A stretch of DNA of 64,000 bases, taken from an uncultured Bacteroidales bacterium. Its GTDB lineage: Bacteria > Bacteroidota > Bacteroidia > Bacteroidales > Paludibacteraceae. Numbering within the stretch: the stretch's first letter is position 1; the number at the start of each line of letters is the position of its first letter. Of the stretch, positions 1 through 64,000 are shown one piece after another. The stretch lies in the NCBI GenBank assembly GCA_900317745.1, contig ONHW01000003.1, positions 1 through 64,000 of the forward strand, read 5' to 3'. The notes under the pieces were generated by a model that did not search any database, was not told the origin of the DNA, and saw only the letters and a program-made list of their open reading frames with translations. The position numbers and the translations under genes were made by a program.

Positions 1-340
1 TTTGCATTTCGCCTGTCATTTTTGGTCAAAAATCAACAAAACGCACGAGCACGCACATTTTTCTTCGGGAAAGTTTGCAAATGTGCATTTTTTTTCGTAC
101 TTCGGCACGCCCCTTCCCTGCGGGCGGGTTCCCTCCGAAGCTACAGTGTGGCAATGCCGGGCATAAGCAACCTTTCCGCAGAAAAATTATAGCTCGCGCT
201 ATTACTTTTTTGCGCCGCAGCACCTGCTTTCATGCAAGCATAAGCAGGCACTTCTGCACTAAAAATGCACATGTGTGCAATTTTTCTTCGGGAAAGTTTG
301 CAAATGTGCATTTTTTTTCGTACTTTGGCACGCCCCTATA
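1..340. repeat. Promoter-bearing intergenic repeat, left copy
   Basis: This stretch shares long blocks with 1810-2155. Shared parts are a TTCTTCGGGAAAGTTTGCAA block (62-80 and 285-302), a GC-rich block around 106-150 with CCCTGCGGGCGGG, and a hairpin-forming block near 218-255 with CCTGCTT pairing with AAGCAGG. Each unit carries a TTTGCAAAT element followed about 20 nt later by a -7-like box. Here the boxes are damaged (TACTTCGG at 98-105, TACTTTGG at 321-328), while the copy before lptD is intact. I see no convincing gene in the first 380 bases; the small open frames look incidental. Confidence 0.75.
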
Positions 341-380
341 TCTATGTCGTGGCAACGCTCACCGCTATATTGACATAGGA

Positions 381-1634
381 TTATATCTCCACTTTCCCTA
401 AAAGGAAATCATAGATATTCATAATCAGAAATCCCTCATCGTTGCGATAAGTCGGTTGCATACCTCCGACAATAACTACTTTCTGAAAACTGTCATCAAT
501 CTTTCTGATGGACTCGAATTCCTGTCTCTTCTTGGCATCGGTATCCATAGCAAAAGCAGATTGAACATAAATGCGTTGATCACCTTGATTACATACAAAA
601 TCCACCTCTAATGTTTTACGCTCGCTCTTACCTTCTTCGTTTTTGGTATTGATTATTACTTGACCGACATCCACGGAGAAACCACGTAAGCTCAATTCAT
701 TATAGATTAGGTTCTCCATTAGATGTCCGGCTTCCGTCTGCCGGAAGTTCAGGCGGGCATTACGCAGCCCCAAATCATCAAAATAATACTTAACGGGAGT
801 GTCAATATATCTTCTGCCCTTGATATCGTATCGCACAGCTTTTGTTATCATAAAGGCATCCTGCATGTAGTCAAGATAATTCTTGATAGTGTCTCTCGCG
901 ATATTGCTTTGCTTGACCGAGTTGAAGGTGTTAGCTATCTTAGTAGGATTAGTCAGACTGCCAATACTGCTTGCCACAATATCTATCAACTCTTCCAGAT
1001 CGTCATCGTTGCGTATGTCGTAACGCTCCTTGATATCCAGCATATACGTGTTATGGAACAACTGCTGCAAATAGTCGCGTTTCTGCTGCTCGTTCTGCAT
1101 AGTCAGAGTCTGAGGCAGTCCGCCCAAACGCAGATAGTCGTTCAAATGTCGCTCAATAAAGGTGGTGTCAGTCTGCGCTGACATATATTCACGGAAACAG
1201 AGCGGGTGTATGCGCACCTCATCGCCTCTGCCACGGAAAGTGGTAATCACATCTTTGGAAAGGAAACGGGCATTGCTTCCGGTTACATACACGTCTATAT
1301 TGGTACGTTTCATCAGCGTGTTCAGCACTTCCTCGAAACGCCCTAACAACTGCACCTCGTCAATCAGCACGTAATAAGTTTTGGTGTCTTGCACTTGCTC
1401 ATCAATGTGCTGTAGCAATGTCAATGGCTCACGCAACCGTTCGTTGTACATGTTTTCCAAGTCAATCGCAATAATGTGCTGCTCATCTGTTCCCTCACTT
1501 TTCAGGTAATCGGCAAACAGGTTAAAGAGCAGATACGACTTGCCGCATCGACGCATTCCGGTGATGATCTTCACCATGCCGTTGTCCTTGCGGTCAATGA
1601 GTTTCTGAAGATAAATAGGACGTTCGATTTTCAT
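381..1634 (-). CDS. AAA ATPase with C-terminal DUF4143 domain
   Basis: The 417-residue protein has a Walker A motif GMRRCGKS at residues 26-33, a Walker B YYVLIDEVQ near residue 97 and a sensor-like YVTGSNARFL. The C-terminal half is DUF4143-like, with a nuclease-fold style EVDFV...YVQSA pattern. The family is common in Bacteroidota, often next to mobile or defence genes, and its cellular role is not established. I chose the ATG at 1634 (MKIERP) because an upstream ATG at 1664 lies inside a palindrome just after the promoter. The promoter (TATCTTTG on the minus strand, 1677-1684) sits between two matching palindromes, which suggests tight repression or autoregulation. Related but distinct ATPases occur at 16865 and 44595. 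Confidence 0.9.
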   Translation of the reverse strand: MKIERPIYLQKLIDRKDNGMVKIITGMRRCGKSYLLFNLFADYLKSEGTDEQHIIAIDLENMYNERLREPLTLLQHIDEQVQDTKTYYVLIDEVQLLGRFEEVLNTLMKRTNIDVYVTGSNARFLSKDVITTFRGRGDEVRIHPLCFREYMSAQTDTTFIERHLNDYLRLGGLPQTLTMQNEQQKRDYLQQLFHNTYMLDIKERYDIRNDDDLEELIDIVASSIGSLTNPTKIANTFNSVKQSNIARDTIKNYLDYMQDAFMITKAVRYDIKGRRYIDTPVKYYFDDLGLRNARLNFRQTEAGHLMENLIYNELSLRGFSVDVGQVIINTKNEEGKSERKTLEVDFVCNQGDQRIYVQSAFAMDTDAKKRQEFESIRKIDDSFQKVVIVGGMQPTYRNDEGFLIMNIYDFLLGKVEI

Positions 1635-1640
1635 GCTATT

Positions 1641-1748
1641 TGCATTTTTTGCGTATATACGCATTTTTTACGAGTGCAAAGATACTGTTTTTTTTTGATA
1701 TATGCAAATTCTATCTGCATTTTTTGCGTATATACGCATTTTTTGCGA
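1641..1748 (-). promoter_or_regulatory. Promoter bracketed by two identical palindromes
   Basis: The palindrome GCGTATATACGC, embedded in TGCATTTTTT...GCATTTTTT, occurs at 1651-1662 and again at 1726-1737. The two copies are 75 bp apart, about seven helical turns. Between them on the minus strand lie a TTTG element (near 1704-1707) and, 20 nt on, TATCTTTG (1677-1684). Two operators around one promoter suggest a looping or dimer-bridging repressor. The same 12-mer occurs once more near 6557, ahead of the RNase E/G gene. Confidence 0.7.
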
Positions 1749-1809
1749 ATAGAAATAACGTTTATATGGCATTTTACGGCATTAAGCCGCATGTCGAGAG
1801 AAACTGACG

Positions 1810-2155
1810 GTTATTTTTTCGTACTTCGGCACGCCCCTTCCCTGCGGGCGGGTTCCCTCCGAAGCTACAGTGCAGCAATGCCGGGCTGCGCGTGCGGCAA
1901 GGCGGTCGCAACGGATGCCGCGTGGCAGCATAAAAGCGACGCCTGCCTTCGCTTCTCCCCACCAAAACATTGCATGTGCAAGTTTTGTCGGGGACCCCAT
2001 TCCGAAGAAAAATATTGCTGGCGCAATGACTTTTTAGTGCCGCAGCACCTGCTTTCATGCAAGCATAAGCAGGCACTCCTGCACAAAAAATGCACTCTCG
2101 TGCAATTTTTCTTCGGGAAAGTTTGCAAATGTGCATTTTTTTTCGTACCTTTGTG
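1810..2155. repeat. Promoter-bearing intergenic repeat, right copy
   Basis: This is the counterpart of bases 1-340. It repeats the GC-rich block (1831-1872), the CCTGCTT/AAGCAGG hairpin (about 2045-2075) and the TTCTTCGGGAAAGTTTGCAA block (2109-2128). Its last unit carries an intact promoter that drives lptD. The rest of 1749-2172 has no gene I can support. The overlapping open frames on both strands look like artefacts of the GC-rich repeat. Confidence 0.75.
2122..2153 (+). promoter_or_regulatory. lptD promoter
   Basis: TTTG at 2122-2125, 20 nt, then TACCTTTG at 2146-2153 match the Bacteroidota consensus. The box is contained in the right copy of the repeat. Transcription should start near 2160, so the ATG at 2131 cannot be the translation start of lptD. 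Confidence 0.75.
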
Positions 2156-2172
2156 GGGTAATTTGGAAAAAT

Positions 2173-4779
2173 GTGCGGATACGGCAAGTATTAACATATT
2201 TGTTCCTCTGCGTTTGTGTGTTTGCACAAGCGCAGTTGGATGCGCCTGTGAGTTATTCGTCAGAGGACTCCGTTGTCATGCTTGGCGACGGTACTGCCAT
2301 ACTGCACGGCAAGGGCGTGCTGCACTACAAAACAATGGAACTGGACGCCGAATATATCCGCATGAAATCCGACAGTTCGACGATCTATGCCGTGGGCGTA
2401 TATGACACCGTGACCGAGGAGTGGAAAGGCAAACCCGTGTTCAAGGACGGCAAAGAGAGCTACGAGTCCGGCGAGATAACCTACAACATCAAGACGCAGA
2501 AAGGATTTATCCGCAACGTGGTGACGCAACAGGGCGAAGGATACATCATAGCCGAAAAGACAAAGAAAGTGGAAGGCGACGAAATGATGATGGCAGGCGG
2601 CAAATATACGACCTGCGACGATCATGAGCATCCGCACTTCTACCTGCGTATGACCAAGGCGAAAGTCAAACCCGGCGAGTACATTGCCACCGGTCCGGCG
2701 TATCTGGTGGTGGGCGACGTGCCGCTGCCACTGGCTATACCGTTCGGATTCTTCCCGTTCACGCAGACTTACTCATCCGGACTGATCATGCCTACGTTCG
2801 GCGACGAGTACGAGCGAGGACTGTTTCTGAAAGGGCTGGGTTACTACTGGGCCATCAACGACTATATGGACCTGGAGATAACCGGCGATATCTACACCAA
2901 AGGTACATGGGCTGTCTATGCCAAGTCGCGGTACGTCAAGCGGTACAAGTTCAACGGCAATATCAGCATCGAGTACCGCAGCGATGTGCGCGGCGAGAAA
3001 GAGCTGCCGAACTACAGCAAGACGAACAACTTCAATATCCGCTGGACGCATACCCAGGACTCCAAAGCCAACCCGTACAGCACATTCTCCGCGAGCGTCA
3101 ACTTCGCTACGTCCGGCTATAACCAGAACAGTATAAACAACTACTACCGTCCGGAGATCAACTCGGCGAACACCACTTCGTCAACCATCAACTATACGCA
3201 GCGATTCCCCGACAGCCCGTGGAGCATAGGTATCAACGCCTCTGTCACCCAGCGAACGAAAGACTCGACGCTGTCCGTTACCGCACCCAGCCTGACGGTG
3301 AACATGAGCAGTATATATCCGTTCAAGCGCAAGAAAGCAGTGGGCAAAGAGAAGTGGTACGAGAAGATCAAGATGAGTTACAGCGGCGCGTTCACCAACA
3401 GTATAACCTGTAAGGAGAATTACTTCTTCCGCTCCAACTTTGCCAAAGATTGGCAGAACAAGATTACCCACAGCATACCTATCAGCGCCAACTTCACGCT
3501 GTTCAAGTATCTGAACGTTTCGCCATCAATCAACCTGAGCGATAAGATGTATTTCCAGCGCGTTGACCAGACCTGGAACGAACAGGAGAACCGCCTTCAG
3601 CGCGACACGACGCAGGGCTTCTACAATGTGTTCGACTTCAATGTGGGCGTCACTCTGTCCACGAAGTTGTACGGTTTCTATACGCCGTACCGCAAGTGGT
3701 TCGGCGACAAGGTTGACCGTTTCCGCCACGTGCTCACGCCAAGTATCAGTTTCACCTATCACCCGGATTTCGGCACGCCGTGGTGGGGATATTACGGCTC
3801 GTACGACCAGCCGGTCGGCACGACGGAGACGGACTCGCTGGGGAACAAGACGTTCGTGCCGAAGCTGGATGCCAACGGCGACCCGATGAAGCTGCGTCAG
3901 GTATATTCGCGTTTCCCGCAGGGTAATGCACCCAACGGTGCAGTCGGCTCTATCGGATTCTCGCTGGGCAACAATATCGAGATGAAGATCCGTGACGACC
4001 AGGACACGACAGGACAGAAGCCGTACAAGGTTGTCTCGCTGATTGACAACCTGTCTATCAGCGGCGGGTACAACTTCATAGCCGACTCGATGAACTGGTC
4101 GAACTTCAACGTCAACCTGCGAATAAAGATCCCGAAGGTGAACTACACAATCAACCTCTCGACCTCTCTCGACCCGTACATGTACGAGCTGAACGCCGCC
4201 GGCACGCCCGTGCGCACGAACAAGCAATACTGGCATAACGGCCGTTTCCCGCACTGGAGCGGTACATCCACTTCGCTCAGTTATACGTTCAACAACCAGA
4301 CGTTCAAGAAACTGGCGGAGCGTATCAACAAAGACAAACCCAAAGCACCCACCGACAGTACACACACCGAGACGCCTGCTAAAGGCAAAGCGCCGACGTT
4401 CACACCGACCGACATACAATGGAGCCTGAGCGTCAGTTATACCTTGCGATACGGCAACGGGTCGACGTTCGATTACGAAAAGATGTACCCTAAGATGGAG
4501 TTCACCCAGAACCTGAGTCTGAACGGCACACTCAACTTCGGCAAAGGCTGGAAAGCTTCCGCCACAACGTCGTTCGACTTCAAGGCGAAGAAATTTACGT
4601 ACACGAACTTCAGCGTCACGCGCGACCTGCACTGCTGGACTATGTCCGCCTCGTTCGTGCCGTTCGGACCGTACAAGAGTTACAATTTCCACATAGGCGT
4701 CAACGCCTCGATGCTGGCAGACCTGAAGTACGACAAGTCGTCGGCAGAGTCCACCAACAAGAAGGTCAACTGGTGGTAA
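2173..4779 (+). CDS. lptD: LPS transport/assembly outer-membrane protein, LptD/OstA family
   Basis: The 868-residue protein has an N-terminal signal peptide (MRIRQVLTYLFLCVCVFAQA), an OstA/LptA-like periplasmic domain over roughly residues 30-180 (GDGTAILHGKGVLHY, KGFIRNVVTQQGEGYIIAEK), and a long C-terminal beta-barrel of alternating aromatic strands. The family inserts lipopolysaccharide into the outer leaflet, working with LptE and the LptBFGC-A bridge. The GTG at 2173 is preferred because the frame-extending ATG at 2131 lies upstream of the promoter's -7 box. GC content and codon use are higher than in the accessory genes, as expected for a core gene. It converges on mutY with 26 bases between stops. 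Confidence 0.87.
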   Translation: MRIRQVLTYLFLCVCVFAQAQLDAPVSYSSEDSVVMLGDGTAILHGKGVLHYKTMELDAEYIRMKSDSSTIYAVGVYDTVTEEWKGKPVFKDGKESYESGEITYNIKTQKGFIRNVVTQQGEGYIIAEKTKKVEGDEMMMAGGKYTTCDDHEHPHFYLRMTKAKVKPGEYIATGPAYLVVGDVPLPLAIPFGFFPFTQTYSSGLIMPTFGDEYERGLFLKGLGYYWAINDYMDLEITGDIYTKGTWAVYAKSRYVKRYKFNGNISIEYRSDVRGEKELPNYSKTNNFNIRWTHTQDSKANPYSTFSASVNFATSGYNQNSINNYYRPEINSANTTSSTINYTQRFPDSPWSIGINASVTQRTKDSTLSVTAPSLTVNMSSIYPFKRKKAVGKEKWYEKIKMSYSGAFTNSITCKENYFFRSNFAKDWQNKITHSIPISANFTLFKYLNVSPSINLSDKMYFQRVDQTWNEQENRLQRDTTQGFYNVFDFNVGVTLSTKLYGFYTPYRKWFGDKVDRFRHVLTPSISFTYHPDFGTPWWGYYGSYDQPVGTTETDSLGNKTFVPKLDANGDPMKLRQVYSRFPQGNAPNGAVGSIGFSLGNNIEMKIRDDQDTTGQKPYKVVSLIDNLSISGGYNFIADSMNWSNFNVNLRIKIPKVNYTINLSTSLDPYMYELNAAGTPVRTNKQYWHNGRFPHWSGTSTSLSYTFNNQTFKKLAERINKDKPKAPTDSTHTETPAKGKAPTFTPTDIQWSLSVSYTLRYGNGSTFDYEKMYPKMEFTQNLSLNGTLNFGKGWKASATTSFDFKAKKFTYTNFSVTRDLHCWTMSASFVPFGPYKSYNFHIGVNASMLADLKYDKSSAESTNKKVNWW

Positions 4780-4804
4780 CAGGAAGGTTAACCGGTGGTA
4801 ACAG
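4762..4804 (+). repeat. Tandem duplication over the lptD stop codon
   Basis: Bases 4762-4783 (AAGGTCAACTGGTGGTAACA plus GG) are repeated with two substitutions at 4784-4804. The second copy re-encodes the final KVNWW-stop after the true stop. It looks like a recent slippage or microduplication and does not change the protein. Confidence 0.8.
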
Positions 4805-4805
4805 T

Positions 4806-5900
4806 CTAAATATGTATGCTCTCCAGTGCCTTGAGCGTGAGGCGTGACAGGGCGTAGTCGTCCAGATCTTCCCACCTGACGGCTATCGTTCCGGGTATAT
4901 CGGGCAGTTCGCCGGTTGCCACAAGGTAAAAGTGCGCATGCAGGCGCTGGTGGCTCAGGATATGTGTGATGGTCGGCAGCTGTTTGGCTGTCTGTGCTTC
5001 TGATGGCTGCGGCGTATCGTTCAGCCATTCGGCTTCGGTAGGATGTTCGGTCAGCGGAAACTCGTACAGGTGGTGCCATATATCCTTGTCGGTGCGCTGG
5101 CGGATGAGCGTCGTGCGTGCGGGAGTAATATATATATTGTACGTGAAGAACCGATCCCGCAATGCGGGTCTGGGTTTTCTGACAGGCAGCAGTTCCGCAG
5201 TGCCTGCAGCGAATGCGCGGCAGTACGCCTGCACGGGACAGTTGGTGCAGTCAGGCGAAACAGGCAGGCAATGCAGCGCACCGAACTCCATGATAGCCGT
5301 GTTGAACATACGCGGGTGATCACGGTCGAGCAGTTCTTCCGCCAACTGACGGAACAGGTGCTTGCCGGCGGAGGTGTCGAAAGCCGTGTCACAGTCGTAC
5401 AACCGCGCCAGAACACGATAGACGTTGCCGTCAAGGGCAGGATAGGGCATATTGTAGGCAAACGAGGCGATAGCGCCCGCCGTGTACTCGCCTACGCCGG
5501 GCAGGGCACGCAGCTCGGCAAACGTTTGCGGAAAGAGGACAGCCGGGGTCTGTCTTCTGTCAGCCGTAGGCGGTCGGTTATCTGTCAGCGCAGCGGTCTG
5601 ATTTTCCACAATCATCTTGGCTGCCTTGTGCAGGTTGCGGGCGCGGGAGTAATATCCTAATCCCTGCCACAGCCGGAGCACTTCGCCTTCATCGGCTGAG
5701 GCCAACAGCTCAATAGTCGGATAGGTGCTGACAAAACGATGGTAATACTCCATACCCTGCACCACACGCGTCTGCTGCAAGATAACCTCCGACAACCAAA
5801 TGTAGTATGGATTGTCTGTTTCACGCCAAGGCAGAACACGATGGTTGGCATCGTACCAATCGTACAGCAAACGATAGAATTTCTGACTATAAAGTGACAT
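4806..5900 (-). CDS. mutY: A/G-specific adenine glycosylase
   Basis: MutY excises adenine mispaired with 8-oxoguanine. The 364-residue protein shows the N-terminal helix-hairpin-helix glycosylase domain with LPWRETDNPYYIWLSE and ILQQTRV, the hairpin LPGVGEYTAGAI, the conserved D in ALDGNVYRVLAR, and the iron-sulfur ligands in C-x6-C-x2-C-x5-C spacing (CLPVSPDCTNCPVQAYC). The C-terminal part is NUDIX-like. The start at 5900 (MSLYSQ) follows a promoter box on the minus strand at 5930-5937, so longer upstream starts are unlikely. An in-frame quasi-repeat insert, residues around TDNRPPTADRRQT, lies between the first glycosylase helices and the hairpin, where relatives have a short loop. Confidence 0.95.
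   Translation of the reverse strand: MSLYSQKFYRLLYDWYDANHRVLPWRETDNPYYIWLSEVILQQTRVVQGMEYYHRFVSTYPTIELLASADEGEVLRLWQGLGYYSRARNLHKAAKMIVENQTAALTDNRPPTADRRQTPAVLFPQTFAELRALPGVGEYTAGAIASFAYNMPYPALDGNVYRVLARLYDCDTAFDTSAGKHLFRQLAEELLDRDHPRMFNTAIMEFGALHCLPVSPDCTNCPVQAYCRAFAAGTAELLPVRKPRPALRDRFFTYNIYITPARTTLIRQRTDKDIWHHLYEFPLTEHPTEAEWLNDTPQPSEAQTAKQLPTITHILSHQRLHAHFYLVATGELPDIPGTIAVRWEDLDDYALSRLTLKALESIHI
5541..5601 (-). repeat. In-frame quasi-repeat insert in mutY
   Basis: On the coding strand this reads as degenerate units of CTGACAGA and ACCGACCGCC type around a short CGG/CCG stem. It adds about 15 polar residues to a surface loop of MutY without breaking the frame. Confidence 0.55.
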
Positions 5901-5929
5901 TTTTTGCCCTATTTTGTAAAATAATGGTG

Positions 5930-5937
5930 CAAAGATA
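5930..5937 (-). promoter_or_regulatory. mutY promoter -7 box
   Basis: CAAAGATA on the plus strand reads TATCTTTG on the minus strand, 30 nt before the MutY start. The divergent HU promoter lies 65 bp away, so both genes are fired from one short AT-rich region. Confidence 0.7.
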
Positions 5938-5978
5938 CATAAAAAAAACGAAAAAACGAATTTTTTTTCACTTTTTCT

Positions 5979-6008
5979 TTTGAATATCAAATATTTTTTG
6001 TAACTTTG
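5979..6008 (+). promoter_or_regulatory. HU gene promoter
   Basis: TTTG at 5979-5982 and TAACTTTG at 6001-6008 form a consensus promoter with an 18-nt spacer. The leader to the start codon is about 70 nt. Confidence 0.7.
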
Positions 6009-6085
6009 CAATCCATTTCGCGCTTTTTGAGTGTGAAATGTGCTTTGTGCGAGAAAAAGTATAACTAAAAAATATTAAAACAATT

Positions 6086-6361
6086 ATGACAAAAGCAGAA
6101 TTAGTTAACCAAGTCGCCATGGAGACCGGCTATGACAAGGCAACGATCTTGGGCATTGTTGAGTGCGCCATGGAGTGCGTTAAGAAGAACGTTGCTGCCG
6201 GAGAGAATGTTTACCTCCGTGGATTCGGTAGCTTCATCACCAAAGTTCGTGCAGAGAAAGTTGCACGTAACATCAAGAAGAACACTTCACTCGTAGTGCC
6301 CGAGCACAAGATTCCGGCATTCAAGCCAGGCCGCGAGTTCTTCGCACAAGTTAGAAAGTAA
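6086..6361 (+). CDS. hup: HU family DNA-binding protein
   Basis: The 91-residue protein is a complete HU/IHF-type histone-like protein. It has the N-terminal helical dimerisation half (MTKAELVNQVAMETGYDKATI), the GFGSF turn, and the C-terminal beta-arm with the FKPGREF motif that grips bent DNA. HU compacts and bends the nucleoid. It is followed 35 nt downstream by the 29-residue basic protein, and both probably share the promoter at 5979-6008 and the hairpin at 6497-6546. Confidence 0.95.
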   Translation: MTKAELVNQVAMETGYDKATILGIVECAMECVKKNVAAGENVYLRGFGSFITKVRAEKVARNIKKNTSLVVPEHKIPAFKPGREFFAQVRK

Positions 6362-6396
6362 ACAATATTTAACCAACCATTTAATATCTTACAATT

Positions 6397-6486
6397 ATGC
6401 CAAACGGAAAGAAGCATAAGAGACATAAGATGTCCACGCACAAGCGTAAAAAACGTCTGCGTAAGAATCGTCATAAGCATAAGTAA
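6397..6486 (+). CDS. Tiny highly basic protein, mS38/bS22-like (DUF1713 type)
   Basis: The ATG at 6397 opens a 29-residue frame (MPNGKKHKRHKMSTHKRKKR and nine more) ending at 6486. Eighteen residues are Lys, Arg or His. Near-identical peptides are encoded in many Bacteroidota and resemble the C-terminus of mitochondrial small-subunit protein mS38/Cox24 (DUF1713) and the actinobacterial ribosomal protein bS22. By that similarity it is probably a small ribosomal subunit protein; this is inference from memory of the family. It lies between HU and a strong hairpin. Confidence 0.82.
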   Translation: MPNGKKHKRHKMSTHKRKKRLRKNRHKHK

Positions 6487-6496
6487 ATGACGCCTG

Positions 6497-6546
6497 CTTT
6501 GCAACTTGATGCCCTGCTACAGCGGTAGCAGGGCATTGCAAAGTTT
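6497..6546 (+). terminator. Strong hairpin ending the HU operon
   Basis: ATGCCCTGCTAC (6509-6520), loop AGCG, and GTAGCAGGGCAT (6525-6536) make a perfect 12-bp stem. CTTTGCA and TGCAAAG extend it outside a small bulge. Only a weak T-run follows, so it may be a processing or stability hairpin as well as a terminator. Confidence 0.7.
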
Positions 6547-6638
6547 ATTAATGCTGCGCGTATATACGCATGCGAGGCTATCAGCCTGCTGACAAATATA
6601 TGCGGAGCGATGTTTAACATTTTGATGTACAGTAAATC

Positions 6639-8942
6639 ATGAAAAGCGAATTGATTATCGACGTACATCCCGATGAGATAGCCATCGCGCTCACTGAAGA
6701 CGACCGATTGCAAGAGATCCGTCGCGAAAAGCGCAATGTTGACACCTTTGCCGTGGGAAATATCTATTACGGCCGTGTCAAAAAGGTTATGCCGGCTCTG
6801 AATGCCGTGTTTGTGGATGTAGGTTATGAGAAAGAAGCTTTTCTACACTACTTGGATTTAGGTTCTAATTTTCTTACCTTACAGAAATTTATCACCCGAA
6901 CAGTGAGCGACCGCCGGCGTCTGCCATCGATGCGAAGTATTGAGAAGCAACCCGAGTGTGGCAAAGACGGACAAATAGGCGACTATCTGCATGTGGGTGA
7001 TACACTATTAGTACAAGTCACCAAGGAACCCATCAATACCAAAGGTCCGCGTCTGACTGCCGAGATCTCTCTCGCTGGACGCAACATGGTACTTATGCCA
7101 ATGGGCGACAAGGTGATGGTTAGCAACAAAATCCGCAGGGACAGCGAGCGTAACAGACTGCGCAAGCTGGTGCAGCAGGTGAGGCCGCAAGGATACGGAG
7201 TGATTGTCCGTACAGTGGCTGAAGGTGCACAACTCGAAGATCTGGACTCCGAACTCAATATCCTCGTGCGGAAATGGGAAGACGCATTGCGATTGCTGCA
7301 AACCAAGCAACCCGTAAGCCTCATTTGTGAGGAGATCGGACGAACCACAGGAATCATCCGCGACTTGTTCTCGCCCGAGTTCAATACCATTCAGGTCAAC
7401 GATCAGGGCGTGTACGATGAGGTTCGGGAATATGTCGAACTCATATCGCCCGAAAGCGCCAAGATCGTCAAACTCTATACCGGCGACCAGCCGATATTCG
7501 ACAAGTACGATATCACACGCCAGCTGAAGACCGGTCTCGGTCGCACAGTAGGTTTCAAGAATGGCGGATACCTGATCATCGACAAGACCGAGGCGCTGTT
7601 CTCGATTGATGTCAACAGCGGCTCTAAGAAAGTGTATGCCGACCAGGAGCAGAACGCCTTCCACTACAACATGCTGGCTGCAGAGGAGATTGTTCACCAG
7701 CTGCGCCTGCGGGATATAGGAGGTATAATCATTGTCGATTATATCGACATGGACTCCAAAGATCATCAGCAGCAACTCTACGAGTACATGCGCAAACTGA
7801 TGTCACACGACAGAGCGCGGCATAACATCTTACCGCTCAGCAAGTTCGGACTGATGCAGATCACTCGTCAGCGCGTTCGACCGGCTGTGGAGATGGACGT
7901 AACCGAAGTATGCCCGACATGTCACGGTAAGGGACGTATCCAGAGCTCAATCAATTTTGCCGAGCAACTGGAGCAGGAGATCGACCTGATGTTCCGCCAG
8001 TATGGTAAAGGATTACGCCTGCATGTGCACCCGTACGTCTATGCGTACGCAACGCGAGGACTGCTGAGTCTCAAGCTGCGTTGGTGGTGGCACTACGGTA
8101 TAACGTTGCAGCAGAACCAGGGACTCGGTATGATGGAGTATCATTTCCACAATGCCAATGGGCAGGAAGTGAGTCGTCCGGAAGTGGAATCGAACGGTGA
8201 GGACAAGATCGAGCGTGCCTTGCGCGCTGATGCTAATCCGCAACCGCAACCACAGCAGCCCAAGCAGCAACCCAAGCAACAAAAGGCGCAGAAACAACAA
8301 AAGAACCAACAGCAGCCGCAACAGCAGCAACCCAAGGCTCAACAACCGCAACAACAGCAACAACCCAAGGCACAACAACAGCCGCAGCCGCAACAGCAGC
8401 CTAAAGCTGAACAGCCGAAGGTAGAAAAGCCTAAAGCTGAACAGCCCCAGGTTGAGCAGCCTAAGGCAGAACAACCCAAGGTAGCACAACCCAAAGCAGA
8501 GCAGCCCAAGCCCGAGCAGCAACAGCCCCAGGCTGAGGCCAAGCCCAAAGCTAAGCGGCCCGCACGCAAAAAAGCTGCCAAACCTGCACAGGAAGTTGCA
8601 GAACCCGTTGCCGAGCAGCCGAAGGTAGAACAACCGAAAGTTGAACAGCCCAAGGCAGAACAACCGAAAGTTGAACAGCCCAAACCTGAGCAACCGAAGG
8701 CTGAAGAAGCCAAACCAAAGGCTAAACGCACAACGCGTAAGAAAGCTGCCAAGCCTGCTGCAGAACAACCCGAGGAACAAAAAGCCGAACAGGTTGTGAA
8801 AACCGAACAGCCCAAGGCAAAGGCTGCCAAACAAACGCAAAAGCCTGCCGAGCCAAGTGCCGACAAGCCGAAAAAAACACGTCAGCCGCGTAAGAAAAAA
8901 ACTGACGCACAACAAGGTGCAGAAAATGCCCAAATCCAATAA
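6639..8942 (+). CDS. rng: Ribonuclease E/G family endoribonuclease with long low-complexity tail
   Basis: This 767-residue protein belongs to the Rne/Rng family, which cleaves single-stranded AU-rich RNA during rRNA maturation and mRNA decay. The N-terminal half carries the S1-like domain (GNIYYGRVKKVMPALNAVFV), the catalytic acidic motif GGYLIIDKTEALFSIDVNSG and IIIVDYIDMD, and the zinc-link CPTCHGKG near residue 424. From about residue 533 to the end there is a tail of Q/P runs followed by repeated PKAEQPKVEQPK-like units and basic RKKAAKP blocks. Such tails act as disordered scaffolds or RNA-binding arms in RNase E, but this one is lineage-specific. A rho-independent terminator follows directly. 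Confidence 0.92.
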   Translation: MKSELIIDVHPDEIAIALTEDDRLQEIRREKRNVDTFAVGNIYYGRVKKVMPALNAVFVDVGYEKEAFLHYLDLGSNFLTLQKFITRTVSDRRRLPSMRSIEKQPECGKDGQIGDYLHVGDTLLVQVTKEPINTKGPRLTAEISLAGRNMVLMPMGDKVMVSNKIRRDSERNRLRKLVQQVRPQGYGVIVRTVAEGAQLEDLDSELNILVRKWEDALRLLQTKQPVSLICEEIGRTTGIIRDLFSPEFNTIQVNDQGVYDEVREYVELISPESAKIVKLYTGDQPIFDKYDITRQLKTGLGRTVGFKNGGYLIIDKTEALFSIDVNSGSKKVYADQEQNAFHYNMLAAEEIVHQLRLRDIGGIIIVDYIDMDSKDHQQQLYEYMRKLMSHDRARHNILPLSKFGLMQITRQRVRPAVEMDVTEVCPTCHGKGRIQSSINFAEQLEQEIDLMFRQYGKGLRLHVHPYVYAYATRGLLSLKLRWWWHYGITLQQNQGLGMMEYHFHNANGQEVSRPEVESNGEDKIERALRADANPQPQPQQPKQQPKQQKAQKQQKNQQQPQQQQPKAQQPQQQQQPKAQQQPQPQQQPKAEQPKVEKPKAEQPQVEQPKAEQPKVAQPKAEQPKPEQQQPQAEAKPKAKRPARKKAAKPAQEVAEPVAEQPKVEQPKVEQPKAEQPKVEQPKPEQPKAEEAKPKAKRTTRKKAAKPAAEQPEEQKAEQVVKTEQPKAKAAKQTQKPAEPSADKPKKTRQPRKKKTDAQQGAENAQIQ
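8236..8925 (+). repeat. Coding repeats in the RNase E/G tail
   Basis: Units of roughly 15-24 nt encode Q/P runs and then PKAEQPKVEQPK, interrupted three times by KAKRxxRKKAAKPA basic segments. The repetition explains the long leucine- or cysteine-rich open frames on the opposite strand, which are shadows. Confidence 0.85.
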
Positions 8943-8953
8943 GTAGAAAAGCG

Positions 8954-8987
8954 AAAAAAGCTGTCACACCATGTGGCAGCTTTTTTT
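8954..8987 (+). terminator. Rho-independent terminator after RNase E/G
   Basis: AAGCTGTCACA, loop CCA, TGTGGCAGCTT form an 11-bp stem with one G-T pair. An A-run precedes it and seven T follow. Confidence 0.9.
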
Positions 8988-9072
8988 GTGTTTTCGTGCA
9001 CCATAATCGGTCCATTCTCGGTCCGTTTTCGAGCCAAAGTCGGGAGAAAGTAAAACTTTTTTGCAAGTTTTC

Positions 9073-9103
9073 TTGTATATTTCAAAAAAATGTTGTATCT
9101 TTG
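9073..9103 (+). promoter_or_regulatory. Promoter of the msrC operon
   Basis: TTG at 9073-9075, 20 nt, then TATCTTTG at 9096-9103. The element reads TTGTATATTTC after the -33 position, matching the extended form seen at most promoters in this window. Confidence 0.75.
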
Positions 9104-9131
9104 TACCGGTTTTGTATAAGTTAGCAATCCG

Positions 9132-9614
9132 ATGAGCAAATCCGAGACATATCAGCTCCTGTTGCCGCAGATTGAATCGCTGGTTGCGGGCGAGCATGAC
9201 ATGATTGCCAAGATGGCAAACGTGGCTGCTGTGCTGCACGAGGCGTTCGGCTTCTGGTGGACGGGGTTTTACAGGGTGGAGCACGATCCGTCTCAAGCAG
9301 ACGCACAAGCCGTGTTGGTGCTCGGACCGTTTCAGGGTCCCATAGCCTGCACGCGTATTCCCTACGGGCGAGGCGTGTGCGGCACGGCGTGGCAGCAGGC
9401 TAAAACGATGGTTGTGCCCAACGTGCACGAGTTTCCTGGACATATAGCCTGCTCGTCGGCTTCGAACAGCGAGATCGTTGTGCCGGTTATGCAGGCAGGC
9501 TCTGTTGTGGCGGTGCTGGATATCGACAGCCGCGACTTCGCCGCGTTCGACCAGACAGACGCCCTCTACCTCGAGCAAATAGCACGAGCCCTGACGGCTG
9601 ACAAAACCCAATAA
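9132..9614 (+). CDS. msrC: Free methionine-(R)-sulfoxide reductase, GAF domain
   Basis: The 160-residue protein is a single GAF domain. It has three cysteines at positions 73, 83 and 107 (PIACTR, GVCGTAW, HIACSS), whose 10 and 24 residue spacing equals that of the E. coli fRMsr cysteines 84, 94 and 118. The enzyme reduces free methionine-R-sulfoxide using a disulfide cascade and thioredoxin. It is first in a likely operon with the HAD phosphatase and YbaK-type genes. A short quasi-repeat separates it from the next gene. Confidence 0.9.
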   Translation: MSKSETYQLLLPQIESLVAGEHDMIAKMANVAAVLHEAFGFWWTGFYRVEHDPSQADAQAVLVLGPFQGPIACTRIPYGRGVCGTAWQQAKTMVVPNVHEFPGHIACSSASNSEIVVPVMQAGSVVAVLDIDSRDFAAFDQTDALYLEQIARALTADKTQ

Positions 9615-9645
9615 GATAAATAGTAAATAGTAAATCGTAAATCCC
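9615..9645 (+). repeat. Quasi-repeat between msrC and the HAD gene
   Basis: The 31-nt spacer is made of imperfect AATAGTA / AAATCGTA units (AAATAGTAAATAGTAAATCG). It belongs to the dispersed quasi-repeat class described in the findings. Confidence 0.6.
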
Positions 9646-10362
9646 ATGGTTATAATCTTTGATCTCGACGGAACGTTGCTCAACACGATTGATGATCTGG
9701 GCTATGCGTGCAACCATGCGCTGCAACTTGCCGGCTATCCCGTGCATCCGATTGAGGCGTATCCGGCTATGGTCGGCAATGGTATCAACAACCTGATCCG
9801 TCGTGCCTTGCCGGAAGCCGTGCGAACGGAAGAAACGATTCTGCATGTGCGCGAATTCTTCGTGCCCTATTACGATGAGCATAATTGCGATTTCACACGT
9901 CCTTACGCAGGAATACCCGAACTGCTGGCAACGCTCAAGGCGCAGGGACACCTGTTAGCCGTCGCCAGCAACAAGTATCAGGCAGCTACCGAGAAGATTG
10001 TCAACCACTTCTTCCCCGGCATATTTGATGTGATCTTCGGCGAACGAGAGGGCGTGAACCGCAAACCCGACCCGCAGATCGTCTATGATATCTTGAATAC
10101 TCTCAACCCTCCATACGGCGAAGCAGATCGTTCGACCGTAGGGAGAAAAGAACTCTCAACTCTCAACGACTCTCAACCCTCAACTCTCAACTCTCAACTA
10201 ATCTACCTCGGCGACAGCCTCGTTGACCGAGACACCGCACGCAATGCCGGTTTGCCTTTCGTCGCCTGTTCGTGGGGATTTGTGCCGCGTGAGACGCTCG
10301 TGGCGGAAGGAGTAGAACATATTATTGACCAACCCGTTGATTTGCTGAATTATGTCCACTGA
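9646..10362 (+). CDS. HAD-family hydrolase, phosphoglycolate phosphatase-like
   Basis: The 238-residue protein has the HAD motifs: IIFDLDGTLLNT with nucleophile and acid Asp near the N-terminus, the Ser/Thr of motif II in LLAVASNK, the Lys of motif III in NRKPDPQIVYDIL, and IYLGDSLVDRDTARNAG as motif IV. It most resembles Gph-type phosphoglycolate phosphatases; the substrate is unproven. Between motifs III and IV an in-frame insert of about 33 residues (LNPPYGEADRSTVGRKEL, then STLNDSQPSTLNSQ) is encoded by CTCTCAACTCTCAAC-type quasi-repeats at 10100-10199. It overlaps the next gene by 11 nt. Confidence 0.88.
   Translation: MVIIFDLDGTLLNTIDDLGYACNHALQLAGYPVHPIEAYPAMVGNGINNLIRRALPEAVRTEETILHVREFFVPYYDEHNCDFTRPYAGIPELLATLKAQGHLLAVASNKYQAATEKIVNHFFPGIFDVIFGEREGVNRKPDPQIVYDILNTLNPPYGEADRSTVGRKELSTLNDSQPSTLNSQLIYLGDSLVDRDTARNAGLPFVACSWGFVPRETLVAEGVEHIIDQPVDLLNYVH
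10100..10199 (+). repeat. Hairpin plus quasi-repeat insert inside the HAD gene
   Basis: CTCCATACGG and CCGTAGGGAG can pair around a short loop. They are followed by five to six ACTCTCAAC units. The insert keeps the frame and separates conserved HAD motifs III and IV, so its novelty relative to the family is clear. Confidence 0.65.
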
Positions 10363-10897
10363 TTACGAAATCATCTCTCCGCGCCAGCAGAAAGTGCTGG
10401 AATACTTGCTGGAGCACCATATTCCCTTCACCACCTACAACCACCCCGAGGGCAAAACCATCGAGGAAGCCAAACGTTGGTGGCACGCTGACGGTAGCGT
10501 TCATTGCAAGAACATCTTCATGCGCAACCACAAGGGCGACCAGCATTACCTCATTTGCTTCCCGTGCGATGATGATCTGGCTATTCACGACATCGAACAT
10601 TGGCTGAAAGAGGTGCTCGTCTCGCAGGGCAAAAAAGCACCGGGCAAACTCTCCTTCGCCTCGCCCGAACGAATGTTGCGATACCTGGGGCTGGAGCCCG
10701 GCAGTGTCAGTCCTTTCGGGCTGATCAACGACACCGAACACCATGTTATCCTCTTTCTCGATAGCCGGCTCAAAGATGCGCAGACGCTGAGTTTTCACCC
10801 TAACGACTGCCGCGGCACGGTAGTTATCACCCAGCAGGCTTTTCAGCAGTATCTCTCTTCCGTCGGCAACACGGTCGAATATATTCAAACGGTCTGA
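10352..10897 (+). CDS. YbaK/ProX-type aminoacyl-tRNA editing protein
   Basis: The 181-residue protein matches the YbaK/EbsC/PrdX deacylase family, which in trans hydrolyses mischarged tRNA such as Ala-tRNA(Pro). Typical segments are HIPFTTYNHPEGKTIEEAK near the N-terminus, CKNIFMRNHKGDQHYLICF with the conserved substrate-pocket Lys, and LGLEPGSVSPFGLIND. Exact specificity cannot be read from sequence. It overlaps the HAD gene by 11 nt, implying translational coupling. Confidence 0.88.
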   Translation: MSTDYEIISPRQQKVLEYLLEHHIPFTTYNHPEGKTIEEAKRWWHADGSVHCKNIFMRNHKGDQHYLICFPCDDDLAIHDIEHWLKEVLVSQGKKAPGKLSFASPERMLRYLGLEPGSVSPFGLINDTEHHVILFLDSRLKDAQTLSFHPNDCRGTVVITQQAFQQYLSSVGNTVEYIQTV

Positions 10898-10934
10898 AAC
10901 ACTTGTAATCAATCAATTATAATTTACTTCAACA

Positions 10935-11408
10935 ATGGAAATCTTCTTACTCATACTTGCCTTTCTATGTATGCTCATCGGCATTATCGGCTGCATTGTT
11001 CCCGGTTTGCCGGGTACACCTGTCGCCTATGCCGGATTGTGGATTGCGCAGGCGACCGACCGTGTCGATTTCTCCTGGCAACTGTTGCTTATTTGGGCTG
11101 TTGTCACGATTGTTGTCTCTGTGCTTGATTATGTCGTCCCGGCGTGGGGCACCAAGCGTTTCGGTGGCACCAAATGGGGCGTCTGGGGCAGCACTATAGG
11201 CGTGTTTGTCGGACTGTTCTTCGGTGCGGCTGGAGTGATCATCGCACCTTTGGTTGGTGCTGTTATCGGCGAACTGCTTGGCGGCAAAGAGGTGCAACAG
11301 GCACTCAAAGCCGGGTGGGGAAGTTTCATCGGTCTGCTCTGCGGCACGCTGCTCAAACTCATCTGCTGCGGACTTATGACATCTGCACTCATCCAGGCCG
11401 TTTGGTGA
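10935..11408 (+). CDS. DUF456 family membrane protein
   Basis: The 157-residue protein is hydrophobic throughout, with about four to five membrane segments (residues 3-23, 45-68, 85-120 and 125-150). The glycine-rich GVWGSTIGVFVGLFFGAAGV motif is typical of DUF456. Function is unknown. It starts 37 nt after the YbaK-type gene and probably belongs to the same operon. Confidence 0.85.
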   Translation: MEIFLLILAFLCMLIGIIGCIVPGLPGTPVAYAGLWIAQATDRVDFSWQLLLIWAVVTIVVSVLDYVVPAWGTKRFGGTKWGVWGSTIGVFVGLFFGAAGVIIAPLVGAVIGELLGGKEVQQALKAGWGSFIGLLCGTLLKLICCGLMTSALIQAVW

Positions 11409-11494
11409 CGGCTGAGGCTCTGTGCTGAAATAGTATACACGGTTTACCGTAATTATTTATCAACTGCTCCTTTGGAGTACAAAACATTTACAAC

Positions 11495-12037
11495 ATGAAA
11501 GATTTAAATGGAACAAAGACTGAGCAAAACCTCCTGGAGGCGTTTGCCGGTGAGTCAATGGCTCGCAACAAGTACACTTTCTTCGCTTCCAAGGCAAAGA
11601 AAGACGGTTATGTACAGATTAGCAAGATCTTCGAAGAGACGGCTGCCAACGAAAAAGAACACGCCGAACTCTGGTACAAATATCTCAACGGTGGCAAGAT
11701 CAGCGACACCACCGCCAACCTGCTGGCTGCTGCCGAAGGCGAAAATGCCGAGTGGACCGACATGTACGCCCGCATGGCTGCTGAGGCACGTGCAGAGGGC
11801 TTTGACGAGATTGCCGAGAAGTTCGAGCAGGTCGGTGCTATCGAGAAGCACCACGAGGAGCGCTATCGCAAACTCCTGAAGAACATTGAGGATAAGGTTG
11901 TTTTCTCGCGTGAAGGCGACTGTATCTGGCAGTGTTCCAACTGCGGACATATCGTTGTCGGCAAGTCGGCTCCCGACGAGTGTCCCGTTTGCCACCACGC
12001 CCAGGCTTACTTCCAGCTTTTGGCGGAAAACTATTAA
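11495..12037 (+). CDS. rbr: Rubrerythrin
   Basis: The 180-residue protein combines a ferritin-like diiron domain with a C-terminal rubredoxin domain. Diiron ligands are seen in [27 protein letters not shown] and [15 protein letters not shown]. The rubredoxin iron site is CSNCGH...CPVCHH. Rubrerythrin reduces hydrogen peroxide in anaerobes, and it is followed by a stand-alone rubredoxin that probably donates electrons. Together with the nearby superoxide dismutase and MsrC this gives an oxidative-stress set. Confidence 0.96.
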
Positions 12038-12048
12038 ATTTGCACGGC

Positions 12049-12165
12049 TTTGCCGATCGTTCAAGCAAAGCGCGATAAGCATACGGATTTGCTGATCGTT
12101 CAAGCAAAGCACGATATGCAATATTAATTTTTAATTATTAATTTTTAATTTTGAAATAATAACCC
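12049..12165 (+). repeat. Direct repeat and AT quasi-repeat between rubrerythrin and rubredoxin
   Basis: GATCGTTCAAGCAAAGC occurs at 12055-12071 and 12094-12110. In the first copy GCTTTGC and GCAAAGC can also pair as a hairpin. A run of TTAATTTTTAATTA-type units follows at 12124-12155, matching the quasi-repeat class found elsewhere. Confidence 0.7.
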
Positions 12166-12182
12166 CCTAAATATTTATTAGT

Positions 12183-12341
12183 ATGGCAAAGTACATTTGT
12201 GATGTTTGCGGGTACGAGTATGATCCCGCAGTTGGCGATCCTGACAACGGTATCGCTCCCGGCACTTCATTCGAAGATCTTCCCGCTGATTGGGTTTGTC
12301 CTCTTTGCGGTGTAGGCAAAGACCAGTTCTCCGAAGCATAA
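12183..12341 (+). CDS. rd: Rubredoxin
   Basis: The 52-residue frame starting [18 protein letters not shown] is a canonical rubredoxin. Two CxxCG knuckles (CDVCG, CPLCG) bind one iron, and the acidic loop [17 protein letters not shown] is standard. It carries single electrons, most likely to the adjacent rubrerythrin. A perfect terminator hairpin follows. Confidence 0.96.
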
Positions 12342-12347
12342 TTCCGA

Positions 12348-12386
12348 CAGATGACACACGCCAACCTGCGTGTGTCATCTGTTTCT
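12348..12386 (+). terminator. Terminator after rubredoxin
   Basis: CAGATGACACACG (12348-12360) and CGTGTGTCATCTG (12369-12381) are perfect complements around an 8-nt loop, followed by TTTCTT. Confidence 0.88.
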
Positions 12387-12389
12387 TGC

Positions 12390-12490
12390 CTTCCACCAGT
12401 TTTCCACCTGCCTTCCACCAGTTTCCCTCGTGGTTTCCTTCTGGTCCCAATATATGCTGAATATATGCCGAATATATGCTTCACCCAATA
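12390..12490. repeat. Intergenic quasi-repeats after rubredoxin
   Basis: Two successive sets are seen: CTTCCACCAGTTTTCCACCT units (12390-12425) and AATATATGC units (12450-12480). No gene is supported between 12390 and the ncRNA promoter. Confidence 0.6.
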
Positions 12491-12624
12491 TAGTCCTATC
12501 ATATCAATAATCAAATCGTGAGAATCCAGCCTTTTTTGAGTAGTAAGTTTTCCATTTGCATTCCCCAAAATCTCTCCATAGATACAAAAACTTTTTGATA
12601 TATGCAATTTTTTTCCCTATTTTC

Positions 12625-12655
12625 TTGCATATCTCAAAAAAAAGTTGTACCTTTG
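12625..12655 (+). promoter_or_regulatory. Promoter upstream of the structured RNA and gtr operon
   Basis: TTG at 12625-12627, 20 nt, TACCTTTG at 12648-12655, with the extended TTGCATATCTC element. A small hairpin GCGTT-TACT-AACGC plus T-run at 12717-12741 could end a short leader before the main RNA structure. Confidence 0.75.
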
Positions 12656-12744
12656 CACTCGCAAACTCACGTATGGATGTATGCGTACATACTCCGGGTG
12701 GGATTGCGTACATATAAAGGCGTTTACTAACGCTTGTTTTTGAT

Positions 12745-12953
12745 CATTTGAAACCTGAGAAACTTCAAATTGTTATCTTCGAAAACAAGGCAGTGGTAGA
12801 TGCCCATGGGTGTTTATACACTTGCACGTACTTTTTGGTGCGTGTGTGTTTATGTATATGCACAGCGTGGGTTTCTGCATTGCTTATTCGAGATAACGGG
12901 TATTCTCAGGACCTCAAATGACGGATAAGCAACAAAAGGAATCCGCGTTTTTT
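12745..12953 (+). ncRNA. Long rod-shaped structured RNA, 6S-like
   Basis: The segment folds on paper into one long imperfect hairpin. CATTTGA (12745-12751) pairs with TCAAATG (12914-12920), CCTGAGAA with TTCTCAGG, GTTATCT with AGATAAC, and TCGAA with TTCGA. Further short helices continue toward a terminal loop near 12832. The rod is about 176 nt. It is followed by CGGAT...ATCCG (12922-12945) and a T-run (12948-12953), which resembles a terminator. Size and shape fit 6S RNA, which binds RNA polymerase; Bacteroidales have a recognised 6S-like class. Identity is inferred from shape only. The alternative is an untranslated leader controlling the gtr genes. Confidence 0.5.
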
Positions 12954-12954
12954 G

Positions 12955-13368
12955 ATGGTTAAAGAACTCTATTTTCGATTTCGCAATCTCATCTTGTATG
13001 GGATTATCGGTGGTTTTTGTGCCGCCTTGGACTTTGGCGTATATACTACGCTGTGTTATTTTGATATTATGCCTTACCTTTGGGCGAATATCATCAGTAT
13101 TCATGTGGGCATCTTCATGTCCTTTATTCTCAACCGATCCTTCAACTTCAAGGTCAAAGATAAGACGACGCAACGTTTCTTGTCTTTCTATGCGGTGGGC
13201 TTAACCGGCTTGGGAATCAGCGAGTTAATGCTCTATCTGATGGTCACGCTTGGCGGTATGAATGAGCTTCTCTGCAAACTCATATCCATCGTTGTGGTCG
13301 CCCTGATACAATTCATTCTGAATAAGTATATCACCTTCAAAAGTGCTTACGAGCACCCCGATAAATAA
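12955..13368 (+). CDS. gtrA: GtrA family membrane protein
   Basis: The 137-residue protein has four hydrophobic helices (residues about 13-32, 37-57, 77-98 and 103-125) with the GtrA signatures GFCAALDFGVYT and FILNRSFNFK/FILNKYITFK. GtrA proteins are thought to flip polyprenyl-phosphate sugars across the membrane. The ATG at 12955 begins right after the T-run of the upstream RNA, so expression may depend on read-through. It is followed within 3 nt by a GtrB-like transferase. Confidence 0.9.
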   Translation: MVKELYFRFRNLILYGIIGGFCAALDFGVYTTLCYFDIMPYLWANIISIHVGIFMSFILNRSFNFKVKDKTTQRFLSFYAVGLTGLGISELMLYLMVTLGGMNELLCKLISIVVVALIQFILNKYITFKSAYEHPDK

Positions 13369-13370
13369 CC

Positions 13371-14090
13371 ATGAAAGAAATCATCTATTTTGTGCTTCCT
13401 GCCTATAATGAGGAGGCAAACATCGAAGAAGTAATCGCCCAGTGGCATCCTATCTGTGAGCAGATCAATGCTGAAGGTAATGAGGCTCATTTGGTCATCG
13501 CCAATGATGGAAGCAAGGACAATACTTTTGCAATCATGCAAGGTCTGCAATCCAAGTACCCGCTTCTCATTCCGCTTAATAAGGAGAACTCCGGTCACGG
13601 CTCAACGGTACTTTACCTCTACCACTATGCCATCAACAACAAAGCCGACTACATCTTTCAGACCGATAGTGACGGACAAACCCTTCCTGAAGAGTTCTGG
13701 CAGATGTGGAATAACCGCCACAATTACGATTTTCAAATAGGCACGCGTGGTGGCAGACAAGATGGCGCAAGTCGCGTCTTTGTTACTAAAACTCTCCGTT
13801 TTGTAGTTTGGCTCATGTTCCATGTGTGGGTTAAGGATGCCAATACACCTTTCCGCTTATTGAAAGTGGAGAAACTAAAGCCCATCTTGGATGTCATCCC
13901 ACAGGATTACAACTTAGCGAACGTAGCCGTTAGCGCGATTGCTGTACGTTGGCATTATAATATCGGATGGTATCCAATTACTTTCCGTCCTCGTCAAGGA
14001 GGTGTCAACTCCATCAACATGCGCCGTATCTTCAAAATCGGTATCAAAGCATTAACAGATTTCAGAACCATAAATAGAAATTTACGATGA
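13371..14090 (+). CDS. Family 2 glycosyltransferase, DPM1/GtrB-like
   Basis: The 239-residue GT-A enzyme starts IYFVLPAYNEEANIEEV and contains the nucleotide-sugar DxD-like motif FQTDSDGQT and the C-terminal FRPRQGGVNSIN patch. It lacks the two C-terminal membrane helices of some GtrB proteins. It probably charges undecaprenyl phosphate with a sugar for the GtrA flippase. It overlaps the next gene by four bases. Confidence 0.9.
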   Translation: MKEIIYFVLPAYNEEANIEEVIAQWHPICEQINAEGNEAHLVIANDGSKDNTFAIMQGLQSKYPLLIPLNKENSGHGSTVLYLYHYAINNKADYIFQTDSDGQTLPEEFWQMWNNRHNYDFQIGTRGGRQDGASRVFVTKTLRFVVWLMFHVWVKDANTPFRLLKVEKLKPILDVIPQDYNLANVAVSAIAVRWHYNIGWYPITFRPRQGGVNSINMRRIFKIGIKALTDFRTINRNLR

Positions 14091-15754
14091 AAGAACTAAT
14101 AAGACGCGAGTGGTTATACTTGCTTATGATTATTGGATTAGCGGTACTTACGTTTATGCAGGTATCGACTTTCCGATTTGGTTTCTTTACGGCTTATGAC
14201 GAAGCTTATTTCTTGCTTAAGCTGCAAGAAGCGTACGACATGAGTTGCATTACCGGAAAGAGCCAGTGGAATTTAATTGCGGTACATTGGTTCCCATTTT
14301 TTGATTTGACGAGCAAATTCTACAATTCCTTAGCAGCCACTATCCTTATATGGCTTTCCACAATAATAGTAACCATCGCTTCTTGCGTCTTGTTTGATAA
14401 AAAGCGTGTTGTTAAATACTTCGCTCTTTCGTGGTTGTTTTTGTTCGGGCTTGGAGATAGCATGCAATATGTGTCTATGCAAACAGCTGTCCTAACATGG
14501 GCACTTTGCGCGTTCATTTTATTCTATAAAAGCGAAATTCCATGGAAAAAAGCACTCTTTGCTATTCTTTGTGGAATATGCTTAGGGTTCTCGTTATTCA
14601 TCATTATTCCTGCGGCACTTGTTTTGCTCGCGTGCGTGGCTTTGATAATCCTTATTTCATATTGGGGAAATTGGCAAAAAGCGGCATTATACATCGGTTC
14701 AGGTATTGTTGGCGTTTTGCTGACATGTTTGTATATGCACGTAGTGGTTTGTCCTTTAGGAGACATCTTGGATGCAATGCTATTTACAGCGACCTATATT
14801 GGTAAGAGTGGCTATCACTACGATGGATCGAGTTTTATAATGCAATATGCTTTATTTTTCCGTGATTGTTTATTTGTCATACTTGCCTTTGTGGGCGCAT
14901 ATTGGCTCTCTAAACGTATTGATAATAAATGGCTTGGAGGCATAGCCTATGTAGCGATGATTCTTGTTTATACCCATTACCAAGTAAAGCCTTTGATTTC
15001 TCCTTCTATGTTTGCGATGAGTATTCCGCTTATTCCTTTCCTTTTTGGCGATTTGCAAAACTTTAAATGGAGCGATCTGAAAAAAGCAGAAAATTGGTTC
15101 TACTTATTTATCTTTGCTTATCCTCTTCTTGCGTCCTTTGGAACCAATACTGCTTTAAGTGGTCGAATTCATTGCTTTGTTTCTGCATGGTTGTTCTTGT
15201 GGTTTGAATACGAATACAAACATCCGCAAGAGGATTACAGACGAGTATATGCGGCTGTACTTTTGCTGTTTATAATACCCTTATCCGGAACATACAAAGC
15301 GTACATGAATCGCGATGATTCTCACCATTTTACGCGTGGCAATAAGTACTTTGCAGAAATAGCTCTAACAGAAAAACAAGCAGATTATTTTAATAAGGTG
15401 TACGATATTTTGGAGGATTACAACTATCAACCCAAACAGTCGGTAGTTTTAACTGCTTGTTATGATTATTGCTGTTTGTATGCGTTTGATGCTGTAAATG
15501 CAGCAAACTATCACCAAGTACAGAACTTTGCTTATTTCCCAAAAGAAAAGATGATAGAACCCGATTTCATATTCCTCTGCAAATGGGATTCCATTGTTAT
15601 GGCGAAAGATTTAGAAGCAATGCCTTGGGGCTGGCCGGAAGAGTTTGATAAATACTATGTTGGTACTCCAGAACCCGATGGAGCACCTTGGGTAAATCAT
15701 CCAGAATTAGAAACTCGTCATTTATATTGTCGCAAATCTTTAAAGAAAAAATGA
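14087..15754 (+). CDS. Polytopic membrane protein, probable GT-C type glycosyltransferase
   Basis: The 555-residue protein has about ten to twelve transmembrane segments and a soluble C-terminal domain of roughly 130 residues. An early periplasmic loop contains FFTAYDEAYFLLK, an acidic motif like those in GT-C enzymes. By position after GtrA and a GtrB-like gene it should be the third component, transferring the flipped sugar to a surface glycan. I recognise no specific family. It overlaps the glf remnant by ATGA. Confidence 0.7.
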   Translation: MKELIRREWLYLLMIIGLAVLTFMQVSTFRFGFFTAYDEAYFLLKLQEAYDMSCITGKSQWNLIAVHWFPFFDLTSKFYNSLAATILIWLSTIIVTIASCVLFDKKRVVKYFALSWLFLFGLGDSMQYVSMQTAVLTWALCAFILFYKSEIPWKKALFAILCGICLGFSLFIIIPAALVLLACVALIILISYWGNWQKAALYIGSGIVGVLLTCLYMHVVVCPLGDILDAMLFTATYIGKSGYHYDGSSFIMQYALFFRDCLFVILAFVGAYWLSKRIDNKWLGGIAYVAMILVYTHYQVKPLISPSMFAMSIPLIPFLFGDLQNFKWSDLKKAENWFYLFIFAYPLLASFGTNTALSGRIHCFVSAWLFLWFEYEYKHPQEDYRRVYAAVLLLFIIPLSGTYKAYMNRDDSHHFTRGNKYFAEIALTEKQADYFNKVYDILEDYNYQPKQSVVLTACYDYCCLYAFDAVNAANYHQVQNFAYFPKEKMIEPDFIFLCKWDSIVMAKDLEAMPWGWPEEFDKYYVGTPEPDGAPWVNHPELETRHLYCRKSLKKK

Positions 15755-16368
15755 CCCATTACGATTATCTCATAGTTGGCTCTGGTCTCTTCGGAGCGAC
15801 ATTTGCTTATAAAGCATGCAAAGCAGGTAAGTCCTGTCTCGTTATAGACAAACGTCCGCATCTTGGCGGTAATGTGTATTGTGAGAATATCGAAGGCATC
15901 AACGTGCATAAATACGGCGCGCACATCTTCCATACAGCGAACAAAGAAGTGTGGGATTTCGTAAACTCCCTTGTGCCGTTTAATCGCTACACCAATTGCC
16001 CTGTAGCCAACTATCACGGCGAACTATAAAACCTGCCGTTTAATATGAACACCTTTGCGCAACTATGGGGAGTTCGTACACCTGAAGAAGCCAAAGCCAA
16101 AATAGAGGAGCAGTGTGCAGATGTAGCCGCCAAGATGGACGGGGCAGAGCCACGCAACCTGGAGGAACAAGCCCTCATGCTCGTCGGCAGAGACATCTAC
16201 GAGAGACTCATTAAGGAGTACACAGAAAAGCAATGGGGTAGAGACTGCAAAGAGTTACCGGCATTCATCATCCGCCGTTTGCCTTTGCTTTTTGTCTTTG
16301 ATAACAATTATTTCAACGATCCATACCAGGGTATCCCTATTGGTGTGTACAATGTAGCCACCAATTAA
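15751..16368 (+). pseudogene. glf: UDP-galactopyranose mutase, broken (glf)
   Basis: The start MTHYDYLIVGSGLFGATFAY is the FAD-binding N-terminus of Glf, which makes UDP-galactofuranose. The codon after GEL is TAA at 16027-16029 where relatives have Tyr (GELYNLPFN). The frame then continues correctly with NLPFNMNTFAQLWG and the conserved EKQWGRDCKELPAFIIRRLP. The gene ends early at YQGIPIGVYNVATN, about 170 residues short of a full enzyme. One nonsense mutation plus a truncated 3' end makes it non-functional, so galactofuranose synthesis from this locus is lost. Confidence 0.9.
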
Positions 16369-16715
16369 ATTGCATATTGTAGAGTTTCAAAAAAAGTTGT
16401 ATCTTTGCAGCCGATTATGAACCTCTATAATTTGTATTATTATGACCAAAGAAGATTTTTTGCACCTACCTGTACTTTAATGGATGGTTACCATGTATTA
16501 TACATTGTCCTTATCATGTCCTTACTATCTGCTTAGCTTCATCTTAGCATAATGGTAGGACTAAAGTTTATGATTACCAGGTAATTACTCCGTATTTGGT
16601 TCGTATTTAGTCCGTAATTGCTCTCTAAGTGGGTTATGTTTGATGTGTTACGTTTGTGCGTGAGGTGATTTGAGGGGATGATATATAGATGCGGAATAAA
16701 AGGTTAGAAAAGTGC

Positions 16716-16765
16716 AGATACTTTCCGAAATCTCATGTTTTTGAGTTACATTTCGGAATGTATCG
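16716..16765. repeat. Upstream copy of ATPase-flanking hairpin
   Basis: GATACTTTCCGAAAT pairs with ATTTCGGAATGTATC with one mismatch. It closely matches the perfect hairpin at 18303-18350 downstream of the same gene. Confidence 0.75.
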
Positions 16766-16806
16766 GCATAAAAAGTGATTTTTTTGTCCGAAATCTTTAA
16801 TTTTTC

Positions 16807-16837
16807 TTGCATATTTCGGAAATTATTTGTAACTTTG
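16807..16837 (+). promoter_or_regulatory. Promoter of the second ATPase
   Basis: TTG at 16807-16809, 20 nt, TAACTTTG at 16830-16837. The spacer contains TTTCGGAAAT, echoing the flanking hairpin arms (TTTCGGAA), so the promoter may be part of the same operator set. Confidence 0.75.
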
Positions 16838-16864
16838 CAGCCGAATTCAAAATTATCATAACTT

Positions 16865-18286
16865 ATGTTCATCGGAAGAGAAAAACAACAGCAAGAATTG
16901 CTCAATTTGCTGCAAAGTGACGAGTCTCAATTTTGTGCCATCTACGGCAGACGTCGTATCGGAAAGACCTATTTAGTCATGCAGACTTTTAATGGTCAGT
17001 TCGCTTTTGTTCACTCCGGGCTCAATAAAGCATCGAAAGAGGAACAGTTATGGGAGTTCCGTGAATCGCTACGAAATGCCGGTATGAAGCGATGCCGGCT
17101 TCCTAAAACATGGTTTGAAGCGTTCCATCTATTGGAGCAGCATCTCTCCACTCTTCCTCAAGCCAAAAAGATCGTATTTATCGATGAGTTGCCATGGTTA
17201 GACACTCCCAAAAGTCGCTTTGTTACTGCTTTGGAGCATTTCTGGAATGGTTGGGCGAATATGCGCGACGATATCATTCTCATTGTATGCGGAAGTGCCA
17301 CTTCGTGGATTATCAGTAATATTGTCCGCAACCATGGCGGTTTACACAATCGGCTCACTCAGCAAATATACTTAAAACCGTTCTCTTTAGCGGAATGTGA
17401 GCAATTTGTTCAGATGAGAAAACTACCTATGACCCGTAAGGACATTTTGGAGACCTATATGGTATTCGGTGGAGTGCCGTTCTACTGGAGTCTATTGCGA
17501 GCCGATTATTCATGGGCACAAAACATTGACAATCTGTTCTTCTCCGAGAATAGCGCTTTACACGACGAATTTTCCGCTTTGTATGCTTCGCTATTTAAAT
17601 CTCCTCAAGTTTACATTGATATAGTAACTACGCTTGCCACAAAAAAAATAGGCATGACTTTTGATGAATTAGACGAAGCGTTAACTGCTAATTTAGGAGG
17701 AAAATTATCCACTAAATTGGAAGAATTGGAGCAATGTAATTTTATCCGCTCTTATACTGCTTTAGGCAAAAAAAAGAAAGATACACGTTATCAATTGATT
17801 GACAACTACACGCTATTCTATTTTCAATTTATCACAAACCCTAAAATAGGAAACTGCACGAACTGGTTAACCATTATCGGAACACCGGTCTATCGCTCAT
17901 GGAGCGGCTTGGCGTTCGAACGAATATGCCTTTTGCACGAGAAGCAATTACTGGCAGCATTAGGCATATCCGGCATATCATGCGGCATATACTCTTGGAC
18001 ATACCGCCCCAAAGATGTACACGAACAAGGCACACAGATAGATTTGCTCATAGATCGTAGTGACAATGTTATTAACCTATGTGAAATCAAGTTTTCGGAC
18101 GAGCCATATCGTGTCACAAAGGAATATGATGCATCCCTTCGCAATAAAATAGGTACATTTAAGTATGCTACCAACACACGGAAAGCAGTCAGATTAGTTA
18201 TGATAACATCCTATGGTTTGGTTGAAAATGCCTATTCTAATAGTATTCCCAACAAACTGACAATGGATGATTTATTTAGAGTATGA
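16865..18286 (+). CDS. AAA ATPase, archaeal-type with DUF234-like C-terminus
   Basis: The 473-residue protein begins MFIGREKQQQELLNLL and has Walker A YGRRRIGKTYL near residue 28-38, Walker B IVFIDELPWLD near residue 103, and a sensor ICGSATSWI. After the winged-helix region the C-terminus has a PD-(D/E)XK-like pattern, QIDLLIDR...LCEIKFSD, typical of DUF234 proteins. The role is unknown; the family is widespread, mobile and suspected in toxin-antitoxin-like or defence functions. It is a lone gene flanked by two matching hairpins. Confidence 0.9.
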   Translation: MFIGREKQQQELLNLLQSDESQFCAIYGRRRIGKTYLVMQTFNGQFAFVHSGLNKASKEEQLWEFRESLRNAGMKRCRLPKTWFEAFHLLEQHLSTLPQAKKIVFIDELPWLDTPKSRFVTALEHFWNGWANMRDDIILIVCGSATSWIISNIVRNHGGLHNRLTQQIYLKPFSLAECEQFVQMRKLPMTRKDILETYMVFGGVPFYWSLLRADYSWAQNIDNLFFSENSALHDEFSALYASLFKSPQVYIDIVTTLATKKIGMTFDELDEALTANLGGKLSTKLEELEQCNFIRSYTALGKKKKDTRYQLIDNYTLFYFQFITNPKIGNCTNWLTIIGTPVYRSWSGLAFERICLLHEKQLLAALGISGISCGIYSWTYRPKDVHEQGTQIDLLIDRSDNVINLCEIKFSDEPYRVTKEYDASLRNKIGTFKYATNTRKAVRLVMITSYGLVENAYSNSIPNKLTMDDLFRV

Positions 18287-18302
18287 ATCCCTAAAATATA
18301 TT

Positions 18303-18350
18303 GATACGTTCCGAAATCGTATGTTTTTTGCATAGATTTCGGAACGTATC
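18303..18350. terminator. Downstream hairpin of the second ATPase
   Basis: GATACGTTCCGAAATC (18303-18318) and GATTTCGGAACGTATC (18335-18350) are perfect 16-bp complements. The loop contains a T-run. It may terminate transcription, but its twin upstream at 16716-16765 points to a flanking-repeat or operator role. Confidence 0.75.
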
Positions 18351-18427
18351 GGAGAAAAAGAGATGTAATAGCGAATGATAGATTTAGAAAAGATTTTGCG
18401 CTCAGGGTAAATTTTTAATTAAAAATA

Positions 18428-18459
18428 TTTGCATAATTCAGAAAAAAGTTGTAACTTTG
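18428..18459 (+). promoter_or_regulatory. Promoter of the DUF488-helicase operon
   Basis: TTTG at 18428-18431, 20 nt, TAACTTTG at 18452-18459. The ATG at 18475 then has a 9-10 nt leader, so the longer in-frame TTG start at 18457 is unlikely. Confidence 0.75.
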
Positions 18460-18474
18460 CATCAAATTCCTTTC

Positions 18475-19122
18475 ATGACAGGACGGACACTTTATACGGT
18501 GGGGCACTCGAATCAGACGTTTGAAGATTTGCTCGGGATGCTTCAATCTCAACACATCAACGTGATCGTGGATGTGCGGAGCGTTCCTGCCAGCAAGTAC
18601 ACACCGCAGTTCAACCAAAAGCCGTTACAGGCTGCCTTGCGTCGTGAAGGTATTCATTATCTGCATTTTGGCTATGAATTTGGAGCACGTCGTACAGATG
18701 CCTTGGATGCGGAAAACAAGGTGGACTTTGAAAAAGCGGTTCTCACTCCGGCTTTTCAAGAAGGAGTTAAGCGGCTGACGGACGGTTTAAATAAGGGGTT
18801 TCGCATATCACTCATGTGCTCGGAAGCTAATCCGTTGGAGTGCCATCGTTTTGCAATGGTGTCGCGGTATTTTTTTGAGCATGGCGTGGATGTGCAGCAT
18901 ATCGTGCATGACGAAAACGGAGCTGTGACTACTATTCCTCACCAACAATTACAAGACGAAATGGTGAAGGAATATGTGCGCAAGAAAAAGATTCCCGAGG
19001 TGCAACCACCGGATATGTTTGGCGAAAATGAGTGTACAAAAGAGCAGCAAATCGTGCTTGCTTATCGTCAGAAAAACAAAGAGATAGCATACCAACAAGA
19101 GACGGAGGAATATTACGTATGA
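18475..19122 (+). CDS. DUF488 family protein, first of two
   Basis: The 215-residue protein opens LYTVGHSNQTFEDLLGMLQ, the DUF488 signature, then VIVDVRSVPASKYTPQFN. It retains the conserved cysteine pair in LMCSEANPLECHRFAMV. DUF488 proteins are suspected of nucleotide- or RNA-linked chemistry, but no activity is settled. It has a C-terminal extension of about 60 residues. It overlaps the second DUF488 gene (ATGA) and forms an operon with the helicase. Confidence 0.9.
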   Translation: MTGRTLYTVGHSNQTFEDLLGMLQSQHINVIVDVRSVPASKYTPQFNQKPLQAALRREGIHYLHFGYEFGARRTDALDAENKVDFEKAVLTPAFQEGVKRLTDGLNKGFRISLMCSEANPLECHRFAMVSRYFFEHGVDVQHIVHDENGAVTTIPHQQLQDEMVKEYVRKKKIPEVQPPDMFGENECTKEQQIVLAYRQKNKEIAYQQETEEYYV

Positions 19123-19562
19123 TTACACTTTATACCATCGGTTTTACGAAGAAATCAGCCGAGCATTTTTTCGAATTGCTCAAGAAGAATCATGTGCAAA
19201 CGCTTGTGGATGTGCGAATTAGCAATAGTAGCCAATTGGCAGGATTTGCAAAGGGAAATGACTTGATTTATTTTCTCAAGCAGATAGGAAATATTGGTTA
19301 TCGGCATGTCACAGACTTCGCTCCGACGAAGGAACTGTTGAGCGATTATCGAGCAGGAAAGGTGAATTGGGCGGAGTATGAACGCGTTTTTGCAGAACTA
19401 ATGACCAAGCGTCGCATCAACCAGCGATACAAAGTAGAAGATTTTGACAAGTGCTGTTTTCTTTGCTCCGAAGAGACTCCCGAACAATGTCATCGTCGCC
19501 TTTTAGCCGAACATCTTCGTTTGCAAGATCCTGAAAATGTGAAGATTGTGCATCTGATTTAA
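19119..19562 (+). CDS. DUF488 family protein, second of two
   Basis: The 147-residue protein starts MITLYTIGFTKKSAEHFFELL, a shorter DUF488 member with LVDVRISNSSQLAGFAKG and the cysteine pair CFLCSEETPEQCHRRLL. It differs from the first copy mainly in lacking the C-terminal extension. The ATG at 19119 overlaps the preceding stop. The pair of non-identical DUF488 proteins may form a heterodimer; this is inference. Confidence 0.9.
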   Translation: MITLYTIGFTKKSAEHFFELLKKNHVQTLVDVRISNSSQLAGFAKGNDLIYFLKQIGNIGYRHVTDFAPTKELLSDYRAGKVNWAEYERVFAELMTKRRINQRYKVEDFDKCCFLCSEETPEQCHRRLLAEHLRLQDPENVKIVHLI

Positions 19563-19584
19563 TCAAACTATCATGTAGAACACC

Positions 19585-22494
19585 ATGGAAAAGCATCTCT
19601 TTATTTGTCTCGCTAATTCATATAAGTACGGAGGACGATGCATAGCCGGAGTTGAGATTCGGTTGAGTGATGATGAGAAGTCTTTCCGTGTAGTGACAGA
19701 AAATGGTGAGCCGAAATGGCTTCGTCCGGTTCAACGTGGAACGGAGCATGAAGAGATAGCTGCCGAAACGGCTCGCAATATACGAATCCTGGATGTAATT
19801 GAGTTGGAGACAACAGATTCATGCGGGGATGGTTGTCAGAGTGAAAACGTATATTTTAAGCGAATGAGGATTGTCAAGAGTCTGCCATTTTCGCCTAAAG
19901 TGTTGCAAGCCTTACTATCCCAGCGGGAATCAATTTTGCATTCTGAAGAGCGTTTTCTAACGCACGATGAATATTGTGCGAATAGCGGCTCACTAATGTT
20001 GATTGAACCGGAAGAGCCGGAGATCATTCGAGAACTTAAAATCACAGACGAAGGAAAGCGTGTACCCAAATACAAGGCCCGGTTTACCTACAAGGGCATT
20101 GAGTACCTACTGCCGATAACGGATCCGCGCTATCTGGAGCGAATGGAAGGGTATTCGAAAATGCCGTTGGTGGGTAAGTTTGAGACAGGTACGTTCTTTT
20201 TTACGATTTCCATGGCTGCTGAAGCATGGAATGACAAACATTACAAACTCTTAGCCGGAATCATCGATACTCGTTCTGTAGAGACGGACACGCAGCAAGA
20301 TGCGAGGAATGAATCCTTGCCGTATTATCTGGCGGAGGAGTTTGCTATGCACACGAATCGGCCGCTGTTCATAACGGGTAAGGCGGGAACGGGAAAGACG
20401 ACTTTTCTCAGAAAACTGAGGGAGCAATCGCCGAAGAACATGGCTGTCGTGGCTCCGACCGGTGTGGCGGCTATCAATGCCGGGGGAATGACCATCCATT
20501 CGTTCTTTCAGTTACCCGTTCGGACGCTTGTTCCTACACCGCAATCGTACAAGCAACTGTTTGCAGAACAGCGACTTACGCAGCGCAAGCGAAACATGAT
20601 TTATCATTTGGAGATGCTGGTCATTGATGAGATCAGTATGGTTCGCGCGGATGTGCTGGATGCGATAGATGCTGTCTTGCGGCGGTACAAATACCGCAAA
20701 GATCAGCCTTTCGGCGGCGTGCAGTTGGTGATGATCGGTGACCTGTTTCAACTCTCTCCGGTGGTGACGCGAGGCGATGATGAAGAGGCGATGAAGAAGT
20801 ACTACGAAGGACCGTATTTCTTTCAGGCGAAAGTGATGCAGGACTTGCAACCGATCTATGTGGAGCTGGATCATGTGTTCCGGCAACAGGATCAGACGTT
20901 TGTGCAACTGCTGAACGAAGTGCGTGAGAATCAGTTAACTGCACAAGGACGTGCATTGCTTAATGCGCGGTATAACCCACGGTTTCGGAACACGGACGAA
21001 GATTTTCATATTACCCTCACGACCCATAACCGCTTGGCGGACGAACTGAACGAACGCGAGTTAGCCAAACTATCGGACGCGCCGCATGTGTTTACCGCAG
21101 AGATCAAGAAAGATTTTCCGGTGAATATCTATCCGACGGAGGAAGTACTAACGCTCAAAGAGGGCGCGCGAGTGATGTTCGTGCGCAACGACGACCAGAA
21201 ACCTCGGCGGTTCTACAACGGCAAGATAGGCGTGATCACGGACATCGACAGCGACCGGATTGTCGTGCGTTGCGAGGACGGCGACATCGAAGTGACGCGC
21301 ATGGTGTGGGAGAATATCCGCTACCGTGAGGACGAGAAAACGGGCAAGATAGACGAGGAGATTTTAGGTACGTTCACCCAATATCCGCTCCGGCTCGCGT
21401 GGGCGGTGACGATCCACAAGAGTCAGGGTCTGACCTTCGACAGAGTGATCATCGATGCGGCGCGTGCTTTTGCGGCAGGACAGGTCTATGTAGCGCTTTC
21501 CCGTTGCCGGACGCTGGAAGGCATTGTGCTGTCTTCGCCGCTGGATTATGTGGAGCTGGACAATGACCCTTCCGTGTTGCGTTATACGGATAGCCAGCCG
21601 TCTGTAGAGACTATCCATCAGGCACTTCCCACAGCGCGCAAAGAATATGAGATTCAGCTGTTTAGCGCGCTTTTTGACTACCATAGGATGCTTTCGCTGG
21701 TCGATCAGATGCGCAAGATGGCTGCCTCGAAAGTGTCGTTCAACGAGGAGAGTTTGCCGTTTCTGGAAGGTTTGCAACCTATTATTACCGAATGGCAAAC
21801 GATAGCCGAAAAGTTCCGGCCGCAACTGACCAAACTGCTACTGAGTGGCGACAAAACCTTGCTGCGCGAGCGTTTGCATGCGGCTTGCGGGTACTTTGTG
21901 CAGCTGATGCAACCTTTGGCACAAAAGATAGCCAATCATCCCTGCCGCTGTAAGAACAAAGCGGACGCAATGGATTTCGAGCCGCTGCTGAGCGACCTGT
22001 TCTTGGTGCTGCACGAGAAGATTCATCTGATGCAATCGCTCCTCAAAACGGATGATCCTTCCTCCGAATCGCTGCTACAAGCACGCAATACCTTTGTTGC
22101 GCCGATGGAAGATCTGCAGCCGGTCATTGGAAACAAGAAAAAAGTGACCAAGGGACAAAGTACCAAAGTGTCAAGTACCAAGGGAAAAGCTGCCAATAGC
22201 GAATATAAAGGCAGCGACTTCGATGACATGGCGGTTGAGGCTATGATTCATGACATGTTGGATAAAGGAACTCCTTCACCGTTCTTGTTGGATTTTATTA
22301 AGAAGTTACGCCGGAAGCGCGCTCAGGAAGTGCCCGAAACTTCGCAAGCCGGTGCACGATGGATGGTTGAGGACGATTTGCGTCTGCGTGAACTGTTTTT
22401 GGAAGGCACTCCCATTGCCCAATTAGCCAAAGAGTTCAACCGCACCTACGGTTCCATTAAAGCCCGCCTCAAGAAATTAGGCTTAATCGAATAA
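19585..22494 (+). CDS. Pif1/RecD-like helicase with N-terminal dual-OB-like domain and C-terminal HRDC/HTH
   Basis: The 969-residue protein has three parts. Residues 1-230 begin MEKHLFICLANSYKYGGRCI, like the dual OB domain found beside DUF488 proteins. Residues about 250-660 are an SF1 Pif1-type helicase with Walker A GKAGTGKTTFLRKL, Walker B LVIDEISMVRADVLD, GDLFQLSPVV, the SH3-like GARVMFVRNDDQKPRRFYNG, and motif VI YVALSRCRTLEG. The C-terminus looks HRDC-like and ends in a helix-turn-helix (EDDLRLRELFLEGTPIAQLA). An in-frame quasi-repeat (VTKGQSTKVSSTKGKA) lies in the linker. It likely unwinds DNA in repair or defence together with the DUF488 pair. Confidence 0.88.
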   Translation: MEKHLFICLANSYKYGGRCIAGVEIRLSDDEKSFRVVTENGEPKWLRPVQRGTEHEEIAAETARNIRILDVIELETTDSCGDGCQSENVYFKRMRIVKSLPFSPKVLQALLSQRESILHSEERFLTHDEYCANSGSLMLIEPEEPEIIRELKITDEGKRVPKYKARFTYKGIEYLLPITDPRYLERMEGYSKMPLVGKFETGTFFFTISMAAEAWNDKHYKLLAGIIDTRSVETDTQQDARNESLPYYLAEEFAMHTNRPLFITGKAGTGKTTFLRKLREQSPKNMAVVAPTGVAAINAGGMTIHSFFQLPVRTLVPTPQSYKQLFAEQRLTQRKRNMIYHLEMLVIDEISMVRADVLDAIDAVLRRYKYRKDQPFGGVQLVMIGDLFQLSPVVTRGDDEEAMKKYYEGPYFFQAKVMQDLQPIYVELDHVFRQQDQTFVQLLNEVRENQLTAQGRALLNARYNPRFRNTDEDFHITLTTHNRLADELNERELAKLSDAPHVFTAEIKKDFPVNIYPTEEVLTLKEGARVMFVRNDDQKPRRFYNGKIGVITDIDSDRIVVRCEDGDIEVTRMVWENIRYREDEKTGKIDEEILGTFTQYPLRLAWAVTIHKSQGLTFDRVIIDAARAFAAGQVYVALSRCRTLEGIVLSSPLDYVELDNDPSVLRYTDSQPSVETIHQALPTARKEYEIQLFSALFDYHRMLSLVDQMRKMAASKVSFNEESLPFLEGLQPIITEWQTIAEKFRPQLTKLLLSGDKTLLRERLHAACGYFVQLMQPLAQKIANHPCRCKNKADAMDFEPLLSDLFLVLHEKIHLMQSLLKTDDPSSESLLQARNTFVAPMEDLQPVIGNKKKVTKGQSTKVSSTKGKAANSEYKGSDFDDMAVEAMIHDMLDKGTPSPFLLDFIKKLRRKRAQEVPETSQAGARWMVEDDLRLRELFLEGTPIAQLAKEFNRTYGSIKARLKKLGLIE
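22140..22195 (+). repeat. In-frame quasi-repeat in the helicase linker
   Basis: Units of AGTACCAAAG / TGTCAAGTACCAAGG encode a Lys/Thr/Ser-rich linker just before the C-terminal domain. Confidence 0.55.
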
Positions 22495-22513
22495 TTAAAT
22501 TTATACAAAAACT

Positions 22514-23113
22514 ATGTTACCTCTCTTTTTTACCCTCATCACTTTGCCGTACGCTCCGAATGCGTTGGAGCCGGTAATCAGTCAGGAAACCATTGAGTAT
22601 CATTATGGTAAACACCTGCAGACCTACGTGGATAACCTCAACAAACTCGTTGCCGGAACGGAGTTTGAGTCTATGCCGTTGGAGCAGATTGTAGCCAAGT
22701 CGCAAGGCGCTATCTTCAACAACGCCGGGCAGATCCTCAACCACAACCTCTACTTCACGCAGTTCTCGCCCGTATCTGCTGATAATCACGCACCTAAAGG
22801 TGCTATCCTCGAAGCCATCAACCGCGACTTCGGCTCATTGGATGCTTTCAAAGCCGAGTTCGAGCAGAAAGGCACGACGCTCTTCGGTTCAGGCTGGGTG
22901 TGGCTCTCTGCCGACAAGGACGGCAAACTCATTATCACGCAGGAGCCGAACGCCAATAACCCTGTCACCAAAGGCCTCAAACCACTGCTGACGATGGATG
23001 TGTGGGAGCATGCGTATTACATCGACTACCGCAACCGTCGTGCCGCCCATCTGCAGTCTCTCTGGCAGATCATCAACTGGGATGAGATCAACCGCCGCTA
23101 TACAGCCAAGTAA
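22514..23113 (+). CDS. sodB: Superoxide dismutase, Fe/Mn family
   Basis: The 199-residue enzyme carries the four metal ligands of the family: His in TIEYHYGKH, His in ILNHNLYF, and Asp and His in DVWEHAYYIDYRN. GSGWVWLSADKDGKL is the usual core sequence. The N-terminus (MLPLFFTLITLPYAP) is slightly longer and more hydrophobic than usual but ends in the standard LPYAPNALEP. Iron versus manganese preference cannot be decided here. It is probably cytoplasmic and works with rubrerythrin against oxygen stress. Confidence 0.95.
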   Translation: MLPLFFTLITLPYAPNALEPVISQETIEYHYGKHLQTYVDNLNKLVAGTEFESMPLEQIVAKSQGAIFNNAGQILNHNLYFTQFSPVSADNHAPKGAILEAINRDFGSLDAFKAEFEQKGTTLFGSGWVWLSADKDGKLIITQEPNANNPVTKGLKPLLTMDVWEHAYYIDYRNRRAAHLQSLWQIINWDEINRRYTAK

Positions 23114-23119
23114 CTTTTT

Positions 23120-23146
23120 TGATAATTGTTGTTAATTGTTGACTTA
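23120..23146. repeat. AATTGTTGTTAATTGTTGAC repeat, copy 1 of 3
   Basis: The same short sequence recurs at about 24148-24172 and 25430-25448. The last two copies are preceded by TCTCTTTCGAAAATTTTGG, so a longer unit has been duplicated. It belongs to the quasi-repeat class. Confidence 0.65.
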
Positions 23147-23160
23147 ATCACCACGTAATC

Positions 23161-23622
23161 ATGCGAATAGTTGTTCAGCGTTGCGCCCGCGCCGAGGTGC
23201 GCATAGCCGGCGCAGTTGTCGGCAAGATAGGGCAGGGGTTCATGCTCCTGGTGGGGATCACCGATACCGACACCACAGCCGATGCCGACCTCCTTGCCAA
23301 GAAGATCGCCCAACTCCGCGTGTTCGAGGATCCTGACGGCAAGATGAACCTTGCTCTTGCTGATGTCGGCGGTGCTATACTCAGTATATCGCAGTTCACC
23401 CTGTATGCTGACTGCCGCAAGGGCAACCGCCCGTCGTTCATCCGTGCCGCTCGTCCCGAACAGGCCTCACCGCTGTATGATTATTTCAACCAAACGCTCC
23501 GCACAACCTACGGACTCACCGTCCAAACCGGCCGGTTCGGTGCTGATATGCAGGTTGACTTCATCAACGATGGTCCTGTCACTATCCTTCTCGACACCGC
23601 CGAACTCACTCCCCGCTCATGA
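23161..23622 (+). CDS. dtd: D-aminoacyl-tRNA deacylase
   Basis: The 153-residue protein is full-length Dtd, which removes D-amino acids from tRNA. The catalytic [17 protein letters not shown] segment and the C-terminal [11 protein letters not shown] (the GP of the cross-subunit Gly-Pro motif) are present. It is preceded by a short quasi-repeat with AATTGTTGTTAATTGTTGAC, which also precedes the methyltransferase gene. Confidence 0.94.
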
Positions 23623-23674
23623 TTGCTCGTTTCTGTTTAACTAACTATAGTTTTCCACGTGATCTTTGAATTGT

Positions 23675-24123
23675 AAACCAAAAACGCGCAACCTGCGTCC
23701 GCTACGTGCCACTTGCGTACTTGATCGTAATAGCCCATTAGCCGCTTGCGAGCGGGCTCGCAGACGTCTAATGTCCATTTTCGATTCGGCATTTAGTCAG
23801 CGACTAACCGCCGGTTGCTTACAAAAAAACGGGTTTTCAACCCTCACAAAAAAATCGCTCATTACATTCGCTTTCAAAAACCTATGTATATAAAAGAGAG
23901 AGAAAAATACCGGAAATAAAATTACACGCCGCATGGTTTTTTGAAGTGAAGCTTAGCGAAACGTTTTTTTGTGAGCGATAGCGTGTTTTTTGTAAGGCGG
24001 GCGACCTATTTGTTGGGCGCGGGTATAATCGGGCGCTTGTGCTCGGGGAGCTTGCTCACAGCAGCACCAGCGGACGGTTAGCCCCAGGCTGCTATTGCAG
24101 CCGTCTCGCCGCGTTTTTGATTT
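23675..24123. repeat. Interspersed repeat family, copy R1
   Basis: The element starts AAACCAAAAACGCG and ends CGCGTTTTTGATTT, near-perfect terminal inverted repeats (13 of 14). Inside it shares the motifs AAACG-TTTTTTTGTGAG and GTGTTTTTTGTAAGGC with copies R2-R4, followed by a GC-rich, hairpin-prone segment. It has no supported coding sequence. It is the longest and most divergent of four copies. The remaining intergenic bases to 24221 hold only the short AATTGTTG repeat. Confidence 0.72.
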
Positions 24124-24221
24124 CCCAAATTCTCTTTCGAAAATTTTGGATAATTGTTGTTAATTGTTGACAACCTAATATATCCTAATGCATTGTTGCT
24201 AATCATTGCCCCCGAAACACC

Positions 24222-24704
24222 ATGCCATCCTTCGTAACTTCATATCATTCCCCGCTGGGCATTATCCTCCTTCATAGCGACGGCAATGCCCTCACCGGAT
24301 TACGCTTTGTGAGCAGTGCCGATGTGCCTGTAGCACAGGCAGTTGTGCCCGGTTGTTCATCAGCACCCGAGTTGCCGGTGCTCGCCCAAACGTGGCAATG
24401 GCTGGATGACTATTTTGCCGGTAAGCGACCATGTGACATACCGCGGCTCAATCCTCCGGGAACGGATTTTCAGCGCCGTGTATGGCAGAGTCTGTTCACA
24501 ATTTTCTACGGACAAACGAAGACCTACGGCCAGATAGCCGAGATGGTCGGTTGCCGGTCCGCGCGTGCAGTAGGGCAGGCGATAGGCCGCAATCCTATTG
24601 CGTTGATTATTCCCTGTCACAGAGTTGTCGGTGCCAATAGCAGCTTAGGCGGCTATGCCTATGGCATTGATCGTAAGAAACAACTTTTGGAATTGGAGAA
24701 ATAG
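24222..24704 (+). CDS. ogt: Methylated-DNA--protein-cysteine methyltransferase
   Basis: The 160-residue protein has the active-site IIPCHRVVGANSSLGGYAYG, whose Cys accepts the alkyl group from O6-methylguanine. It also has the helix-turn-helix region TKTYGQIAEMVGCRSARAVGQAIGRNP, including the conserved arginine finger region. It is a suicide repair protein. The uracil-glycosylase-like gene starts one base after its stop, so the two form a repair operon. Confidence 0.95.
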   Translation: MPSFVTSYHSPLGIILLHSDGNALTGLRFVSSADVPVAQAVVPGCSSAPELPVLAQTWQWLDDYFAGKRPCDIPRLNPPGTDFQRRVWQSLFTIFYGQTKTYGQIAEMVGCRSARAVGQAIGRNPIALIIPCHRVVGANSSLGGYAYGIDRKKQLLELEK

Positions 24705-24705
24705 T

Positions 24706-25290
24706 ATGCCTGCAGCACCTGAAATCGAACGTCATCCGCTTCAGCCGTTTCTGCCCGATAATGCAAGGTTGCTGATGCTTGGCAGTTTTCCGCCACCCAA
24801 ACAGCGGTGGTGTATGGATTTCTTTTACCCTAATCCGCAGAACGACATGTGGCGGATCATGGGGCAAATCTTCTTTGGCGACAAACTGCATTTTGTGAAT
24901 GGAAAAGTGTTTGACTACGAAGCGATTGTCTCTTTCTGCCGGCATCAGGGCATTGCTATCTTCGACACCGCGCAAGCCGTCATTCGCTTGCAAGGCAACG
25001 CGGCGGACGAACATCTCGTGATTGTCGAGCAGACGGATATAGCTGCGTTACTACAGCAAATCCCGCTGTGCCATGATATCTGCTGTACCGGAGGCAAAGC
25101 CGCAGAGACCTTGGCGGCAATTTTGCATACCGCAACACCCAAGGTTGGCGAGTCTATCGAAACGGACTTTGCTGGCAGAACGATCCGTTTTTGGCGTATG
25201 CCTTCCACCTCCCGTGCCTATCCGTTGTCTTTCGACAACAAAGTTGCCGCCTATCAACTGCTCTTCCGCACCTCCCTCACCCAGCGTTGA
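24706..25290 (+). CDS. Uracil-DNA-glycosylase superfamily protein
   Basis: The 194-residue protein shows LLMLGSFPPPKQRW near the N-terminus (motif A-like) and FFYPNPQNDMWRIMG, which define a Mug-like branch often found in Bacteroidota. The C-terminal RMPSTSRAYPLSFDNK replaces the usual HPS motif B. It should remove a damaged or mismatched base; substrate is unknown. The start at 24706 leaves one base after ogt, preferred over an internal upstream start. Confidence 0.85.
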   Translation: MPAAPEIERHPLQPFLPDNARLLMLGSFPPPKQRWCMDFFYPNPQNDMWRIMGQIFFGDKLHFVNGKVFDYEAIVSFCRHQGIAIFDTAQAVIRLQGNAADEHLVIVEQTDIAALLQQIPLCHDICCTGGKAAETLAAILHTATPKVGESIETDFAGRTIRFWRMPSTSRAYPLSFDNKVAAYQLLFRTSLTQR

Positions 25291-25720
25291 CATGGTTTCA
25301 CGTTTTATTGCGCCACGCGCAATCCGTTAGCGCAGTTTGTCGAAGGCGCACACGCCGCATGGATTTTCGGTATTTTTGTAAGCGCAGCGAATTTTTCTTT
25401 ACCCAAATCTCTTTCGAAAATTTTGGTTGATTGTTGTTAATTGTTGACCTCAATCTCATTATTTACTCCCCAAGAATTCCACTATCTCCATACAATTTTC
25501 ACTTTTTTTGCACTTTTCTCTCCATATATTTGTATATATGGATTTTTTTTTGTAACTTTGTACGCTTGAATCATTGCGCGTCCATGTGCATGCACGCTTA
25601 TGCACGTTGCCACCCGCAATCGCAATAGTGAAACCACCCCCTCATGCCCGACACTTCAACCCTGCACATAGTCCCGGACTCCTGCCAAACGAAGCTTGCA
25701 CCCAACGAACTTTGACATAG
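25291..25720. other. Intergenic stretch with a partial repeat and orphan promoter
   Basis: Bases 25350-25448 resemble the 3' part of R1 and its flank (CGCCGCATGG, TCTCTTTCGAAAATTTTGG, AATTGTTG repeat). A consensus promoter follows at 25529-25560, overlapped by the inverted repeat TCCATATAT-TTG-ATATATGGA around its -33 element. Downstream there is only a 23-codon frame (25644) with weak resemblance to the start of the GxxExxY protein. Confidence 0.6.
25520..25560 (+). promoter_or_regulatory. Promoter with palindromic -33 element
   Basis: TTTG at 25529-25532 lies in the centre of a 9-bp inverted repeat (TCCATATAT / ATATATGGA). TAACTTTG is at 25553-25560, a 20-nt spacer. A repressor binding the palindrome would block the -33 contact. 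Confidence 0.7.
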
Positions 25721-25990
25721 TTAACCAAAAACGCGCTACGCCCTCAAAAACGTCTATGCCGCGTGTTGGAATTAATGAAAAAGTTATACCCCCCCGCGCT
25801 GAGAAAGTTTTTGAAAGTGGAGTGTAACGGAACGCTTTTTTGTGAGTGCAACGAGTTTTTGTAAGGCAGCAGAATGATATTTTATCAGGCTGAATGAAAA
25901 TATATAAGTGATTGTTGGAAGCTTGCTTACGAACGAGCAATTAGATATTTGCATTAGACACGTAGTGTCGTGCTGCCGCGTTTTTGATTT
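25721..25990. repeat. Interspersed repeat family, copy R2
   Basis: It begins TTAACCAAAAACGCG and ends CGCGTTTTTGATTT. The core AACGCTTTTTTGTGAG, GTTTTTGTAAGGCAGCAGAA, ATGATATTTTATCA and AGACACGTAGTGTCGTGCTG is about 85-90 percent identical by eye to R3 and R4. An inverted copy of its left tip, CCGTTTTTGGTTAA, occurs at 26495-26508, just after the GxxExxY gene, so R2 and that gene may form one inverted-repeat-bounded unit. Confidence 0.8.
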
Positions 25991-26034
25991 ACTAAAATTT
26001 ACTATGTTTGCTAATTAACTAACAATACAACGAA

Positions 26035-26481
26035 ATGCAAGACAAAACAACCATCCATATGGTTCCCGAACCCCGCAAGTCGGAACTTGTCCATGCCACT
26101 TACGGCATTGTGGGCGCGATGATAGAGGTGTATAAGAACCTCGGGGGTGGTTTGCCGGAGTATATTTATCAAGAGGCTCTCTTTACAGAACTGCAAGCCA
26201 ATGGCTTTAAGGCACACAAAGAGTTGGAGTATCACCCAATTTACAAGGGAAAACCTCTCAACGCATACCTTAAAATGGATCTCGTAGTGGAGACGCCTCT
26301 TGGCAATGTGATAGTGGAATGTAAGGCTTTGACAACTCTCTCTGAACGGGAACATTATCAGACCTTCGGATATTTGCGCGGAACGGGATGGCCTATCGCG
26401 ATACTTGTTAACTTTGGTGCCAGTCCACGTGCCCAGATTGAGAGATTTTATAATGATAACAACACCATCGCGGTGTTTTAA
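26035..26481 (+). CDS. GxxExxY protein
   Basis: The 148-residue protein carries the family signature GGLPEYIYQEAL (G-x-x-E-x-x-Y) and a nuclease-fold-like core MDLVVETPLGNVIVECKAL (D...E-x-K). GxxExxY proteins are PD-(D/E)XK-related, common in mobile and repeat-rich parts of genomes, and unassigned in function. The copy is intact. It is enclosed by the repeat family R2/R3 and by inverted copies of the TTAACCAAAAACG tip, which suggests it moves with, or depends on, these repeats. Confidence 0.88.
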   Translation: MQDKTTIHMVPEPRKSELVHATYGIVGAMIEVYKNLGGGLPEYIYQEALFTELQANGFKAHKELEYHPIYKGKPLNAYLKMDLVVETPLGNVIVECKALTTLSEREHYQTFGYLRGTGWPIAILVNFGASPRAQIERFYNDNNTIAVF

Positions 26482-26532
26482 TTAATGTTTTTGACCGTTT
26501 TTGGTTAACTTATAAAGAAAATGAAAGGAGAT

Positions 26533-26957
26533 AAATCAAAAACACGGAATCAACGCTATCGCGTCTTACGTAATAGTTCCTTAATCTACTTGTGAGCAAG
26601 CTCCCAGATAGTTTGATGACTTATTCCGCTAAGCATCAACGATAAATCATTGTTGCTTGATTCCTCACGAAAACGCACTACGTTTGCAAAAAAGCGCTAC
26701 GCTTTCAAAAACGACTATGCAGCGAGTTGGTATAAATGAAAAAGTTATTACACCGTAAGTTGAGCATGTTTTTGATAGTGCAGTGAAACGGAACGCTTTT
26801 TTGTGAGTTATGTAATAACGTGTTTTTGTAAGGCAGCAGAATGATATTTTATCATGCTGAATGGAAATATATAAGTGATTGATGGAAGCTTGCTTACAAA
26901 CAAGCAATTAGATATTTACATTAGACACATAGTGTCGTGCTGCCGCGTTTTTGATTT
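26533..26957. repeat. Interspersed repeat family, copy R3
   Basis: It starts AAATCAAAAACACGG and ends CGCGTTTTTGATTT. The 3' 225 bases are nearly identical to R4 and R2. A 5' extension contains TTTGCAAAAAAGCGCTACG and AGCAAGCTCC blocks similar to R1 and R2 in inverted or rearranged order. No gene is supported. Confidence 0.8.
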
Positions 26958-26984
26958 ACAAAAAATATGGTTAACTCATAAAGA

Positions 26985-27209
26985 ATAAAGAGAAATAACG
27001 TTCACTTTGTGTTGAAAATGTTTTTGATAGTGGAATGTAATGAAACGCTTTTTTGTGAGTTATGTAATAACGTGTTTTTGTAAGGCAGCAGAATGATATT
27101 TTATCATGCTGAATGGAAATATGTAAGTGATTGTTGGAAGCTTGCTTACGAACAAGCAATTAGATGTTTACATTAGACACATAGTGTCGTGCTGCCGCGT
27201 TTTTGATTT
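26985..27209. repeat. Interspersed repeat family, copy R4
   Basis: This shorter copy lacks the left tip. Its core and right end match R3 with few changes, including GACACATAGTGTC, which forms a hairpin. Its right end CGCGTTTTTGATTT lies 27 nt before the ABC transporter start, so it forms the leader of the polysaccharide operon. Confidence 0.82.
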
Positions 27210-27236
27210 ACAAACTAAAAGAAAATATACAAAAGA

Positions 27237-28541
<1,305 letters not shown>

Positions 28542-28544
28542 GCA

Positions 28545-29660
28545 ATGATACTTCACTTTCTGACAAACGAACAATTCACTGACTATGCGATAGCGCAGTT
28601 CTCTGCTCCGGAAATGGAGTCGGAGTTCGTTCTGATACCTTCCAATCACGAGAGTTGGAAGATGAATCTTGTGGACAAATGTATTATAGTCTATCAGAAT
28701 AGTCCTGAGTTCGAAGCGTTGTTGAATCGTTTGGATCAATATACCGGCATTATCTTCCATGGCATGTTTTGGAGAAGATGGCAGCAGCCTATTCTGGAGC
28801 GTGTGCCAAAGCATGTTAAAGTAGCATGGGTGTTTTGGGGTGGAGATATCTATGGGCGACATGAGATGGGAGATCGATTCTTGGCTCCGATGACCAAGAT
28901 GCTGAACAAACTTCATGGACAGAAAGATCCAAACGAAGGAAGAAAGGTGCAAACCGAATTACCCTTAGACTTGTTCAAACGGGTGGATTATTGTTTGACG
29001 AGTGTAGATGAGGAATACCAATTTGCTAAGGAGTTTTTGCAATCGGATATACAACTGTTATGGTACACCTATTACTCGATAGAAGAGACGATAGGTGCGT
29101 TGAAGGATAGTCAATGCGAGGGGAATAATGTGTTGATAGGCAATTCTGCGGCCGTTGAAAATAACCACGTTGATGTACTATGGCAATTATGGAAGAAAGC
29201 CAGACGGAGTTTAAAAGATAGACATATCATCATACCGCTGAGTTATGGAAATGTATGGGTTCGTAATATGGTATCAAAAGTAGGGCGCTTTTTATTCGGA
29301 AAGCGAATCCGTGTATTGGATACCTATTTGCCACGAAACGAGTATAATGGATTAATGCTCTCCTGTTCTACATTTATAGGTGGACATTATCAACCGGCTG
29401 CACAAGGGAATATCATTACCGCTCTGTGGTTGGGTATGCGTGTGTATATGAACGATCAGAACCTGACCTATCAGTTTCTGAAACGCATCGGTGCGACAGT
29501 CTTTACCATCGAGAAAGACTTTAAGACATACGGATTTAAGCCCTTGACGGCAGAAGAGAGGCTGCATAACAGGGATGTGTTGTCCGCATGGTATAGTAAA
29601 GCCCATATGATGGAAGGTGTGAAAGAAATAGCCAAAGAATTAAATTCGCTAAAGAAATAA
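28545..29660 (+). CDS. Glycosyltransferase family 56 (WecF/RffT-like)
   Basis: The 371-residue protein resembles TDP-Fuc4NAc:lipid II transferases. Recognisable segments are VAWVFWGGDIYGRHE, PLSYGNVWVRN, RVLDTYLPRNEYNGLM and STFIGGHYQPAAQGNIITALWLG. The family transfers a 4-acetamido-4,6-dideoxy sugar to a lipid-linked glycan at the inner membrane. A WecE-type aminotransferase further down the operon could supply the 4-amino sugar. It starts 3 nt after the wzt stop. Confidence 0.85.
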   Translation: MILHFLTNEQFTDYAIAQFSAPEMESEFVLIPSNHESWKMNLVDKCIIVYQNSPEFEALLNRLDQYTGIIFHGMFWRRWQQPILERVPKHVKVAWVFWGGDIYGRHEMGDRFLAPMTKMLNKLHGQKDPNEGRKVQTELPLDLFKRVDYCLTSVDEEYQFAKEFLQSDIQLLWYTYYSIEETIGALKDSQCEGNNVLIGNSAAVENNHVDVLWQLWKKARRSLKDRHIIIPLSYGNVWVRNMVSKVGRFLFGKRIRVLDTYLPRNEYNGLMLSCSTFIGGHYQPAAQGNIITALWLGMRVYMNDQNLTYQFLKRIGATVFTIEKDFKTYGFKPLTAEERLHNRDVLSAWYSKAHMMEGVKEIAKELNSLKK

Positions 29661-29666
29661 AGACAT

Positions 29667-30362
29667 ATGAAACAAAAAATTATTAATCTTATTCGAGAAA
29701 ACAGAATCTCGACAACAGAGGTTGCAGATGTGTTGGGGAAAAAAGGGCAAGTGCCGGGTGTCTATCCTTTGAACGAGGGGCAGTTCTGTGCAGGAGAGGT
29801 CGCTTTCGTGTATGCACTCAATAACTCGAACTGGGAAGTGCATGAGCAATTGAAGGATATGGATCTGCGAGACAAAATTGTCTATGTGCATGGCATTAAC
29901 TGCGACAGAGCTATCTTTGGAGACTTGGTAAGCAAGTACATTTTGCTCTATAAGAAAGCGAAAGCCATTGTGGTGGATGGATGGGTTCGCGATGCACATA
30001 CGTTAAAGAAAGAGAAATATCCAATTTGGAGCACCGGTGTATCGCCGATTGGTTGCGTGAATGTCAAGAACGAGCAGCCGATAGATGCATCCCTCTATGC
30101 GGAACTGAAAGCAAAATTCGATGGAGGAGTGATGGTATGTGATGATAGTGGAGTGGTGTTTGTTCCAAAAGAGAAATTGAATGAGGAATTTGTAGAGAAA
30201 CTCAACTTCATCGAGTTCCAAGAGGATGTATGGTTCTTGTGTTTGGATACACATAAGATGTCCACATACGATATTGTATGCCAGAAGAAGTATCTGAAAG
30301 AGGATGGGTTATTGACCCAAGGACAGTTGGAGAAGTTATCTGAATTTAGTACAGAGAAATGA
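29667..30362 (+). CDS. RraA family protein
   Basis: The 231-residue protein has the RraA/HMG-aldolase fold signatures STTEVADVLGKKG near the N-terminus and AIVVDGWVRDAHTLKKEKYPIW, with the metal-binding GxxRD-like motif. Family members are class II aldolases or decarboxylases, or RNase E inhibitors. In glycan operons they probably act on a keto-acid or sugar derivative. It overlaps the ATP-grasp gene by four bases, pointing to a joint pathway. Confidence 0.82.
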   Translation: MKQKIINLIRENRISTTEVADVLGKKGQVPGVYPLNEGQFCAGEVAFVYALNNSNWEVHEQLKDMDLRDKIVYVHGINCDRAIFGDLVSKYILLYKKAKAIVVDGWVRDAHTLKKEKYPIWSTGVSPIGCVNVKNEQPIDASLYAELKAKFDGGVMVCDDSGVVFVPKEKLNEEFVEKLNFIEFQEDVWFLCLDTHKMSTYDIVCQKKYLKEDGLLTQGQLEKLSEFSTEK

Positions 30363-31567
30363 AAAGAGCATTAGTAATAGCCGGAGGCGCATGGCAAGTA
30401 CCATTGATTGATAAGTTGCATGATAAGGATTATCATGTAACGGTAGTTGATCCCTATTTAACATCAGCTGGTGTGAAGATAGCAGATGCACATATTCAGA
30501 AGGATGTGCGTGAGAAGGAAGCGATTTGGGAAGCCGTAAAGGATATGCCAACGTTTGATTTGGTAACAACAGATCAATCGGACGTATCGGTAGAGACGGT
30601 GGCTTATGTGGGTGAGCGATTGGGTGTACCATGCAATAAAGAAACTATGGTTGAGAAGTTTGCGAACAAGTTTCTCTCGCGCCAATATGCGCAATCGGTT
30701 GGCGTTCCTGTGCCGGCTTATACTGCCGTAAAGACAGTAGAGAAGATAGAAGCCTTCATCAATAAGGTCGGTGCTCCGTTGATTATCAAGCCATGTGATG
30801 CGCAATCGAGTAAGGGTATCCATAAGATTGAAGCAGGTGCAACTAAAGAGGAGTTAGAGGAATATCTGGCGGATGCATTGCAGTATAGTTTTGTTAAGAC
30901 AGCTATATTGGAGCAGTATGTGGAGGGAGTCGAGGTGACTGTAGAGGGATTCTGTGCAAATGGCAAACACCGGGTGATGGCGATGAGCAGGAAGAAACAC
31001 TTCAAGATGGGAATAGCATCTACCTTGACCTATCCGGCAAACCTAGCTAAGCAGATTGAAGATGCTATTATAGCAGCCGATGATCGATACGTAGAGCAAT
31101 CGGGAATGGAGTTTGGTCCTACGCATGCCGAATATATCGTCAATGAAGAGACTGGTGAGTTCTGGTTGGTAGAGATAGCCAGTCGCGGAGGAGGAACGCG
31201 TATCTCATCGGATATCGTGAAATGGGTATCAGGCTTTGATGTATATGAAGCGTTGATTGCATGCTTGGAGGGGCGTGAGAAAGAAATAGATGTGAAGCAG
31301 GATCATCCCTTGCATCGTAGTGCCGAATTGCACTTCTTCGATTTCGGAGATGGCGTGATTGAGCATGTAGAAGGAGTAGAGGCAGTAAAAGCGATGCCTG
31401 GAGTGGCGTATGCAGATCTGGATGTGTTGCAAGAGGGAATAGAGTTGCATAGTTGCAAAGACGATAGGAGTCGTCAGTGCTTTGTGATTGTATTTGCAGA
31501 GAATGCAGAGGAACTGAAGAATACCTTAAATGCTATCTATCAAACGCTCAAAGTAATAATGAAATAA
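30359..31567 (+). CDS. ATP-grasp domain protein
   Basis: The 402-residue protein starts KRALVIAGGAWQVPLIDKL, a Rossmann-like pre-ATP-grasp domain. The ATP-grasp core has APLIIKPCDAQSSKGIHKI and the metal-binding WLVEIASRGGGTRIS. It resembles carbamoyl-phosphate-synthase-like ligases that join a carboxylate to an amine. In this operon it may attach an amino acid or acid to a sugar. It shares a single base with the start of the DegT-like gene. Confidence 0.88.
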   Translation: MKRALVIAGGAWQVPLIDKLHDKDYHVTVVDPYLTSAGVKIADAHIQKDVREKEAIWEAVKDMPTFDLVTTDQSDVSVETVAYVGERLGVPCNKETMVEKFANKFLSRQYAQSVGVPVPAYTAVKTVEKIEAFINKVGAPLIIKPCDAQSSKGIHKIEAGATKEELEEYLADALQYSFVKTAILEQYVEGVEVTVEGFCANGKHRVMAMSRKKHFKMGIASTLTYPANLAKQIEDAIIAADDRYVEQSGMEFGPTHAEYIVNEETGEFWLVEIASRGGGTRISSDIVKWVSGFDVYEALIACLEGREKEIDVKQDHPLHRSAELHFFDFGDGVIEHVEGVEAVKAMPGVAYADLDVLQEGIELHSCKDDRSRQCFVIVFAENAEELKNTLNAIYQTLKVIMK

Positions 31568-32406
31568 TGCGTAGAGTAACCGGATATAGGGCTAATCGTG
31601 TGCTGTATAATTTCCTGCGCAGCAACAAATGCAAGACAATTATCGTACCTGCCAATATATGTGGTGGGGTAGTTCGGTTGTTGCAATGGATGCAGTGTAC
31701 GATTATCTATTGCGACATCAATCCTGCTACCTTGTGCATGGACGAGGAGGCTGTGCTTCAAGTCGTAGATAAAGCAGATGCTATATTGTTTGTGCATACC
31801 TATGGTGTAGAGACTGATTTCGCGGAGAGTTATGTGAAGTTCAGAGAGCGCAACCCAAAGATGGCCATTATCGATGATCGATGCTTATGCATGCCGGATG
31901 CGCAGATAGCCGACAGTGCTGCGGATATGGTGCTGTTTAGTACAGGAGAGAAGAAACCGGTTAATTTAGGTATGGGAGGAATAGGTTTCGTGGCTGAAAG
32001 ATGGAAATATGAGGATCTACAGGTGTCGGAGAATGCAGTACTGACAAATGCGACATGGGATTTGGATAGCAAGTCGCTTCTCACGAAAATGGATGCAGTT
32101 ATTGCGCATAAAGAGAAGTTGAATGCAATCTATCGGACTTATCTACCGAAAAAAATACAACTATCGGAAGCATATCAACATTGGAGATTTAATATATTGG
32201 TGCCAAATAAAGAGGAGATAATACAGGCTATTTTTGATGCCGGTTTATTTGCAAGTGGACACTACGCTCCGCAAGCGGAAAATTGCGCAATCGCATCTAA
32301 CATGTATAATCATGTCATCAACCTCTTTAATGATTTCTATTATACCGAAGAGCAGGCAATTAGAACATGTAAAATTATAAACGATAAATTGAAAAATGGT
32401 ATTTAA
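31567..32406 (+). CDS. Short DegT/DnrJ-like PLP aminotransferase-fold protein
   Basis: The 279-residue protein begins MRRVTGYRANRVLYNFLRSN. It has the fold-type I features VPANICGGVVRLLQW, IIDDRCLCMPDA (the PLP-pyridine Asp region) and FSTGEKKPVNLGMGGIG, where a lysine sits at the expected Schiff-base position. It is about 100 residues shorter than a standard sugar aminotransferase. It may aminate a nucleotide sugar or serve a non-sugar substrate of the RraA/ATP-grasp pair. The start at 31567 is used because the upstream frame lies inside the ATP-grasp gene. Confidence 0.72.
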   Translation: MRRVTGYRANRVLYNFLRSNKCKTIIVPANICGGVVRLLQWMQCTIIYCDINPATLCMDEEAVLQVVDKADAILFVHTYGVETDFAESYVKFRERNPKMAIIDDRCLCMPDAQIADSAADMVLFSTGEKKPVNLGMGGIGFVAERWKYEDLQVSENAVLTNATWDLDSKSLLTKMDAVIAHKEKLNAIYRTYLPKKIQLSEAYQHWRFNILVPNKEEIIQAIFDAGLFASGHYAPQAENCAIASNMYNHVINLFNDFYYTEEQAIRTCKIINDKLKNGI

Positions 32407-33820
32407 TAGCATACAATTCGCAATCTTTCTTCCGATAGTGTTTGCAATATACTGGTTGCTGCGGAAGAATTTGAAACTACAAAATCTATTTGTAGTCCTT
32501 GCGAGTTATGTATTCTACGGTTGGTGGGATTGGCGTTTCCTCTTTCTTATTGCCTTCACATCCTTCTGCTCATGGGGTAGCGGATTACTAATACATCAAA
32601 CATCAAACATCAAACATCAAACATCTCCCAAGTTCTGGCTGATAGCTAACGTAGTGCTCAATCTCGGAATTTTGGGCGTCTTCAAATACTACGATTTCTT
32701 TGTTACGAGTTTTGCGGGGATGTCGGGCGTAGATGCATCGCGACATTTGCTGAATGTGATATTGCCGGTGGGAATCAGTTTCTATACTTTCCAGGCCCTC
32801 TCATATTCCATTGATGTCTATCGCAATAAGATCGAACCAACTCGAGACCCGATAGTTTTTTTTGCATATGTGGCATTTTTTCCGCAGTTGGTAGCCGGGC
32901 CTATTGAGCGTGCTACCAATCTCTTGCCGCAGTTCCAAAAGGCTCGAACTTTTGATTATACGGAGGCGGTTGAGGGATGCCGACGCATCTTATGGGGATT
33001 ATTCAAGAAGATGGTAATTGCAGATAACTGTGCTGTTTATGTTGATTCGGTTTGGAAGGATTATGCTAACCAATCAGGAAGTACATTGGTTTTAGCGGCT
33101 GTCTTGTTTGCATTCCAGATTTATGGCGATTTCTCAGGTTATTCGGATATAGCGATAGGTACAGCCAAACTCTTTGGTATTAACTTGCGAGACAATTTCC
33201 TGACTCCTTACTTCAGTCGTAATGTAGCAGAGTTCTGGAAACGTTGGCATATCTCCCTCAACACATGGTTCGTGGATTATGTCTATATCCCTTTGGGCGG
33301 CAGTCGTGAGGGTAGGTGGAATACCATCCGTAATACCTTTGTAATCTTTCTCCTCTCCGGTTTATGGCATGGAGCGAATTGGACCTATGTGGGATGGGGC
33401 GCATACCATGCATTGTTGTTTGTGCCGCTGATTGGATTGGGCTTGACGAAGAAATACCGCGATACAGCTACCTGGCAGCAACTACCGCAGATGCTGTTGA
33501 CATTTACTTTGGTAGTGATAGGTTGGATTATCTTTAGAGCCCCATCTATTGCGGAAGCGTGGCATTATATTTTAGCAATGAGCAACAAATCGCTCTTGTC
33601 TGTACCTTGGTTAATGACGCGCGGTTTCTATATACCTCTCTTTATAAGCATCATAATTATGTTTGTCTTTGAGTGGATGGGAAGAAAAGACGGCTATGGT
33701 TTAGCATGGCTTCGAGGTAAAAAGGGAGTGCTTCAATTGGCAGTTTATTACTTTTTTATGATACTTATATACGCATGGCAATCAAGCGAAGAGATACAAT
33801 TTATTTATTTCCAGTTCTGA
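32396..33820 (+). CDS. MBOAT family O-acyltransferase
   Basis: The 474-residue polytopic protein has the MBOAT signature PVGISFYTFQALSYSIDVYR and the catalytic histidine region LSGLWHGANWTYVGWGAYH. It resembles AlgI/PatA/DltB enzymes that carry acyl groups across the membrane to glycans. An in-frame quasi-repeat (IHQTSNIKHQTS) is inserted in a loop between the second and third membrane helices. It is followed by an SGNH-like partner, the usual pairing for periplasmic acetylation. Confidence 0.93.
   Translation: MVFNSIQFAIFLPIVFAIYWLLRKNLKLQNLFVVLASYVFYGWWDWRFLFLIAFTSFCSWGSGLLIHQTSNIKHQTSPKFWLIANVVLNLGILGVFKYYDFFVTSFAGMSGVDASRHLLNVILPVGISFYTFQALSYSIDVYRNKIEPTRDPIVFFAYVAFFPQLVAGPIERATNLLPQFQKARTFDYTEAVEGCRRILWGLFKKMVIADNCAVYVDSVWKDYANQSGSTLVLAAVLFAFQIYGDFSGYSDIAIGTAKLFGINLRDNFLTPYFSRNVAEFWKRWHISLNTWFVDYVYIPLGGSREGRWNTIRNTFVIFLLSGLWHGANWTYVGWGAYHALLFVPLIGLGLTKKYRDTATWQQLPQMLLTFTLVVIGWIIFRAPSIAEAWHYILAMSNKSLLSVPWLMTRGFYIPLFISIIIMFVFEWMGRKDGYGLAWLRGKKGVLQLAVYYFFMILIYAWQSSEEIQFIYFQF
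32586..32631 (+). repeat. In-frame quasi-repeat in the MBOAT gene
   Basis: Five imperfect ACATCAA units (ACATCAAACATCAAACATCA) encode HQTSNIKHQTS between two membrane helices. The same unit type recurs at 35275-35345 and 46628-46660. Confidence 0.7.
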
Positions 33821-33821
33821 G

Positions 33822-34805
33822 ATGAAGCGATTTATACGAAATATTATTTTAGTATTCGGCCCGTGTATCATATTACTGGCATGGTATATTATTGATGACC
33901 CATTCATGATGTATTGGCACTATGATAACTTGTATGAGTACAAACAAAGAAAAATCTGTGCAAATGATGCGTATCGCGGTATTAGATGGATGAATCAGTA
34001 TAACGATTCGATGCACTACAATAGTTTTATCATTGGTTCCAGCCGTACGGATTTCTACTATGTGGATGAATGGAAAAAATATTTGGATGATGACGCCTCT
34101 TGTTTCCATTTCAATCAGTCCGGAGATAATCTGTTGGGCACCTTGCAACGCACCCAATACTTGTACAAACGGTTTGATAAGATTGATAATATCTTGTTCG
34201 TCATGGATGCAGAGTATTTGGAAGACATGAAGCCGCATAAAGGACATTTGTTCCGTCAACCATGGCAGGTTACGGAAGAGTGGGATTTCTTCGCCTATAA
34301 CTGGGAATGTATCCGAGCATTCTATACGATAGAGTACCAGAAACAAGTGTGGGGTATCACTCCGGAAGAGCAGAAATTGCCATATTATTACATACCGGAA
34401 TACAATGAGGTGCATAAAGTAGGTGCAGAAGAATTATTGGAATCCAATCCGGAGGCATATTATGAGACATTAACCGGATTCTATCGTTTGTACGAACGAA
34501 CTTATACCGATTCGATATCTGCTCCGGTGATTGGTAAGCAGCAGCGAGATGCGTTAGAACAACTGCATACCCTATTAACAAATGGCAATACGGACTACCG
34601 AATCGTGATTAGTCCGCTGTATGATCAGATAGTATTGAATCCACAAGATTTGGAATGCCTAAAAGAAATCTTTGGAGAAGATAAGGTATTTGATTTCTCG
34701 GGAGTGAATGAATATACGAATGATGTGTCAAACTATTATGAGACATCGCATTATAGACCTAAATTGTGTAACAAAATACTGAAAAAGATATATGATACCT
34801 TTTAA
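33822..34805 (+). CDS. Probable SGNH-like acyltransferase partner of MBOAT
   Basis: The 327-residue protein has one N-terminal membrane anchor (residues 4-22) and an extracytoplasmic domain. YNSFIIGSSRTDFYYVDEW resembles SGNH block I, and the C-terminal YYETSHYRPKLCNKIL could supply the catalytic Asp/Glu-His block. The layout matches DltD/AlgX-type partners that receive the acyl group from MBOAT proteins and put it on the glycan. Direct family recognition is weak, so the call rests on these motifs and the adjacent MBOAT gene. Confidence 0.65.
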   Translation: MKRFIRNIILVFGPCIILLAWYIIDDPFMMYWHYDNLYEYKQRKICANDAYRGIRWMNQYNDSMHYNSFIIGSSRTDFYYVDEWKKYLDDDASCFHFNQSGDNLLGTLQRTQYLYKRFDKIDNILFVMDAEYLEDMKPHKGHLFRQPWQVTEEWDFFAYNWECIRAFYTIEYQKQVWGITPEEQKLPYYYIPEYNEVHKVGAEELLESNPEAYYETLTGFYRLYERTYTDSISAPVIGKQQRDALEQLHTLLTNGNTDYRIVISPLYDQIVLNPQDLECLKEIFGEDKVFDFSGVNEYTNDVSNYYETSHYRPKLCNKILKKIYDTF

Positions 34806-35994
34806 CAAACCGTACTTAGTAGGCAAGGAAGCCCACTATATGTACCAAGCCGTAATGGCAGAGCATTTGTCCGGTAATGGACCGTATACAAAGAAATGCC
34901 AAAAATTCTTTGAGGAGCGTTATGGCTTCAAGAAATGTCTGCTGACTACATCAGGCACAGATGCATTGGAGATGTGTGCCATGCTGTGTGACCTAAAACC
35001 CGGAGATGAAGTGATTATTCCGAGTTATACGTTCGTCAGCACGGCTCTTGCCTTCCTGCGCGAAGGAGCAAAGGTAGTCTTTGCCGATAGCATGAAACGC
35101 AATCCGAACCTGGATGCGGAAGCTATCGAAGCACTTATTACTCCGCGTACGAAAGTCATCATCCCCGTCCACTATGCCGGAGTAGCATGCGATATGGATC
35201 GTATTATGGAGATTGCCCATCGCCATAACCTCCTCGTCGTCGAAGATGCAGCGCAAGCCATTGATAGCTACTACACATCAAATATCACACATAATACATT
35301 GCTCGAAGAGCATCAAACATCACACATAAAACATAATACATCCGAGGGAAACAGAGTTCCCCTCGGCGGCATAGGGCATCTTGCGGCGTTCTCGTTCCAC
35401 GAAACGAAAAACATCACTGCCGGTGGTGAAGGTGGTTTGCTCGTAGTGAATGATGAGCGGTTCATAAGGAGAGCGGAGATACTATGGGAGAAGGGAACGA
35501 ATCGAGCAGAGTTCTTCCGTGGAGCCGTAAATAAATACGGCTGGGTAGATATGGGATCGAGCTTCTTACCGGCAGAGATCAATGCGGCGTTCTTGTGGGC
35601 ACAGTTGGAGAATCTCGATGAGATCCAAGCTAAACGTAAGGCACTTTGGAATAAATATTATGAGTTACTGAATCCGCTGGCTGATAAGGGCTATTTTCAA
35701 CTCCCTGATATACCCGAATACGCGAGCAATAATGCGCATATGTTCTATCTCGTATGCCGGAACTTAGAGGAACGCACCAATCTCATCAAATTCCTAAAGG
35801 AACATGAGATACAGGCAGTATTCCACTATTTGAGTCTGCATAGCAGCGAGTATTATAAGAACAAGCACGACGGACGTGAGTTGCCGGAATGCGATAGGTA
35901 CATGGATACCTTGGTTCGTTTGCCTTTGTTCTATGATTTAGAAATAGAGGATGTAGAACGGATATGCGAAGTCATACGGCTGTTTTATGTGTGA
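34792..35994 (+). CDS. wecE: dTDP-4-amino-4,6-dideoxygalactose transaminase, WecE/RffA type
   Basis: The 400-residue PLP enzyme begins IPFNKPYLVGKE and contains TTSGTDALEM, VVEDAAQAIDSYY and FSFHETKNITAGGEGG, with the Schiff-base Lys in HETKN. It matches WecE closely. The enzyme aminates dTDP-4-keto-6-deoxyglucose, giving the precursor of Fuc4NAc used by GT56 transferases. Between SYY and GGIGHLAAFSFH there is an in-frame insert of about 28 residues (TSNITHNTLLEEHQTSHIKH onward), where relatives have about seven residues. It overlaps the preceding gene by 14 nt. Confidence 0.92.
   Translation: MIPFNKPYLVGKEAHYMYQAVMAEHLSGNGPYTKKCQKFFEERYGFKKCLLTTSGTDALEMCAMLCDLKPGDEVIIPSYTFVSTALAFLREGAKVVFADSMKRNPNLDAEAIEALITPRTKVIIPVHYAGVACDMDRIMEIAHRHNLLVVEDAAQAIDSYYTSNITHNTLLEEHQTSHIKHNTSEGNRVPLGGIGHLAAFSFHETKNITAGGEGGLLVVNDERFIRRAEILWEKGTNRAEFFRGAVNKYGWVDMGSSFLPAEINAAFLWAQLENLDEIQAKRKALWNKYYELLNPLADKGYFQLPDIPEYASNNAHMFYLVCRNLEERTNLIKFLKEHEIQAVFHYLSLHSSEYYKNKHDGRELPECDRYMDTLVRLPLFYDLEIEDVERICEVIRLFYV
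35275..35345 (+). repeat. Hairpin plus quasi-repeat insert in wecE
   Basis: Units of ACATCA / ACACATAAA / ACATAATACA surround a TGCTC-GAA-GAGCA hairpin (35299-35311). The insert lies just upstream of the active-site lysine loop and keeps the frame. A very similar arrangement, repeats plus TGCTC-ATC-GAGCA, is intergenic at 46628-46690. Confidence 0.8.
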
Positions 35995-35997
35995 TGT

Positions 35998-36690
35998 ATG
36001 GCGTATGATGTAATAAATAAGATTAAACGGGGTTGGGTGCATCTGCGATTGCAGCCGGTTCGGGTGTTCTGTTTTCATCATGTTTCAAAAGAATATGATG
36101 CAGATTCGATGAATCCTACGGATTGGATGCAATTAGATGAATTCAAGAATAAGGTATTATCCATGCAGCGTAATGGAGTTAAATTCATTTCGCTAACTGA
36201 TGCGCATCGCCATATATGTAAAGACATATTTAGATGGCAAAAATACGCTGTACTCACATTTGATGACGGATATATGTCTTTGAATGAGATATTACCTTGG
36301 ATGGAAGAGCAACACATACCCGCAACCTTGTTTATTAACGGTAAATACCTTGATGGTAAATCCTATCGTAGCAATCCCCATGAGAAGTATTTAATAAATG
36401 CTGAACTATTTGCGTTGACTTCGCGTTTGATTGAGATCGGTTCACATGGTTGGGAGCACACCAATGCAAGAGAGATGAATTTAGACGAGTTCAAACTCGG
36501 CATAGAGCTAAATATTGAACGCCTTCATACACATCCTCGTTATATCCCATTTCATGCATATACATGGGGTAAACATACATCTGAAACGGATAGATATTTA
36601 TCATCGAAAGACATTATACCTGTTTGTATGGATGGTAAGAAGAATTATAATGATTCAACGGTAGTGCACCGGGAACTTATAGATAAATAG
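35998..36690 (+). CDS. Polysaccharide deacetylase (NodB-like, CE4)
   Basis: The 230-residue protein carries the CE4 motif 1 TFDDGY, preceded by an N-terminal FCFHHVSKEY. A later GSHGWEHTNAREMN is motif 2 with the metal-binding His. Motif 3-5 regions are short, so it may be a compact member. It would remove N-acetyl groups from a sugar of the glycan or its lipid-linked precursor. The frame ends just before the next glycosyltransferase. Confidence 0.83.
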   Translation: MAYDVINKIKRGWVHLRLQPVRVFCFHHVSKEYDADSMNPTDWMQLDEFKNKVLSMQRNGVKFISLTDAHRHICKDIFRWQKYAVLTFDDGYMSLNEILPWMEEQHIPATLFINGKYLDGKSYRSNPHEKYLINAELFALTSRLIEIGSHGWEHTNAREMNLDEFKLGIELNIERLHTHPRYIPFHAYTWGKHTSETDRYLSSKDIIPVCMDGKKNYNDSTVVHRELIDK

Positions 36691-36704
36691 TTTATAGATG
36701 ATAG

Positions 36705-37727
36705 ATGGACATGAAATTAGCACCGATAATAGTATTTGCATACGATAGGCCTGAGCATTTAAAGCGGACAGTTGAAGCATTGGCGAATAATGTATTTGCC
36801 AGTGAGAGTGAGCTGTATATATACTGCGATGGACCTAAGTTAACGAGTGAAAGAATGAACGAGTTAACGAATGAAAGGGTGAAAGAGAGCAATGTCAGGG
36901 TAGAGCAGACACAATCTTTGGCTAAGCAGTATGCGATAGATGCACCGAAAGAGGGTAAGTTCAAGGCGGTGCATGTGGTATGCGCTAAGGCTAACAAAGG
37001 ATTGGCTAATAGTATCATAGGTGGAGTGTCGGAAGTGATCGCCAAGCATGGACGGGTAATTGTATTAGAGGATGATCTGCTGACATCGCCGTATTTTTTA
37101 AAGTATATGAATACGGCATTGGATAAGTACGAATCGTATCCATCGGTGTTTACTATCTCCGCTAATCGTCCACCGGTGAATAAGATGCAGATACCGGCTG
37201 ATTATGAGTATGATGTATTTGTAAGTCTGCGTCCGTTTAGTACGGGTTGGGCAACATGGAAGGAGAAATGGGAGAAGATTGATTGGAGTCTTGATTACCT
37301 AGACGAGTTTCTCAAACATCCGCAGCAGATTAAGTCCTTTCATCACGGAGGAGATGATTTGACGAAAATGCTCCTTTTGCAACGCAATCATAGAATCGAC
37401 AGTTGGGCAATACGATATTCGTTCCAGCTTTTCTATCATCATGCAGTAGCCATACTGCCGTGTGTGCCGTATGTAGATAATATCGGTTTTGACGGCACAG
37501 GAACACATAGCTGGGATGACGAGACGGATTTCCGCAATGACGTAGCTGCGGCTCCTGAGAATCCACGTATGCCAGATGTGATCTATGAGGACGAACGTAT
37601 CATCAATGCATTCTATAGTTATTATAGTTCTCGTAAACGCCCATTGTGGAAACGAGTGATAAATACCATCTATCGTAAATTGGGCAAACCCATACCCTTT
37701 GTGATTAAGAAGAAATTATATGAGTAA
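36705..37727 (+). CDS. Glycosyltransferase, GT-A fold
   Basis: The 340-residue protein begins MDMKLAPIIVFAYDRPEHLK and has IVLEDDLLTSPYFLKYMNTAL, with an EDD metal-binding motif, and RPFSTGWATWKEKW. It resembles GNT-I-like or family 2 enzymes in Bacteroidales glycan loci. An in-frame quasi-repeat (LTSERMNELTNERVKESN) is inserted in the N-terminal domain at 36840-36897. It overlaps the next gene by 8 nt. Confidence 0.87.
   Translation: MDMKLAPIIVFAYDRPEHLKRTVEALANNVFASESELYIYCDGPKLTSERMNELTNERVKESNVRVEQTQSLAKQYAIDAPKEGKFKAVHVVCAKANKGLANSIIGGVSEVIAKHGRVIVLEDDLLTSPYFLKYMNTALDKYESYPSVFTISANRPPVNKMQIPADYEYDVFVSLRPFSTGWATWKEKWEKIDWSLDYLDEFLKHPQQIKSFHHGGDDLTKMLLLQRNHRIDSWAIRYSFQLFYHHAVAILPCVPYVDNIGFDGTGTHSWDDETDFRNDVAAAPENPRMPDVIYEDERIINAFYSYYSSRKRPLWKRVINTIYRKLGKPIPFVIKKKLYE
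36840..36897 (+). repeat. In-frame quasi-repeat in a glycosyltransferase
   Basis: Units of AACGAGTGAAAG / AATGAACGAG encode a charged, helical-looking insert. The same unit type flanks the four-helix-bundle gene at 40897 and recurs, reversed, inside the gene at 41289 and in the relic at 50094. Confidence 0.8.
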
Positions 37728-38967
37728 ACAGGTTATTTTACATCTTACATCCGTAACCGGAGGAGGAGCCGGACAATATACGCTCAATATTCATCAGAAT
37801 ATGATTAGGGATGGATACGATTCGTATGTCTGTGCCAATGGGAAGCAGTTGATTTTGCCATCTGGTCAAGCCATAACTATATCTCATAAACGCCCCTCTC
37901 TTTTTACACGCTTAATACGCTATTTCATTAGAAGTACCATCGCCTGTACTGGTGGCGTGAACACGAAGTATGCTCCCTATAACTTGTTTGAACACCTAGA
38001 TTTATATGCCCCACAAGAGGTATTAAAGGTTATGCCGCAGAAACCGACGCATATCATGGTGCATTGGGTGAGCGGCTACGCAAATGCCAAGTATGTGCGA
38101 ACATTACAAGAACTAACCGGAGCGAAGGTATATTATTGGATGATAGATGAGGCATGTTTGGCGGGTGGTTGTCATTACCCTTGGGATTGCGAAGGCTATA
38201 AAACAGGTTGTGCGGATTGCCCGATGACAAAATCGCATATCATTCAATCTGCAATCCATAAGAATTTTCAACATAAGTTACGCTATATACCAAATGATGC
38301 GGAGGTGGTTCTCCCTACGGATATGGATCGGATTCGATTGGAGCAGTCTCCAATATGGCAAGGACATACATGGCATAAACTCTTGGAGATAGTCAATGAA
38401 GATATTTTTACGCCTGTGGGTGATATAGACGCTATCAAGAAGGAATTTAATATCCCGACCGATAAACGGATTTTGCTATTTGGTAGTTCGCATTTAGATG
38501 AAGAACGCAAGGGCATGCGAGTCTTGATCAAAGCATTGCAAAAGATAGATAGAGAAGATGTGGTATGTGTCGTAATAGGCAGTCAAGATACATTGGATAT
38601 TAAATTACCTAATATCCGATTAGGTAGAGTAGATATACCGACATTGGCTAAACTCTATCGAGTTGCTGATATCTTTGTTTGTCCATCGCTTGAAGACTCC
38701 GGACCTCAAATGATTAATCAATCTATCATGAGTGGTACACCTGTGGTGGCATTTAAGATGGGGGTGGCTTTGGATATAGTGAAAACCGGAGAGACCGGTT
38801 ATTTGGCGAAATGGAATGATGCTGAAGATTTGGCAAAGGGCATTAATTATTTGCTTGACATCCCACAAGAAGAGTTCGCTACCATGCGCGACAATTGTAG
38901 AACCCTTGCACTACGACAGTTTTCAAGAGATGTGCAAAGCAAAATGATAAAAGAATTATTGGCATGA
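37720..38967 (+). CDS. Glycosyltransferase family 4 (GT-B)
   Basis: The 415-residue protein has the glycine-rich N-terminal SVTGGGAGQYTLNIH and the C-terminal donor-binding region ILLFGSSHLDEERKGMRVLI, VCPSLEDSGPQMINQSIMSGTPVVAF with the E-x7-E-type motif. A cysteine-rich CHYPWDCEGYKTGCADCP lies in the N-terminal domain, as in many Bacteroidales family 4 enzymes. The acceptor is unknown. It overlaps neighbours by 8 and 4 nt. Confidence 0.92.
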   Translation: MSKQVILHLTSVTGGGAGQYTLNIHQNMIRDGYDSYVCANGKQLILPSGQAITISHKRPSLFTRLIRYFIRSTIACTGGVNTKYAPYNLFEHLDLYAPQEVLKVMPQKPTHIMVHWVSGYANAKYVRTLQELTGAKVYYWMIDEACLAGGCHYPWDCEGYKTGCADCPMTKSHIIQSAIHKNFQHKLRYIPNDAEVVLPTDMDRIRLEQSPIWQGHTWHKLLEIVNEDIFTPVGDIDAIKKEFNIPTDKRILLFGSSHLDEERKGMRVLIKALQKIDREDVVCVVIGSQDTLDIKLPNIRLGRVDIPTLAKLYRVADIFVCPSLEDSGPQMINQSIMSGTPVVAFKMGVALDIVKTGETGYLAKWNDAEDLAKGINYLLDIPQEEFATMRDNCRTLALRQFSRDVQSKMIKELLA

Positions 38968-39974
38968 AGCGAGATGTAACCATAGATTTAATGAAAGGAG
39001 TAGCGATCATACTAATGATGGTGGCTCATTTGGTGTTCGATACAGGAATGCCAAAGCATATTATTCACTCTTTTCATATGCCATTGTTTTTGATCATAGC
39101 CGGTATATTTGCGAAAGATATATCAGATATTGCGTCGTTCCGTCAATACACGATTAAGAATGCCAAACGTTTGCTCTTGCCATACGTAGTCACGATGTTG
39201 ATGTTATGTGTTTGGGGCGTATTATTGACCTATGCAAAGCATGACGTTAGTTACGTAATTCGTCATCTGTTGTCTATGATAACAGCAAGTGCAGATGGAT
39301 GGCATACGCAGTGGGGAATCATTTATGCCGGACCAATATGGTTCCTTGTGGCATTGTTTTGGGTGCGAGAACTATTCTATTGCATACAACGGATATGCGT
39401 GCGCGCGCATAAGTATAGAGACGAACTCATTATGGGCATTAGTATCTTATTATCCCTTATTTCCGTCCTTACTCATCCATATATGCCATCCTTGCCATTC
39501 TGCATTATGCAAGCGTTTACGGCTCTCGGATTTTATGCGGCAGGATGGTATATCCATCGTCATCCAATGCCTTGGTGGGTATATGCTCTTTGTGTTATTG
39601 CATGGCCGTTTGCGATTTTGTATGGTTATATTGGAATTGATAGTTGTACAATCAATTACTACCCGCTATCCTTTATTGGAGCTTGTGGCGGAACGTATGT
39701 TATCTATCTGCTATGTAAAGCTTGGGCAAAAGTTATTAGTTTGTTTAACATAAAACATTCAACATTAAACATTACATCACCGCTCACTTGGTGTGGAGTA
39801 TACTCTCTCCCCATTCTCTGTATGCATGATTTCTTGATGTATAGTGCTCTTATGTATTCCATAATGATTAGAATACCGTATGGTGGTCCATTAGTATGGG
39901 GTGGATTGTTAGCAGTTATCATGGCATACATCTTGTTAAGAATACCAGTGCTAAAGAAAGTGTATGGTGGATAG
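38964..39974 (+). CDS. Membrane acyltransferase, acyltransferase-3 family
   Basis: The 336-residue polytopic protein opens RDVTIDLMKGVAIILMMVAHLVFD and HSFHMPLFLIIAGIFAK, hallmarks of the AT3/OafA-like family. It has about ten membrane helices and probably acetylates a sugar. An in-frame quasi-repeat (LFNIKHSTLNITS) lies in a loop at 39744-39777. It overlaps the following spacer repeat. Confidence 0.9.
   Translation: MKRDVTIDLMKGVAIILMMVAHLVFDTGMPKHIIHSFHMPLFLIIAGIFAKDISDIASFRQYTIKNAKRLLLPYVVTMLMLCVWGVLLTYAKHDVSYVIRHLLSMITASADGWHTQWGIIYAGPIWFLVALFWVRELFYCIQRICVRAHKYRDELIMGISILLSLISVLTHPYMPSLPFCIMQAFTALGFYAAGWYIHRHPMPWWVYALCVIAWPFAILYGYIGIDSCTINYYPLSFIGACGGTYVIYLLCKAWAKVISLFNIKHSTLNITSPLTWCGVYSLPILCMHDFLMYSALMYSIMIRIPYGGPLVWGGLLAVIMAYILLRIPVLKKVYGG
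39744..39777 (+). repeat. In-frame quasi-repeat in the acyltransferase
   Basis: Units of AACATAAA, ACATTCA, ACATTAA and ACATTAC form the sequence. They extend a cytoplasmic or periplasmic loop by about 12 residues. Confidence 0.65.
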
Positions 39975-39999
39975 TGTAAAGTGTAATAGTGTAAAGCGT
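39966..39999 (+). repeat. Quasi-repeat ahead of a glycosyltransferase
   Basis: AGTGTAAAGTGTAATAGTGT and related units fill the spacer between the acyltransferase stop and the ATG at 40000. Confidence 0.65.
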
Positions 40000-40860
40000 A
40001 TGAAACTGAGTATTATAACAATCAATTATAATAACGTTGAGGGATTAAAGAGAACCCTTGCGTCGGTGGCAGAGCAGAGCTATCGAGACGTCGAGCATAT
40101 CATCATAGATGGAGGTTCTACAGATGGGGCGGTAGATGCTATTAAAGAGTATGTTCAAAAAGTCGATAGTCGAGAGTCAAAAGTCAATAGAGTGAAATGG
40201 TCGAGCGAACCGGATAAGGGGATATATAATGCGATGAACAAAGGCATTAAGAAAGCGACTGGAGCCTATATACAAATCTTGAATAGCGGAGACATACTTG
40301 CTGCTCCTAATGTGACAGAGCGCATGATGAATGCTATATACACCGTACACCATACACCATACACTGAGAATATCCCCGATATTCTCTATGGCAACATGAT
40401 TAGAAAAGACTATGCTACCGGCAAAATAGATGGTAAGAGCAAAGAAGTTGAATACTCATTGCGTCAATACTTTGCATCAACGATGAATCATGATTGTTGC
40501 TATATTCGTAGAGACTTGTTCCAAACATACGGACTATATGATGAAAGTCTCAAAATCGTGAGTGATTGGAAATGGTTTTTGCTGGCAATTGGTTTAGGGA
40601 ATGTCAAACCGATATATGTAGATATTGATGTTACGATATTTGACTGTAGCGGTATCAGTGAGACGAATTTAGAACTTCGTAATAAAGAGCGGAGACAAGT
40701 TCTCGAAGAAGTATTGCCTCCTGCTATCCTCGCAGATTACGATAAGTATGCATTTCCGATGGAGCAATACAATCGGTTGAAGAAATATCATTTGTGGCCG
40801 ATAGTATATTTTATGGAAAGAGTACTCTTTAAACTTAATAAATGGCATATTTTGCGGTAA
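40000..40860 (+). CDS. Family 2 glycosyltransferase
   Basis: The 286-residue GT-A enzyme begins MKLSIITINYNNVEGLKRTL with IIDGGSTDGAV and WSSEPDKGIYNAMNKGI, the DxD-like donor site. Two in-frame quasi-repeats are inserted (VQKVDSRESKVNRVK at 40153-40198, YTVHHTPYTE at 40337-40369). The ATG at 40000 is chosen because upstream bases are themselves a quasi-repeat of GTGTAAAGTGTAATAGTGTAA. Confidence 0.9.
   Translation: MKLSIITINYNNVEGLKRTLASVAEQSYRDVEHIIIDGGSTDGAVDAIKEYVQKVDSRESKVNRVKWSSEPDKGIYNAMNKGIKKATGAYIQILNSGDILAAPNVTERMMNAIYTVHHTPYTENIPDILYGNMIRKDYATGKIDGKSKEVEYSLRQYFASTMNHDCCYIRRDLFQTYGLYDESLKIVSDWKWFLLAIGLGNVKPIYVDIDVTIFDCSGISETNLELRNKERRQVLEEVLPPAILADYDKYAFPMEQYNRLKKYHLWPIVYFMERVLFKLNKWHILR
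40153..40198 (+). repeat. In-frame quasi-repeat in the family 2 transferase
   Basis: AGTCGATAGTCGAGAGTCAA and following units lengthen a loop before the donor-site motif. A second insert of ACACCATACACC units lies at 40337-40369. Confidence 0.65.
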
Positions 40861-40896
40861 CGAGTGAAGGTTGAACGAATGAACGAGTGAAAGTAT
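40861..40896 (+). repeat. Quasi-repeat 5' of the first four-helix-bundle gene
   Basis: CGAGTGAAGGTTGAACGAAT followed by GAACGAGTGAAAG fills the whole spacer. Unit sequence matches the inserts at 36840 and, reversed, at 41457. Bases 41262-41285 after the gene are another run (TTCAGTCGTTAAACATTAAT). Confidence 0.75.
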
Positions 40897-41280
40897 ATGA
40901 ATGAAGCAAAATATAGTTATAAGAATCTGGATGTATACAAGGAATCGAAGGTCCTTGTGAAAATGGTGTACGGATTGCTCAAGCAATTTCCTAAGGAGGA
41001 GCAATATGCATTATGCGACCAACTGAGACGTGCAGTTATATCTGTGCCCTCTAATATAGCAGAAGGAAGTGGACGTACCTCAATGAAGGATCAAGCACAT
41101 TTTCTCGAAATGTCATTTGGCTCTCTAATGGAGGGTGATTGTCAAATAGATATAGCGTGTGATTTGGAATACATTACGCAAGAGGATCTTAGTAATATAT
41201 GTATCCAAATTAGTAGGGTTGCAGCGATGTTATCCGCTCTGCGTAATAAATGCCTTCAACGTTCAGTCGTTAAACATTAA
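40897..41280 (+). CDS. Four-helix-bundle protein, S23/Avd-like (first)
   Basis: The 127-residue protein has the S23/IVP family pattern: YKNLDVYKESKVLVKMVYGLL, LCDQLRRAVISVPSNIAEGSGR and LEMSFGSLMEGDCQIDIACDL. The family is related to the Avd accessory protein of diversity-generating retroelements, a basic pentameric barrel that binds nucleic acid and reverse transcriptase. No reverse transcriptase is visible here. The gene is flanked on both sides by quasi-repeats and lies in the glycan operon without an obvious biosynthetic role. Confidence 0.93.
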   Translation: MNEAKYSYKNLDVYKESKVLVKMVYGLLKQFPKEEQYALCDQLRRAVISVPSNIAEGSGRTSMKDQAHFLEMSFGSLMEGDCQIDIACDLEYITQEDLSNICIQISRVAAMLSALRNKCLQRSVVKH

Positions 41281-41288
41281 TTATCGTT

Positions 41289-42317
41289 ATGAAAAAAACT
41301 CGCTTTTCAGTCATAATGCCTCTATACAACAAGGCTCCGTTTGTACGGAAAGCCTTGCAATCCATTGCGTCTCAAACATACCGTGATTTCGAACTCATCA
41401 TCATTGATGATGGTTCGACTGATAATAGCGCTGCTATCTGTGATGAGTCTTTTCAAACGTTCAATCATTCACTCGCTCATTCGATAAACGTTAATCGTTC
41501 ATTCGTTCATTCGTTCATTCGGCAAACTAATTCCGGCGTGGCAGCAGCGCGCAATCGCGGTGTCGCAGAAAGCCACGGAGAATTTGTTTGCTTCCTCGAT
41601 GCCGACGACTGGTGGGAACCGACTTTCTTAGAGGAGATGGATAAACTGATTACGGAGTATCCGGATGCAGGCATCTATGCTTCTAACTATATCTACTACA
41701 AGCCCGGCAAAACGCACATTGCTCTGAACTTGGAACGAGGATACATCGATTATCCAAAAGCCTATTACGAAGGCTCTTCTATGCCGATATGGACTGGTGC
41801 TACCTGCATGCCGCGTAAGGTGTTTGATGAGATGGGGGGATTCCCGGTGGGAATCAAACTTGGAGAAGATTTCCTGCTTTGGGCTAAGACTGCTCTTCAT
41901 TATCCGGTGGTATTTTCTGAGAAACCTTTGGCATATTATAATAACGATATTCCTGCATCCCTGCGCGCCACCCGCAACCTCCACGCCCCGGAGTATCACA
42001 TGCTATTCAATCTCGGTCCGTTAGAACGCGAAATCGAGCAATCAACAACTGATCAGCAGTCAGCTGCTTGGAAACAGTTGCTGGACAAGTTGCGTGTATT
42101 AGGATTGATGGACTATTGGCTGAGTGCCGAGTATCACGAAGCCGCTGCGACAGAACTTACTAAAGTCGATTGGAGAATGCAACCGAAGAGCGCAAAGGCA
42201 CAGTATGAGAAGCCAATATGGTTGCTGAAGGTTAAGAGATGGATTATGAGGGCAGGAAGTTATTGCAAGCAGCGGTTAATATACATCATTAAATATCAAT
42301 TCAAACAAAAGCAATGA
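41289..42317 (+). CDS. Family 2 glycosyltransferase
   Basis: The 342-residue GT-A enzyme opens FSVIMPLYNKAPFVRKALQS with IIIDDGSTDNSAAI and VCFLDADDWWEP, the DxD site. Between the first two, an insert of about 27 residues (FNHSLAHSINVNRSFVHSF) is encoded by TTCATTCGTTCATTCG units at 41457-41523. GVAAARNRG follows at its normal place, so the insert is extra. It overlaps the next remnant by 4 nt and is the last intact gene of the glycan operon. Confidence 0.92.
   Translation: MKKTRFSVIMPLYNKAPFVRKALQSIASQTYRDFELIIIDDGSTDNSAAICDESFQTFNHSLAHSINVNRSFVHSFIRQTNSGVAAARNRGVAESHGEFVCFLDADDWWEPTFLEEMDKLITEYPDAGIYASNYIYYKPGKTHIALNLERGYIDYPKAYYEGSSMPIWTGATCMPRKVFDEMGGFPVGIKLGEDFLLWAKTALHYPVVFSEKPLAYYNNDIPASLRATRNLHAPEYHMLFNLGPLEREIEQSTTDQQSAAWKQLLDKLRVLGLMDYWLSAEYHEAAATELTKVDWRMQPKSAKAQYEKPIWLLKVKRWIMRAGSYCKQRLIYIIKYQFKQKQ
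41457..41523 (+). repeat. In-frame quasi-repeat in the last glycosyltransferase
   Basis: CGTTCATTCGTTCATTCGTT and related units are present. Read on the minus strand they are GAATGAACGA units, the same family as at 36840 and 40861. Confidence 0.8.
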
Positions 42318-42600
42318 AAACAGTTTGGTTAATAATCTATTATTGTTTAGCAAAATACTTGCCAAAGTCCAATCGCCCGGTATTAGGCCGTTTCGGGGGA
42401 TGGCTGCGCTACCAGTGTGCTAAACACTTGTTTGCGGAATGCAAGGGATACGTAAATCTCGAACAAGGTGCATATATAGGGGTTGCAAACGAATCGGTGC
42501 ACATAGCATCATCGGTGCCGGTGCGGTTGTGACGCATGATGTACCAGACTATGCCATCGTAGGCGGTAATCCTGCCAAGATTATACGAATGCGGAAATAA
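42314..42600 (+). pseudogene. Left-handed beta-helix acetyltransferase, internally deleted
   Basis: The 5' part encodes MKTVWLIIYYCLAKYLPKSN and the usual N-terminus of a serine or maltose acetyltransferase-like protein. After EQGAYIG the reading frame changes. The 3' part, [20 protein letters not shown] and PAKIIRMRK, is the typical C-terminus in another frame. The hexapeptide-repeat body between them is missing, about 90-100 residues, so the gene is inactive. The deletion joins two glycine-rich coding segments. Confidence 0.88.
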
Positions 42601-42623
42601 TACGTGAGATATAACAATAAATT

Positions 42624-43712
42624 ATGCTACGTTGGTTTGATACTGTCCATTCATACGACCTTTTACACATGCCGGATCGGTTGTATAAGTATTATCGCTA
42701 CGATGATGCACTCAATGCCAAACGGTTGTCCGGACAAGTGTATTTGGCTTCACCGCTCGATTTTAATGATCCATGCGATTGCCAACGTAAGGTGATTAAT
42801 AATGCTCAAACTCGTTGTGAACAAAAGGGTATAGATTGGCTGTATGGCAAATTGCTTGAACTGGGGTATAATAGGGAGCAAGTGGATGATGTAGCCGACA
42901 AACTCTTGAAGGACGATGAGGATGTCCTTTACGAGGTATATAAACGCCAATTGGAGCGGGCCGGCGTCCTGTGTCTTGCCGGTACGGCTACTGATACGCT
43001 GATGTGGGGGTATTATGCAAGCAATGAGGGATATTGCCTTGAATATGATACGCAACAGATTGTTGAACGGTTGGTATTGGGTTATGTCAATAAGTTGGAT
43101 TACGTTATTACCGACAAATATTTGAACGTGGATCGATATAGACTGTCGCCTATTGAGCGAGACAAAGAAACGCCATCCGACAAACTACGATACGTCGCAC
43201 GATTTGACGCATCTGCCGCTTCTCTTGTCACTAACCGATATCTGTTGGATCATGCCGATTCTGTCGAGGTGGCGCATTTCTTGCAGAATGTGTTTATCAA
43301 GCGTTTTGCTGGATGAAATATTGATTATCAGGTATCTGTTGACGGTTCGCCTTCAACCCTGTTTTTCGATAAAACAAACGAAGCGAGCAAAACAAAGTAC
43401 TACAAAAAAACCACTGTTTGGGAACATGAGCGAGAGTTTCGTGTCGTTGTGTCCCTGGGTGGAAGAATGGCTATCAATCTTGGCGCAGATTGTATTCGAA
43501 ATATTTACCTCGGCTGCAATATGTCCACCGAGAAAGTCCTTGAGGTTGCAAATCTGTTAAAATGCTGCGGCGTCCATGCCGGTTTGTACAAGATGCGCCG
43601 TATGGTGAGTTGCGCATTACAGGCAGAGCCCATTCCCGACATCCTTACACGTCCTATGACATATACAGCCGCCCACGAGTATTTGCAAAAGCAATGCCAT
43701 CTCCGCTGGTAA
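42624..43712 (+). pseudogene. DUF2971 protein interrupted by one stop codon
   Basis: The first 230 codons encode RLYKYYRYDDALNAKRLSGQ, VYLASPLDFNDPCD and LCLAGTATDTLMWGYYASNE, typical of DUF2971. At 43314-43316 a TGA interrupts the frame (RFAG-stop-NIDYQVSVDG). The same frame then continues without damage for 132 codons, including TTVWEHEREFRVVVSLGG. A TGG to TGA change is the simplest cause. DUF2971 proteins are often found near defence or mobile genes; function is unknown. A read-through product cannot be excluded. Confidence 0.85.
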
Positions 43713-43757
43713 ATGCTGCTGTGACCTCCTCCATTCAGCGGCAATGCCGCGTCACCC

Positions 43758-43811
43758 TTTAACAATTAGCAATAAAATAGCGTCACCATTAAGCAATTCA
43801 CCATTATATTT
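43758..43811 (+). repeat. Quasi-repeat 5' of the second four-helix-bundle gene
   Basis: Units AACAATTAGCAAT, CGTCACCATTAAGCAATT and CACCATTA fill the spacer. A matching run follows the gene at 44181-44222 (CACCATTAAGCGCAGCGTCA, CCATTAAGCAATTATCAAT). Confidence 0.75.
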
Positions 43812-44180
43812 ATGTTGAACGAAAAAGACAAAATCTACAAAGAGAAATTCATGGCTTTTGCCGTTAGGATAGTTAAACTTAAGAATTATCTCAACGAGCA
43901 GAAACACGAATACAATATAGCCGATCAGATCCAGCGTTCAGGCACTGCAATCGGAGCCAACCACCGTGAGGCAATAGCGGCCGAAAGCGAAGTGGATTTT
44001 GTACATAAATTGGCTATTGCTCAAAAGGAGTGTAATGAAACATTATATTGGTTAGAACTATTGAAGGCGACGGACTACATTGATGAAAAACTTTTTAATA
44101 GCCTTTATGCTGATGCTGAGGAAATAATGCGTATGCTTACAGCAAGTATCATTACTGTTAAAAAACGACTAAAAAAGTAA
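43812..44180 (+). CDS. Four-helix-bundle protein, S23/Avd-like (second)
   Basis: The 122-residue protein shows KEKFMAFAVRIVKLKNYLNE, IADQIQRSGTAIGANHREAIAAES and KLAIAQKECNETLYWLELL, the S23 family pattern. It is only distantly similar to the copy at 40897. Both genes have quasi-repeats on each side, which is the strongest evidence here that the repeats and this protein family belong together. Four-helix-bundle proteins of this family are small, basic and oligomeric, with no enzyme activity known. Confidence 0.93.
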   Translation: MLNEKDKIYKEKFMAFAVRIVKLKNYLNEQKHEYNIADQIQRSGTAIGANHREAIAAESEVDFVHKLAIAQKECNETLYWLELLKATDYIDEKLFNSLYADAEEIMRMLTASIITVKKRLKK

Positions 44181-44594
44181 CACCATTAAGCGCAGCGTCA
44201 CCATTAAGCAATTATCAATAGAAAGTTGTCTTTAGATTAAATATCTAACCTTTTTCACGAATATTTGGCTATTTTCTTGTATATGTCATTTTTTCCCGTA
44301 ACTTTACACGCTGTTTTGTGTATCGCGCCACCACGAAGCCGTCGATGTGGAGCAAGAGTGGATTCGAAGAGGAACTGGATAACGATGATCTGTAAGATGG
44401 GGAAGGCGGTCAACAATTAACAACCATTATCATAAATTTGCGAGTGTAATTGATTTTCCAATATCCCTCATGCTATCGAAAAATGGTACTGCATATTGCA
44501 AAAATATGTAATTTTAGCGGTTGTAACCGAAAAAAATATATAAAATTTGGCGGTTTGACTAAAAGATAGTATCTTTGCAACAAATTTTGGAACT
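44181..44594. other. Repeats, degenerate promoter cassette and coding relic
   Basis: Bases 44181-44222 are quasi-repeats. Bases 44231-44310 match a promoter cassette at 60004-60085: the palindrome TTTAGATTAAATATCTAA, then CGAATATTTGG, then TTG (44277-44279) and a degenerate TAACTTTA (44299-44306). A short relic follows (RHHEAVDVEQEWIR, then a shifted ELDNDDL, 44325-44395). Another quasi-repeat (CAACAATTAACAACCATTAT) is at 44408-44430. The ATPase promoter lies at 44546-44577. Confidence 0.65.
44546..44577 (+). promoter_or_regulatory. Promoter of the third ATPase
   Basis: TTTG at 44546-44549, 20 nt, TATCTTTG at 44570-44577. The motif GCGGTT occurs twice nearby (44518 and 44550), one as an inverted GCGGTT-GTA-ACCG pair, a possible operator. 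Confidence 0.65.
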
Positions 44595-45728
44595 ATGGAT
44601 GCAAATGAGATTAAACGCCAAATCTGTGAGCAACTAGAAGCGTTAAAGTCGCTCAAAAAGATTGTAGTGATTTTAGGCCCGCGTCAGGTAGGCAAGACGA
44701 CGCTTCTACGCCAATTAACAGTGGGTGCATCGAATGTATTGTCTTTCGATTGTGATAATGCTGATGAGCGCATGGCGTTGGAGGGGAAATCAACAACAGA
44801 GTTGGCCGCCCTAATTGGTAAGTCGCCTGTAGTTGTCATTGACGAGGCGCAGCGTGTACGTAATATTGGTATGACGTTGAAGATGCTGGGAGACTTACAT
44901 TTACCATCTCAGATATATGTAACAGGATCTTCTTCGTTAGAGTTGTCGGATGATATCAATGAACCGGCAACCGGTCGTGTGTTGGAGTTTAATCTCTATC
45001 CGTTTTCAATATCTGAAATAGCCTCTCATACCTCATGGCGCGATGAGCAGCGCTTGTTAAGCCGACGGATGATATATGGTAGTTATCCTGACATAGTTAA
45101 TAACCCCGAGCATGCACGATTGCTATTGCAAAATATAGTAAATAGTTATCTGTATAAGGATTTGCTGGAGTACAAAGGAATCAAGAAGCCGGATGTGCTC
45201 AGGAAGTTGGTCGTAGCACTGGCGTTGCAGTTGGGCAATGAGGTATCGTACAATGAATTGAGCAATATGATTGGCATTGACAAGGAGACTGTGGAGAACT
45301 ATATTGACCTGTTGGAGAAATGTTTTGTAGTCTTCAGATTGGATTCCTATAATCGCAATCTGCGTAATGAGTTAAAGAAAGGGAAGAAAATATATTTCTA
45401 CGACAATGGTGTCCGCAATGCCGTAATCAATAATTTTGCACCTTTGGAGTTGCGGAACGATGCTGGAGCACTGTGGGAGAACTTGATGATGGTAGAGAGG
45501 CGGAAGTTGCATGCTAATACAGGTAGGTTTGTGCAACAATATTTTTGGCGCACGACACTGCAGAAGGAGATAGATCTAATTGAGGATTGCGATGGTAATT
45601 TGAGCGCTTTTGAATTTAAATGGAAGGTGGGTAAGGTCGCCAAGGTGCCGACAGCATTCAGAGATGCATATCCCGATGCAGTTTTCCATTCAATTAATCC
45701 GAGTAATTATACTGAGTTCGTAAGCTGA
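44595..45728 (+). CDS. AAA ATPase with DUF4143 domain
   Basis: The 377-residue protein has Walker A ILGPRQVGKTTLLRQL, Walker B PVVVIDEAQRVRN and the sensor YVTGSSSLELSD. DUF4143 follows, with a winged-helix-like GNEVSYNELSNMIGIDKETV and a C-terminal EIDLIEDCDGNLSAFEFKW (D...E-x-K). It is the third gene of this broad class in the window, but is only distantly related to the first. It runs into the truncated DUF1016 gene, so a deletion probably joined the two. Confidence 0.92.
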   Translation: MDANEIKRQICEQLEALKSLKKIVVILGPRQVGKTTLLRQLTVGASNVLSFDCDNADERMALEGKSTTELAALIGKSPVVVIDEAQRVRNIGMTLKMLGDLHLPSQIYVTGSSSLELSDDINEPATGRVLEFNLYPFSISEIASHTSWRDEQRLLSRRMIYGSYPDIVNNPEHARLLLQNIVNSYLYKDLLEYKGIKKPDVLRKLVVALALQLGNEVSYNELSNMIGIDKETVENYIDLLEKCFVVFRLDSYNRNLRNELKKGKKIYFYDNGVRNAVINNFAPLELRNDAGALWENLMMVERRKLHANTGRFVQQYFWRTTLQKEIDLIEDCDGNLSAFEFKWKVGKVAKVPTAFRDAYPDAVFHSINPSNYTEFVS

Positions 45729-46359
45729 ATTATTCCATCTGCATTAATAGCCTCTGTACGTGTTAATGCGGAGAAATTGCTCTTCAATTGGGAACTGGGA
45801 CGTGATTTGGTGCAAAAGAATGCTGAAGAGCGTTGGGGCGCAGGTGTCGTAGAGCAAGTAAGCCTTGATCTACAGCGTGAATTCCCGAATGCGGATGGTT
45901 TCTCAACCACGAATCTGTGGTATATGAAACAGTGGTATCTGTTTTATTATCAACAAGATACAAAACTGCAACGATCCGTTGCAGAAAATCAAAATTTAAA
46001 ACTGCACCAACTTGGTGCAGAAATAGAAAATACAAAGCTGCTATGTGGTGTGCGAACTGAAAGCGAAAGCTTTTGAACCGGAGTTTGCCGGTAAACTGAA
46101 TTTCTATGTCAATGCAGTGGATGATTTGTTGAAAGCCGAGGACGATAATCCAACAATAGGCTTGCTTATCTGTTCGGATATGAATAAGGCGGATGTCCAA
46201 TGGTCTTTCCGGGGCATCAGTACACCGATGGGAGTGGCAACATATAATAATGTACGAATTAAAGATATGCTTCCAACACAAGAGCAACTGAAGGAACGCA
46301 TGGAACTCCTGCAAAAAGAAATGCGTGAAACAAAGCGGTTGATGAAAGCAAATAAGTAA
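45729..46359 (+). pseudogene. DUF1016 (YhcG-type) nuclease, truncated and frameshifted
   Basis: The remnant lacks a start codon. It begins IIPSALIASVRVNAEKLLFN and continues GFSTTNLWYMKQWYLFYYQQ, the N-terminal helical domain of DUF1016. Near 46040 the frame shifts and about 100 residues are missing. The nuclease end then follows: CELKAKAFEPEFAGKLNFYV, IGLLICSDMNKADVQW and PMGVATYNN. DUF1016 proteins are PD-(D/E)XK-fold, often mobile. This copy is dead. Further degenerate bases follow to 46440. Confidence 0.88.
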
Positions 46360-46529
46360 TCACTGAGCGATAAGCTGGAGAAGACCGAGAGACAAACACG
46401 ATTAGCTTACGATATCGCCCACTACATATCATAATGCCAATGGCAGGGGTGGGAAGTCGGTTCACGAAAGAAAAAGTACACGAAATAGTATAAAAATAAG
46501 AAAAAAATGTAAAATTTTCCCGCATATGC

Positions 46530-46560
46530 TTGCATATGTGGGATTTTTTTTGTATCTTTG
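46530..46560 (+). promoter_or_regulatory. Promoter with palindromic -33 element
   Basis: TTG at 46530-46532, 20 nt, TATCTTTG at 46553-46560. The arms CATATG-CTTG-CATATG around the -33 site form an inverted repeat, as at 25520-25540. The downstream gene is only a relic. Confidence 0.75.
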
Positions 46561-46627
46561 TACGCTGATTGGGGTGTCGTGTGATTATTCCACACCCATC
46601 GTGTGATTAAGGCGATGATATTATGCG

Positions 46628-46690
46628 ATGTAATACATCAAACATCACACATAACACATTGCTCATCGAGCATCGCATCGTGCGATAAAG
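46628..46690. repeat. Quasi-repeat with TGCTC-GAGCA hairpin
   Basis: ATACATCAAACATCACACAT followed by AACACATTGCTCATCGAGCA matches the insert inside wecE (35275-35345) in unit type, order and hairpin. It sits directly before the relic of an iron-sulfur protein gene. Confidence 0.75.
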
Positions 46691-46702
46691 GAGTAAAATG
46701 AA

Positions 46703-46801
46703 ATGATAAACATAACGAATAAAATAGACTGTTGCGGATGCAATGCGTGTGGAGATGTTTGTGCGCTATCCTCTCGTATATGTCCCGTATATCTCACGTA
46801 A
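46703..46801 (+). pseudogene. 5' relic of an iron-sulfur (coenzyme F420 hydrogenase beta-like) gene
   Basis: The 32-codon frame starts MINITNKIDCCGCNACGDVC, the N-terminal 4Fe-4S motif of the F420-hydrogenase/dehydrogenase beta-subunit-like proteins of glycan loci. It then breaks into a quasi-repeat (CTCGTATATGTCCCGTATAT). A second, shorter copy of the same gene start is at 59885-59925. Confidence 0.72.
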
Positions 46802-46869
46802 CCGAGGTGTGAAAGACAAAATAACTCAAAAACCGAAAAAATAAAAATACAGAGAATATGTAATTTACA

Positions 46870-46901
46870 TTTTAAACCCACCGAATTTGGTAGGTTTAAA
46901 A
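46870..46901. terminator. Hairpin before a small open frame
   Basis: TTTTAAACC (46870-46878) pairs with GGTTTAAAA (46893-46901), with inner ACC/GGT. It is bidirectional and A/T-ended; function is uncertain. Confidence 0.55.
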
Positions 46902-46927
46902 CAGAGGCAGGGTATAATGCGTTTACT

Positions 46928-47173
46928 ATGTCGCCGAAGAAATGGATTGAATCGTCTAATGCTGATACTGCAACTATTAATCAATTGGCAGTAATGTCTA
47001 GTATTGAATCAATGAATGCGGAATTAATAAAGCAAAATTTGGATGCAAGAACTCGGTTGACTATACTCCGAAAGATGGCTGCGGAGCAGTTGGCTTCGTT
47101 AGATAAGCATCATGTGGAACAACGTTTTCAGAAATTGATAGATGAGGCTAATAAACCGAATGTATTGGAATAA
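46928..47173 (+). CDS. Small hypothetical protein
   Basis: The 81-residue frame MSPKKWIESSNADTATINQL and onward is mostly helical and charged, with no motif I recognise. It could be the remaining 3' part of a larger gene or an antitoxin-sized protein. It lies 117 nt before the TIR gene cluster, and the spacer contains ACCGACCGATGAGCG, which recurs at 52196-52210. Confidence 0.4.
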   Translation: MSPKKWIESSNADTATINQLAVMSSIESMNAELIKQNLDARTRLTILRKMAAEQLASLDKHHVEQRFQKLIDEANKPNVLE

Positions 47174-47289
47174 CAAGATGGCAGACTATGGCAAAATCTC
47201 AACTCCATCTACCAATGACCGACCGATGAGCGGGAGATGACCGAGAGAAGAACGGTGGAAATAAATAGTCAATAAAAAAAAGTAGAATC

Positions 47290-47835
47290 ATGGAATATCT
47301 TTTAACAAAAGAACAATTAGATGAAGCACGGAAAAGGGTACGTTTCTTTTCTAATCTTAATGAATCCGTCAATGCCAGAAGGAGAAATGCATATATTGAT
47401 GAGGTAACGGTGTTCTTGTCTCATAATCATATAGATAAAGATGTTTTGGATAATGTAATCGGGGAATTAAAATCATTAGGTGTAAATGTATATGTGGATT
47501 GGAATGACGAAAATATACCATATGTTACTTCTGGAGAAACTGCTAGAAGAATAAAGGAGAAGATTAGAAATTGCAAGAAGTTTATTTTGGTCGCTACAGA
47601 AGCAGCAATTGCTTCTAAATGGTGTAACTGGGAACTGGGATATGGAGATGCCTATAAATATAAAGACCATATTGCAATCATGCCGATTAAAGAATCGAGA
47701 GATCGAATTTTTACTGGAAGTGAATATCTACAAATATATCCCATTATAACCAATGAATATCAATATAGTTTGGGAAATTATTATGTGGAATATCAAGGCA
47801 TAAAGATAGGCTTAAAAGATTGGCTGCAAAGATAA
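47290..47835 (+). CDS. TIR domain protein, first gene of a TIR cluster
   Basis: The 181-residue protein has a TIR fold from about residue 37: VTVFLSHNHIDKDVLDNVIG, VYVDWNDENIPY, KIRNCKKFILVATEAAIASK and WCNWELGYGDAYK, whose Glu is at the catalytic position of NAD-hydrolysing or cyclising TIRs. A short helical N-terminus precedes it. Bacterial TIR proteins make NAD-derived signals or deplete NAD during phage infection. It opens a four-gene run with 12, 9 and 1 nt spacings. Confidence 0.85.
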   Translation: MEYLLTKEQLDEARKRVRFFSNLNESVNARRRNAYIDEVTVFLSHNHIDKDVLDNVIGELKSLGVNVYVDWNDENIPYVTSGETARRIKEKIRNCKKFILVATEAAIASKWCNWELGYGDAYKYKDHIAIMPIKESRDRIFTGSEYLQIYPIITNEYQYSLGNYYVEYQGIKIGLKDWLQR

Positions 47836-47847
47836 AATGAACGGAAT

Positions 47848-48447
47848 ATGGGTCATAAATGTTTTATCTCTTTTAAGAAAGAAGATGAAGGGTATAAAAA
47901 AGAAATCCAACGTTGGAATGAAGATTACAAGGTAGATATGATTGATAAATCATTAAACGAAGCCATAGATTCTGAAAATCCTGATTATGTGATGCGGAAA
48001 ATACGTGAAGACTATTTGTCGGACTCTACAGTAACAATATTTTTAATTGGAACGAATAGTGCAGAAGTGCTCGGTGTAGAGGAACAACAATATATTAAAC
48101 GAGAACTACAAGCATCATTGTATAACGGAGATGGCAATACTAGAAATGGTATCTTGGGCGTAGTATTGCCAAATATGTATAGCGCTATCTATAAAGGAAC
48201 TTATGAGTGCTCTACTTGCCACAAAAATCATAATTGGGTAGCAATCAATGATGATACAGTTATCAAGGAATTTAGTTGTAATTATTACTTAAACAACCAC
48301 GGTAAATGCGCTTATTCGGAAGACGATAGATATTGTATATTGGTGAGGTGGGATGATTTTAGAATTAATCCTAATCGTTATATAGAACTGGCCTTTAATA
48401 AACGTGATCAAGAAATAGCTAAAGAAGTAGTAGTTTATCCTAAATAA
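47848..48447 (+). CDS. TIR-like protein, DUF1863/MTH538 type
   Basis: The 199-residue protein begins MGHKCFISFKKEDEGYKKEI, with STVTIFLIGTNSAEV further on, the pattern of TIR-like DUF1863 domains. The C-terminal part has a CSTCHKNHNW pair, a possible zinc knuckle, and LVRWDDFRINPNRYIELAFN. It likely senses infection or produces a nucleotide signal. Members of this class occur in Thoeris-like defence clusters. Confidence 0.78.
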   Translation: MGHKCFISFKKEDEGYKKEIQRWNEDYKVDMIDKSLNEAIDSENPDYVMRKIREDYLSDSTVTIFLIGTNSAEVLGVEEQQYIKRELQASLYNGDGNTRNGILGVVLPNMYSAIYKGTYECSTCHKNHNWVAINDDTVIKEFSCNYYLNNHGKCAYSEDDRYCILVRWDDFRINPNRYIELAFNKRDQEIAKEVVVYPK

Positions 48448-48456
48448 TGTGCAAAT

Positions 48457-49668
48457 ATGGCTGATAAATCTTGTTTCGTTGTAATGGGTTATGGCCAAAG
48501 GCGTGATCCTGTTTCTGGGGAAAAAGTAGATCTAGATAAAGTTTACTTTGAAATTATAAAACCCGTTGCTATAGAATGTGGTTACAATTGTTATCGTGGC
48601 GATGAGATTCCAGATAGTGGGATTATTGATATAAGCATGTATTATGGAATACTAGATGCTGATTTGGTCATAGCAGACATCACAACTTTAAATCCTAACG
48701 CGATATACGAGTTAGGAGTTCGCCATGGAGTCCGCAAAAGAAAAACTATTGTAATGATGGAGAAAAGCAATAAATTTTTCTTTGATTTAAATCACGTGAG
48801 GACTCTTCAATACGAATACCACTCAAGAGGAAAAGTATGGAAATTAGAAGTAGAGAAAATAAAAAATGCATTAAAAGAGCGAATAGAATATTTGGATCAA
48901 CAAGACGAAAAAGATAGCCCATTATATACCTTTATAGAAGATTTATGTGAACCGCAGAAACTTAGTAAACGGGTACTCAATGTCGATGAAGGAATTCCTT
49001 TGTATGAAAAAGTAAGAACTGCAATAAATGCAAGAAGGTCAAAACAATATCAAAGGGCTCTTGAACTTTTCGGAGATTTGAATAAGCAATATCCAACAGA
49101 TACGTTTTTTATCCAACAGAAAGCTTTATGTACATATAAATTACAACAACCAACAACAAAAGAATCTTATATTGAAGCATTGAATATTCTTAAACCTATA
49201 TCTGGATCAATAGATCCTGAAACGAACGGATTAATAGCATCTATTTACAAGCGACTTTTTATTATGCAAGGAGATATGTCTCATTTAGATGCGGCAATAG
49301 AGGGGCTAGAAAAAGCGTATGGACTATACCATGGGTACTATAATGGAGATAATTTAGCATATTGCTTAAATCTTAAAGCATCTGTCGTTGAAGATAAAGA
49401 GGAACGAGATGAACTAAATATTGAGGCGAGAAGGATTAGAAAAGAAATTATCAATAGAAATAAAGATATAATAGCAGAAGAGATTGACACGGAAGAGGAA
49501 ATATGGCTGATTTCAACATTAGCGAATTGTTATTTTGCACTAAATAAAAAAGAAGAAGCAACTAAATGTGAAAACTTATTTTTATCCAAAGCAGATAGAG
49601 ATATGAAAAACTCATATTTGGAACAAAAAGATCGATTATTTAAATTGTTATACATTAATAAAGGTTAA
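48457..49668 (+). CDS. Nucleoside-deoxyribosyltransferase/TIR-like N-domain with TPR (TRAFs-binding-like) C-domain
   Basis: The 403-residue protein starts CFVVMGYGQRRDPVSGEKVD, followed by GIIDISMYYGILDADLVIAD and LNPNAIYELGVRHGVRKRKT. This is a Rossmann-like nucleotide-sugar hydrolase fold related to 2-deoxyribosyltransferases and TIR. From about residue 180 TPR-like helical pairs follow (DUF4071/TRAFs-binding-like). Such proteins occur in predicted bacterial immune systems as sensors or effectors. It sits third in the TIR cluster. Confidence 0.78.
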   Translation: MADKSCFVVMGYGQRRDPVSGEKVDLDKVYFEIIKPVAIECGYNCYRGDEIPDSGIIDISMYYGILDADLVIADITTLNPNAIYELGVRHGVRKRKTIVMMEKSNKFFFDLNHVRTLQYEYHSRGKVWKLEVEKIKNALKERIEYLDQQDEKDSPLYTFIEDLCEPQKLSKRVLNVDEGIPLYEKVRTAINARRSKQYQRALELFGDLNKQYPTDTFFIQQKALCTYKLQQPTTKESYIEALNILKPISGSIDPETNGLIASIYKRLFIMQGDMSHLDAAIEGLEKAYGLYHGYYNGDNLAYCLNLKASVVEDKEERDELNIEARRIRKEIINRNKDIIAEEIDTEEEIWLISTLANCYFALNKKEEATKCENLFLSKADRDMKNSYLEQKDRLFKLLYINKG

Positions 49669-49669
49669 T

Positions 49670-50074
49670 ATGGCAAGAACATATAAAATATTTATCAGTC
49701 ATTGTTGGAACTATGATGCTGAATTGCAAAGATTGAAAAATTTGCTCAATAACCGCGGATATTTTTATGCTGAGTATAAACAAGCAGAAAGATCTCATCC
49801 CATTGATTCTATATATGCACCAGTTGTAAAAGCGCAGATAACACGAAGACTACAAGACTCGGACGTAGTTCTCGGAATTGCGGGTATGTATGCTTCTTAT
49901 AGCGATTGGATGCCATGGGAACTTGATAAAGCTAAGGAACTAGGGCTTAATGTGATAGGAGTAATTCCATGGGGACACGAAAGAATATCTCAAGCAGTTA
50001 ATAGTCGCTCCGTAGTCAATGTTCATTGGAATGCAGATAGTATTGTGGATGCTATAAGACAATATTCAAAATAA
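49670..50074 (+). CDS. thsB: Thoeris ThsB-like TIR protein
   Basis: The 134-residue protein is a clear ThsB-type TIR-like domain: MARTYKIFISHCWNYDAELQ, DSDVVLGIAGMYASYSDWMP, WELDKAKELGLNVIGVIPWG and WNADSIVDAIRQ. In Thoeris, ThsB detects phage and makes a cyclic ADP-ribose isomer that activates the NADase ThsA. No ThsA gene is adjacent. The nearest SIR2-domain genes are about 10 kb downstream at 60107 and 61048, with different architecture. It starts 1 nt after the TPR gene stop. Confidence 0.88.
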   Translation: MARTYKIFISHCWNYDAELQRLKNLLNNRGYFYAEYKQAERSHPIDSIYAPVVKAQITRRLQDSDVVLGIAGMYASYSDWMPWELDKAKELGLNVIGVIPWGHERISQAVNSRSVVNVHWNADSIVDAIRQYSK

Positions 50075-50093
50075 AAATCCATCAATATAACTT

Positions 50094-50255
50094 ATGACGC
50101 AACTCCCTTCCAATTTTGAATTAGATAGATATGGTCTGCACGTGCGATTAGTGCGCGGGGAAGATGTAAATAAATTTAGGAATGAGAGAATGAACAAGGG
50201 AAGGAGTGAACGAGAAAAAATACGAATCGTAATAAACAAAAAATCCGTACAATAA
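50094..50255 (+). pseudogene. 5' relic of a GNAT acetyltransferase-like gene
   Basis: The frame MTQLPSNFELDRYGLHVRLV then RGEDVNKF resembles the start of GNAT proteins of glycan loci. It then turns into a quasi-repeat (AATGAGAGAATGAACAAGGG, GGAGTGAACGAG) encoding RNERMNKGRSERE before a stop. The break point of the gene coincides with the quasi-repeat. Confidence 0.65.
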
Positions 50256-50317
50256 GCATATTAATCTAAAAAAATCCGCAAAACACTTGCATAAATCAAA
50301 AAAAATCCGTATCTTTG
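50244..50317 (+). promoter_or_regulatory. Fic gene promoter with repeated AAAAAATCCG
   Basis: TTG at 50287-50289 and TATCTTTG at 50310-50317 give a 20-nt spacer. AAAAAATCCG occurs three times (about 50239, 50267 and 50299), spaced 28-32 nt, a possible operator array for the Fic protein's N-terminal winged helix. Confidence 0.65.
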
Positions 50318-50335
50318 CAGAAAAATTGAGAGATA

Positions 50336-51820
50336 ATGAAAAAAAATCCCGAAGATATTGCTTATCAGGTATTGCATGAGGTAATGTTTGCCGGAACAGA
50401 CAAGAAATCGTCTGATGCTATATCCAAACTTCTCAAGCAAGGGAAAGTGCGCCGTATTGCCCCGAAGATATACACAACTAATTTTGAGGCAAACGGAGAG
50501 GATATCGTACGGAGAAACATTTTTTCTATACTTGGCAGATTGTATCCCGGGGCAATTTTAAGTCACCGCTCGGCATTTGAATGTATGCCAACCTCTTCCG
50601 GAGATATTTTTCTCACCTACAAATATTCTCGCAAGATAAGTTTACCGGGAGTTACCGTTCATTTATTAGAAGGTCCGCAAGTTGATGCCAATGATCGGCC
50701 GTTCATAGATGGCTTATATATCTCTCATCAGACACGTGCTTTTTTGGAAAATATGCAAGTGTCTAAGAATATTGGCGGAGCAGATAAGTGTTTGGGGCAG
50801 CAACAGATTGAGGAAAAGCTGGAAAAAATGGTGCGTGTCAATGGCGAAGCCGCATTGAATGTACTGCGTGATGAAGCAAGGGAGACAGCTGAAAGACTTG
50901 GATTCCAAAAAGAGTTTGCAAAACTATCCCAACTGATAAGTGCGATATTGACAACTCACACTTCATCCATTTTACGTTCTCCTCTTACTATTGCTCGTGC
51001 AATGGGCGAACCCTATGATGCAGAACGTATGGATTTGTTTCAAAATGCTTTTGCATATTTGACTAATTATGAGTTTGCTTATCGAGAGAATGTTCAGTGG
51101 GAAGATCATGCGTTTAGGAATTTTGCATTTTTCGAGAGTTATTTTTCCAATTATATTGAAGGAACAGAATTTACCATTGAGGATGCGCGAACGATTATTT
51201 CGACTGGACGTCCGATGCCTTCTCGTCGTGATGAATCACATGATATATTGGGGACATACTTCGTTGCGGCCAATAAGATAGAGATGCAGCGTATTCCGCA
51301 AACAGCGGAGGAACTATTACAAATGCTTCAGGCTCGTCATAAGATATTATTAGAAGCCAGGCAAACGAAGAACCCGGGATTATTCAAAATGCGGAATAAT
51401 CATGCCGGTGAGACCTATTTCGTGGATTATGAATATGTCAGAGGAACATTGTTGAAGGCATTCGGATTATATAATGCATTAACTCATCCGATGGCGCGAG
51501 CCATCATGATGCATGTGATTATAGCCGAGGTTCATCCTTTTGATGATGGTAACGGGCGTATGGCACGCATTATGATGAATGCTGAATTGGTTAACCAGCG
51601 TCAATCGAAAGTAATCATTCCTAATGTGTTTCGCGATGATTATATATTATCTCTGAAGAAATTTAGTCACCAAAGAGATATCTCTACGCTTGTGCATGTC
51701 TTAGATAAGATGCAACAATATGCAGGGCGAATTCCTTGTGGTAGTTTTGAAGAGGCTCATGATTATTTAACTTTGACGAATGCCTATAAGGAACCCGATG
51801 AGGCTAGACTGATAATGTAA
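50336..51820 (+). CDS. Fic family protein with AbiEi-like N-terminal winged helix
   Basis: The 494-residue protein has two parts. Residues 1-180 resemble AbiEi-type winged-helix antitoxin domains (KLLKQGKVRRIAPKIYTTNF, AILSHRSAFE). Residues about 235-460 are a Fic domain with the active motif HPFDDGNGRMAR, so AMP transfer is expected. The upstream SNYIEGT matches the S/T-x3-E-G/N autoinhibitory helix of class II Fic proteins. The combination of a DNA-binding domain and an inhibitable toxin-like enzyme suggests a self-contained regulated unit. It is a single gene with its own promoter. Confidence 0.9.
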   Translation: MKKNPEDIAYQVLHEVMFAGTDKKSSDAISKLLKQGKVRRIAPKIYTTNFEANGEDIVRRNIFSILGRLYPGAILSHRSAFECMPTSSGDIFLTYKYSRKISLPGVTVHLLEGPQVDANDRPFIDGLYISHQTRAFLENMQVSKNIGGADKCLGQQQIEEKLEKMVRVNGEAALNVLRDEARETAERLGFQKEFAKLSQLISAILTTHTSSILRSPLTIARAMGEPYDAERMDLFQNAFAYLTNYEFAYRENVQWEDHAFRNFAFFESYFSNYIEGTEFTIEDARTIISTGRPMPSRRDESHDILGTYFVAANKIEMQRIPQTAEELLQMLQARHKILLEARQTKNPGLFKMRNNHAGETYFVDYEYVRGTLLKAFGLYNALTHPMARAIMMHVIIAEVHPFDDGNGRMARIMMNAELVNQRQSKVIIPNVFRDDYILSLKKFSHQRDISTLVHVLDKMQQYAGRIPCGSFEEAHDYLTLTNAYKEPDEARLIM

Positions 51821-51844
51821 ACTCACTAAAAAAATTTGATTATT

Positions 51845-52132
51845 ATGGCAAATTGGACAGAAGAAGAAAAGAAGAAGATCTGGGATAAAGGTGAAATTAT
51901 CCCTGGTCGGGACAAAAACGTATGGAGAAAAGATCAGTGCGGAGCAATTATTAAGTGGGATATGTATGGGGATAGAAGCGATAAATACAATTGTGGCTGG
52001 GAAATAGACCATATAAAACCCGACTCAAAAGGTGGCGAAGATATTGTTAGTAACGCAAGACCTTTACAATGGTATAATAATGCAAGTAGGTCAAATGGCA
52101 GATTAAATTGCAAGGTGACTGCGAAGGAATAA
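51845..52132 (+). CDS. Small HNH-type protein
   Basis: The 95-residue protein reads WTEEEKKKIWDKGEIIPGRD, KNVWRKDQCGAIIKWDMYG and GWEIDHIKPDSKGG, then LQWYNNASRSNG. The EIDH...N...N arrangement is an HNH-like nuclease motif, seen in small proteins spread across Bacteroidota. It could cut DNA, but small members of this family lack a clear role. The ATG at 51845 is preferred. It follows the Fic gene by 24 nt. Confidence 0.78.
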   Translation: MANWTEEEKKKIWDKGEIIPGRDKNVWRKDQCGAIIKWDMYGDRSDKYNCGWEIDHIKPDSKGGEDIVSNARPLQWYNNASRSNGRLNCKVTAKE

Positions 52133-52372
52133 CAATGAGATAAGTATCAATTTTGTTGTATGTCCGAACCTATGTGCATTGTGAAATAGTTTCCACCGAC
52201 CGATGAGCGTGAAGCGGAATAGCCGCACCGCGGAGTGTCCGGTGGACAGTCAAGGAATCAGTGCGGCGTGCGAGTTTCGGAGAAACATAGAATGCCTTAA
52301 AGCCGAGATGACTGAGAGATAAACATAACACAATAACTGAATAATTAGTGAATAGGACAAATTAAAAATATT
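52133..52372. other. Intergenic spacer with short repeats
   Basis: The segment contains ACCGACCGATGAGCG (52196-52210), shared with 47213-47228, GC-rich short stems (GCGGAATAGCCGC, GTCCGGTGGAC), and a quasi-repeat tail at 52320-52360. I see no gene. Confidence 0.5.
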
Positions 52373-53350
52373 ATGGAAGAGTTTCTAAAACAATATGATA
52401 TCAAGATTCCTGTTTATGTGTCTGAACGGGTAAAATTAGAAAAAAATAACCTGTTTGCTAATAGCAGTGCGACTCTTTTGCAGCAGGTTAGAGATATAAT
52501 CGCCAATTATAATAGCAATCCTCAGAAAAAAGTGTTGACAGCCAAACGGAATAAGACTGATAAAATTGGCATAAAAAGTATTAATGCAATTGATATCTCG
52601 TTCAATACAGACGATTGTTTGTTACTACAAGTAACGGCATATAAAACTAATTTATTGGATGGCTATTATCAAGATGGAGAAGAAAAGCAGCAAATCAATT
52701 TCCAACAGTTGGATAAATTATGTAGTGATACTTATTTTTACGTGCTATATCCTTTAATCAGAAGAAATCACAATAGTAATGAGGATGAAGTGTATTGGCA
52801 ATTATTTATATACGAAGATCCGTCTAAATCTGATGAGGAGATGGTACAGATAGGGCGTTCAATGATGCGACATATTCTTAAAACTCCCATTAAGAATATA
52901 AAATCAGAGAAACTGATAGAGGATTTAAAAGCGCATAAATTAGCAGATGTAGAAATCGTGTTATCTAGTTTTGATGAAGATGATAGTAGTGATGGTAAAC
53001 CAGTATATGTGAAAGATTACCAATATTCATGCAAATTCAAGCGCGAAAAAAAAATTTCATTGTCAGGTATGAAGATACAGGATGTGTTGGAGATATATAA
53101 CGATAGAACGGATTTTGATGCAAGCAATTATACAAAGCGTCAACTGAAATTTTTAACGGAAGACAGACATACCTATTCTATTGTACAAGAATACAAAGAT
53201 AAAATCAAGGAAGCTATAGAAGATAGTTTTAACTATAAAGAAAGCGTCAGCGAAGAAGATGTTAAGAGTAAAAAGATATTTGAGGTTGACGAGATAAAAA
53301 AACATATGGAAGGAGTATTTTGTAACTATTTGGCAAATCAAACAAAATGA
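52373..53350 (+). CDS. Unknown soluble protein of a four-gene module
   Basis: The 325-residue protein begins MEEFLKQYDIKIPVYVSERV. It is rich in Lys, Asp and Ser, with beta-rich stretches in the middle (DCLLLQVTAYKTNLLDGYYQ, DVEIVLSSFDEDD) and a helical C-terminus. No transmembrane segment or catalytic motif is apparent and I do not recognise a family. It overlaps the small membrane protein by ATGA, an arrangement common for a sensor with a membrane effector; that role is inference. Confidence 0.75.
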   Translation: MEEFLKQYDIKIPVYVSERVKLEKNNLFANSSATLLQQVRDIIANYNSNPQKKVLTAKRNKTDKIGIKSINAIDISFNTDDCLLLQVTAYKTNLLDGYYQDGEEKQQINFQQLDKLCSDTYFYVLYPLIRRNHNSNEDEVYWQLFIYEDPSKSDEEMVQIGRSMMRHILKTPIKNIKSEKLIEDLKAHKLADVEIVLSSFDEDDSSDGKPVYVKDYQYSCKFKREKKISLSGMKIQDVLEIYNDRTDFDASNYTKRQLKFLTEDRHTYSIVQEYKDKIKEAIEDSFNYKESVSEEDVKSKKIFEVDEIKKHMEGVFCNYLANQTK

Positions 53351-53757
53351 CAGAATATTTATATGCAGACATATTAGCGACTTGCTTGTCTTTTCTTATG
53401 GGAGGATTATCAGTAATAATTTCAATTTTTACTCTTTCCACTTCTGCGATAATAAGCAAACGTGAGCTGCGTAATGATTTGGAACGGCAAATAGAGGAAG
53501 GCGGGGTCTCATTAACACTCACACGTAAAATTAAAACAGCAAACACCTTTATTAATAAAATGCGTAAAGTTACAGATAATTGTATTGTTGTATGTGTATT
53601 GTTCGTAATAGGTATAATCGCATATGTAATATTTAGATTTATAAACCCTACTTGGTGGATAATGTGTTTGGTTGGAATAGTTGGAGGTGGTATAATATAT
53701 ACCTTGTTTGTAATTTATCTATTGCTTAATTGGTACCTAAAAACTAATAAGTTATAG
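53347..53757 (+). CDS. Small membrane protein, three transmembrane helices
   Basis: The 136-residue protein has membrane helices at about residues 6-30, 73-94 and 97-125. A basic cytoplasmic stretch between them contains KRELRNDLERQIEEGGVSLT. The layout is that of a small pore-forming or signalling effector. No family is recognised. It is translationally coupled to the preceding gene and lies 66 nt before the DUF262 gene. Confidence 0.75.
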   Translation: MTEYLYADILATCLSFLMGGLSVIISIFTLSTSAIISKRELRNDLERQIEEGGVSLTLTRKIKTANTFINKMRKVTDNCIVVCVLFVIGIIAYVIFRFINPTWWIMCLVGIVGGGIIYTLFVIYLLLNWYLKTNKL

Positions 53758-53823
53758 ACTATTTCTCGAATATTAGTTAAGATTTTTTTTATTTGAATAG
53801 ATAACAATTAAATTTCGAACAAA

Positions 53824-55446
53824 ATGGGCTTGTCATTAAATGCATCAAAGAAGAATATTCAGACGTTGTTTGATTCGGGAGAATTGCAATATGTGATTCC
53901 GTATTTTCAACGTCCATATTCTTGGGAGTATGCTCAAGTTAATCAACTGTATGAGGATATAGTGTATGCATATAATCACGATGGATCGTATTTCTTGGGT
54001 AATATTTTGTTAGCCATTAGTGAAAACGAGGCAAGTAATCCTCAAGTTGTTGATGGACAACAACGTCTCATTACTATATGGCTTATGTTAAAAGTAATGT
54101 CTACTCTTCTACCAGAGCACGCGAATCTATCAAGACTAGTATCTTCTGAATCTCTATTTAGTACAAATGAGCAGCCCCAGTTGAGGATAGGTTATCAACT
54201 CAAGGAATTTGGGGATAATTCTGAAATGCATAAGGTCTCTCTATGGAATCGAAGTGATATGGAGATTCTATGGGATCGATATGCTAAAAATAACAAAATC
54301 TCTGAACGATTATGTCCACAGCTTATAGAGGCCAATTGCTTATATATGTATAGTTGGATATCGGAATACACGAATGATTTTGGTGAGGCAGGATTATTAA
54401 AACTGATGAAATTTCTATTGGATTCTGTGTATATGTTACCTATTGAGATGACGGGGCAAAACTCTGATGAAGCGATGACTCGAGCCTTAAAAATATACGA
54501 ATCGATGAACAATAGAGGATTGAGTTTAGCCGATGCAGATATTTTTAAAGCACGACTGTATAACAAGGCCAGTAAAAATCACGAGGAACAACAATTTATT
54601 GAACAATGGATGGAGTTGTCTAGTGATTGTGATGAGTTGTCCATAAGCATTGACGAAGTATTTAGATACTATATGCACATTTTGCGTGGAGAGAAAAATA
54701 TAGTTACAGGAGAAACGAGCTTACGAGATTTCTTTATTGCGGGATCTAATCCTCCGTTGGATTTAAAAGACTATTCGACTGTCATGATGGATCTTTCAAG
54801 GATAATCTCTATATTGAGAAAATATAAGATGGTATTAAACTCCGATGAAGATATTGCAAAGTGGTTACGGGTTATCGATTGGTACACCAATCAATATCCT
54901 AAAATTGCATTGGTGGCATATATTTATCATCATGGAAATGATTGCTTTGATAATAAGGGATTCTTGCGTTTAGCGAAAGCAGTTATACGTTACTGCTATA
55001 GTGTTGGATCTTCAACTGTAGTAAAGTTTGAAATGTATAACATTATAAGACAAGTATCGCAAGATATAGAATTCTCCGACTATTTCGACACATCTGTTTC
55101 GGTTGAGGATTTCGACTATCTAGGAGCTCTAAAAAAGGGATTTTCCTTGTTAACATATGTAATCAGACATAGTGATGTCAAAACATCCGAGTTCATGTGT
55201 GATCGTCTATTTAAGGGTGCCGAAGCCGAGTATATGATGAACTTTTGGTCGGAATATGAGGTGGAGTCTGCTATTGGTAGTATAGCTAACTATTATATAC
55301 GAAGAAAAGACGGATCTAATTGGGTAATTGATGAGATGGTAATTAAAGATTATATGTCCTCTAAACCAAATATAGAATATAAGGATTTTAAGGCCTATTC
55401 TATAGAACTGAAGCAATCTTTAGTGGATTTTTATATAGGTAAATAA
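53824..55446 (+). CDS. DUF262 family protein (GmrS-like N-domain)
   Basis: The 540-residue protein has the DUF262 ParB-like motifs VIPYFQRPYSWEYAQVNQLY, SYFLGNILL and VVDGQQRLITIWLM (Q-R-P-Y and DGQQR). A helical second half follows. The HNH motif of the usual DUF1524 C-domain is not evident, so it may lack nuclease activity. DUF262 proteins occur in type IV restriction (GmrSD, BrxU) and other anti-phage systems. It is followed after 5 nt by an SMC-like ATPase. Confidence 0.88.
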   Translation: MGLSLNASKKNIQTLFDSGELQYVIPYFQRPYSWEYAQVNQLYEDIVYAYNHDGSYFLGNILLAISENEASNPQVVDGQQRLITIWLMLKVMSTLLPEHANLSRLVSSESLFSTNEQPQLRIGYQLKEFGDNSEMHKVSLWNRSDMEILWDRYAKNNKISERLCPQLIEANCLYMYSWISEYTNDFGEAGLLKLMKFLLDSVYMLPIEMTGQNSDEAMTRALKIYESMNNRGLSLADADIFKARLYNKASKNHEEQQFIEQWMELSSDCDELSISIDEVFRYYMHILRGEKNIVTGETSLRDFFIAGSNPPLDLKDYSTVMMDLSRIISILRKYKMVLNSDEDIAKWLRVIDWYTNQYPKIALVAYIYHHGNDCFDNKGFLRLAKAVIRYCYSVGSSTVVKFEMYNIIRQVSQDIEFSDYFDTSVSVEDFDYLGALKKGFSLLTYVIRHSDVKTSEFMCDRLFKGAEAEYMMNFWSEYEVESAIGSIANYYIRRKDGSNWVIDEMVIKDYMSSKPNIEYKDFKAYSIELKQSLVDFYIGK

Positions 55447-55451
55447 CAGAT

Positions 55452-56876
55452 ATGGAGTATTTATCAATTAATAAATTTAAGGCTTTCAGCGAGCAGTTAG
55501 AGATTGCGACACCAAATAGAGAGAATGTGCTGATGTGTGGAGAAAATGGAGCAGGAAAATCCTCTATTTTCGATGCGATTCGTTATATATTCTACTATGA
55601 CAAAATGATGCAAGAAGGAGTAGAACTAGGAGAAACACCGGAGCGAAAATTGGCAAAGATGACTCAAAATGAGATATCGTACATTAACAAACAGCACTCT
55701 GGGGAGTCTATCGAAATCAAATTTAACGGCAATAATTGTCGGACAATGGATTTGAGTGACTATGAGGTATATATGGTATCCCCCAACGATATTCGAAATA
55801 AAGATAGAATTAACTTACGTGAGATTTTAGAAAGGGCATATATTCCTCAGTCAAGTGTTGATATATATTTGCAATATTCGGATGATACCATAAACTTTGT
55901 AAATGTGGCATTAGAAAAAAGTTTTGGTGAAACCATTAGGTTGCAAAAGTTGGATGATTCATTAGATTGTAAGTTGCTAGGAGATAATGGATTAGAAAGT
56001 AAAGACGAATTGCCGAAGTATTTCAATGAAGCGAGATTGTCTATAGTATTTCTACTAATTATTTTTTCATATATCAAAACTTCATCTAGTACGCATAAAA
56101 AGAGAATATTAGTTTTGGATGATTTTATAACAAGTCTTGATGTAGCTTATCGAATCGGTCTTGTAAAATACATTCTATCTGAATTTGATGGGTATCAAAA
56201 GATAATATTTACACATAGTCCGTCTTTTTATAATCTGATAGAGAGTGTTATAAAGATGGATCAGAAAAAATTTAATTCATGGAAAAGGAGTCAATTATAT
56301 GCGATAGAAGACAAGCACGTTATTCATGACGGAAAGGAGTTTACTTCAGCATCCGTATATAGACAAAAATGGATAGATACATTAGATGACGATGGAATAG
56401 GGAATGATGTTCGTCAATATATTGAGGTGTTAGCATCTGAATTGAACGGATTATATCACTTAACGGCTCATGAAGGAACAAAAAATATTATCCAAACACT
56501 TGCAACAGGAAAACCATCGCACATGTATTTGAAATTAGATGCAGGCAACAAATTAAAAACGGTCTTTGACCTTATAGACGATATTGAGAGGGTATTAAAT
56601 ACTGCTGGAAAATTACCTAATGAACGATGTAAGAATATCAAACAAACTATTCAAGAATATAGGAATTTTGATGCATACACTCAAATAAAGGAGATATTTC
56701 AAGATTTATATTTGTATCAAAAGGTAGTGCTCCATCCATCTTCACATGGTTCTACTGGTATTCGTCATTTTACAAGCAATGAAGTATTATATTCAATTGC
56801 ATTAGCAGATAAATTGGAGAAATTAATACATGCTATGCGCGAATATAATAGTTCCGGTGATGTATATAGTTATTAA
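55452..56876 (+). CDS. SMC/RecF-like AAA ATPase paired with DUF262
   Basis: The 474-residue protein has Walker A CGENGAGKSSIFDAIRY, a signature-like YFNEARLSIVFLLIIFSY, and Walker B RILVLDDFITSLDVAYR, with the second acid replaced by Asp-Asp. A D-loop/H-loop-like KIIFTHSPSFYN follows. It resembles ATPases that team with nucleases in defence. Its C-terminal 150 residues include a helical domain and PSSHGSTGIRH. It is the last gene of the 52373-56876 module. Confidence 0.87.
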   Translation: MEYLSINKFKAFSEQLEIATPNRENVLMCGENGAGKSSIFDAIRYIFYYDKMMQEGVELGETPERKLAKMTQNEISYINKQHSGESIEIKFNGNNCRTMDLSDYEVYMVSPNDIRNKDRINLREILERAYIPQSSVDIYLQYSDDTINFVNVALEKSFGETIRLQKLDDSLDCKLLGDNGLESKDELPKYFNEARLSIVFLLIIFSYIKTSSSTHKKRILVLDDFITSLDVAYRIGLVKYILSEFDGYQKIIFTHSPSFYNLIESVIKMDQKKFNSWKRSQLYAIEDKHVIHDGKEFTSASVYRQKWIDTLDDDGIGNDVRQYIEVLASELNGLYHLTAHEGTKNIIQTLATGKPSHMYLKLDAGNKLKTVFDLIDDIERVLNTAGKLPNERCKNIKQTIQEYRNFDAYTQIKEIFQDLYLYQKVVLHPSSHGSTGIRHFTSNEVLYSIALADKLEKLIHAMREYNSSGDVYSY

Positions 56877-57561
56877 AAAATTTAAACAAAAGAATACGTA
56901 TATTAGATTATATGCTGCGAGAGGAAGGTACAGAAACGATTGGGAGTATAGGCAAGATAAGTTGGCGAACCTTTTATAATGTATTATGGATGCTGGATTA
57001 GATAATATCGCATGAGGATTCCTATGGCAAAAGTCATAAATCACTTAATTCTGATAACAGGATGGATATCCAGCTTTTTTGAGGAATCAATAGCTTGTCT
57101 AATGGATGAAAATGATTAAATTACACATAAAATCAAAAAGTTATACCAGAAATAAGGGCATTGCATGCTGACTTATATAAGAGAATATGAAAGAACCGAG
57201 AATAATAGAACTTCCGAAATTTTTGTATGAGTTCGTATCTCGACAAAAAAGGCGTTTGACACAATGAGGCATGAAGACAAAATACACCTTGCATCAACCG
57301 ATACTTGTACCGGGTGCGTGGAATAAATATTAACTTTACCCTCTCGTATCTGTCTCGTATGTATCTCGTAAGTGAGTGCTGCTGTCTATGGATTGTAAAA
57401 AATAATAGAAACAAAGATAATTATTAGCCAAAGGATACGGCTAGTATAAAAATAAGTTCGGTTGCACCTTACTATTGAAATAGAATAAGTCAGATGAAAA
57501 TAAACGAATAGTTATAATACTATTGAGATAAATAATTCTAAATCATAAAAGCTAATCTATT
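56877..57561. other. Degenerate intergenic stretch with relic frames
   Basis: Only short interrupted frames are seen (56911, MLREEGTETIGSIGKISWRT; 57187, MKEPRIIELPKFLYEFVSRQ). They look like starts of broken genes. A quasi-repeat CTCTCGTATCTGTCTCGTAT at 57341-57372 resembles 46768-46800, at the edge of the iron-sulfur gene relic. Confidence 0.5.
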
Positions 57562-57726
57562 ATGAAAACAAGTAATGAAACCAAGAATCTATTCTTGTAT
57601 CAAGAATTAGAACATCCCTCATCATCACGATTGCAGTGGGAAAAAGAAAATGGTATGTACAAGCAGTATTCTACTTACACCGATAATTTAAGTCTTTCAA
57701 CGAGTTCAATTGAAGCGATATTTTAA
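57562..57726 (+). CDS. Small hypothetical open frame before the protease gene
   Basis: The 54-codon frame MKTSNETKNLFLYQELEHPS ends 22 nt before the protease start. It is polar and serine-rich. It may be a leader, a small partner or a gene relic. No family is recognised. Confidence 0.35.
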   Translation: MKTSNETKNLFLYQELEHPSSSRLQWEKENGMYKQYSTYTDNLSLSTSSIEAIF

Positions 57727-57748
57727 CAATCTAAAATTAATATATGTT

Positions 57749-58654
57749 ATGGCAAGTTGGTCAGAGTTATTCGATTCATACAAAGAAGAGTGTGTCAAAC
57801 CTCAAAATAATGATGCTGGTATCAAATTCTTATTGAATAAGATTACGGAGAATTTAGGGTTATTATCTAATAAAACAAATCGTAATACCATTCTATACTA
57901 TTCAGCTTTTCTCAATAAGAACTCTATTGATAATACGATAAATGACAAGGATATAAATGCCTTTATGTCTAACGTATATCAATTGGACAAATCTAAAGGA
58001 TTAGACTTAATTCTCCATACACCAGGAGGCGATGTGGCGGCAACAGAACAAATAATCAAATATCTTAACATGGTATTCCAAGGTGATATCCGTGCTATCG
58101 TCCCTCAAATGGCCATGTCGGGAGGTTCGCTCATAGCTGTTTCTTGTAAATCAATTATGATGGGCAAGGAATCTAGTCTAGGTCCCTTTGATCCTCAACT
58201 GGGCGGTGTTGCTTGTCAGTCAATGATTAAGGAATTCTCTCGGGCGCAAGATGATGTTGCTCGCAATCCGCATAATATAGGTCTTTGGCAACCCATTCTA
58301 GCGAAATTAAATCCAACATTTATCACACAATGTGAGCAATCCGTAGCTTTATGTAATGAACTTGCAACAAACTTACTGGCAAGTTCTGATTATTCAGAAA
58401 CAACGAAGGAAAGAATAAAGAAAAAATTTTTAGACAATTCAGATAGCAAAACTCATAATCGTCATTTTGATATAAACACCTGCAAAGAGGTTGGTCTTCA
58501 TATAGAAGACTTAGAAAGTGACCCTGAGATACAAGATATTGTGCTCACTATTCATCATTGTTACACAATCTTAGGAGAACAAAGCACCCTCGTAAAGATA
58601 GTTGAAAATAATCTTGGGAAAGGCTATTTTATCTCCAGCAAGCCCGCACAATAA
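57749..58654 (+). CDS. SDH-type Clp-fold serine protease
   Basis: The 301-residue protein belongs to the serine-dehydrogenase-proteinase/SppA-like class. It has LDLILHTPGGDVAATEQIIK, the nucleophile elbow MAMSGGSLIAVSC (Ser after Met-Ser-Gly-Gly) and SSLGPFDPQLGG. No signal peptide or membrane anchor is evident, so it is cytoplasmic, unlike typical SppA. It is followed after 83 nt by a protein of unknown function, which might be its substrate or partner. ATG 57749 (MASWSELF) is chosen as start. Confidence 0.87.
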   Translation: MASWSELFDSYKEECVKPQNNDAGIKFLLNKITENLGLLSNKTNRNTILYYSAFLNKNSIDNTINDKDINAFMSNVYQLDKSKGLDLILHTPGGDVAATEQIIKYLNMVFQGDIRAIVPQMAMSGGSLIAVSCKSIMMGKESSLGPFDPQLGGVACQSMIKEFSRAQDDVARNPHNIGLWQPILAKLNPTFITQCEQSVALCNELATNLLASSDYSETTKERIKKKFLDNSDSKTHNRHFDINTCKEVGLHIEDLESDPEIQDIVLTIHHCYTILGEQSTLVKIVENNLGKGYFISSKPAQ

Positions 58655-58737
58655 GAAGAGAGCGCTTCAAAAATGAAAATCGCTGAGAGTTGCGGGAAAA
58701 CAATTGACTAAAAATAACCTTCTTAAAACAAAAAACG

Positions 58738-59478
58738 ATGAAAGTGTATTATGTTAACTCGCCACAGTGGCGGGAGAGTGATGTGGCAACAGCATTTGCA
58801 AAAGTAGGAAATCTTATACGAAATAATAGTAATATCAAGACGATTACTTTTCTCGTTGGACAGCAAAGTCAATTTGGTATGCTTGCTCCATTGAAATTTA
58901 CACATAAACAAATTGCCAATCATGGTCTCCGAACAACTGATGGATACAATATCCAGTTTAGAACATTAAAGACCTATCATCCAGATTACGTCTTTGCAAA
59001 TAATGCACCAAGTGAGATTTTAATTTCTATATGCATTCCGCCACAAAATCTTTATCAATTTGAAGATTATTCTGATATTGCATATTTGGTAGTCGTGCCG
59101 TGGACAATAACCGAGAATGAAGAATTTTTATCAGTCTATGAGGCCGAAGATTGTGAAACTGGGGAAATATGGACACCTCCGGCAGAAGTTGATGATAGAG
59201 TCGCAAATGCAATAGATTGGTTGTACGACACCTCGTACCCAAATGAAGGCTATCACCATCCGAACGATGAAAATCGTCTCAAGAATGTAGCTGTGAAGCT
59301 AAAGAAAATGCGTATCCCCGTTGATTATAATTCAATAGTATATTATTGTTTCAATCATGGATTTATTCCAAGTGCAGCGCGTAAAACCGCAGACTATATA
59401 ATCCGTGCCCAATCGCACGCCATGCAAATTCGAGATGCGTATAATAATTTAGAAAGCATTATCAATGCATCTCGTTAA
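58738..59478 (+). CDS. Unknown protein next to the serine protease
   Basis: The 246-residue protein begins MKVYYVNSPQWRESDVATAF. A Rossmann-like alternating pattern covers the first 130 residues (KTITFLVGQQSQFGM, DIAYLVVVPWTITENEEFLS). A helical C-terminal part contains DWLYDTSYPNEGYHHPNDEN and YYCFNHGFIPSAARKTADYI. I do not recognise a family. Its placement after the protease gene suggests a two-gene unit, possibly a sensor or a protein cleaved to trigger a response. Confidence 0.7.
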   Translation: MKVYYVNSPQWRESDVATAFAKVGNLIRNNSNIKTITFLVGQQSQFGMLAPLKFTHKQIANHGLRTTDGYNIQFRTLKTYHPDYVFANNAPSEILISICIPPQNLYQFEDYSDIAYLVVVPWTITENEEFLSVYEAEDCETGEIWTPPAEVDDRVANAIDWLYDTSYPNEGYHHPNDENRLKNVAVKLKKMRIPVDYNSIVYYCFNHGFIPSAARKTADYIIRAQSHAMQIRDAYNNLESIINASR

Positions 59479-59517
59479 TCTCTTTATTACAATACAGAAA
59501 ACAACCATTACTTATTG

Positions 59518-59884
59518 TTCAATAGTTCGTTAAAAATTTGACGTTATATATATCGCTAAGCGGTCGCTTTCAGACCAAATAGCATGAGATCTTTGAAATA
59601 GTGTTCTTTTTGCCCTGGATTTTTATGCAAGTTCGGTGTTTGCCCGAACGTTGATAAAAATCTTTCAATGAACAATGCACTATGAAACAGTAACATCGTT
59701 TGATACTGCCAAGTTGCTAAATTCAGCCACTTGCGCAAGTCTTTAAACAAAAATTTTTACATCAAAGAGCACTTTTTTTGAAGGCTTTTCGTCATAGCCA
59801 ACGCAACTGTTGAATAAAATAGTCCGGTAGTATTTAACTGCCACAATATAAAACTGTTATTAAAAATTTAACGAACTATTGAAT
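59518..59884. mobile_element. Insertion sequence remnant with terminal inverted repeats
   Basis: TTCAATAGTTCGTTAA at 59518-59533 is repeated inverted at 59869-59884. Between them the minus-strand frame 59556-59750 (MFKDLRKWLNLATWQYQTML, then HSALFIERFL and EHYFKDLMLFGLKATA) looks like a transposase C-terminus. The rest of the transposase gene is gone, leaving 367 bp. No clear target-site duplication is visible. Confidence 0.65.
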
Positions 59885-59925
59885 GATATAACGAATAAAA
59901 TAGACTGTTGCGGATGCAATGTATA
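59885..59925 (+). pseudogene. Second relic of the iron-sulfur gene start
   Basis: ATAACGAATAAAATAGACTG and TTGCGGATGCAATG match 46710-46743, encoding NKIDCCGCN. The match ends abruptly in both places, so two broken copies of one gene start flank the defence island. One IS remnant end abuts this copy. Confidence 0.65.
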
Positions 59926-60003
59926 TCGGGAAGGACAGCATTTAAATAAGTTGCATTATTAGAATGGTGTAATTCTCATCATTAAAATTGCCAAATATTC
60001 GTA

Positions 60004-60080
60004 TTTAGATTAAAAATCTAAACTTTTTTGCGAATATTTGGTTGTTTTCTTGTTTATATGGATTTTTTTTCGTATCTTTG
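60004..60080 (+). promoter_or_regulatory. SIR2 operon promoter cassette
   Basis: The palindrome TTTAGATTAAAAATCTAAA (60004-60022), then GCGAATATTTGGTTGTTTTC, TTG (60050-60052), 20 nt and TATCTTTG (60073-60080). The whole block of about 85 bp is repeated near 44231-44315, where the -7 box is degenerate. Confidence 0.75.
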
Positions 60081-60106
60081 CGCGCTGAAATAGAATACAA
60101 AAAGAT

Positions 60107-61033
60107 ATGGATAATGCAATACTATTTGGGAATGGATTTAATCGCATAGCCGGAAATGGCATGTCTTGGGAAGAACTTTTAATGGATCTTGCCAAGGTTA
60201 GCCATTTGCCATCAGATAGTAATACACTCAATTACGAGTGCATCTTCATGAATATCTGTAATGGAGGATGGAAACTAGGGAAAGATCGTGTAGTGCAGAC
60301 GGAATACGGTTTGAAATGCCAAATTGCAGATGCATGTAAATCTTTTCGTACAGGGCCTATATATGAAGAACTAGCACATCTGCCAGTAAGTGTTTATCTG
60401 ACGACTAATTATGATGGCGTGTTGGACCGAACCTTTACAAAAATGGGCTATGAATATAATAGGAATACGTCATGTACGACGGAGTCAATTTATAGTATCC
60501 GTAGATGTCATGCTTATCAGAAACCCTATAGTGGAATGGATAAAAGAATCTTTCCTATCCACGGAGAGCACGCTGTCCCTAAATCGATTATGATAGGGTA
60601 TGATCATTATTGCGGTTCGTTGGGAAAATTAGATGATTTCTTCAAAGGGAACTATGCATATACACAAAATGAGAAAGTGATCAAACTCCCACGTCTGCTG
60701 GAGCGACTTGCAAATGTTGGAAGTATGAGCAATATAGGCGCCTATTGGCCGGATTATTTCTTTACGCATAATATACATATCATCGGACTGGGATTACAAT
60801 TGGTGGAAACTGATTTATGGTGGGTGTTAAACAAGAGAAGCCGCAATATGCAGTTGACTGATTCGATTAAGAATAAGATATATTTCTACGGAGATCCGGA
60901 TGAGCAGATAACCAATTTGCTGGAAGCATTTGATGTTGATGTCGTCCGTGTTCCAGCGAAAGACCCGAAAGAACCGGCATCATGGGCGGAGGCTTATCGA
61001 ATAATGATGGCTGAAATGTGGAAAAGAATTTAG
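60107..61033 (+). CDS. SIR2 family protein, short
   Basis: The 308-residue protein begins AILFGNGFNRIAGNGMSWEE, a SIR2-like glycine motif. It contains VYLTTNYDGVLDRTFTKMGY, the Asn-Tyr-Asp of SIR2 NAD sites, and RIFPIHGEHAVPKSIMIGYD, with the catalytic-position His. HNIHIIGLGLQLVETDLWWV follows. SIR2 domains in defence proteins hydrolyse NAD during abortive infection. It overlaps or abuts the second SIR2 gene, and both share the promoter at 60050-60080. Confidence 0.88.
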   Translation: MDNAILFGNGFNRIAGNGMSWEELLMDLAKVSHLPSDSNTLNYECIFMNICNGGWKLGKDRVVQTEYGLKCQIADACKSFRTGPIYEELAHLPVSVYLTTNYDGVLDRTFTKMGYEYNRNTSCTTESIYSIRRCHAYQKPYSGMDKRIFPIHGEHAVPKSIMIGYDHYCGSLGKLDDFFKGNYAYTQNEKVIKLPRLLERLANVGSMSNIGAYWPDYFFTHNIHIIGLGLQLVETDLWWVLNKRSRNMQLTDSIKNKIYFYGDPDEQITNLLEAFDVDVVRVPAKDPKEPASWAEAYRIMMAEMWKRI

Positions 61034-61047
61034 ATATAAATCAATCT

Positions 61048-63909
61048 ATGGGCAATACAATACATTCACATATACTGCAATTGCAAGAGGCGATGAAACA
61101 GAATCGGCTCGTGGTGTTTGTCGGTGCAGGAGCATCCGCGTCGGTTGGTGTGCCAATATGGGCGAAGTTGATACAGTCTTTCAAATCGGAATTACCACCG
61201 GAGATGTATGATGAGGGAGATTCTCTGAAAACGGCAGAAGTGTATCGTGAGCTGCGAGGGGATGTAGAGTATCTTTCTCATGTAAAGAAAGTATTGCGAT
61301 GTGGAGAGGTGAGTTGTTGTGCTGTGCATGATGCAATTATGCACTTAAATCCATGTCATATAGTGACAACCAATTATGATGATTTGTTAGAGCAAGCAGC
61401 CGTTCAAAATAACAAACAATATTATGTAGTAGCGAAGGATGAGGACTTACCCTTGAATAAGGGAGAAAAGATGATAATCAAGATGCACGGTGATTTTACT
61501 AATAACAACATCGTGTTAACGGAGAATGATTATTACGATTATAGGCGGAATTTTCCTTTAATTAATTCCTTCCTGATGTCTTTGTTTGCCACAAAAGTTG
61601 TTCTTTTTGTAGGCTTTTCATTTAACGATATTAATCTCAAATTTATACTTCGTCAAGTATCGCGTGTTCTGGGAGACAAGATGCAACGAGTATATTTGCT
61701 GACTGATGAAAATAAGGATGCTTTGGCATATTCTTACTATAAGAGTAAATCGGTTCAACTTCTATCGATCCCAGAAAGCGTATCCTCAGAGATCTTAAAA
61801 GAACAAAGGATTGAATGTAAAGGTGTTGAAGAGCTAACAGGACATAGCAAAGCGTTGTGTCAATCGTTATGTGTACTATGTAATTATGATCCGTATTATA
61901 ATTCCCTAATAGAAAAATCCATAGACGCATTGACATCCTATAGAGATGAGATGCGATATTACGGGAAGTATTTAGAGCTTGTATTCAATACGTCAACCAA
62001 ACCATGGATGCGATTGGACGAGAACTCCATCGTATTACAGTCGGATCATTATAAGAAACAGTTTGAGGACATAACTGAATTAAGTAAATCTCCATCGGAC
62101 AAGTATAAAAAAATCGAAGCCGATGTAAATCGGATCAAGCAGAGATTATATGAAAACGGAATACGAGCGGTAAATGATAAACCTCTGTATAAGAACGAGC
62201 AAGAAGCGGAATTGGTCAATACGAAAATTGAGGATGCTCTAAACGGATTCTATCAATTAGCATTTGATGATATTGAAGAAACGTGGCAGCATTTGACTCA
62301 GCGTTCCTTAAATTATACGATAGATGATTTGGCGCTTCCGTTCTTGCAATACCGTTTAGGTATGTATTTTGACGCATATCGAACATACAAGATGTTGGCA
62401 CCCGAAATGTGGAAACATCGCAAATACGTTCTCTATTTCGTCTGCTTGTATAATATGAATGCAACGTTCGGTAGAGCCTTTATGCAGATGTCGTTTCGCA
62501 AGGAGGAGACAACTCAAGAGATGGACTATGTGCAGAAATTCCGTTTAGTCGATATCCTGGACGCTATACCGATCGATAAAAATATCAAAGAGATTTTGAA
62601 TGGCCTTGCAACGGGTGGACAACTTAAAGATCTCCGAATAAAGACGAGTGAGTTGGCAGACAAACTATTTGAGCAGCGGAGGAGTGCAGAAGGAGGTGGC
62701 TGGTCTATTAATAGCCATGTCATACTCTTGTTGCAGGAGTATGTCCATGCATTTCATTTCTGCAACGACAATTATATCATCACAGATGCCCATGAGAATG
62801 CTAAGAATGCATTTGTAAAAATAGGAGAAGGATTGATCCATAGTGTGCTCACAAAAGAGTATAAAGAAACACCAGCTTCTAAACTTGATGCAATGCCGAC
62901 TATGTCGGTAATACTATACGTTTTCCTTATTGGAACAGATAATTTGAAAAAAGTATTAGTGAAGGCAGATGGCAATAAGATTCCGGTAGATGATGGATTC
63001 AAAGAATGGCTTAATGTTCTTGTGCATAATATGGCTGAAGATATTGCCAAGAATCCAAGAGAACACATGCTTAACAATCGATTGGCTTTATCCTACATGA
63101 GTAATATTGTTCTGCTGCAAAATGCTATTGATAATCCTTTAGAAATGCCGGAACTATATAAGCTTTTGGCGGCATATTGGGGTAATGGTATACAAATAGA
63201 CAATTCGGTTAAGATGGCATTGAGACGAATCATTAGGATGCAGATGCCAAGTCCAAAAGATGCGTTACAATTACTTGCGAGCATATCTGAAGCATTAGGC
63301 ACTAACGAAGCGACAGAGGCTAATATCATTCATGATTTGGCAGAGATTGTACACGAAGGAGGACTGGAAATGTCTCATTTCCCGAATTTGAACTTTGTTT
63401 TCCAAAATCAAGGTATAGAATGCTTGTCGGCATATTATCATGCACTATCTCCGGAGGATCAAAAGGGTTTGAAAGAATATATACGGAATAGTGTAACAAA
63501 TATGTGCGATTTAATGAATGCGGAAAGGCGTGCAAAAGCACATTTTGTCACGAAAGAACTATTAGAAAAATTGTCACCAACGATAGGTCAGGAGCATAAA
63601 CTATATATCGAACCGGAGGAATTGACCTGCCGAATGCTCGTTCAGCTATTGCATGACGATTACTATGCGGATCTTCATGAAACGATAGAATCGCTAAAGA
63701 AAGAGAATGCAGTATTGCGGTTTTTATGCGCTCCCGAAGAATATGCTGTGAAGGATATTAAGGTCCATTGGCTGAGGCATGTTAATGAAGATCAGTTGAA
63801 GGTATTGCTAAAAAATAAAGAAATGCGTAAACTTGTGGCTATCTATTGTGAAAGTCATCCGGAAGAGAGGTATTTGAAAGAAAAGCTTTGGAAATTTGAA
63901 ATGGAATAA
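61048..63909 (+). CDS. Large SIR2-domain protein, probable defence NADase
   Basis: The 953-residue protein has an N-terminal SIR2 domain of about 270 residues: LVVFVGAGASASVGVPIWAK, CHIVTTNYDDLLEQAAVQ, MIIKMHGDFTNNNIVLTEND and VVLFVGFSFNDINLKFILRQ, with the catalytic His in KMHGD. About 680 residues of helical repeats follow. The architecture resembles defence-associated sirtuins (DSR-type), where the helical part recognises a phage protein and releases NADase activity. The ATG at 61048 is preferred; GTG 61018 inside the previous gene is an alternative. The final 90 bases of the window hold nothing identifiable. Confidence 0.88.
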   Translation: MGNTIHSHILQLQEAMKQNRLVVFVGAGASASVGVPIWAKLIQSFKSELPPEMYDEGDSLKTAEVYRELRGDVEYLSHVKKVLRCGEVSCCAVHDAIMHLNPCHIVTTNYDDLLEQAAVQNNKQYYVVAKDEDLPLNKGEKMIIKMHGDFTNNNIVLTENDYYDYRRNFPLINSFLMSLFATKVVLFVGFSFNDINLKFILRQVSRVLGDKMQRVYLLTDENKDALAYSYYKSKSVQLLSIPESVSSEILKEQRIECKGVEELTGHSKALCQSLCVLCNYDPYYNSLIEKSIDALTSYRDEMRYYGKYLELVFNTSTKPWMRLDENSIVLQSDHYKKQFEDITELSKSPSDKYKKIEADVNRIKQRLYENGIRAVNDKPLYKNEQEAELVNTKIEDALNGFYQLAFDDIEETWQHLTQRSLNYTIDDLALPFLQYRLGMYFDAYRTYKMLAPEMWKHRKYVLYFVCLYNMNATFGRAFMQMSFRKEETTQEMDYVQKFRLVDILDAIPIDKNIKEILNGLATGGQLKDLRIKTSELADKLFEQRRSAEGGGWSINSHVILLLQEYVHAFHFCNDNYIITDAHENAKNAFVKIGEGLIHSVLTKEYKETPASKLDAMPTMSVILYVFLIGTDNLKKVLVKADGNKIPVDDGFKEWLNVLVHNMAEDIAKNPREHMLNNRLALSYMSNIVLLQNAIDNPLEMPELYKLLAAYWGNGIQIDNSVKMALRRIIRMQMPSPKDALQLLASISEALGTNEATEANIIHDLAEIVHEGGLEMSHFPNLNFVFQNQGIECLSAYYHALSPEDQKGLKEYIRNSVTNMCDLMNAERRAKAHFVTKELLEKLSPTIGQEHKLYIEPEELTCRMLVQLLHDDYYADLHETIESLKKENAVLRFLCAPEEYAVKDIKVHWLRHVNEDQLKVLLKNKEMRKLVAIYCESHPEERYLKEKLWKFEME

Positions 63910-64000
63910 ATGAAAGAAACGCAGCCGGAAGGAAGTGTTATGATCTGATATCGCAGAATGAATAATGTCATGGGAAGATAAAACCATGAATAAATCAATT

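Follow-up and report, generated by a model that had tools for sequence, protein, structure and literature searches.

Inverted heptamer arms around free-standing S23 genes suggest an IVS-type element outside ribosomal RNA

S23 proteins owe most of their renown to ribosomal RNA, in whose insertions they are encoded, and single ORFs lying between their own repeats, with solo copies of those repeats elsewhere, are familiar from RAYT-REPIN systems. In the source on the Coxiella rRNA IVS, S23 genes are described as common, conserved and without known function, and the IVS itself as 428-444 nt long, forming a stem, excised by RNase III and containing both an ORF reported as decaying and, before the S23 start, three tandem heptamers (2 or 3 copies, depending on the strain; PMC4990558). 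ORFs of the 23S_rRNA_IVP type also occur in CPR rRNA insertions (PMC11270868), and the S23 family, PF05635, resembles Avd (PMC10053308). Heptanucleotide repeats, for their part, are reported to be over-represented in bacterial genomes, with no mechanism evident (PMC4679880, PMC4692102), the known ones including three in Calothrix, TAACTGA in Beggiatoaceae, cyanobacteria and Bacteroidetes, which often stands directly before start codons (PMC4679880), and GGGAATC in Xanthomonas, with its frequent convergent inverted pairs (70 and 75 cases; PMC4692102). S23 did not turn up in a word search of either paper's main text, and a search of the open PMC literature yielded no description of S23 genes standing between inverted heptamer arrays at sites other than rRNA.

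The window analyzed here is a stretch of 64,000 nucleotides from an uncultured Bacteroidales bacterium (Paludibacteraceae; contig ONHW01000003.1, positions 1 to 64,000), for which an earlier note, made from the letters alone, had pointed out two S23/Avd-like genes with degenerate repeats on both sides. Both genes do belong to the S23/four-helix-bundle family: gene 1 (40897-41280, + strand, 127 aa) matches PF05635 (E 6.3e-34), TIGR02436, bAvd (E 2.7e-6) and PDB 2GSC (E 1.8e-25), and gene 2 (43812-44180, + strand, 122 aa) matches PF05635 (E 1.8e-27) and TIGR02436 (3.5e-30). The proposed kinship with Avd holds for gene 1 at the profile level, with DivGenRetAVD (E 5e-8; 33 of 80 bits) and bAvd (28 of 40 bits) both under their curated cut-offs, and fails for gene 2, which neither of these profiles matched; neither protein matches an HUH (Y1) transposase profile, the search having given PF05635 only, plus bAvd for gene 1. 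Upstream of gene 1, the quasi-tandem GAACGAATGAACGAGTGAA (40858-40893, + strand; TRF 40872-40891) forms a 5' arm whose inverted alignment to a weak 3' arm (41255-41296, + strand) is equalled in 21 of 2000 shuffles; this match covers the last codons of the ORF, and in the 110-nt flanks without the ORF the inverted match is no better than chance (994 of 1000 shuffles equal it). Gene 2 is flanked on both sides by AGCGTCACCATTAAGCAATT as a direct repeat (43779-43806 and, by alignment to it, 44181-44221, both + strand), a match as high as which was seen in none of 2000 shuffles, and its flanks contain no inverted match above chance (525 of 2000 shuffles reach the score). Self-repeat scores of the single flanks, 11 and 10 at gene 1 and 14 and 11 at gene 2, lie in the ordinary range for small ORFs, whose medians are 9 and 10 and upper quartiles 14. 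The repeats of the window are genuine, but its own two S23 copies are weak cases. Two more S23 genes on the same contig, at 118566 and at 77364 (the latter with an internal TAG), have inverted arms whose match is reached in 0 and 19 of 2000 shuffles, respectively.

As a class, S23 genes are bracketed by inverted quasi-repeats far more often than other ORFs of the same stretches. This was seen for 60 of 86 S23 genes in the window's genus, as against 16/204 small and 20/418 long control ORFs (p 6e-28 and 1e-34), and for 68/80 in other taxa, as against 19/123 small and 39/256 long controls (p 5e-32 against all controls), so the enrichment over other small genes implied by the earlier note is borne out. 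Inverted arms were also found in 9 of 10 cyanobacterial plasmid S23 copies (a sample of 10 of 30 records with S23; for Cas4, 5 of 88 records). The S23 copy of the cyanobacterium Anabaena 90 has far longer arrays. Strong inverted arms are absent from 26/86 S23 genes of the genus and 12/80 of the other taxa, and 26/556 controls not adjoining any S23 gene reach 15. Direct flank matches of at least 15 were rejected as the main signature, being weaker than the inverted ones in the genus (23/86 S23 genes against 19/204 small and 50/418 long controls; rank tests p 0.06 and 0.048) and showing no excess in the other taxa (13/80 against 19/123 and 48/256). An unbiased census of 645 ORFs yielded 13 with inverted flanks of at least 18, headed by an S23 gene and followed by a GxxExxY gene, an adjoining, probably spurious ORF and a second S23 gene.

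The comparison of families within the genus (S23 bracketed in 18/28, GxxExxY in 19/26, ORF6N in 3/26 and ParE in 0/28) led to the rejection of two simple generalizations: S23 is not the sole bracketed family, GxxExxY being likewise bracketed (17/19 in another count, 19 or 26 of the 30 loci being usable depending on the analysis), and the arms are not a trait of any accessory small gene, as ParE and ORF6N indicate. The genus set comprises 87 S23 ORFs from 29 best-per-genome loci, 60 chosen stretches and the window's contig, one ORF being dropped for its short flanks; the broken copy at 77364 was left out of the counts, as were the 11 loci in which no S23 ORF was called (L021, L026, L066, L070, L078, L086, L087, L093, L098, L099 and L103). 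The other-taxa set, 80 chosen from 587 as the best by similarity, gave 83 called S23 ORFs, 80 with full flanks; in one of the 80, a flank contains a stretch of N. A crude longest-first rule served to call ORFs, controls came from the same stretches (some adjoining an S23 gene), and sampling was guided by profile score and our own selection.

In most copies, the arms are inverted, degenerate repeats of about 7 nt with a locus-specific unit: the periods are 7, 14 or 21 nt, the unit differs from locus to locus, and arm sequences are unlike among the loci of one genome. The period-7 peak is higher in the arms than in controls (0.384 vs. 0.308 in the genus, 0.397 vs. 0.317 in other taxa), arms pair with their own partner better than they do, on average, with swapped ones (68/86 and 72/81 cases, respectively), and in the computed folds of two whole elements the outer stem consists of the arms (z -5.0 and -3.7). 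Related S23 proteins at separate sites carry related arms, with an arm score of at least 18 in 1% of the different-site pairs below 40% protein identity and in 62% (n=26) of those at 70-80%; over all different-site pairs, which are non-independent, arm and protein similarity correlate weakly (rho 0.15 and 0.19). Repeat content is not identical among relatives either, as expected from the earlier note, an element shared by two loci (L053 and L061) differing in arm sequence. Genomes hold up to 10 S23 copies, internal stops being present in only 5 among the matches listed, and the ORF is under purifying selection where this is measurable (dN/dS 0.02-0.09 in 6 of 20 printed pairs, those with computable dS). 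Where orientation could be classed (66/87 and 69/83 S23 ORFs, the others having distant neighbours or none), S23 lies in the sense of its co-directional neighbours by 57:1 in the genus and 63:1 in other taxa; long control ORFs are likewise mainly in the sense (120:10 and 30:5).

Operon junctions were compared at two sites (30 fetched loci each, plus L016). At nqrD-nqrE, 28/31 junctions have 0-3 nt and 3/31 hold a whole S23 element, arms and ORF being present or absent jointly; at sdhA-sdhB, 3/30 contain an S23 element and 8/30 repeats without S23. The 5' arm, S23 ORF and 3' arm form one insertion unit of ~440-540 nt where measured (441-538 nt at three junctions), of which one locus (L360) is a remnant with both arms kept and most of the S23 ORF lost. 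The sdhA-sdhB mini-arrays were rejected as folded miniatures of the element: their energies are -0.1 to -2.2 kcal/mol, clear hairpins are absent and some are not cleanly heptameric. The S23 sites read lie between protein genes (nqr, sdh, fad, cas, RNR), not in rRNA, and inspection by eye of the inserts in nqr and sdh, with their ends placed approximately, revealed no target-site duplication. Between two species, S23 with its 3' arm is 443/450 identical (98%) and the host genes 429/500 and 432/500 (86%); as the 98% stretch reaches ~45 nt into sdhB and excludes the 5' arm (42/50, 4 gap columns), ordinary interspecies recombination could have carried it. The nqr copies of S23 are not monophyletic, the closest relative of one of them being located at a different site, and four of seven same-site groups are monophyletic. 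The Chryseobacterium fad junction, occupied by S23 elements or by hairpin-flanked inserts (one encoding an IS200/RAYT-like transposase; 17 transposon-type inserts in the survey), was rejected as proof of movement, the picture being mixed and most S23 copies there looking vertically inherited.

The repeat unit of gene 1 was rightly said to recur in two glycosyltransferase genes: its upstream array aligns with an in-frame array at 36838-36887 (+ strand; local score 23.5 at 36840) and, reversed, with one in frame in a GT2 gene at 41455-41521 (- strand; 19.5 at 41457), both found by TRF, pattern search and alignment, the latter occupying a loop whose length varies among the three homologues compared. 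Further solo arrays detected by TRF, all on the + strand, are AACATTA (39747-39774) within an ORF for a membrane protein (38964-39974; by eye it resembles an acyltransferase), AAAGTGT (39957-40000) at a gene junction, AGTCAAT (40161-40190) inside a GT2 gene assigned by profile, ATACACC (40338-40364) inside a GT2 gene and ACATCAA x4.7 (32593-32625) inside an ORF. With up to 2 mismatches, the gene 1 unit has 9 matches in the whole 2.6 Mb genome, all in the window's contig (36842-36883, 40874, 41468-41523 and 74527). This contig of 254 kb holds 36 period-7 arrays with 2.5 copies or more (mean 1.8 in five shuffles), the majority distant from S23 genes, which solo arrays outnumber.

The earlier note's observation is, in sum, partly confirmed and its interpretation partly supported, the part that fell being the diversification of surface-glycan enzymes: most of the arrays form the inverted arms of a single insertion instead of a diversification cassette, and glycan genes did not prove to be a special target, the neighbours being diverse (the 65 located downstream match 100 Pfam families, Rnf-Nqr leading with 4, and GT2 having 2) and glycan enzymes a minority among them. 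Homologous GT2 genes do precede three S23 copies (gene 1 of the window, L064 and L067). A reverse transcriptase elsewhere in the genome, also suggested, was not found as a match to RVT_1 (PF00078) in the window's genome (95.6% complete), and such an enzyme was rejected as an S23 partner, being equally frequent with and without S23 (12/48 genomes vs. 3/13).

The reading we favour, to which we would assign a probability of roughly 0.6, is that free-standing S23 genes supply the ORF of a mobile element of the IVS type, one that lives outside rRNA. Transcription of the host operon would yield the element RNA, the arms would pair into a stem enclosing the S23 ORF, and RNase III could cut this stem, by analogy with rRNA IVSs; such cutting would do no harm between two genes or within a loop of rRNA, which would explain the sites where the elements survive. 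The S23 pentamer might bind the hairpin of its own element, in a manner resembling the partnership of Avd with RNA in retroelements, and host repair or recombination might paste new copies into orthologous junctions (in a homing-like manner) and occasionally elsewhere, the solo heptamer arrays then being remnants, or short copies, of arms. No enzyme is known for this proposed movement. A far broader proposal, possible but in our opinion rather doubtful, would make S23 elements a wide enzyme-less mobile class (a four-helix-bundle protein together with a hairpin, the arms of which are rewritten 7 nt at a time) that host enzymes move via an RNA or single-stranded intermediate, with rRNA IVSs as the rRNA-inserted members, the debris of the class as a main source of heptanucleotide repeats in Bacteroidota, Cyanobacteria and others, and GxxExxY as the core of a second such class.

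Solo arrays could also be the offspring of S23 acting in trans, i.e., copying or maintaining arrays of its own unit genome-wide in a RAYT/REPIN-like or Avd-like way, with no encoded reverse transcriptase and with the arms of the gene as the cognate copy. We consider this unlikely, even if it would suit the way one unit has spread in the vicinity of gene 1, the occupants of the Chryseobacterium fad junction and the density of period-7 arrays (25.5 per 100 kb in ten S23-containing genomes vs. 13.4 in ten S23-less ones, for the first parts of two contigs per genome). Solo arrays are, moreover, nearer to the S23 arms of their own genome than to those of others (0.43 vs. 0.32, own higher in 120/184; 0.48 vs. 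0.34 in a strict set, own higher in 34/50, p 3e-5), which makes a role for S23 in making or keeping the repeats, as the earlier note had it, possible. However, S23-less genomes hold such arrays too, the strict test is driven by mainly AT-rich top scorers from two genomes (G034 and G043, the former alone supplying 21/68 arrays of the S23-containing group), and S23 is not known to have catalytic residues. Somewhat less probable still is that S23 is a passenger, hitch-hiking by recombination between heptamer arrays that an unrelated process (slippage, template switching) had spread; the surplus of solo arrays over S23 genes, the sdhA-sdhB junctions with repeats alone, the bracketing of GxxExxY and the somewhat commoner direct matches in the genus would all fit, whereas recombination between tandem arrays would mostly yield direct flanks and the strong signal is inverted, ParE and ORF6N are scarcely bracketed, and related S23 genes at different sites have similar arms.

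That S23 is an ordinary operon gene, a host regulator with conserved flanking hairpins serving as an attenuator or processing site, agrees with its sense orientation and purifying selection, yet its sporadic presence at the same nqr and sdh junctions, the varied operons, the several copies per genome and the unconserved arm sequence make this a distinctly improbable account. Chance, or a general low complexity in the surroundings of small genes, is the least probable of all: arrays are common in these genomes and the two genes of the window are weak cases, but for the class it is refuted by the matched same-stretch, family and swap controls, though not firmly for gene 1 alone.

Reading S23 genes as parts of an IVS-type element may help explain the origin of heptamer repeats in bacterial genomes, and joining S23 genes, heptanucleotide repeats and rRNA IVSs makes each of them testable: what is the S23 ligand; is mRNA cut at the stems; how does enzyme-less spread proceed; why the step of seven? 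Arrays in surface-glycan genes, by the same token, need not be phase-variation devices.

Compared with known systems, the elements resemble the Foldback/Galileo transposons of eukaryotes in their inverted, internally repetitive termini and differ from them by the transposase of the latter, no relation being implied (PMC3573991). They resemble the published heptanucleotide repeats in the 7-nt unit and the largely intergenic position (PMC4679880, PMC4692102). With RAYT-REPIN they share an ORF between repeats, and an IS200/RAYT-like element sits at the same Chryseobacterium junction, but S23 elements lack an HUH transposase, have heptamer arrays instead of fixed palindromes and arms that vary by locus. 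The likeness to Avd of diversity-generating retroelements is at the profile level for gene 1, and S23, in contrast, needs no reverse transcriptase. The rRNA IVSs (Coxiella, Leptospira, CPR) have in common with the elements described here an S23 (PF05635) ORF, complementary ends and a sporadic distribution; the elements differ from these IVSs in lying between protein genes at the sites read, in a unit that varies by locus and in reaching up to 10 copies per genome. The Coxiella IVS is alike in its tandem heptamers before the S23 start and comparable in size (428-444 nt vs. 441-538 nt at three junctions here), its ORF being reported as decaying, whereas here stops were present in only 5 among the matches listed (PMC4990558).

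Both genes that the earlier note had tied to Avd, the helper protein of diversity-generating retroelements, carry the S23 four-helix-bundle domain (gene 1, 40897-41280, PF05635 E 6e-34; gene 2, 43812-44180, PF05635 E 2e-27; TIGR02436 in each), and the single solved structure matched by gene 1, 2GSC (E 1.8e-25), is the Xanthomonas S23 homopentamer (PMC4990558). The kinship to Avd holds weakly for gene 1, whose scores lie under the model cut-offs, and fails for gene 2, which matched neither Avd model. The array 5' of gene 1, GAACGAATGAACGAGTGAA, does share its unit, as had been claimed, with two arrays that lie in frame within glycosyltransferase genes, one at 36838-36887 and a reversed one at 41455-41521. 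When as many as two mismatches are allowed, all nine matches to this unit in the 2.6 Mb genome fall on C19, the 254 kb contig holding both genes, at 36.8-41.5 kb and 74.5 kb. Repeats on both sides were found as proposed for gene 2, with AGCGTCACCATTAAGCAATT in direct orientation (direct match reached by 0/2000 shuffles, inverted by 525/2000), and on the 5' side of gene 1, the inverted 3' match of which (21/2000) gave no signal once the gene ends were left out. Two further S23 copies on C19 have inverted flank matches reached by 0/2000 (at 118566) and 19/2000 shuffles (at 77364, with an internal stop). As gene 1 loses its signal in this way and the one-flank repeat scores of both genes lie inside the control range, the window by itself is only suggestive of a coupling between S23 genes and repeats. 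Gene 1 occupies a re-used glycan-cluster site, since in this genus glycosyltransferase (GT2) genes that are homologous and near-identical at their C-termini precede three S23 copies (window 39964-40860; locus L064, 4421-5515; locus L067, 4389-5270).

The coupling becomes evident across the genus, where PF05635 is present in 48 of 61 genomes at up to 10 copies per genome. Scored as the best local match of the upstream flank to the reverse complement of the downstream flank, with a threshold of 15, S23 genes have a median of 18.25 and reach the threshold in 60/86 cases (43/61, 15/20 and 2/5 by motif group), as against 16/204 small and 20/418 long control ORFs (p 6e-28 and 1e-34), which bears out the suspected enrichment of quasi-repeats over other small genes in the inverted orientation. 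Direct matches show a smaller, upper-tail excess (23/86 versus 19/204 and 50/418; rank tests p 0.06 and 0.048). In the best 80 of 587 loci from Flavobacteria, Cytophagia, Omnitrophica, Verrucomicrobia, Chloroflexi, Patescibacteria and other taxa, inverted flanks accompany 68/80 S23 genes versus 19/123 and 39/256 controls (p 5e-32), and there is no direct excess (13/80 versus 19/123 and 48/256; p 0.31). Nine of the ten cyanobacterial plasmid copies examined also have inverted flanks. Compared by gene family within the genus, inverted flanks are found at S23 (18/28) and GxxExxY (19/26), rarely at ORF6N (3/26) and never at ParE (0/28).

The GxxExxY genes (PF13366, PD-(D/E)XK nuclease superfamily; loci L215-L244 and window 26035-26481) have inverted repeats on both sides in 17/19 and 19/26 cases in two counts, with longer units of a style unlike that of S23; directly downstream of the window's copy lies a 252-nt tandem repeat of 1.8 copies (26759-27214). 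An ATPase_2/AAA gene at 16865-18286 has long near-perfect repeats (TTTCCGAAAT...) on both sides, inverted and direct. Weak, sub-cut-off matches to S23 occur in longer proteins (183-235 aa) at L085 (9556-10263, contig C12), L101, L102 and L104, the protein on C12 having GTCCTTAGGGTC-type repeats on both flanks.

The repeat stretches, or arms, on either side of the S23 ORF, which together with it make up an element, show self-identity peaks at shifts of 7, 14 and 21, and their units vary among loci within one genome. Each arm pairs better with its own partner than with the mean of 20 swapped partners at 68/86 and 72/81 loci (p 4e-9 and 4e-13). The 5' arm has a positive GC skew at 56/86 and 64/81 loci, the 3' arm a negative one at 50/86 and 61/81. 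In two hand-picked whole elements, the arms are predicted to pair into an outer stem that encloses the ORF (z -5.0 and -3.7). Period-7 arrays also occur away from S23 genes, C19 having 36 period-7 arrays versus 1.8 in shuffles. In 120/184 cases (strict set 34/50, p 3e-5) such a solo array is closer to the S23 arms of the genome it sits in than to arms from other genomes, a likeness driven largely by two AT-rich genomes, and array density per 100 kb is 25.5 in ten S23-positive versus 13.4 in ten S23-negative genomes, one genome supplying 21 of the 68 arrays of the S23-positive group; solo arrays may be remnants or offspring of S23 arms, or independent. An ORF at C19 132153-134768, which we take from its N-terminus to be alanyl-tRNA synthetase-like, has an ATTTACG heptamer array in frame.

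Occupied and empty versions of the same junction show the element as one inserted unit. Among 30 nqrD-nqrE loci, one per genome, 28 have a gap of 0-3 nt and two have inserts (499 and 538 nt), as has one more species, L016 (503 nt); all three inserts consist of 5' arm, S23 and 3' arm. Their S23 proteins are not monophyletic, one being closest to a copy from another site, so this junction has probably been used more than once; the species of L049 carries S23 at both nqrD-nqrE and nqrE-nqrF. At sdhA-sdhB (30 loci), 18 have 2-5 nt between the genes, eight have repeats of 22-39 nt without S23 (some not cleanly heptameric), three have S23 elements of 486-532 nt, and one has 421 nt with another ORF (L302 1110-1466, 118 aa, no NCBIfam match). 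The fadB-thiolase junction of Chryseobacterium (30 loci, L336-L365) holds eight S23 elements (441-461 nt), a 148-nt remnant with both arms kept, four intervals of 27-121 nt, and, in the same place as the S23 elements, 17 inserts of 504-735 nt flanked by other hairpins, of which that of L337 encodes an IS200/RAYT-like transposase, as does, judged by eye, that of L362, the transposase being absent from that of L352. On cyanobacterial plasmids, the type I-D CRISPR operons of L285 and L287 have an S23 gene between cas6 and cas4; the Anabaena sp. 90 plasmid has S23 with long GGTGACAGGGAACA arrays in this interval, Dolichospermum UHCC 0315A an unlike 245-nt spacer despite a Cas4 98.5% identical to that of Anabaena 90, Pseudanabaena ABRG5-3 a 36-nt heptamer array, and three other plasmids 5-66 nt. 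A Pseudanabaena galeata plasmid carries an S23 gene with GCTAAAA arrays.

As to whether such elements move, two species of the genus that carry one at sdhA-sdhB agree at 443/450 positions across S23 gene plus 3' arm and at only 429/500 upstream in sdhA and 432/500 downstream in sdhB; the high-identity stretch reaches about 45 nt into sdhB and excludes the 5' arm (42/50, four gap columns). S23 proteins as much as 91% identical occupy different sites in different species (L051 and L064, both with a GT2-like gene 3' and with differing upstream genes). Against movement count the monophyly of 4/7 same-site groups and the Chryseobacterium fad copies, most of which follow their hosts. In different-site pairs of the genus, arm similarity of at least 18 is found in 1% at protein identity below 40%, and in 8, 20, 40 and 62% (n=26) and then 4/6 (above 80%) of the rising bins from there. 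Hence an ORF and its arms tend to move, or else to diverge, as one; across all such pairs the rank correlation is only 0.15.

The protein appears constrained, with dN/dS of 0.02-0.09 in the six pairs with computable dS among 20 printed (median 0.09 in the four with dS below 1.5). S23 genes share the sense of co-directional neighbours in 57/58 and 63/64 cases (long control ORFs, 120/130 and 30/35), which fits an ORF that would be promoterless and dependent on host transcription. Diversification of glycan enzymes, the purpose once proposed, is not supported: the 65 downstream genes map to 100 Pfam families, led by Rnf-Nqr with four, followed by GT2, DegT, UDP-GlcNAc epimerase and UDP-glucose dehydrogenase with two each. 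Nor is an RVT_1-family reverse transcriptase needed by S23 elements.

The nearest known counterpart is the rRNA intervening sequence (IVS), that of Coxiella being 428-444 nt long with complementary sequences at its borders and three tandem heptamers (two in some strains) 5' of the S23 start, and excised by RNase III without ligation (PMC4990558). As the anatomy is the same, we read S23 elements outside rRNA as IVS-type, persisting where a cut in the RNA would be harmless, such as rRNA loops and operon junctions, and the likeness of S23 to Avd suggests that the protein binds the hairpin RNA of its own element. The address, however, is different: rRNA location defines IVSs and the sites read lie elsewhere, so we file these elements as a variant of the IVS rather than a member.
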